A stretch of DNA of 22,110 nt, taken from the IMG/VR virus record IMGVR_UViG_3300038658_000146, positions 1-22,110 of that record; one strand, 5' to 3'. This DNA comes from a virus. This document shows, one piece after another, positions 1 to 22,110 of this stretch; positions within the stretch are counted from its first letter, which is position 1, and every line of letters begins with the position of its first letter. Below the pieces are notes generated by a model. It saw only the letters and a program-made list of their open reading frames with translations, made no database searches and had not been told where the DNA came from. The position numbers and the translations under genes were made by a program.

Positions 1-1599
1 AAGCAATGGTTCAATATAGTTATCAATCAGAGCATTTACTAGATCGTCATGATCCGGTGGGTTTTCCGAAGGTAACAATGACGCGGATATCGTTTGACAA
101 GCCTCTTCATTATCTAGGCGGGTTTCGAAATAGACAACTCCATCGTCACCAAATAATTTTACACTCTCGTAGCTTTCTCGTGGATCATGCCATGGGATAT
201 ACTTTGAATCACCAGCAAATGTGCGATTTATGGCACGAAGTTTTAGAATTGTGTTATCCTGAAGTAGAAATTCGTTGTAATCTCTACCGTTGACCATTCT
301 ATCCTGTGTGAAGTAGACAGCCGGAGCAGTGCGCCTAATGTTCTCAATGTCTTCACTTGGAGCACCATTTTGAATTGGCGACAATAGTGAGAATGCGAAG
401 TTGAATGTTTGTTCACTATTCTGTGGGTCTTGATATGTGAATGAACTTGCGACGTTCTGAATTGCCGTAGTTGGAATTGGAATATCAGTGTTTGCTGAGG
501 TTCGCGACCATATCTCAAATAGGCCAGATGGAATTGAAGCAAATTTACCGTCACCAAATATCAACCTGAATCGGTCTTCGTCTAGTGTTTCAACTTCGTA
601 TTTGTTTCGATTGCGGTTATTATTGAAAATTACGTTTTGTCCACCGGCAGTATCAACAGATACCCATTCACCTGAACGTCTAACAGCATCAAAGTCGTTA
701 GCTGTTTCAATAATAGCACCAGTGTCGTCGATGTTGTTAACAAATACATCGGTTTCGTTACTGTTAGAAATTAGTACGTCAAACGTTTGGTTTGGTGTGA
801 TACCATCAAATGTTGCTTCAGTTCTTTGTAGTGATCCCTGTTTGGTGAAGAAGAAGAATCCGGTGTTATCACTGGAATCCCCAAGTCCATCGTTAAGATA
901 CAAAATAGCTAGTTGTAGATTTTGTTCCGGTCGAGTTTCCAGAGGTCCAAACTCATTAAGGTCTGAACTGACAAGCTCCATAGGCAAGTTTTCATTCGAT
1001 ACAGTAATGGCATATGGCAACGTGTTAGTTGAAAGTGTGTTGTTGGTCAACTTATATCGTTCGAACAACACACCCTGCACTTGTGTTCTATCGGATGGGG
1101 ATACCGTTCCGAAATTCTGATCCATAACCTTGTTCATTATAAGGATGAATTGCTCTTTCCAATTTGAATTATTGGGATCATTCCATCGCACAGTTACATT
1201 GGATAGGTCATTACCATTGGAATCAAATAAGCGTTCAGTTGTACTGACGCTTGTCATCTTTACTAGCCCACGAAGCGGAATATTACGGTTCGGATTGTAT
1301 GATAGTAGCTTAGCTAGACGCAGAACAGATTCTTTACGTTCAGCAGTGGTAATGAAGTTCTCATGTGCATTCAGGTCAAATCTATATGCTGCAAGCTCCG
1401 CAACATATGCAAATAGCTCGATAATCGCAATGAACTCACTTGACTCGATAAAGTCATTAAAATCCTCGGGATAATACAGCTTCATGTAATCGACTAGCGA
1501 TTCCTTGACTGTTTGATAGTCCCATGCAGCAAAATTGACCTGCTGGAACGCTTCATATGCTCGCTCCCAATTTTCTGCTCTGTTTACAATTCTACTCAT
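1..1599 (-). CDS. 6: Baseplate wedge protein, gp6-like (C-terminus beyond window edge)
   Basis: Reads leftwards from ATG at 1599 as an uninterrupted frame to base 1, giving 533 codons; the C-terminus lies outside the window. T4 gp6 is about 660 residues, so perhaps a fifth is missing. The N-terminal 100 residues (start MSRIVNRAENWERAYE, then FIAIIELFAYVAELAAYR) have the helical pattern of gp6/gpJ-type baseplate proteins. A FGDG motif lies near residue 350, and the segment SEDIENIRRTAPAVYFTQDR followed by RDYNEF is the conserved 'proceed to next domain' region of gp6 proteins. In T4, gp6 dimers join the wedges around the hub and trigger sheath contraction. The start overlaps the stop of the gp25 gene by one base (TAATG), so translation is probably coupled. 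Family call is by remembered similarity. Confidence 0.85.
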   Translation of the reverse strand, partial: MSRIVNRAENWERAYEAFQQVNFAAWDYQTVKESLVDYMKLYYPEDFNDFIESSEFIAIIELFAYVAELAAYRFDLNAHENFITTAERKESVLRLAKLLSYNPNRNIPLRGLVKMTSVSTTERLFDSNGNDLSNVTVRWNDPNNSNWKEQFILIMNKVMDQNFGTVSPSDRTQVQGVLFERYKLTNNTLSTNTLPYAITVSNENLPMELVSSDLNEFGPLETRPEQNLQLAILYLNDGLGDSSDNTGFFFFTKQGSLQRTEATFDGITPNQTFDVLISNSNETDVFVNNIDDTGAIIETANDFDAVRRSGEWVSVDTAGGQNVIFNNNRNRNKYEVETLDEDRFRLIFGDGKFASIPSGLFEIWSRTSANTDIPIPTTAIQNVASSFTYQDPQNSEQTFNFAFSLLSPIQNGAPSEDIENIRRTAPAVYFTQDRMVNGRDYNEFLLQDNTILKLRAINRTFAGDSKYIPWHDPRESYESVKLFGDDGVVYFETRLDNEEACQTISASLLPSENPPDHDDLVNALIDNYIEPLL

Positions 1600-1976
1600 T
1601 AGGATTCAAACTCCAAGTTTATGTGAAATAGTTCCATCAAATTTAGCTCAACAAAAAATAATCTAGCAGTAATTGCCAATAGACTTTCATTCTGATACGG
1701 TGTGACCGAAAAATCTGTACTGTTGATCAACACAACACGAGGATCATAGTTAATGACTTCTCGTACCTGATCAGCAATGCGCGCAATAGTATTCTCGTCA
1801 AAGGGTTCAAACAACAATAGTTCGATGTTTGTCCCAAACCCACGTTGCCCTACTCGCTCTCCGCGTATGGTATAAATGTGGTTTAATAAATCACGCTTAA
1901 CCAATTCGACATCAGTCAACACCAAAGATTTATTGTATCCCCAATTTTTAAACGATACGCCTTTATAAGTAGCCAT
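1599..1976 (-). CDS. 25: Baseplate wedge subunit gp25 (gpW/gp25 family)
   Basis: A 125-residue protein of the size typical for T4 gp25 (132). The core has the family pattern: a helix, DLLNHIYTIRGERVGQRGFGT, then LLFEPFDENT and YDPRV in the C-terminal half. gp25 lies at the inner end of each baseplate wedge and starts sheath assembly, contacting gp6 and gp53. I choose ATG 1976 rather than the in-frame TTG 1982, because AAAGG lies 9 nt upstream of the ATG. The stop TAA shares its last base with the gp6 start. An ATAAATA box lies just upstream (1995-2002), but so close to the ribosome site that read-through from the gp5 gene is an equal source of message. Confidence 0.93.
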   Translation of the reverse strand: MATYKGVSFKNWGYNKSLVLTDVELVKRDLLNHIYTIRGERVGQRGFGTNIELLLFEPFDENTIARIADQVREVINYDPRVVLINSTDFSVTPYQNESLLAITARLFFVELNLMELFHINLEFES

Positions 1977-1994
1977 GTTCAATAACCTTTATTG

Positions 1995-2002
1995 TATTTA
2001 TG
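1995..2002 (-). promoter_or_regulatory. Late-promoter-like box CATAAATA before gp25
   Basis: On the minus strand, CATAAATA matches the T4 late consensus TATAAATA at 7 of 8 positions. It lies between the gp5 stop and the gp25 start. Initiation 5-7 nt downstream would start at the Shine-Dalgarno itself, a very short leader, so this is the weakest-placed member of the set. Confidence 0.35.
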
Positions 2003-2006
2003 ATTA

Positions 2007-3719
2007 TTACCTTCGCCAGAACAGGCCGCGCTCGATTTCTTCGTCGCCTTCAACTTTGCCTATCGGCTCTCGGCCCGATGGGTCACCATCTCGAACGATA
2101 TTGTCATATTGTTCTACCCAGTCCACATTATTAACATATCCATCGTTTTGCTCGTTTTCGGTGTCATCAGAGTCCTGCATCATGACACGCGGCCATGGCT
2201 CATGCTGTGGAACACGATTAGTCCATGGTGCCAGTTGGGTTAAATCTAAGTCAGGGTCAGGATTAGCAGCCAAGCTTTCATCGTTAATTTCGTTGATATC
2301 TGGGGTGTCAGTTGGTGATGGTGGCCCACTACCACCATGTACATGTGAGTTATACTTGGTTCGTAGGTCGTTTACATCCCCGACAAATTCATCCAAGAAA
2401 TTCATTAGGTCGTTGACCGTAGTATCTTTGCCAGAAACTCTGAAATCTATATTAGGACTATCAAGTTTAATGTTTGCTAGTGATTCAATAAACATTTCAC
2501 CATCAGATTCAAGGTTTAGCCGTCCCGTCAAATCTATATCGGTATTACCTGCAACATTTGCAAGTAAATTTTGACCAACTGCAATACGCATATTTTCTTC
2601 TGTTTTAAGATGTAGATCATTGCTGGCTTGGATGCGGATATCACCATCGGGCACAGGGTCACTCAGCGGCGTTTGTCCTCGGGTATCCCCAGCATACATC
2701 GAAATGAACTTACCGGCCTTCATGCGGATAGACTCACCCGCACTTATGTTGATGTCCTTTTCAGCATGTACGGATAGACGGCGCTCGGCATACAAATCAA
2801 CGTTACCAGCGTAGTCCATTTCTACCCAACCCTTACCACCACTAGTCCCAATATACATGCGCTCATTCGTATCATCAAGTAGAACTTGAGCACCAGCAGT
2901 TGTTCGAATCTTTATTCTAGAGTTGAACGGTCTATCATCTAATGTGATACTGTGGAATCCCGGTGTAGTAAACGTATACGTCTTAGGGGATAGGAATGAT
3001 CCGATATTCTTGTATGCGGTCCAATCGTATCCATGTTCTCCCAGTTTTTCCTTGACCCAATCATCTATCTCATTATTTGAAATTGTGTTATAGTCATCAT
3101 CAACGTAAGCTTCTTTATCGTTAGATGGGGGTTCGGTAATCGAGGTTACCTGATAATCAGCACCGCGCGTTTTCCACTCTGCTGAATCTGTTTCCTGCTT
3201 GAATGCTTCTTGTAGTTTGTTGTATGTTGGCTGAATAGGATTACCAGTTGAAGTCAAAGGACCATCAACCTTATCATTTCCGTGTTTGAATCGACCATTA
3301 CCTATCGTATGCGTTTCTTGGTGACTTGGGAAGCACCCAATAAAGTATCTGCGTCGTGGGTCACCATTGATGCATCCTACTAGAACATGGGCACCAATTT
3401 CAGGGACTGCCCAAAATCCATAGTGCATGGGTCCGTTACTTGTAGCGTTATCTTCCATAGAACCACGTACATATTGATTCTGATTAACCGCACCCCCAAA
3501 CGGTGATACGTATGCACTCCACGGAACATGTAACAGCTTTTTAGGATCATCGTTATATGCTGGGCAAAAGGCTCTAACTCTGCCCTGCTGCAAAGGATCA
3601 TCATTATCTACAACAAACCCAATAGACAGATGATTAGTGAGGTTTGTTAGATCGCCGTTTTCTGCACTGTGTACTATGAAATCATGTAGTAGATTCTCAA
3701 CACTGGAATCAATCTGCAT
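2007..3719 (-). CDS. 5: Baseplate hub / central spike protein, gp5-like, no lysozyme domain
   Basis: 570 residues. Residues about 30-140 form the gp5/VgrG-type OB domain: QQGRVRAFCPAYNDD, then VPEIGAHVLVGCINGDPRRR and YFIGCFP. Residues about 255-430 are short repeated beta strands (KDINISAG, IRMKAGKF, NMRIAVG and similar), as in triple-stranded beta-helix needles. HVHGGSG (459-465) is the usual motif after such needles. A polar acidic tail of about 100 residues follows, with tryptophans and PWPRVMMQD. T4 gp5 carries a lysozyme domain between OB and helix; here residues 140-255 are acidic and show no lysozyme pattern. The role is the puncturing spike at the hub centre. The start overlaps the upstream stop by one base (TAATG), so it is co-translated with the preceding gene. 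Confidence 0.85.
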   Translation of the reverse strand: MQIDSSVENLLHDFIVHSAENGDLTNLTNHLSIGFVVDNDDPLQQGRVRAFCPAYNDDPKKLLHVPWSAYVSPFGGAVNQNQYVRGSMEDNATSNGPMHYGFWAVPEIGAHVLVGCINGDPRRRYFIGCFPSHQETHTIGNGRFKHGNDKVDGPLTSTGNPIQPTYNKLQEAFKQETDSAEWKTRGADYQVTSITEPPSNDKEAYVDDDYNTISNNEIDDWVKEKLGEHGYDWTAYKNIGSFLSPKTYTFTTPGFHSITLDDRPFNSRIKIRTTAGAQVLLDDTNERMYIGTSGGKGWVEMDYAGNVDLYAERRLSVHAEKDINISAGESIRMKAGKFISMYAGDTRGQTPLSDPVPDGDIRIQASNDLHLKTEENMRIAVGQNLLANVAGNTDIDLTGRLNLESDGEMFIESLANIKLDSPNIDFRVSGKDTTVNDLMNFLDEFVGDVNDLRTKYNSHVHGGSGPPSPTDTPDINEINDESLAANPDPDLDLTQLAPWTNRVPQHEPWPRVMMQDSDDTENEQNDGYVNNVDWVEQYDNIVRDGDPSGREPIGKVEGDEEIERGLFWRR

Positions 3720-6016
3720 TAGCCACCACTCCTTGCGTCCGTTGGTTTTTCAGAACCGCTACCACTTGGATTCAATAAAGACACATTTTCCGGCCTATTA
3801 TCATTTGCAGTCAATCGATCAAGATCTTGTTGTGCTAATTCACGTGTTTTGATTTGTTCGGCTAATACTTTTTCTAGTATCTCTTTTAGAGTATCAGATT
3901 CTGTCTGTTTAATTCGGTTTTCTATTATAGCTTCACGCCCACGGGTATTACTAATTTTTCGAAGAAGCTCACCCATTTGTGTTTCCGGTACACCAAATAA
4001 CGCTTCCTCCGTGGCGTATACAGAACTACCAATATACGCCATGGAGGAAAAGTTATCCGGATTTTTGCCTATATTGATGTGCTGCAACGGGTCGTTTATC
4101 TTGGTGCCCAGAAACCAACCCGTTGCTGCCGCTGATGCTGTCGCAAGTACAGGGGCAGCAATTTTGGTAGCAACATTAGCCAGAAGCGTACCGCTAAATA
4201 CAGAACCGGTCATGCTCTTAAAGAATCCAACAACAGGCAATCCAATTGCTGATTGTGCTATACCACGCATATAAGAATTTATGGTAGCATTAATACTTTG
4301 TAGTTCTGACGTTTGTGACTTTGATTGATTTAATCGAGCGTCTTGTGCTTTAGCAACTGCTTCCACTTCACCTGACTGTCTACGTCCGCGTAGCATTAAT
4401 TCTTCTGTTCCTGCACCTTTCATCAAAATATCAATAGCTTGAATGGCGGACATTCCTTGCATTGTGCCCGATGCGGCGGCATCCATTCGGGAATTAGTTG
4501 CAAGCTCACGCATTTGATTATACAACTTATCAAATTCAGCACCATTCCCTTCTCGCTCTACTGTCTCTCGCGACATAACCCCGCGTTGAATTAGTGCTAT
4601 TTGTTTAGGGTCCATGCCTAATGACCGTGCCAATTGTCCAGCATACCCTGACTGTACCAGTCTTTCGGAACCTGTTCGAGTCCGTTGCTTTGCTAAGAAT
4701 TTGCGATAAGCTATAAATTCATCGATATTGAGACCCACCGATTTCTGCAAAGTAGTAAACGAGCTAGTTAACATAGCGATAACATTTTCACCTTGATTCA
4801 TTGCAAGTGTTAATGCTTGAAAATCTACATCACCTGCAAGTCCTGCCAGTTCAGAAAAGACTTCATCAGCGAGCATATCACTTGTGGATGCAACATCTTC
4901 TACACCCTGCCTCAATGATTCTAGATTCTCCGGCGTTATTTGAACACCCAGCTTACTTAGAATATTGAAAGATTTCGAAATAGCATCTAGTTGTTGTGCT
5001 CCGACGAATCCAAATTCTTTTTCTAATGTATCGCCAAATTGGGCTAATGTCTGTTCGGTTCCACCTATTGTACCTTCGGTTACATCCAATAGACTAAGTG
5101 TTGAATTATTCAACGCTGCCGCAAGTGTTGATCTATTTTTGGCAGCAAATCTAGCAACATCTTGTGCAGATGTACCAAAATCAAGTGTATCAAACTGACC
5201 CTCAACCATACCAGTAAAACTATCTGCTAGTCCTTGAAACCGTTTGCCAAGTTCAGCGGGCAAAAAAAATGATGCCGCAATATCAGTAAACACACCCTCA
5301 AAAGGATTCCCCTGACCTTGTGGAGAAAAACTCAAACTCGCATTCTGAGCGGTTAGTGAAACTTGGGAAGATATTCCCGCAAATGCTGTTATTGCCGCCT
5401 TCCCTGCTATTTCTAGGTTATCTCTGAATTCTTTAACAGACGAATTTTTCTGTTTTTCCCGCGTATCATGTCGAGCTTTTGCAGCCGTGTGTGCCCTCTT
5501 GCTCGCCACTTCCCTTGCCTTTAATGCGCGTGTGGCGTCTGAATATGCATTCGCTATTTCTTCGGAACTTGAAGTGGCTGTTAATTTAGAAAAAGAAGAA
5601 TCAAGATTTACTCCAGCCTGCCTCAAGTTACTCATAGTGGATTGGACTTTCTTAAACATGGTTGCAGAACTCTTATTATCGGCAATAAGACCCTGCATGC
5701 TCTTGGAATGCTTGTCAAGAACATCAGTCGCCTTTGAATACTTGTCCATAGACTTCTGGTATCTGTTTTCGGACTCTGCAAGCTTTTGAGTTTCCCGTCT
5801 AAGGTTGCTGAAAGCCTTAATCAAACCGGCAGATTCATTTTTTATATCATCTGTGCCGGTGAATACACCCTTTGTTTTCTTTTCAGTCGCAACATTCCCA
5901 AGACCACTTGCTTTTCGGTTCTTAGCAATGTAGTCACTACTTGCACCTGAAACCTTAGATAGTTGAGATTCTATCTTCTTCAGTGTGGTTAGAATGTCGG
6001 TCTGTGTATCAGCCAT
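3719..6016 (-). CDS. Putative tail tape measure protein
   Basis: 765 residues, rich in Ala, Ser, Lys and Gln. Amphipathic coiled-coil-like helices lie near 5-30, 60-135 and 690-735. A hydrophobic stretch at about 585-640 (from IGLPVVGFFKS through the Ala-rich part to GWFLGTKI) resembles the membrane-seeking segment of tape measure proteins. The tail is low complexity (SGSGSEKPTDARSGG). Support for the call: length, composition, position at the head of the hub operon, and divergence from a gene with a tail-chaperone-type frameshift signal. I do not recognise T4 gp29 by sequence. If it is the tape measure, the usual 1.5 angstrom per residue gives a tail of roughly 100-115 nm. It could instead be another hub or internal tail protein. 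ATG 6016 has AAGGA 9 nt upstream. Confidence 0.55.
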   Translation of the reverse strand: MADTQTDILTTLKKIESQLSKVSGASSDYIAKNRKASGLGNVATEKKTKGVFTGTDDIKNESAGLIKAFSNLRRETQKLAESENRYQKSMDKYSKATDVLDKHSKSMQGLIADNKSSATMFKKVQSTMSNLRQAGVNLDSSFSKLTATSSSEEIANAYSDATRALKAREVASKRAHTAAKARHDTREKQKNSSVKEFRDNLEIAGKAAITAFAGISSQVSLTAQNASLSFSPQGQGNPFEGVFTDIAASFFLPAELGKRFQGLADSFTGMVEGQFDTLDFGTSAQDVARFAAKNRSTLAAALNNSTLSLLDVTEGTIGGTEQTLAQFGDTLEKEFGFVGAQQLDAISKSFNILSKLGVQITPENLESLRQGVEDVASTSDMLADEVFSELAGLAGDVDFQALTLAMNQGENVIAMLTSSFTTLQKSVGLNIDEFIAYRKFLAKQRTRTGSERLVQSGYAGQLARSLGMDPKQIALIQRGVMSRETVEREGNGAEFDKLYNQMRELATNSRMDAAASGTMQGMSAIQAIDILMKGAGTEELMLRGRRQSGEVEAVAKAQDARLNQSKSQTSELQSINATINSYMRGIAQSAIGLPVVGFFKSMTGSVFSGTLLANVATKIAAPVLATASAAATGWFLGTKINDPLQHINIGKNPDNFSSMAYIGSSVYATEEALFGVPETQMGELLRKISNTRGREAIIENRIKQTESDTLKEILEKVLAEQIKTRELAQQDLDRLTANDNRPENVSLLNPSGSGSEKPTDARSGG

Positions 6017-6038
6017 GGTTAAAAATCCTTAGTCTCAC

Positions 6039-6046
6039 TATTTATC
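6039..6046 (-). promoter_or_regulatory. Late promoter box GATAAATA, leftward
   Basis: GATAAATA on the minus strand, 23 nt upstream of the putative tape measure start, matches T4 TATAAATA except for the first base. Expected initiation near 6033 leaves a short leader containing AAGGA. It would drive the 6016-to-1 tail operon. Confidence 0.65.
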
Positions 6047-6048
6047 CC

Positions 6049-6067
6049 TTTCGACTATATGTCGAAA
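6049..6067. repeat. Palindrome between divergent late promoters
   Basis: TTTCGAC-TATAT-GTCGAAA: perfect 7-bp arms around 5 nt, between the two GATAAATA boxes. It could be a protein-binding site acting on both promoters, or chance; there is no T run typical of a terminator on either side. Confidence 0.4.
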
Positions 6068-6086
6068 AACACGTATTTGCATGAAA

Positions 6087-6094
6087 GATAAATA
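6087..6094 (+). promoter_or_regulatory. Late promoter box GATAAATA, rightward
   Basis: GATAAATA, 33 nt upstream of the gp26-family start, mirrors the leftward box at 6039-6046. Expected initiation near 6100 gives a leader of about 27 nt containing AGGA before ATG 6127. Confidence 0.65.
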
Positions 6095-6126
6095 TCATCA
6101 CACCACAAACAACTCAGGAAAATATA

Positions 6127-7086
6127 ATGTCTGAAATCAACCCACTACTAAGTAAAATACATCTTCCCGGCAGAAGGTTCAGATTACCTTCTATGGGTCT
6201 ATTTTACAATAACGGTGAAATAGATGAAAGTGTAGTTGATGGTGAAATTCAAGTATTTTCAATGACTGCCATTGATGAAATCAGTATGCGTTCTCCCGAA
6301 TATCTGTTCACGGGAGAAGCAATAACTAGGGTATTTAACCGATGCATTCCAGAAATTAAAAAACCCATGGAATTACTATCAATTGACGTTGACTTCTTGT
6401 TGACTGCACTGCGGATAGTATCCTATGGTGATGTTATTCGTATAGCACTTCGCTGTCCTAAATGTGAAGAGAAGCAGCAGGAAAGAAATAGTGCGAAGCT
6501 TGATACCTTCATGGTAGAAATAGAAGAGAAAGCAAAGGAGCAGGAAATAGATTTCGATTTGGCTTGGAATAGTCCAGAGGTAGTCGAAAAAGCTGAACGT
6601 ATAATGTCCAAAATGTCTACATCACATAACCATACTATCAACCTCAATAATATATTGACTAACCAAACGAAAGAAGTTACACCGGATGATATGGAAACAT
6701 ATACCGTTACATTAAGTAATGGACAAGTACTGAAAATGTCTCCTTTGAGGTTTAGTAACGGTGTAATAGCCCTCCAAACGCAGGACAGCGAAATCAATAC
6801 TAATTTGGATGCAGCAGAAGATTATGTTAGTTTTGTTATATCCGCGTGTATCGATTCAATTGATGGTCATTCAATTAAAGCAGATATTGTTGATTGGGCT
6901 AAAAAGCTGCCTATATCGCTAAAGGATGAGATTTCAAACCACATGGAGAAGCAGGGATCATTTGGAACCAAGTTTGATTACAACATAGTTTGCCCGGATT
7001 GCGAGCTTAAGAGAGAGGGTGATGCTATGCTTAACCCCATAACTTTTTTTACAATACCCTCAGAATCGACGGGCCGGAAAAGCTAA
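6127..7086 (+). CDS. 26: Baseplate hub / tail assembly protein, gp26/gp51 family (zero-frame product)
   Basis: 319 residues. The N-terminal part has the T4 gp26/gp51 baseplate-protein pattern: LPSMGLFYNNGEI, then VFSMTAIDE, a cysteine-containing CIPEI, and LLTALRIVSYG. It is followed by a split zinc-ribbon-like set: C110-x2-C113 (CPKC) and C289-x2-C292 (CPDC). The region 120-230 between them is polar. T4 gp26 is about 208 residues, so this is longer. In T4 these proteins act in hub assembly. AGGA precedes ATG 6127 by 7 nt. Near the 3' end the codons TTT TTT (F307, F308) form a slippery site (see 7044-7111); a fraction of ribosomes probably continue in the -1 frame. Which T4 protein is the true orthologue (26 or 51) cannot be settled by eye. 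Confidence 0.75.
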   Translation: MSEINPLLSKIHLPGRRFRLPSMGLFYNNGEIDESVVDGEIQVFSMTAIDEISMRSPEYLFTGEAITRVFNRCIPEIKKPMELLSIDVDFLLTALRIVSYGDVIRIALRCPKCEEKQQERNSAKLDTFMVEIEEKAKEQEIDFDLAWNSPEVVEKAERIMSKMSTSHNHTINLNNILTNQTKEVTPDDMETYTVTLSNGQVLKMSPLRFSNGVIALQTQDSEINTNLDAAEDYVSFVISACIDSIDGHSIKADIVDWAKKLPISLKDEISNHMEKQGSFGTKFDYNIVCPDCELKREGDAMLNPITFFTIPSESTGRKS

Positions 7087-7111
7087 AGAAACTTTTAGCT
7101 GATTTTGAGGG
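7044..7111 (+). promoter_or_regulatory. Programmed -1 ribosomal frameshift signal
   Basis: Seen directly: T TTT TTT at 7044-7050, in the correct phase (zero frame reads ACT TTT TTT ACA). After a 6-nt spacer (7051-7056), CCCTCAGAATC (7057-7067) pairs with GATTTTGAGGG (7101-7111): 11 bp with one G-U. Inside, AGCTAAA (7081-7087) pairs with TTTAGCT (7094-7100) as a 7-bp hairpin that abuts the outer stem. The zero-frame stop (7084-7086) lies in the inner hairpin. Slippery heptamer, 5-9 nt spacer and stable stem form the standard -1 frameshift layout. Frameshifting itself is inferred. Confidence 0.85.
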
Positions 7112-7292
7112 GACCGTTCAACAAATAGTGAAAGATTGTGTTATAGTTTCCCATTATCATCACGGTATAAGCTATGAGCGCGCTTTTGAGCTAACACCCT
7201 TTGAAAAAGATATAGCAGCACAGTTCATAGAAGAAGAAAATGAACGTGAGGTAAAACTAAGAAGTGCCATGTTTGGGGCAAAGGTTAGATGA
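7050..7292 (+). CDS. -1 frameshift extension of the gp26-family protein (fusion 6127-7292)
   Basis: After the slip at 7050 the -1 frame is open for 80 codons to TGA 7290-7292, giving a 388-residue fusion (308 zero-frame residues plus 80). The extension starts YNTLRIDGPEKLKKLL, contains SHYHHGISYERAF and LTPFEKDIAAQFIEEENERE, and is helical and charged like the T parts of tail chaperones. It has no ATG except one 7 codons before its end; GTG 7128 is the only plausible alternative start and has a poorly spaced GAGGGG upstream. The TGA overlaps the next ATG as ATGA, which makes sense only if this frame is translated. By analogy with lambda G/GT, the minor product may recruit tube subunits to the tape measure. 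Confidence 0.8.
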   Translation, partial: YNTLRIDGPEKLKKLLADFEGTVQQIVKDCVIVSHYHHGISYERAFELTPFEKDIAAQFIEEENEREVKLRSAMFGAKVR

Positions 7293-7660
7293 TATCATAT
7301 AAGAGGATAATAGTTGCGGGCAGCCGCACGTACACTAACAAAGCAAGAGTATTTGAACTCTTGGACAAGATCGCTGAAGATCAATCCAAGAAAGGATGTC
7401 TCATTGAAATTGTGTCGGGTCTCGCTAAGGGACCTGATATGTTTGGAAAAGAATGGGCACATAAGAACGATTTCACTGTTCATGAGTTTCCCGCTAACTG
7501 GGACAAGTACGGAAAGCGTGCCGGTTATTTGCGAAATGTAGAAATGGCTGAATTCTCTGACGCGCTTCTCGCATTTCATGTAAATAATTCAAGAGGTACA
7601 AAACACATGATTGATATTGCATACAAGAATGACCTACAGGTAGCAATAGTTACATCCTAA
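7289..7660 (+). CDS. SLOG superfamily protein (DUF2493/YspA-like)
   Basis: 123 residues with a Rossmann-like SLOG pattern: IIVAGSRTY at 7-15, SGLAKGPD at about 43-50, PANWDKYGKRAGYLRN at 68-83, a D-A-L-L-A-F strand, and SRGTKHMID at about 102-110. Proteins of this family bind nucleotides or nucleotide-derived ligands; DUF2493 members are common in phages and plasmids but their roles are mostly unknown. The start overlaps the stop of the frameshift extension (ATGA) and the Shine-Dalgarno (AAAGG) is close, so expression is likely coupled to the frameshifted frame. Presence in a tail-assembly operon is unexpected. Family call is confident; function is not assigned. Confidence 0.85.
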   Translation: MISYKRIIVAGSRTYTNKARVFELLDKIAEDQSKKGCLIEIVSGLAKGPDMFGKEWAHKNDFTVHEFPANWDKYGKRAGYLRNVEMAEFSDALLAFHVNNSRGTKHMIDIAYKNDLQVAIVTS

Positions 7661-7669
7661 AAATTATTG

Positions 7670-7677
7670 AATAAATA
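7670..7677 (+). promoter_or_regulatory. Weak late-promoter-like box AATAAATA
   Basis: AATAAATA, 19 nt upstream of ATG 7697, matches the other ATAAATA boxes except for A at the first position. It lies in AT-rich DNA, so chance is a real possibility. Confidence 0.35.
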
Positions 7678-7696
7678 AAGCCATGGAGATATCATC

Positions 7697-8461
7697 ATGG
7701 CTACAAATTATTCATCAACACCTTCCGATTTTATAAACAACGAAGTTGCAATTAAAACACCATATAGGCAACCTAATCGTTCGTTTAGAAAACTCTACGG
7801 TTATCAAGACCAACTCATCGCAAAATACCAAAGCAACAACCGTACTATTGTGCATAATACTCGGCAATCGGGTGTAACCACGGCTACGTGGGCTTATGTT
7901 TTATGGTACAGCATCTACAATTCTGACAAAAATATACTAATAACATCGACAACTGTTGATTCCGCGCGTTCAATCATGGTAAACATAAGAAATGCTTTGG
8001 AATCTATGTCTGATGAGTTAACGCCAAAAATAACAACGTTCAATAGAGATAAAGTAGCATTTTCTAACGGGTCTTCTATTTCTATTGTAGCCGCTACTGC
8101 TAATGTAGTTAGAGGGGAAACCATTTCTTTATTGTGGTGTGATGATTTTGCTTTTTATAATAAACAAAATGAATTTTGGGATAATGTTACTCCCGCGTTG
8201 GGTATATCTTCCAAAGTTATAATCACATCATGTTTTGGTATTACCACATCAGAAGATAATTTGTTTGTTCAAATGTTGCATGATGCGGCTAGTCCCCAAA
8301 ACCAATATGCTGTACCAATGAATGTTATGTCCCATGTTGTAATTCCGTGGGATGCCCCACCTAATCGTAATAATCTTTTTAAAGAAAGTATGATTGCCAA
8401 TTTGGGGATAGAAAATTGGCTTACAGAGTACGAAGGTAAGTTGGTGACAATTGATGATTAA
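7697..8461 (+). CDS. Stand-alone, catalytically degenerate terminase large-subunit ATPase domain (gp17-like)
   Basis: 254 residues that follow the T4 gp17 ATPase domain closely: adenine-motif-like GYQDQLIAKY, Walker A region NTRQSGVTTATW (54-65), FSNGSSISIVAATANVVRG (122-140), Walker B region LLWCDDFAF (145-153), then KVIITSCFG (173-181). Key residues differ: Walker A lysine is V60; the alternative lysine position of deviant terminase Walker A motifs is N54; the catalytic Glu after the Walker B Asp is D150; the coupling motif TTT is TSC (177-179). The protein stops at EYEGKLVTIDD, where T4 gp17 passes to its nuclease domain, so no nuclease is present. The frame is intact with GGAG 8 nt before ATG, so it is not an obvious pseudogene. 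It probably cannot hydrolyse ATP normally; a regulatory or structural packaging role is inference. Confidence 0.8.
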   Translation: MATNYSSTPSDFINNEVAIKTPYRQPNRSFRKLYGYQDQLIAKYQSNNRTIVHNTRQSGVTTATWAYVLWYSIYNSDKNILITSTTVDSARSIMVNIRNALESMSDELTPKITTFNRDKVAFSNGSSISIVAATANVVRGETISLLWCDDFAFYNKQNEFWDNVTPALGISSKVIITSCFGITTSEDNLFVQMLHDAASPQNQYAVPMNVMSHVVIPWDAPPNRNNLFKESMIANLGIENWLTEYEGKLVTIDD

Positions 8462-9197
8462 CATAGTTACCATCGACCCTTCACCAATTGGAACTGCCGT
8501 CACCGTCAATGGTGTGCCGTACTCGTTTCCATCCGAAAGCTCAGCAGTTTTAAAGAGCGGTAAGCTTAGATTATGGTTTGATATGTGCTCGGATTATGCT
8601 ACAATCGAGCCAATTGATACAAGTTACAATAATGAAAAATCTTATTCACAGCTTGAAATGAACAAGCTAGTGACCTTCCAGAAAACTTCAAATTTAATCC
8701 GCAAGACCGTTGACAACAACTGCAACCCTGCGTACAATACGCTTTGCCTAATAGAAGGCTATAGTTATTCGTCTGCTGAGGGTCCATTAATTGACTTGGT
8801 GACGTTTGGCACAATGCTTCGTAGACAGTTCTTCACTAGAACTAATACGGAAATGGTTGTTCTTGCACCATCCACGGTCAAGAGACTCGCAGCGAAATTA
8901 ACTTATCCAGCTATTCAAAAGGGTAAAAAAGTTGAGTACCGAAATAATGAAGGTATCGCTGGTGGTAGTTTCAAGAAGCCAGACATATATAAGGTACTTA
9001 CAGAGAATGATGAGATAGATTCTGACTGGGTTAATTTTCTAAGGGATATTCAAAAAAACGTAATTGCACTCAAGAATGTCCCAAAACCCATAGAAGATAT
9101 CAACGACAGTGTGGTTATGTACTACATTGCCGAGAGAACATATAGAGACTGTAAACAAGATTATAACCAGACCATAAGAGAACTTAAAAAAGCGTAG
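8454..9197 (+). CDS. RuvC-like RNase H-fold nuclease (Holliday junction resolvase type)
   Basis: 247 residues. RuvC-type acidic motifs are in order: D8 in MINIVTIDPSPIGTAV, E101 in LCLIEGYSYSS, and D215/D218 in EDINDSVVMYYIAE. LIDLVTFGTMLRR and LAPSTVKRLAAK match the helix and strand that follow the second motif in phage RuvC-like resolvases. Such enzymes cleave branched DNA; T4 uses an unrelated enzyme (gp49) to clear branches before packaging. ATG 8454 lies inside the preceding gene (8-nt overlap), with GGTGA 6 nt upstream; an in-frame TTG 8451 is less likely. The pairing with a terminase-like ATPase domain suggests a packaging-linked role. A diverged terminase nuclease is the main alternative, since it shares the fold. 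Confidence 0.75.
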   Translation: MINIVTIDPSPIGTAVTVNGVPYSFPSESSAVLKSGKLRLWFDMCSDYATIEPIDTSYNNEKSYSQLEMNKLVTFQKTSNLIRKTVDNNCNPAYNTLCLIEGYSYSSAEGPLIDLVTFGTMLRRQFFTRTNTEMVVLAPSTVKRLAAKLTYPAIQKGKKVEYRNNEGIAGGSFKKPDIYKVLTENDEIDSDWVNFLRDIQKNVIALKNVPKPIEDINDSVVMYYIAERTYRDCKQDYNQTIRELKKA

Positions 9198-9855
9198 ACA
9201 ATTCGATTCCAATACAAAGCAAGTATGTCGGAGCCTCAACATGGATGTGGGGCTTAGAGTTCAAGTGTACCGATGCCGTAAAAAGCATCATGGGGACTCG
9301 CACTTTCCGTCTATCACTGTGGGTTCGGTATTGTACGTTTGACATTAGTGTTAGCGGGTAAAGTCTCACCAATTCAACATCGAGGTGTGGCGTGGCTGCG
9401 CACATGGAGTTCTGCAAAGAACACGTAGCGGTATCAGCACAAATAGCGATGGTTGTTTGATTTCTGTGACAATCATCGAAAAGAACGGACAAACAGGTTA
9501 ATCACACAGATGGTGGGCTGAAATACGCCTTTTTAAGTCATGGGAGCTTGTGTAGCACCAGAGTCTAACCCGCTCTGGATTAGATTACACTTCGAGATAT
9601 TGAATATCCAAATCTACCTGATAAGCTGAACGCAATACTTGCCAAGAAATCACTAAGTCGTCAAACGAGTATAACCTACTTTTGTAAAAAAGCGCAACTA
9701 TCTTAATCATATGAGATTGTTGTTATGGTAAAGCTGCAAACTACCAAAGCTATCAATTGTAAAGGTTAGTACCCGAGTGTGACGAGTCCCCGATTGTCTT
9801 AAATTCATGTTTAAAAGAAGAAAAGTACCTCAAATGTGAACAAAATGTTACAAGA
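9198..9855. other. Long gene-free stretch with several small hairpins
   Basis: I find no credible gene on either strand: frames are short, start at poor codons and lack ribosome sites. Possible RNA hairpins (plus-strand reading): 9232-9254 (AGCCTCA pairs with TGGGGCT, helix extended past a bulge), 9272-9289 (GATGC/GCATC), 9386-9404 (TGTG-CG/CG-CACA with one bulge), 9409-9422 (GTTCT-GCAA-AGAAC, a GNRA-type tetraloop), 9558-9578 (CCAGAG/CTCTGG). No tRNA fold is seen and no T run follows any hairpin. Candidates are a structured RNA, a decayed gene or a regulatory leader; none is established. Confidence 0.4.
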
Positions 9856-9884
9856 TTGAATTCACAGTGGTTGTTTGGTATACT
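9856..9884 (+). promoter_or_regulatory. Sigma70-type promoter for the helicase gene
   Basis: TTGAAT (9856-9861), 17-nt spacer, TATACT (9879-9884) with an extended -10 TG (TGGTATACT). Initiation near 9891 gives a short leader with GGAG before ATG 9910. The in-frame TTG at 9856 is therefore the -35 box, not a start codon. Confidence 0.7.
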
Positions 9885-9909
9885 CTGGGGACTTTGGAGA
9901 AAAATAATA

Positions 9910-11595
9910 ATGACAGAGAGCAATATGGTAGATTTTGAAGAACCGACAGGTAATAGGCCCATCTTGTCCAAGAGGAATATTTGGGACCACTGGGCAATGC
10001 CGGATTATCAGCCGCGTGAAAGCCAGAAGTTTGTTCTTGATTGGATGGCTAATCTACCAGCTGATGCAAAATACATCTTTTGTCAAATCCCTGTCGGTGG
10101 TGGTAAGTCGCCAATTGCGGTTACGTATTCCAGCTTTCTTGGACATGGCCCATTGGGCACTTCCTACATTCTGACTCCACAACGAATCCTTCAACGACAG
10201 TACGAAGAAAGCTTTACTAACGGTGAATTGGTTTCGGTCTACGGTAAGGCTAACTACTTCTGCACAACCAAGCTTGGATTGAACTGTGATATTGGTGACG
10301 ATATCAAGCCTAAGTGCGTTTCATGCCCCGCCAAACAAGCATTTGCGTCGATACGCACCACACCACACGTTGTGCTTAACTACAAGCTCGCTCTGCTGTA
10401 TTCTGAACTTTTTCCGGGGAATACTACTGACTTCCCTGTAAGAGACCTCATGGTCTTCGATGAGTGCCATACGCTAGAGAACAATCTAGTCAGTCATCGT
10501 GCGGTATCTGTCAGTAAAGGTCGATGTGAGAAAGTGGGTGCTAGTTTCTTCAAGCCACGTAACTTGAAGGAGGCACACCAGTTCATTGTGGATCAATATT
10601 TTCCTGCCGTGGACAGTAAGTATTTCGAGCTAGAAAAGAGCGTGAAAGGTATTGATAGTAAGTATGAATTTCAGACAAAAGCATCTCTACTACCTTCTGA
10701 GATTAGAACCAAGAAGGAATACAAAGAGTTCAAACGTCACCGTGCTATAACTAAGCGATTGGCTGAAATATCCTTCGACGTTCTGGAGAAGTACTATGTG
10801 CTTATGGTCGATAAGACCGCGTTTGAGTTCAAGGAAATTTATGGTGCAAATCTGTTCAATCAAATCCTAAAGCCGAAGGCTGATAGATTCCTGTTCATGT
10901 CGTCCACGATTCTGGACTTCAACAGTTATGCTCGTGATCTTGGTATTCCAGAGGATCAGATTGCAGTGGTTGATATGCCATCAGAGTTTGCACCATCCAA
11001 TCGCCCAGTATACTTCATGCCGACCGCTAAAATGTCGTATGGGTGGCACAAGCCGGAGCGCACGAAGGACCGTGACAAGATGCTTAAGCGCGTTGTCGAT
11101 CTGTGTAATGCTCATGAAGGAGAATCTGGCATCGTTCATACCGGAAGTTTTCAAGTTTCTTCATGGCTTGTAGACCAACTTGAGAGCAAGATCAAACAGC
11201 GGGTTATCACACACAATCAGGATGAGAATTCTAGCAGAGACGAGTGCATTGAAGAGTTTACGGAGAATGAAGGTAATGAGCCCATGGTTCTGGTATCACC
11301 TTCATGCACCGAAGGTCTGGACCTAATGGACGACACTGCTCGTTTTGCTATCTTTGTTAAAGTACCATTCCCCTTTCTGGGCGACGAATGGGTGAAGCGG
11401 CGTAAAGACTTGTCCGAAGAATGGTACATGCGGCAGGCCATGATTTCTATCATTCAAGGCGGCGGTAGGGTAGTGCGTTCTCCAGAGGATTGGGGTAACA
11501 CTTACATCCTCGACGAGTCCTTCGGATTCCTATGGAACAAGTATAAAAAGAACGCACCACAGTGGTGGAAAGATGCATTCACTGTAGTGTCATAA
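9910..11595 (+). CDS. XPD/DinG-type DNA helicase with Fe-S cluster cysteines
   Basis: 561 residues. Walker A is PVGGGKS (61-67). Four cysteines at about 118, 126, 136 and 139 fall between motifs I and II, as in Fe-S-cluster helicases (XPD, DinG). The DEAH box is DECH (184-187), followed by FMSSTI and a C-terminal motif VI, QGGGRVVRS (516-524). Members unwind DNA 5' to 3'. In a phage it probably serves replication, recombination or R-loop removal; T4 uses unrelated helicases (Dda, UvsW). ATG 9910 follows GGAG by about 10 nt and lies just downstream of a sigma70-type promoter; no ATAAATA box is present, so early or middle expression is likely. Specific function within the family is not determinable here. 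Confidence 0.85.
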   Translation: MTESNMVDFEEPTGNRPILSKRNIWDHWAMPDYQPRESQKFVLDWMANLPADAKYIFCQIPVGGGKSPIAVTYSSFLGHGPLGTSYILTPQRILQRQYEESFTNGELVSVYGKANYFCTTKLGLNCDIGDDIKPKCVSCPAKQAFASIRTTPHVVLNYKLALLYSELFPGNTTDFPVRDLMVFDECHTLENNLVSHRAVSVSKGRCEKVGASFFKPRNLKEAHQFIVDQYFPAVDSKYFELEKSVKGIDSKYEFQTKASLLPSEIRTKKEYKEFKRHRAITKRLAEISFDVLEKYYVLMVDKTAFEFKEIYGANLFNQILKPKADRFLFMSSTILDFNSYARDLGIPEDQIAVVDMPSEFAPSNRPVYFMPTAKMSYGWHKPERTKDRDKMLKRVVDLCNAHEGESGIVHTGSFQVSSWLVDQLESKIKQRVITHNQDENSSRDECIEEFTENEGNEPMVLVSPSCTEGLDLMDDTARFAIFVKVPFPFLGDEWVKRRKDLSEEWYMRQAMISIIQGGGRVVRSPEDWGNTYILDESFGFLWNKYKKNAPQWWKDAFTVVS

Positions 11596-11608
11596 AACTG
11601 TAACCATA

Positions 11609-11616
11609 TATTTATA
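11609..11616 (-). promoter_or_regulatory. Exact TATAAATA box, antisense to the helicase gene
   Basis: On the minus strand this is the full T4 late consensus TATAAATA. It points left into the 3' end of the helicase gene, where no minus-strand gene exists until 6016, and it overlaps the -35 box of the rightward promoter at 11615. It could give late antisense RNA or be chance. Confidence 0.3.
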
Positions 11617-11643
11617 GACAATTTGTGCAGTGCAATATATACT
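11615..11643 (+). promoter_or_regulatory. Sigma70-type promoter for the exported protease
   Basis: TAGACA (11615-11620), 17-nt spacer, TATACT (11638-11643): 5 of 6 matches in each box. The -10 is the same as in the helicase promoter. AAGGAG lies 9 nt before ATG 11677. Confidence 0.7.
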
Positions 11644-11676
11644 TGTGTAGATTCGTAACACAAGGAGAATATTGCG

Positions 11677-12174
11677 ATGTACAGGTGGTTAACGGTTTTG
11701 GTGTTATCTACAATATTGATGGTGCCCTGCTTTGCGCTTACCCGCGATGAGGCCAATGATTTTATTTCAATTCATGAATCCGTAGTTAAGAGATTCCAAC
11801 CCCAAGAATATTCCGGTGAGTTTGGTATCCCTGAAAGATTCAATTACTATTCTAGCTTACATACCGTGGTTGGTGATTGTGATGATTTTGCAAGTGCAAT
11901 TTATTACGAACTATGGAAGCGAGGTTATGAGCCCCGAGCAATCACATATGATAGAATTGTGGACGGCGTTATAGATTATCGCCATGCCATCGTATGTACC
12001 GATGAGGTATGTTTTGACAGTAACTACGTGGGGCCTTACATGCGGGCTAAATTTGATGGATATGTTGATAGTGGAGATTTCAAGGTCGTCATCATTGGAG
12101 AATTCAAAACTCTACCGATGTACGACCTTGAAATATATGAGACTATCGTGTGGATAGCTTCTCAGGCAGCTTGA
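11677..12174 (+). CDS. Exported transglutaminase-like cysteine protease (BTLCP/LapG-like)
   Basis: 165 residues. The first 20 or so form a signal peptide (MYRW, hydrophobic LTVLVLSTILMV, then CFA before LTRDEA). A Cys-His-Asp triad is visible: C68 in GDCDDFASAIYYEL, H103 in YRHAIV, and D114 in VCFDSN. GDC(D/E)DFA with a following helix and HAIV is the signature of bacterial transglutaminase-like cysteine proteases, the group containing LapG, which cuts surface adhesins in the periplasm. Length without the signal is about 145, on the short side. Its own sigma70-type promoter suggests expression before late genes. The 3' end overlaps the convergent gp46 gene by 13 nt. The substrate is unknown; peptidoglycan cross-link or adhesin cleavage are both possible. 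Confidence 0.75.
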   Translation: MYRWLTVLVLSTILMVPCFALTRDEANDFISIHESVVKRFQPQEYSGEFGIPERFNYYSSLHTVVGDCDDFASAIYYELWKRGYEPRAITYDRIVDGVIDYRHAIVCTDEVCFDSNYVGPYMRAKFDGYVDSGDFKVVIIGEFKTLPMYDLEIYETIVWIASQAA

Positions 12175-14336
12175 TCGATACGTGAGAAGCCATTCTCCAA
12201 TTCAACAACCATCTGGTTCTTGAACATACTGGCAATCTCGTCACGGTGCGATATAATAAACATAGACATACCATCCTCCGTGGCGATTTCCTTGATCATC
12301 TTGGAAGCTAGTTGAACACCAACGTTACCCAATCCAGTATCTAGACATTCGTCAAGCATACAGAACGAAATCTTACCATGTCTAGCTTGTAGCACATCGC
12401 GGAAGGCGAAAGCCAGTGCTAGGTTAACCCGTGCCCTTTGACCGGATGAAAGGCTGCTGAAGTCTAACTCAGTACCAAACTGTGAAATTTTTGCAGACAT
12501 ATCCGGCTGGAATTCAACGCGGTGTGGCAGTCCTAACTTCTCCAAGTATATCATCAATCTTTTGTTCAAGAATGGAAGGCTACGGTCCAACAAATTCTTT
12601 CTTACGAACGAATCCTTTTTGGTAAGTAGCTTGAGTAAAAATTCCTGATGCCGGAGTTCTACGTCAAGATCATTTATCTTTTCGGCATGATCATTTTTGA
12701 ACTCAACATTATTCAAGTCATCAAACGTTGCTTTGTGTGGATTGCTTTCTTTCTTGAGCCCTTCTAGTGTATTTTCTAAGTTCTCAATATTCACAACAAT
12801 ACGTTCAATTGCAGATGCGCTATCAAAATCCGTGGAGTCTTGCATAGTTTTAAGCTCTGTTCGCTTGATACTGATTTTTTCCCGAATGCTTATGATGTCG
12901 CTTTCTTTGCTTTCAATTGCCAAATCTAAATCAACACCATTACTCTCTTCGCTAGATTCCAGCAAAGCTTTATTGTCTCTATACTGGTCGCGTACTTTGT
13001 TGTATTCTCCCATAGAGCCTTTGAAAATAGATTTCTTCGTAAGCTTCTCTACGTTATCTTCGGCAGCTGCTAGCTTAGATGCCGCCTCATCTCGTTTGGC
13101 TTCGTTCTCGGTAATAACATTGCCAAGCTCAACAAGAGTGGGATGTAGATTCTTGATCCTTTCTTCAGCGTCGTGCATTGCTTGGCTACAGTAAGGGCAT
13201 TTATTAGACTTTAGGGTCTCAAGTTCCCTTTGCAGTTCAATGTCTGTAGCTTTATTCTCTTCAACCTGTGAAGTGTAATATTTTACGAAATCGTACTGCT
13301 CCTTCACGTCACTCTCTTTTTCAACAATGGATTCTATGATTTTCAATTGCTTATCAAAATCAATCTTGCTTTCGATAAGCTCTACCGTTTCGCGTGCTTT
13401 TTTCAGGCGTGCGATCTGGGCTGTCTGTGTATCACGTTGATGTTCGAGAGACTTCTTTTCCGATTCTACTACTCTGTTGTCTGACTCCAGTGTACCAATA
13501 TCTTCACGTATCTTCTTTAATTTCTCCTGTATAGTGCGTTCGCTATCAAGATCAATTTTACGTAGCTCTTCGAGTTTAGCGCTCTTATCAAAAATCTTAT
13601 CGCGGTGTTCAACATCCCACGATTGTAGCCGCTCAGAAACGTCACTGAGTTGCTTCGCGTGACGCTCTTTCTCTTGGTTTACTTGTTCCTGTAAGTCCTG
13701 TAGATGGGAAAATTCACCTTTCACACCTTTGATCTTTTCTTTGAGGGCTTCAGCCTTATCGGTAAGCTCGGTATAGCCGAATAACTCTTCCATGATGCTA
13801 GTTTGACTTGCCTTATTGGCATGGCGGCTGGGTAGATCAAGGAATGGTTGAAAGCTCGCACTGAATACGATGATGCGAGAGAATACATCAAACGGTAGGC
13901 CAATGATACGTTCCACTTCTTTGTTGGTATTTGCGATACTGTCAGGTGTCTTATCTACAAACTCTTGATCTTTGTTGGAGACAAGAAATTGAACATCAGC
14001 TTTTGTTTTGCTTTTACGCATGCGAATGATCTTGTATGTAACACCGTCCTTTTCAAAGGTCAATGTTACTTCCAAGTTCTTTTTGTTGATGTTGTTGATG
14101 AGATTAGACTTCTCTTTATTGGAGATAGTCTTATCGTACAGTGCATATGCCAGTGCATCTAGTATGGCGGATTTACCTGCACCGTTACTATCAATCTGAC
14201 CGTTTACGATAGCATCGTGGTTCTTCCCTATAATAAGGATTGGCTCGTTGAAATCTAGATTGATTGTAGTATCGTTGTTACCATACGACATAAAATTTCG
14301 TAGGGTTAGCTCTTTGAACTTGACTGGCGTTGACAT
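12162..14336 (-). CDS. 46: Recombination nuclease subunit gp46 (SbcC/Rad50-like ATPase)
   Basis: 724 residues, longer than T4 gp46 (about 560). The N-terminal ATPase half has Walker A SNGAGKSAILDALAYAL (50-66) after a short insert. A long coiled coil (about 190-600) is broken by the zinc-hook motif CPYC (380-383). The C-terminal half has the ABC signature LSSGQRARVNLA (629-640), Walker B CMLDECLD (659-666) and H-loop ISHRDE (695-700). With gp47 it forms the Mre11/Rad50-type complex that resects DNA ends for recombination-dependent replication. I use ATG 14336 rather than TTG 14339; the ATG overlaps the gp47 stop by one base (TGATG), indicating coupled translation in a 1:1-type pair. Confidence 0.95.
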   Translation of the reverse strand: MSTPVKFKELTLRNFMSYGNNDTTINLDFNEPILIIGKNHDAIVNGQIDSNGAGKSAILDALAYALYDKTISNKEKSNLINNINKKNLEVTLTFEKDGVTYKIIRMRKSKTKADVQFLVSNKDQEFVDKTPDSIANTNKEVERIIGLPFDVFSRIIVFSASFQPFLDLPSRHANKASQTSIMEELFGYTELTDKAEALKEKIKGVKGEFSHLQDLQEQVNQEKERHAKQLSDVSERLQSWDVEHRDKIFDKSAKLEELRKIDLDSERTIQEKLKKIREDIGTLESDNRVVESEKKSLEHQRDTQTAQIARLKKARETVELIESKIDFDKQLKIIESIVEKESDVKEQYDFVKYYTSQVEENKATDIELQRELETLKSNKCPYCSQAMHDAEERIKNLHPTLVELGNVITENEAKRDEAASKLAAAEDNVEKLTKKSIFKGSMGEYNKVRDQYRDNKALLESSEESNGVDLDLAIESKESDIISIREKISIKRTELKTMQDSTDFDSASAIERIVVNIENLENTLEGLKKESNPHKATFDDLNNVEFKNDHAEKINDLDVELRHQEFLLKLLTKKDSFVRKNLLDRSLPFLNKRLMIYLEKLGLPHRVEFQPDMSAKISQFGTELDFSSLSSGQRARVNLALAFAFRDVLQARHGKISFCMLDECLDTGLGNVGVQLASKMIKEIATEDGMSMFIISHRDEIASMFKNQMVVELENGFSRIDQAA

Positions 14337-15370
14337 CAAAGCTCCTTGTATAGTTTGATAAGTTTGTCATTGTTGATGCTGTCAGCTTCTATCTTGCTGA
14401 GCATGTTTTCTACGAGAGCGTCGGTTGTATCGAGTTCTTCAAGTTCTGCTTCATCAATCGCAGTGTCTTCAAGTGATGCGAGCCGTTCAGGATTCTCTTG
14501 CAGGTTCAATTCTCGTAGGCTGAATTTATTGGTAAGCTGTTCTCGCAGCTTCACACTCTGTTCTAGTGTAATGTCTTTATCGACCACGCAGTTTACAACT
14601 GCATCTTTGCGCAGAATACCTTTGGGATCAGCAGCAAGTTTGGTCAATGTTGTCTTGATATAACTAGGACAATCCGGCCAATCTATGAACTCAACCCCAT
14701 CCCTATCGTATTGGTAGATCATCATACCCCGTTTATTGTCGTTCGCATCGCTAAAATCTGCGGGGAATGCATTGCCAATATAGGTCACGTTTCCTTCTGC
14801 TTGCCTCTTATGGAAATGGCCAGAGAATATACGTCGAGCACTTTTAAACTCTTTAGCATCTGGACCATGTTCCATCTTCTTCGTATCGCCAGTGATGACG
14901 AACCCTTTGAATTCAAAGTGGCCGAACCAAACCGGCACTTTGAGGTAAGATACCAGACTAGCATACTCGCTTTCAAAGAGGAAGGGACACATGAGTGCCC
15001 CCGTTTCCCCAAGCTCTTCTATGACGGTTGGTTCTTGGATCATGTTGAATCCGAGAGCATCGAAGAAGTTTGTTGAGAATACCTCCCTTGTTGTCCGATA
15101 GTACAGATCATGGTTACCTACAATGAAATATACTGGCAGGTTTAAAGCCTGTAGCTTCTTGGCACCACGATATGCATAATCTAGTGTTAGACCGTTGAGA
15201 GCGTTTCGATGCTCAAACCAGTCGCCCATAAAGACGATGTGGTCTATGTTGTCGTCTGCACGGACTTGTTCGCAGAACCAATCAATGAATCGCAAACAGT
15301 CTTGGTTATGTAATTCGGAGTTGTTCTTCCTACCCCAATGAATGTCTGTGAAACAGGCGGCTTTATTCAT
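14336..15370 (-). CDS. 47: Recombination nuclease subunit gp47 (SbcD/Mre11-like)
   Basis: 344 residues, close to T4 gp47 (339). Mre11-type phosphoesterase motifs appear in order: FTDIHWG (D9, H11), MGDWFEH (D50), VGNHD (84-88), WFGHFE (H151) and SGHFHKRQ (183-190). These bind two metals and carry out exo/endonuclease action with gp46. The frame is open further upstream, but ATG 15370 has GAGG 6 nt before it and begins at the conserved core (MNKAACFTDIHWG), so I use it. It overlaps the end of the gp55 gene by 8 nt. The C-terminal acidic stretch (EAELEELDTTDALVENML) probably belongs to the gp46-binding part. Confidence 0.94.
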   Translation of the reverse strand: MNKAACFTDIHWGRKNNSELHNQDCLRFIDWFCEQVRADDNIDHIVFMGDWFEHRNALNGLTLDYAYRGAKKLQALNLPVYFIVGNHDLYYRTTREVFSTNFFDALGFNMIQEPTVIEELGETGALMCPFLFESEYASLVSYLKVPVWFGHFEFKGFVITGDTKKMEHGPDAKEFKSARRIFSGHFHKRQAEGNVTYIGNAFPADFSDANDNKRGMMIYQYDRDGVEFIDWPDCPSYIKTTLTKLAADPKGILRKDAVVNCVVDKDITLEQSVKLREQLTNKFSLRELNLQENPERLASLEDTAIDEAELEELDTTDALVENMLSKIEADSINNDKLIKLYKEL

Positions 15371-15863
15371 TTGTGCCCTCTTTATTTTTTTCACTTTTAT
15401 CTCCGTTGGCCTCTGCACGCTGCGCCGCCCTCTCCTTTTCATGATCTTCCATGTAGGCATCTGACGGCAATTCACCCATATCGATCAACAGGGAATCACG
15501 ATTAAGACGGTGCTTCTTTTCTTGTGAGGCGTATTGCCAGAAGTTGTGTTTTATAGCTTGTGTAAAGTATGCGAATGGGTTATCGTATTTCTCCAAGTCG
15601 AAGCTTTTCCACGCGCGAACTACATTAAGAACAGCGGATGATTTCATATCTTCGATATGTCCCGAATAGTCGGAGTATTCAAATCGACTACCATAGCGTT
15701 CAGCTAAAAGCATAATCATCTTGGCAAACTCAGCGGTCATTTGCCCCTGCTCATGACATTTCCTTAACTCCGCCATCATATCCTTGTTGTTCAGGTAGTT
15801 CTTTTTCTTCTTCGGCTTTTTTACTTTTACTTCATTCTTATCGTTCTTATCATTTGCAGCCAT
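15363..15863 (-). CDS. 55: Late-transcription sigma factor gp55
   Basis: 166 residues (T4 gp55 is 185). A Lys-rich start is followed by NYLNNKDM, comparable to T4 YVNNKEL, and a sigma-region-2-like core at 50-127: MLLAERYGSRFEYSDY, then SFDLEKYDNPFAYFTQAIKH and ASQEKKHRLNRDSL. gp55 directs host RNA polymerase to TATAAATA late promoters. The C-terminus (GDKSEKNKEGTNE) is polar and lacks the hydrophobic sliding-clamp-binding end of T4 gp55 (SLDFLYE). AGGAG lies 6 nt before ATG 15863. It is first in the 55-47-46 operon behind a strong host-type promoter with a palindromic spacer, as expected for a gene needed before late transcription. Confidence 0.88.
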   Translation of the reverse strand: MAANDKNDKNEVKVKKPKKKKNYLNNKDMMAELRKCHEQGQMTAEFAKMIMLLAERYGSRFEYSDYSGHIEDMKSSAVLNVVRAWKSFDLEKYDNPFAYFTQAIKHNFWQYASQEKKHRLNRDSLLIDMGELPSDAYMEDHEKERAAQRAEANGDKSEKNKEGTNE

Positions 15864-15914
15864 TAAGTGCTCCTATAGTATTATTATTGTTATTTGTTAT
15901 AAGGATGCTTGCAC

Positions 15915-15944
15915 ATTATATCATACTACAAGTATGATTGGCAA
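15915..15944 (-). promoter_or_regulatory. Sigma70-type extended -10 promoter for gp55-47-46
   Basis: Minus strand: TTGCCA (15944-15939), 18-nt spacer, TATAAT (15920-15915) preceded by an extended TG (TGATATAAT). This is the best host-type promoter in the window. The leader to ATG 15863 is about 45 nt and includes AGGAG. Confidence 0.8.
15920..15938. promoter_or_regulatory. Operator-like palindrome in the gp55 promoter spacer
   Basis: ATCATACT-ACA-AGTATGAT: perfect 8-bp arms around 3 nt. It spans the whole spacer and the first base of the -10 box, so a bound dimer would block polymerase. A degenerate relative sharing TACTTGTA lies at 15963-15970, next to the rightward late promoter. Confidence 0.6.
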
Positions 15945-15976
15945 ATTAGCGAGCTTTCCCAGTACTTGTATGTATT

Positions 15977-15984
15977 GATAAATA
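15977..15984 (+). promoter_or_regulatory. Late promoter box GATAAATA before the tail/head genes
   Basis: GATAAATA, 25 nt before ATG 16010, with AGGTGA 6 nt before the start. It is divergent from the gp55 promoter about 30 nt away. Confidence 0.65.
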
Positions 15985-16009
15985 TAGGAGATACTACAGG
16001 TGAATCTAA

Positions 16010-16744
16010 ATGACACAGGCGTTGAAAAGCAGTTACTATGAGGTCAGGCTTCGACAATTTAGAGATGATGTTGGTAGTACGCCATCAAATAGAGTGTTGG
16101 CCGCTACTAAAGGGGGACGTAACTCATCACAGCTTGATGATGCCGCCGTGCAGTATTTACGTACAGGCGTTTCTGTAGAATCTCAACAGACAATAGCAAA
16201 TGAAAGTGTGCCCGGAGAAACAAACTCGGGTAATTTTCTAAATGAGGTAATATTTAACGTAACGCCAGAAGTATCTGAAAGTCGAACAATCGACTATGAC
16301 AACCAAGGACTTCAAAGCCCAAATGGTATAGTTGTCTATCGAACAACAGGCAACCGGAGTTTTTCCATTACTTCGAGATTTGTTTCTAGAAATTACACCG
16401 AAGCCACTTTGAATTATCTAAGTACTAATTTATTGAGAAGCTGGACGGTGCCTCAATCTTTGGGTAGTCTTTCCGGCAGGCCCCCAATCTTGCGGCTGAA
16501 TGGGTACGGGAATCAGTTTTACAATATACCTACTGTTATAAGTAGTCTTAGTTTTAGTTTTCCTGAAGATGTTGACTACATTGAAACCGACGTTGCAATG
16601 GTACCCATTATACAATCGGTTACTCTTGAATTAATTGAATCACACACTAGCCTCAATATTATTCAATATAGTGGAGTATCTGATCCACCAGTGGATGAAT
16701 TCAACTTGGGACTATTTAGAGCAGGACGCCTACCGGGATATTAA
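16010..16744 (+). CDS. Putative baseplate tail-tube protein (gp48/gp54-like)
   Basis: 244 residues, mostly beta-strand pattern. Residues about 110-160 read YRTTGNRSFSITSRFVSRN then LRSWTVPQ; 160-185 contain PPILRLNGYGNQFYNIPTVI; 185-215 contain SFSFPEDVDYIET and PIIQSVTLELIESHT. This order (framework strand, RSW, LRL-GYG, FPEDVDYI, C-terminal V-L-L-E strand) is what I recall from proteins that cap or start the tail tube on the baseplate in T4-like phages. T4 gp48 (364) and gp54 (320) are longer, so this may be a reduced relative or one of several tube-fold proteins. It is first in a late unit, with the next gene 1 nt after its stop. Confidence 0.5.
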   Translation: MTQALKSSYYEVRLRQFRDDVGSTPSNRVLAATKGGRNSSQLDDAAVQYLRTGVSVESQQTIANESVPGETNSGNFLNEVIFNVTPEVSESRTIDYDNQGLQSPNGIVVYRTTGNRSFSITSRFVSRNYTEATLNYLSTNLLRSWTVPQSLGSLSGRPPILRLNGYGNQFYNIPTVISSLSFSFPEDVDYIETDVAMVPIIQSVTLELIESHTSLNIIQYSGVSDPPVDEFNLGLFRAGRLPGY

Positions 16745-16745
16745 C

Positions 16746-17099
16746 ATGGCATTTAAAGAATATTTGGATAAAAGCTCACTTCAAAAAGAAAGGAGCAGAA
16801 TTTTGCAAGGTGGCACGGCGGAATCTACCGAATCCCGTATAGGTTGGTGGGAGCGGGAAGTATTTTCTGAGGATAGCTCGGATACACCATTCACTCTCAC
16901 TACAACATACAGTGGTAAGCCTGATTTGGTTTCTTATGACTTTTACGGTAGAAATGATCTAGGGTGGGTTATTCTTCAATACAATAACATAATCGATGTC
17001 AATACTGAGTTCACTACAGGTTCGAATATATCGTTGCCTTCAAAAAGTCGAGTATTCTTAGAATTTCTTTCAAAACCTAAAGCTAGACGGTTCAGGTAA
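16746..17099 (+). CDS. Putative baseplate wedge protein, gp53-like
   Basis: 117 residues. The segment KPDLVSYDFYGRNDLGWVIL followed by QYNNIID and, further on, NISLPSK is the short LysM-like module of T4 gp53 and P2 gpX-type baseplate proteins (a D-x-I/V-S-x-x-x-Y-G...WVI...N pattern, then a 'low, P' strand). T4 gp53 is 196 residues; here the extra parts are missing. gp53 clamps adjacent wedges together through gp25/gp6. The start ATG 16746 is one base after the preceding stop, with only a weak GGGA upstream, so translation probably depends on the upstream gene. Confidence 0.6.
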   Translation: MAFKEYLDKSSLQKERSRILQGGTAESTESRIGWWEREVFSEDSSDTPFTLTTTYSGKPDLVSYDFYGRNDLGWVILQYNNIIDVNTEFTTGSNISLPSKSRVFLEFLSKPKARRFR

Positions 17100-17105
17100 T
17101 AACAC

Positions 17106-18962
17106 ATGTCGGTACCTTCAAATATACTTGATTCTTCTGGATCATCCACTCACACCCATGTTCTTGTTGCGTTCCGTAACTCACAGGAAGCGGCAACGTT
17201 TAATTTTGCCAAATTCGATCCTACGAGTATAGGTCTCGGGCAGAGTATACCAAATGCTGGTAATAACGTTGTTGTTGTGAACGAATTTGTTGATACCCGT
17301 TTTTCAATATCGGAGGCTATGTGGGATTTCGATTTCATCCCAAACACAGGAGTTTCCACTACGGCAAGTACGGGTAAGATTGTTGTTGCCGACAGGGTTG
17401 TGGGGTACGGTTTTTTGAACCATCTGCGGAATGATGTTCTCAACAAAATCACTGACGAACCATGGTCTTTATCTCATCTAACATTTGTTCTTACAACATT
17501 TTTCTTTAAAGACACTGATGATGGGACTGAGCCTGTAGAGGTTGTAGTACGGACAAACCCTTTCTTTTTCTATCTGGATACTATTGAATCTGTTCCTTCC
17601 AATGGTGGAGTGACACCTACTCATCACATACTGAACGCTATTTCGGTGTCCAACACCTTGGGCCAGCTTAAATCGTTTTCTTCTTTATATCAAATGAATA
17701 TTACACATAAGGATGGTAATCTACATAACGAGATACCGTCTGGCACTGGCAGTGGTGGAATATTATCGCGGAAAGAAGAAAACCGCAAATTTATAGACGC
17801 TCGGAAACAACGCTTGGACAAATCCAAGCCCATGCGAACCTTGAAGGATATATTCGAAGCGTTTCAAACGGACTTGAATAATCAAAAGTTTGTACATCAG
17901 GCACAATTGCAACAATGGGTTCGAGAATTACGTAGTGAGGGAAACACTGATAAAATTGCCGTGGCCCCACAGCAAAACAAACCCCCCACACCAAAGGAAT
18001 TGCCAATAGATTTCGAGATAGACTTGGATTCTAGCTATGACGGGTACGCTGTAGATAATCGCAACATGCCATTTGAACAGCCAGATATTCGCCAAGAACT
18101 TGTGGGAATACGTTCCTTTCCGGTTAAACCGGGCGCTACTATAGTTGAGATGATAGAACGGATTATGATGTTGTCCACGCGGGTTGGCGATGATGCTGCG
18201 TTAGTTCCTCGTAAAGCATATAAGATATGCATTTCTGCTATATTAACTAGCAGTAATCGATACCGAATAGTTATCAAAATTAGAAGGTACACCTTACCTT
18301 CCAATTCATCCGACCTAGATACTGGGCCGGGTGCTGGTGACCCTATACACTTTTATATTAATGATCCAGAGGAACGTGATACGGACATAATTTCATTTAA
18401 ATCAATACTATCGTATGAAGTTGGTGATAGCATGCTTGAAAGTCCAAACGCTGAAAATTCACAGGCCAAGATAATATATGCTGATCGCGAACAGCCTATG
18501 GCTGAGCGTCGCCCGGATTTATCCTTCTTCACTACACTTTACAGTGGTATCCGACCAATGATTGAACCGTACAGCATCAATGGTCTAGAGAATGCAAAAA
18601 GTGCAGGTAACATAAAGAACATGGTGGACCCTTACACTTATATCCAGACCAGCGAGTACGAGCTTGTGATTAGAGGCAACCCCACCATACTTTCAGATTT
18701 TAACCGAAATCCAGTGGATATAGTTAACGGTGATGCGGGTAATGTATTCAACTACCCGCGTCCTGAGTTTGAACCAGCGTATGTTCGTCTAACCATTTTT
18801 CAGAAGTCTCAAGCACTAAATGACGAATCCAATATTCCTGAAAAATTCTATTATGATGGTTTTTACCATCTGGTACGTGTTGTGAATATGTTTGGTGTAA
18901 TCAAAGGTCAGCGATCTTTTTACCAGAAATTGTATCTGCGTCGAACGGACGATCTTGTATAA
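17106..18962 (+). CDS. Large baseplate/tail hub structural protein (gp27-like position, not firmly recognised)
   Basis: 618 residues. Two beta-rich halves are linked by a charged helical region at about 220-310 (KEENRKFIDARKQRLDKSK and PQQNKPPTPKELP). The N-terminal half carries VVVRTNPFFFYLDTIESV. The C-terminal half contains RPDLSFFTTLYSGIRPM and ends YDGFYHLVRVVNMFGVIKGQ followed by a QKLYLRR strand, a pattern of tail hub proteins such as gp27/gpD in which the last domain returns to the tube ring. T4 gp27 is 391 residues, so it would be much larger. I do not recognise it confidently. AGG lies about 9 nt before ATG 17106, and it follows the gp53-like gene in the same late unit. Confidence 0.45.
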   Translation: MSVPSNILDSSGSSTHTHVLVAFRNSQEAATFNFAKFDPTSIGLGQSIPNAGNNVVVVNEFVDTRFSISEAMWDFDFIPNTGVSTTASTGKIVVADRVVGYGFLNHLRNDVLNKITDEPWSLSHLTFVLTTFFFKDTDDGTEPVEVVVRTNPFFFYLDTIESVPSNGGVTPTHHILNAISVSNTLGQLKSFSSLYQMNITHKDGNLHNEIPSGTGSGGILSRKEENRKFIDARKQRLDKSKPMRTLKDIFEAFQTDLNNQKFVHQAQLQQWVRELRSEGNTDKIAVAPQQNKPPTPKELPIDFEIDLDSSYDGYAVDNRNMPFEQPDIRQELVGIRSFPVKPGATIVEMIERIMMLSTRVGDDAALVPRKAYKICISAILTSSNRYRIVIKIRRYTLPSNSSDLDTGPGAGDPIHFYINDPEERDTDIISFKSILSYEVGDSMLESPNAENSQAKIIYADREQPMAERRPDLSFFTTLYSGIRPMIEPYSINGLENAKSAGNIKNMVDPYTYIQTSEYELVIRGNPTILSDFNRNPVDIVNGDAGNVFNYPRPEFEPAYVRLTIFQKSQALNDESNIPEKFYYDGFYHLVRVVNMFGVIKGQRSFYQKLYLRRTDDLV

Positions 18963-18984
18963 GAGATCATATGTAGTTCGTTGA

Positions 18985-18992
18985 CATAAATA
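18985..18992 (+). promoter_or_regulatory. Late promoter box CATAAATA before portal
   Basis: CATAAATA, 22 nt before the portal GTG start, leaves room for initiation near 18998 and the AGGA ribosome site. Confidence 0.6.
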
Positions 18993-19014
18993 TACCAAAG
19001 AATAGGATTATACC

Positions 19015-20721
19015 GTGGCATCAAATAGCATTAACACATACTTTAAGGTTGTATCGCCGCAGGCTCCCAACGTATCAGTCAACGATAGTCAGGATAACTC
19101 TGGTAGCCGGGGTCTGTACGGCAATCACACTTGGTATCAACGCATCATTCAAGGTTCTACCACACGACTGGTACGATACCGTGAGTACGATGTAATGGAT
19201 AACGATATTGATGTTGCGCGTGCGCTTGATATTATGGCAGAGGAAATGACGGGCAACAACCCCAAGTCTCGTATGCCTTTGGAGCTTATGATTGAGGCGG
19301 GCTCTGAAGAAAACGCCCCATCACATGTGTTTACCACATTACGTACAGCGATGAAGACGTGGTGTAAAATTCACAATTGGCAAGGGGGACGCCTTTTCAG
19401 TCTGGCACGAAACCTGATAAAATATGGTGATTGTTTTTTTGAGAGGTCAGATAAATTAAACAAGCCGTTTAAGTATGTTCATCCAAAGCACGTAGTGGGC
19501 GCTATCGTCACCGAGGACGATATTACCGATATCCGTGGGTGGCACATACAACAGGACTACCTGAAGCCTAATCAGCATTGGCAGTCAGGCTCTGGTTTTT
19601 CGGCACACGGTGATATTGGTGATCAAAACGTCAAGGTTATGGACCGAGACCAGATTATTAGATTCAGTATATCGGATGATATGTCCGAAGAGGCACCATT
19701 TGGAACGTCTGTTCTAAGGCCAGCATATAAAGTATTCAAACAGAAAGAACTTCTTGAAGACTCCATTCTAATCTATCGTATTTCTAGAGCACCCGAAAAG
19801 AGGGTGTTCTACATTGACGTGGGCAATCGTCCTGACCATTTGGTTCCGGGAGTACTTGAGAAGTTTAGAAACCAAATCAAGCAGAAGAAGATTCCTGCCA
19901 AATACGGTGGAAAGTGGCAGTCTGAATCAGTATACAACCCACAAAGCATGAACGAAGATTTCTATTTCGCAGTCCGACCCAACGGTAATAGCTCACGCGT
20001 GGAGACTTTGCCGGGTGGTCAAGGTCTTGGTGAGCTTACAGAGTTAGACTACTTCTACCGTAAGATGTGGAGAGCTTTGAGAATCCCCGGTTCTTATATG
20101 GGTACGACCACACAGGATGGTGAGCAGATCGATAATAGTTCCCGTGTAGGTTTGGCTTACATCCAAGAAATCAAATTCATGTTGTACATTCAGCGTCTAC
20201 AGCGATATGTTGAGGAAGTTCTTGACAGAGAGTTTAAGCGTTGGATTCATGATTCGGGATTTAAGATTGATCCAACCATTTATCGTTTGGTTCTCCCAGA
20301 ACCATCTGACTACTTCAAGTCGAGGCAGCAAGCTATTGATGCCGATATGCTTAACAACTTCAGCAGTGTTGACGGTGTTGAGTACTTCTCGAAGAGATTC
20401 ATCCTTGAGCGTTACGCCGGTCTATCCAAAGATGAAATTCGCCTCAACGAAGACATGCTTCGTAAGGAGAAGGGAATTGATGGTACAGGTGACGACCGCG
20501 ATTTGGCACTATTGTACCGGCCAGAAGATGCTGAGGCTGGCGGATTCGATGGTGGACTTGGCGGCGGTAGCGGCGGCGGCAGCGGCGGCGGCAGCGGCGG
20601 TTTAGGTGGGGAAGCTCCCGAGGGGGGCGAGGAAGATCCAGAAACCGACACCGGGGAAGAGGGTGAAGAACAAGATAAAGATCAACCACTGGATCAGGGT
20701 GGTGAAGAGCCAGCCCCCTAA
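19015..20721 (+). CDS. 20: Portal vertex protein gp20 with glycine-rich C-terminal tail
   Basis: 568 residues beginning at GTG 19015, with AGGA 7 nt upstream and no good ATG nearby. T4 gp20 is 524. Hallmarks: YREYDVMDNDIDVARALDIM (60-79), RNLIKYGDCFFER, DQIIRFSISDDMSEEAPFG, ISRAPEKRVFYIDVGN, SMNEDFYFAVRPNG, VETLPGGQGLGELTELDYFY, then RALRIPGSYM. The dodecameric portal sits at the head vertex, nucleates the prohead and is the DNA channel. The ordered part ends near residue 510; the rest is glycine repeats (GGGS)n and an acidic tail, not part of T4 gp20. A late box precedes it. Confidence 0.95.
   Translation: MASNSINTYFKVVSPQAPNVSVNDSQDNSGSRGLYGNHTWYQRIIQGSTTRLVRYREYDVMDNDIDVARALDIMAEEMTGNNPKSRMPLELMIEAGSEENAPSHVFTTLRTAMKTWCKIHNWQGGRLFSLARNLIKYGDCFFERSDKLNKPFKYVHPKHVVGAIVTEDDITDIRGWHIQQDYLKPNQHWQSGSGFSAHGDIGDQNVKVMDRDQIIRFSISDDMSEEAPFGTSVLRPAYKVFKQKELLEDSILIYRISRAPEKRVFYIDVGNRPDHLVPGVLEKFRNQIKQKKIPAKYGGKWQSESVYNPQSMNEDFYFAVRPNGNSSRVETLPGGQGLGELTELDYFYRKMWRALRIPGSYMGTTTQDGEQIDNSSRVGLAYIQEIKFMLYIQRLQRYVEEVLDREFKRWIHDSGFKIDPTIYRLVLPEPSDYFKSRQQAIDADMLNNFSSVDGVEYFSKRFILERYAGLSKDEIRLNEDMLRKEKGIDGTGDDRDLALLYRPEDAEAGGFDGGLGGGSGGGSGGGSGGLGGEAPEGGEEDPETDTGEEGEEQDKDQPLDQGGEEPAP
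20560..20601 (+). repeat. 12-nt tandem repeat coding (GGGS)n in portal tail
   Basis: Three copies of GGCGGCGGYAGC (20560-20595) plus a partial one, in frame, encode GGGS repeats from about residue 516. The stretch is far more GC-rich than the rest of the gene, as expected of recent slippage growth. Confidence 0.85.
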
Positions 20722-20756
20722 CGAGGCTTAATTTTGACACTATTTAACTCCGAACC

Positions 20757-20764
20757 CATAAATA
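20757..20764 (+). promoter_or_regulatory. Late promoter box CATAAATA before the post-portal genes
   Basis: CATAAATA, 31 nt before ATG 20796, in the only non-coding gap between portal and the following genes. Confidence 0.6.
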
Positions 20765-20795
20765 ATCATAACTACATGATTTTATGAGGTTGAAA

Positions 20796-21236
20796 ATGAA
20801 AAAATCATTTTTGAACGAAATTATTTCCGAGAATTCTGACAGAAAGGTTAGCGAAGGTTTTTCTAATTTTCTTCAGGGTTCTCAAAAGGCAAAATCACTA
20901 CACGAGACTCTCAGCGAAGAGTCTCTAGGAAAAGAACTTGCCCTCTTTATTGAGGGTAATAATACTGTTAACGAACAGGTTCCTGCCGTTAAGCGTACAC
21001 TAGTAAAGCATTATAAAAAGGCTGAGTATAACACTGAGCTTGCTGAACGTGCTTGGATGCGTGTGGTTTCTGAAGCAGCTAAGCAATACGCTACAGAGCA
21101 CGGTCGCGATCCACGTCTATGGGAAACAATGTTCCCCATAGACGTGCGTCAATCTATTGTTGAGGAATTTGAACGTAACTTCTACACGGACCTCGAACGA
21201 GGTAAAGTTAATATGGAGGAACTCTTTAATGAGTGA
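20796..21236 (+). CDS. Unrecognised head-region protein; gene dense in RNA hairpins
   Basis: 146 residues, mostly predicted helical and charged (KKSFLNEIISENSDRKVSEG at the start; WMRVVSEAAKQYATEHGRD and DVRQSIVEEFERNFYTDLER towards the end). I do not recognise a family. Position directly after portal is where T4-like phages place prohead core proteins (67, 68), so a core/scaffold part is a reasonable guess, no more. I choose ATG 20796 over ATG 20784, because GAGG lies 6 nt before the former and would overlap the latter. The end overlaps the next gene by 8 nt. The coding DNA holds hairpins at 20904-20925, 20938-20959, 20965-20978, 21112-21146 and 21190-21203. Confidence 0.8.
   Translation: MKKSFLNEIISENSDRKVSEGFSNFLQGSQKAKSLHETLSEESLGKELALFIEGNNTVNEQVPAVKRTLVKHYKKAEYNTELAERAWMRVVSEAAKQYATEHGRDPRLWETMFPIDVRQSIVEEFERNFYTDLERGKVNMEELFNE
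20904..20925 (+). repeat. 8-bp perfect hairpin inside coding sequence
   Basis: GAGACTCT-CAGCGA-AGAGTCTC: perfect 8-bp arms with a 6-nt loop. It is inside the 20796-21236 gene. Confidence 0.7.
21112..21146 (+). repeat. Long 35-nt hairpin inside coding sequence
   Basis: CACGTCTATGGG (21112-21123) and CCCATAGACGTG (21135-21146) are perfect 12-bp inverted repeats. Inside, one A-C mismatch is followed by AAC/GTT pairing around a 3-nt loop, so the stem reaches 15 bp. It encodes part of PRLWETMFPIDVR. No T run follows, so it is not an intrinsic terminator. Confidence 0.85.
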
Positions 21237-21711
21237 AATGAAAGGTAAAATCCGTGACATGGTTATGGCACTATCACGAGACGACCACGAAGAGGCGGAC
21301 GCTCTTAAGAAAGAAGTCATGGGTTATAAGTCCAAGGCAATTGTAAGTGAAATGCTTGATCCTGAAGATGAAGTAGATGAAAGCATGATGACCGCTGGCA
21401 AGCAACAAGCACGAGCGGCTCGTCGTCACCACAAAGCTGGTGCTAAAGATATGAAAGCTAAGCAAAAGGCCGGTAAGGTCAAAGGCAAGGCTCCTGTTGA
21501 AGAAATAAACGACACTGGCTCCGACAGCCCAGTTGTGAAAGGTTCTCATGACGCAAGTCTGGACGACGTAACTGCTAAGAAGGGCTCTGTGAGTAAGTCT
21601 GGAAAGATCGATCATAAAGATTACAAAGGTGAAAAACCAAACTTATACAAGAAAAAAGATGCGGTTGACGGTAAACCAGTAACTGAAAACAAAAAATCCG
21701 ACGGTAAGTAA
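21229..21711 (+). CDS. Basic head-region protein, possibly prohead core gp67-like
   Basis: 160 residues. The first 45 (GKIRDMVMALSRDDHEEADA, then LKKEVMGYKSKAIVSEML) follow the pattern of the T4 gp67 N-terminus (short helix, D-x-x-x-A, M-x-x-x, E), then DPEDEVDESMM. The remainder is very Lys/Ala/Gly-rich and likely disordered (KQQARAARRHHKAGAKDMKA and similar), whereas T4 gp67 has an acidic tail and is only 80 residues. So it may be a core protein of altered charge, or a DNA-associated head protein. ATG 21229 has GGAGGA 8 nt upstream and overlaps the preceding stop by 8 nt. The reading frame is open further upstream but only as overlap. Confidence 0.6.
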   Translation: MSEMKGKIRDMVMALSRDDHEEADALKKEVMGYKSKAIVSEMLDPEDEVDESMMTAGKQQARAARRHHKAGAKDMKAKQKAGKVKGKAPVEEINDTGSDSPVVKGSHDASLDDVTAKKGSVSKSGKIDHKDYKGEKPNLYKKKDAVDGKPVTENKKSDGK

Positions 21712-21713
21712 TA

Positions 21714-22097
21714 GTGAAACTCAACGAACTTGTCAATGTAACATCAAAGGGTAATAAAACCAACCTTTCAGGAGGCGATTTACCCAATACCTATACAGAT
21801 GATGCTTCCAAAGCTTCTAAGAAGCCGCGTGAGAAGAAGAAAGACGTATATGGGACTGGTGTTGGACTAGGTATTAATTCACAGGGCAACAACGATTCGT
21901 CAGCCGGTGATATGTCTAGTGGTGGCGATTCGGGTGGTACATCAGCGGGCGGAACCTCTGGCGGAAGCGCCGGGGGTTCTGCTGGCGGAAGCGCCGGGGG
22001 TTCTGCTGGCGGCTCTGGTGGTACTGGCGGCTCCGGCGGCGGTGGCGGTGGCGGTGGCGGTGGTGCTGGTGGCGGCGGTAGCGGAGGTGGAGCATGA
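21714..22097 (+). CDS. Glycine-rich low-complexity protein
   Basis: 127 residues from GTG 21714, 2 nt after the preceding stop; the ribosome site is poor, so coupling is likely. Residues 1-50 are ordinary (MKLNELVNVTSKGNKTNLSG, KKPREKKKDVYGTGVG); residues about 70-127 are nearly all Gly, Ser and Ala, including a run of ten glycines. No family recognised. The Gly/Ser tail resembles the portal C-terminus, hinting at a shared use of flexible linkers in the head. The stop TGA overlaps the next ATG (ATGA), and the Gly codons near the end double as a strong Shine-Dalgarno (GGAGGTG) for that next gene. Confidence 0.7.
   Translation: MKLNELVNVTSKGNKTNLSGGDLPNTYTDDASKASKKPREKKKDVYGTGVGLGINSQGNNDSSAGDMSSGGDSGGTSAGGTSGGSAGGSAGGSAGGSAGGSGGTGGSGGGGGGGGGGAGGGGSGGGA
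21961..22008 (+). repeat. 24-nt perfect tandem duplication
   Basis: Two identical 24-nt units (21961-21984 and 21985-22008; each begins GCGGAAGCGCC and ends GGTTCTGCTG) encode repeated GSAGGSAG. Flanking DNA continues with degenerate Gly codons. Confidence 0.9.
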
Positions 22098-22110
22098 GTC
22101 GGCCTCGCTA
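22094..22110 (+). CDS. Start of the next gene (cut by window edge)
   Basis: ATG 22094 overlaps the preceding TGA and has GGAGGTG 5-6 nt upstream. Only M-S-R-P-R is visible. In T4-like order the prohead protease gp21 could be expected here, but nothing in five residues tests that. Confidence 0.6.

Follow-up and report, generated by a model that had tools for sequence, protein, structure and literature searches.

Tail assembly chaperones made by -1 frameshifting, among them lambda G/GT, were reportedly described by Xu, Hendrix and Duda in 2004, and gp26 and gp51 are said to have been described as the tail assembly chaperones of T4-like phages by Vladimirov et al. in 2022. A passage of the 2016 review by Atkins et al. 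treats the tail-chaperone frameshift as conserved in long-tailed phages with the exception of T4 (PMC5009743). Where a T4 review deals with gp26 and gp51, both are regarded as hub assembly chaperones, with gp51 needed for assembly and absent from the final particle, yet genetic studies are quoted as supporting the presence of gp26 in the hub itself (PMC3004832). Two later papers cite Vladimirov et al. 2022, the PRFect paper for a pair of genes in some T4-like phages, a short one and a long fusion (PMC10885494), and the paper on phage Adele for T4-like phages having poly-T signals in their TAC-N genes, which it treats as known (PMC12846349). Going by these citing passages, the chaperone identity of gp26/gp51 has been published, and the same probably holds for frameshifting in certain T4-like phages. 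Among the matches listed in the literature search, no other paper on a frameshift site in the gp26/gp51 family was found beyond Vladimirov et al., PRFect and Adele, and what may be new here is the breadth of the survey, the stem 6 nt downstream of the heptamer, the A AAT TTT and +1/-2 variants and the transition from KVP40 to T4.

The window gene and its predicted slip site

The window, meaning the whole stretch analysed, is an IMG/VR virus record of 22,110 bases, assigned here to a T4-type myophage, probably one with a large genome. The protein encoded at 6127-7086 matches the Pfam family T4_baseplate (PF12322) with 48 bits at a cut-off of 24.5 and phrog_150 (baseplate hub) at 4e-15, and the gene is thereby a member of the T4 gp26/gp51 family (PF12322, phrog_150/634). 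From the slip site, 11 codons remain to the end of this frame, and the predicted fusion product has 388 aa (Table 1). The fold of 7051-7125 has an energy of -21.6 kcal/mol with a z of -3.05, and none of 200 shuffles was equally stable. The coordinates and the fold bear out the first-pass annotation in describing a phase-correct T TTT TTT with a 6-nt spacer and an 11-bp stem with one G-U, a zero-frame stop inside the structure and a -1 frame open for 80 codons, whose stop forms ATGA with the next gene; the inner hairpin stacked on the stem is likewise present, its length being 8 bp and not the 7 bp given there. Further along the window, an ORF of only 254 aa (7697-8461) matches the ATPase part of the terminase large subunit, and the ORF after it (8451-9197) matches a RuvC-like resolvase family.

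Table 1. Features of the predicted frameshift locus, in window coordinates
Feature	Position	Strand	Basis and details
Zero-frame gene, putative short chaperone (TAC-N, gp26-type), 319 aa	6127..7086	+	PF12322, phrog_150, AlphaFold pLDDT 89.5
Slippery heptamer T TTT TTT, in phase, F307-F308	7044..7050	+	FF invariant in 14/14 proteins (alignment A1); TTT 7045-7047 = F307, TTT 7048-7050 = F308
-1 frame extension (TAC-C), 80 codons + stop TGA	7050..7292	+	Three predicted helices; first possible start at 27th codon; begins at TAC 7050-7052 (Y309) directly after Phe308, open until TGA 7290-7292
6-nt spacer ACAATA	7051..7056	+	Fold; T-run relatives most often have their helix start at offset 6
11-bp stem, 5' arm	7057..7067	+	RNA fold; pairs with 7101-7111, one G-U; 13-nt bulge before inner hairpin
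Inner hairpin, 8 bp, 4-nt loop, stacked on outer stem	7081..7100	+	RNA fold; arms 7081-7088/7093-7100; contains zero-frame stop TAA 7084-7086
11-bp stem, 3' arm	7101..7111	+	RNA fold
ATGA overlap, extension stop / next ORF start	7289..7292	+	Next ORF 7289-7660

Conservation of the heptamer and of the downstream structure

The survey comprised 181 loci, namely the window, 20 named phages (XacN1, RAS14, Atu_ph07, PA5oct, RaK2, Phosso, 121Q, SCTP-2, Vibrio 2.275, XaC1, Munch, BF, XbC2, CBB, GAP32, S-SM1, LIS04, SP-15 and two uncultured huge phages) and 160 IMG/VR viral contigs, one set of which was the best 80 of 569. These loci include copies, six IMG/VR records being apparently identical to named phages and L027-L029 being near-copies of the window; such copies are allowed for by clustering of the 174 heptamer-bearing loci into 110 clusters at 90% protein identity. 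Counting as positive any locus with an in-phase heptamer no more than 75 nt from the zero-frame stop and a -1 frame open for at least 150 nt past that stop, the heptamer and the open extension were found together in 171 of the 181 loci, with TTTTTTC in 111, AAATTTT in 46 and TTTTTTT in 14. The controls were 293 further ORFs (150 aa or longer) from the 110 representative loci; the heptamer was present in 5 of them, an open -1 frame in 61 and both in 1. Identity to the zero-frame protein of the window is only 20-36% in 13 named phages. Where the extension of a T-run locus is complete (125 loci), the zero-frame stop always lies 3-63 nt past the heptamer, and the extension measures 64-81 codons. 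The heptamer with a -1 extension was also observed in 78 of 80 cyanophage-type loci (the best 80 of 293), the two others being L244 with an early stop and one with a cut extension, as well as in KVP40 (T TTT TTC), phiM7 (T TTT TTT) and OLIVR6.

The remaining ten of the 181 loci are made up of three with a heptamer and an extension cut by the contig end, two cut genes and five exceptions. Three of these exceptions, LIS04, LR756508 and SP-15, carry the extension in the +1/-2 frame, and the type of shift has therefore changed within the family. In L037, the T run is out of phase with the extension present, and in L040 an early stop lies near a tandem duplication, with the rest of the gene, ending SFF, in another frame. 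D509 has no canonical heptamer. Since LIS04, SP-15, LR756508, D509 and L037 deviate, the signal is not universal; homologues lacking the heptamer, which had been named beforehand as a case against the frameshift, thus exist but are few (the five exceptions among 181, in two of which the contig or the phase is visibly faulty, and D509). The conservation in homologues, proposed in the first-pass annotation as a check, held for the heptamer and the -1 frame, and the stem was recovered in about half of the T-run representatives. The extensions in the +1 (= -2) frame occupy 4685-4925 in L012 (LIS04), 3690-3916 in L024 (SP-15) and 3700-4000 in L015 (LR756508), preceded by a TTTTTT run in LIS04 and SP-15 and by no such run in LR756508. 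At about 3970-4012 of L040, a short tandem duplication coincides with the early stop of the chaperone gene.

Compared with shuffled sequences, the 75-nt windows after the heptamer have a mean z of -1.47, and 32 of 110 lie below -2, as against a mean of -0.21 for windows upstream (5 of 110 below -2) and -0.37 for windows further downstream (12 of 108). In 21 of 90 T-run representatives, where 1.1 would be expected, a maximal helix of 8 bp or more begins precisely 6 nt past the heptamer, and in 45 of 90, with an expectation of 7.1, one begins at offsets 2-8; when earlier starts are included, helices pass through offset 6 in 31 of 90. As the other 45 T-run representatives lack any 8-bp or longer helix beginning at offsets 2-8, and RaK2, Munch and XbC2 show no unusual downstream stability (z above 0), the stem is common but not obligatory. 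Its sequence is unrelated between clades, reading CCCTCAGAATC in the window, CCATCAAGTCC in XacN1 and GGCTCTTTGT in Atu_ph07. In the AAATTTT group, helices of at least 8 bp at offsets 0-19 were found in none of 19, and helices of at least 6 bp starting at offset 6 in 13 of 19, which prove little because the sequences look alike within this clade. An SD-like stimulator upstream of the heptamer was considered as well and rejected, being present in 1 of 110.

The same data bear on whether the two frames are joined by transcriptional slippage on the T run instead of by ribosomal slippage, an explanation that would suit the seven T of the window and the T runs of 125 of the 171 positive loci. However, 46 of the 171 use A AAT TTT and 111 have six T followed by C, and a preferred helix start 6 nt past the heptamer is needless for slippage of the polymerase. 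Ribosomal -1 slippery sites follow the rule X XXY YYZ, to which A AAT TTT conforms, and this speaks against polymerase slippage, which we consider improbable. The preferred reading is a ribosomal shift in which the two Phe tRNAs would re-pair in tandem in the -1 frame, as both T TTT TTT and T TTT TTC would allow.

The extension and its relation to T4 gp26 and gp51

In 42 disjoint close pairs of relatives, substitutions beyond the overlap are distributed over codon positions 1/2/3 of the -1 frame as 397/223/931, a pattern similar to that of the upstream zero frame (749/448/1870). Codons with a single change are synonymous/nonsynonymous in a ratio of 654/240 when read in the -1 frame, 121/820 in the 0 frame and 73/836 in the +1 frame. 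The extension thus evolves as protein in the -1 frame only, and it is predicted to form a confident helical unit (pLDDT 87.7). Searches with the 80-aa extension alone by tblastn in phages gave no match at E up to 1, and homologues were hence found via the zero-frame part. On 44 extensions, Pfam returned nothing consistent, and PHROGs returned phrog_18291 (no function) in 5 of 44 with a best value of 2e-36, other matches being weak; the window's own extension matched phrog_634 only at E 0.21. The best viral match in a fold search with the extension had E 0.06, and among 37 chains of solved structures compared nothing exceeded Z 3.8.

T4 genes 26 and 51 are separate and divergent. The C-terminus of T4 gp26 (...LKEFFELL) ends right past the FF that the heptamer encodes in relatives, and T4 DNA at these codons (GAGTTCTTTGAG) no longer contains an in-phase slippery heptamer, while gp51 continues beyond the FF point with the extension fused. 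A profile was built from 158 extensions, of which 108 represent the main survey and 50 are the unique extensions of the cyanophage set, KVP40, phiM7 and OLIVR6 included; it ranked all five gp51 tested above 59 decoy ORFs and 200 shuffles, with T4 gp51 at E 0.013 and no gp26 among the 14 matches listed. With the cyanophage-type profile alone, T4 gp51 was found at E 3e-4, and with the jumbo-phage profile alone only at E 1.0, yet above the decoys. The extensions are homologous to the C-terminus of gp51, a relation that is weaker with jumbo extensions alone and with the window's own extension. Consistent assignments come from PHROGs, where gp51 matches phrog_150 and phrog_634, gp26 matches phrog_150 and not phrog_634, and the small ORFs behind gp26 of S-SM1 and of KVP40, a member of T4's own family Straboviridae, are phrog_634. 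A 58-row tree places four gp26 and five gp51 together (97/87), within a group whose other members are frameshifting relatives and D509; the tree is unrooted, some of its branches are long, and it contains open forks.

These sequence comparisons support a correspondence of the zero-frame product to gp26 and of the predicted fused product to gp51, in line with the original suggestion that gp26/gp51 proteins are the T4-type equivalents of frameshifted tail chaperones. The simplest reading is that one duplication froze both products into the two genes of T4. On a broader scale, we lean towards a history in which frameshifting was ancestral in T4-type phages and was kept in jumbo, cyano- and rhizobial phages and KVP40, was replaced once in the T4 subgroup by a duplication that fixed gp26 as the short product and gp51 as the long one, with loss of the slip site, and changed to +1 or -2 in Listeria/Bacillus Thorneviruses. 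Descent from the two outputs of one ancestral frameshift gene could explain why a pair of similar "hub assembly" proteins exists in T4, and the two genes of T4, the exception made in the passage cited from the 2016 review (PMC5009743), are now placed among frameshifting relatives.

Annotation of the 80-codon part as a small separate ORF in XacN1, RAS14, Atu_ph07, Phosso, 121Q, SCTP-2 and others would agree with an independent gene, translated by re-initiation after the zero-frame stop. Against this, the first possible start in the window is only a GTG at the 27th codon, which makes the separately started gene foreseen as a refuting case unlikely here, and a scan for start codons alone found the first 21 extension codons to be devoid of ATG/GTG/TTG in 45 of 108 representatives and of ATG in 63 of 108; furthermore, the heptamer and the stem would serve no purpose, and T4-type gp51 has the extension fused. 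An independent gene is therefore very improbable, and under the preferred frameshift reading the small ORFs that follow gp26 in cyanophage and jumbo records as "gp51" or "hypothetical" probably encode the latter part of a fusion product and do not stand as separate genes. Genes annotated as "gp51 / baseplate hub assembly catalyst" lie within the gp26 -1 extension at L023:3573-3755, L271:2714-2875 and L273:2687-2827; these "gp51" genes of a cyanophage (L023) and of rhizobial phages (L271 and L273) are probably not separate.

Faulty sequencing or assembly of the T run in what is really a single uninterrupted gene, which a homopolymer junction might invite and which had been raised at the outset as a way of merging the frames, is excluded for practical purposes, as the same split point recurs in isolate genomes and many contigs, AAATTTT loci included, and the zero-frame stop follows within 3-63 nt in every complete T-run locus. 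The same seven T are also read in three near-identical contigs (L003-L005). The site is confirmed to be neither chance nor sequencing error.

Proposed mechanism and comparison with known systems

Established here are the anatomy of the site, its conservation, protein-level selection in the -1 frame and the homology of such extensions to the C-terminus of T4-type gp51. The best reading, to which we assign a probability of about 0.9, is a -1 programmed ribosomal frameshift in a tail assembly chaperone gene yielding a short and a long form; the occurrence of the slip and its rate are what we infer from the sequence. The majority of ribosomes would terminate at TAA 7084 and release the short, gp26-type chaperone, whereas a fraction would stall at the stem, with both Phe tRNAs re-pairing one base back on T TTT TTT, and continue for 80 codons to give the 388-aa, gp51-type long form. 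By analogy to lambda G/GT, the short form may coat the tape measure protein and the C-terminal helical part of the long form may recruit tube subunits.

A chaperone role is suggested by the analogy to lambda G/GT, by a moderate fold match to an HK97 protein and by the adjacency of a tape measure gene in SP-15 and LIS04, where the annotated tape measure gene lies downstream of the chaperone gene. Among solved structures compared with the zero-frame model, the HK97 tail assembly chaperone 2ob9 came first (Z 6.7, rmsd 4.8, 96/107 aligned), a score below the tool's safe level of Z 8 and on a par with that of a short unrelated match (Z 6.0), and Foldseek placed 2ob9 at rank 10 with E 1.8. The zero-frame family profile searched against PDB sequences gave a best E of 0.26, with a phage tail protein in none of 10 rows.

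The first-pass annotation had also labelled the divergent neighbour of the window gene (3719-6016, minus strand, 765 aa) as the putative tape measure gene. This label was not confirmed, as the protein has no Pfam match, no PDB match and one sub-threshold PHROG match (E 0.06), and BLASTP showed no significant similarity to the proteins at the corresponding place in PA5oct and Phosso; a sequence match of it to a tape measure protein was looked for (Pfam, PHROG, PDB, BLASTP) and not found. Genes placed like it are annotated as structural proteins in PA5oct and RaK2. On the reading of one frameshift gene with two products, the roles of gp26 and gp51, so far little understood, become directly testable.

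In comparison with lambda G/GT, the window family shares a second frame conserved as protein in the -1 reading only, but it is a T4-type sequence family with a T-run or AAATTTT heptamer, many of its members have a stem 6 nt downstream, and the window has no recognised tape measure gene directly downstream. The chaperone locus of Vandenendeviridae/Andersonviridae, as presented in passages of the phage Adele paper, resembles it in that the tail chaperone gene of a myovirus carries a conserved -1 frameshift and the downstream part is annotated as a separate gene, and differs in belonging to other phage families, in its GTTTTT motif and in its position upstream of the tape measure gene (PMC12846349). 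A further comparison is with gp26 and the small "gp51" of cyanophages (Kyanoviridae), where after T TTT TTC the -1 frame runs into the annotated "gp51"; the differences are two annotated genes in the S-SM1 record, likewise in rhizobial phiM7 and OLIVR6, and a shorter cyanophage extension of about 60-69 codons. With T4 gp26 and gp51, finally, the window has in common that its zero-frame product ends where gp26 ends, after FF, and that its predicted fusion has the C-terminal part of gp51, whereas T4 encodes the two proteins in divergent genes with no heptamer at the FF codons and the window encodes them in one gene with a predicted frameshift.
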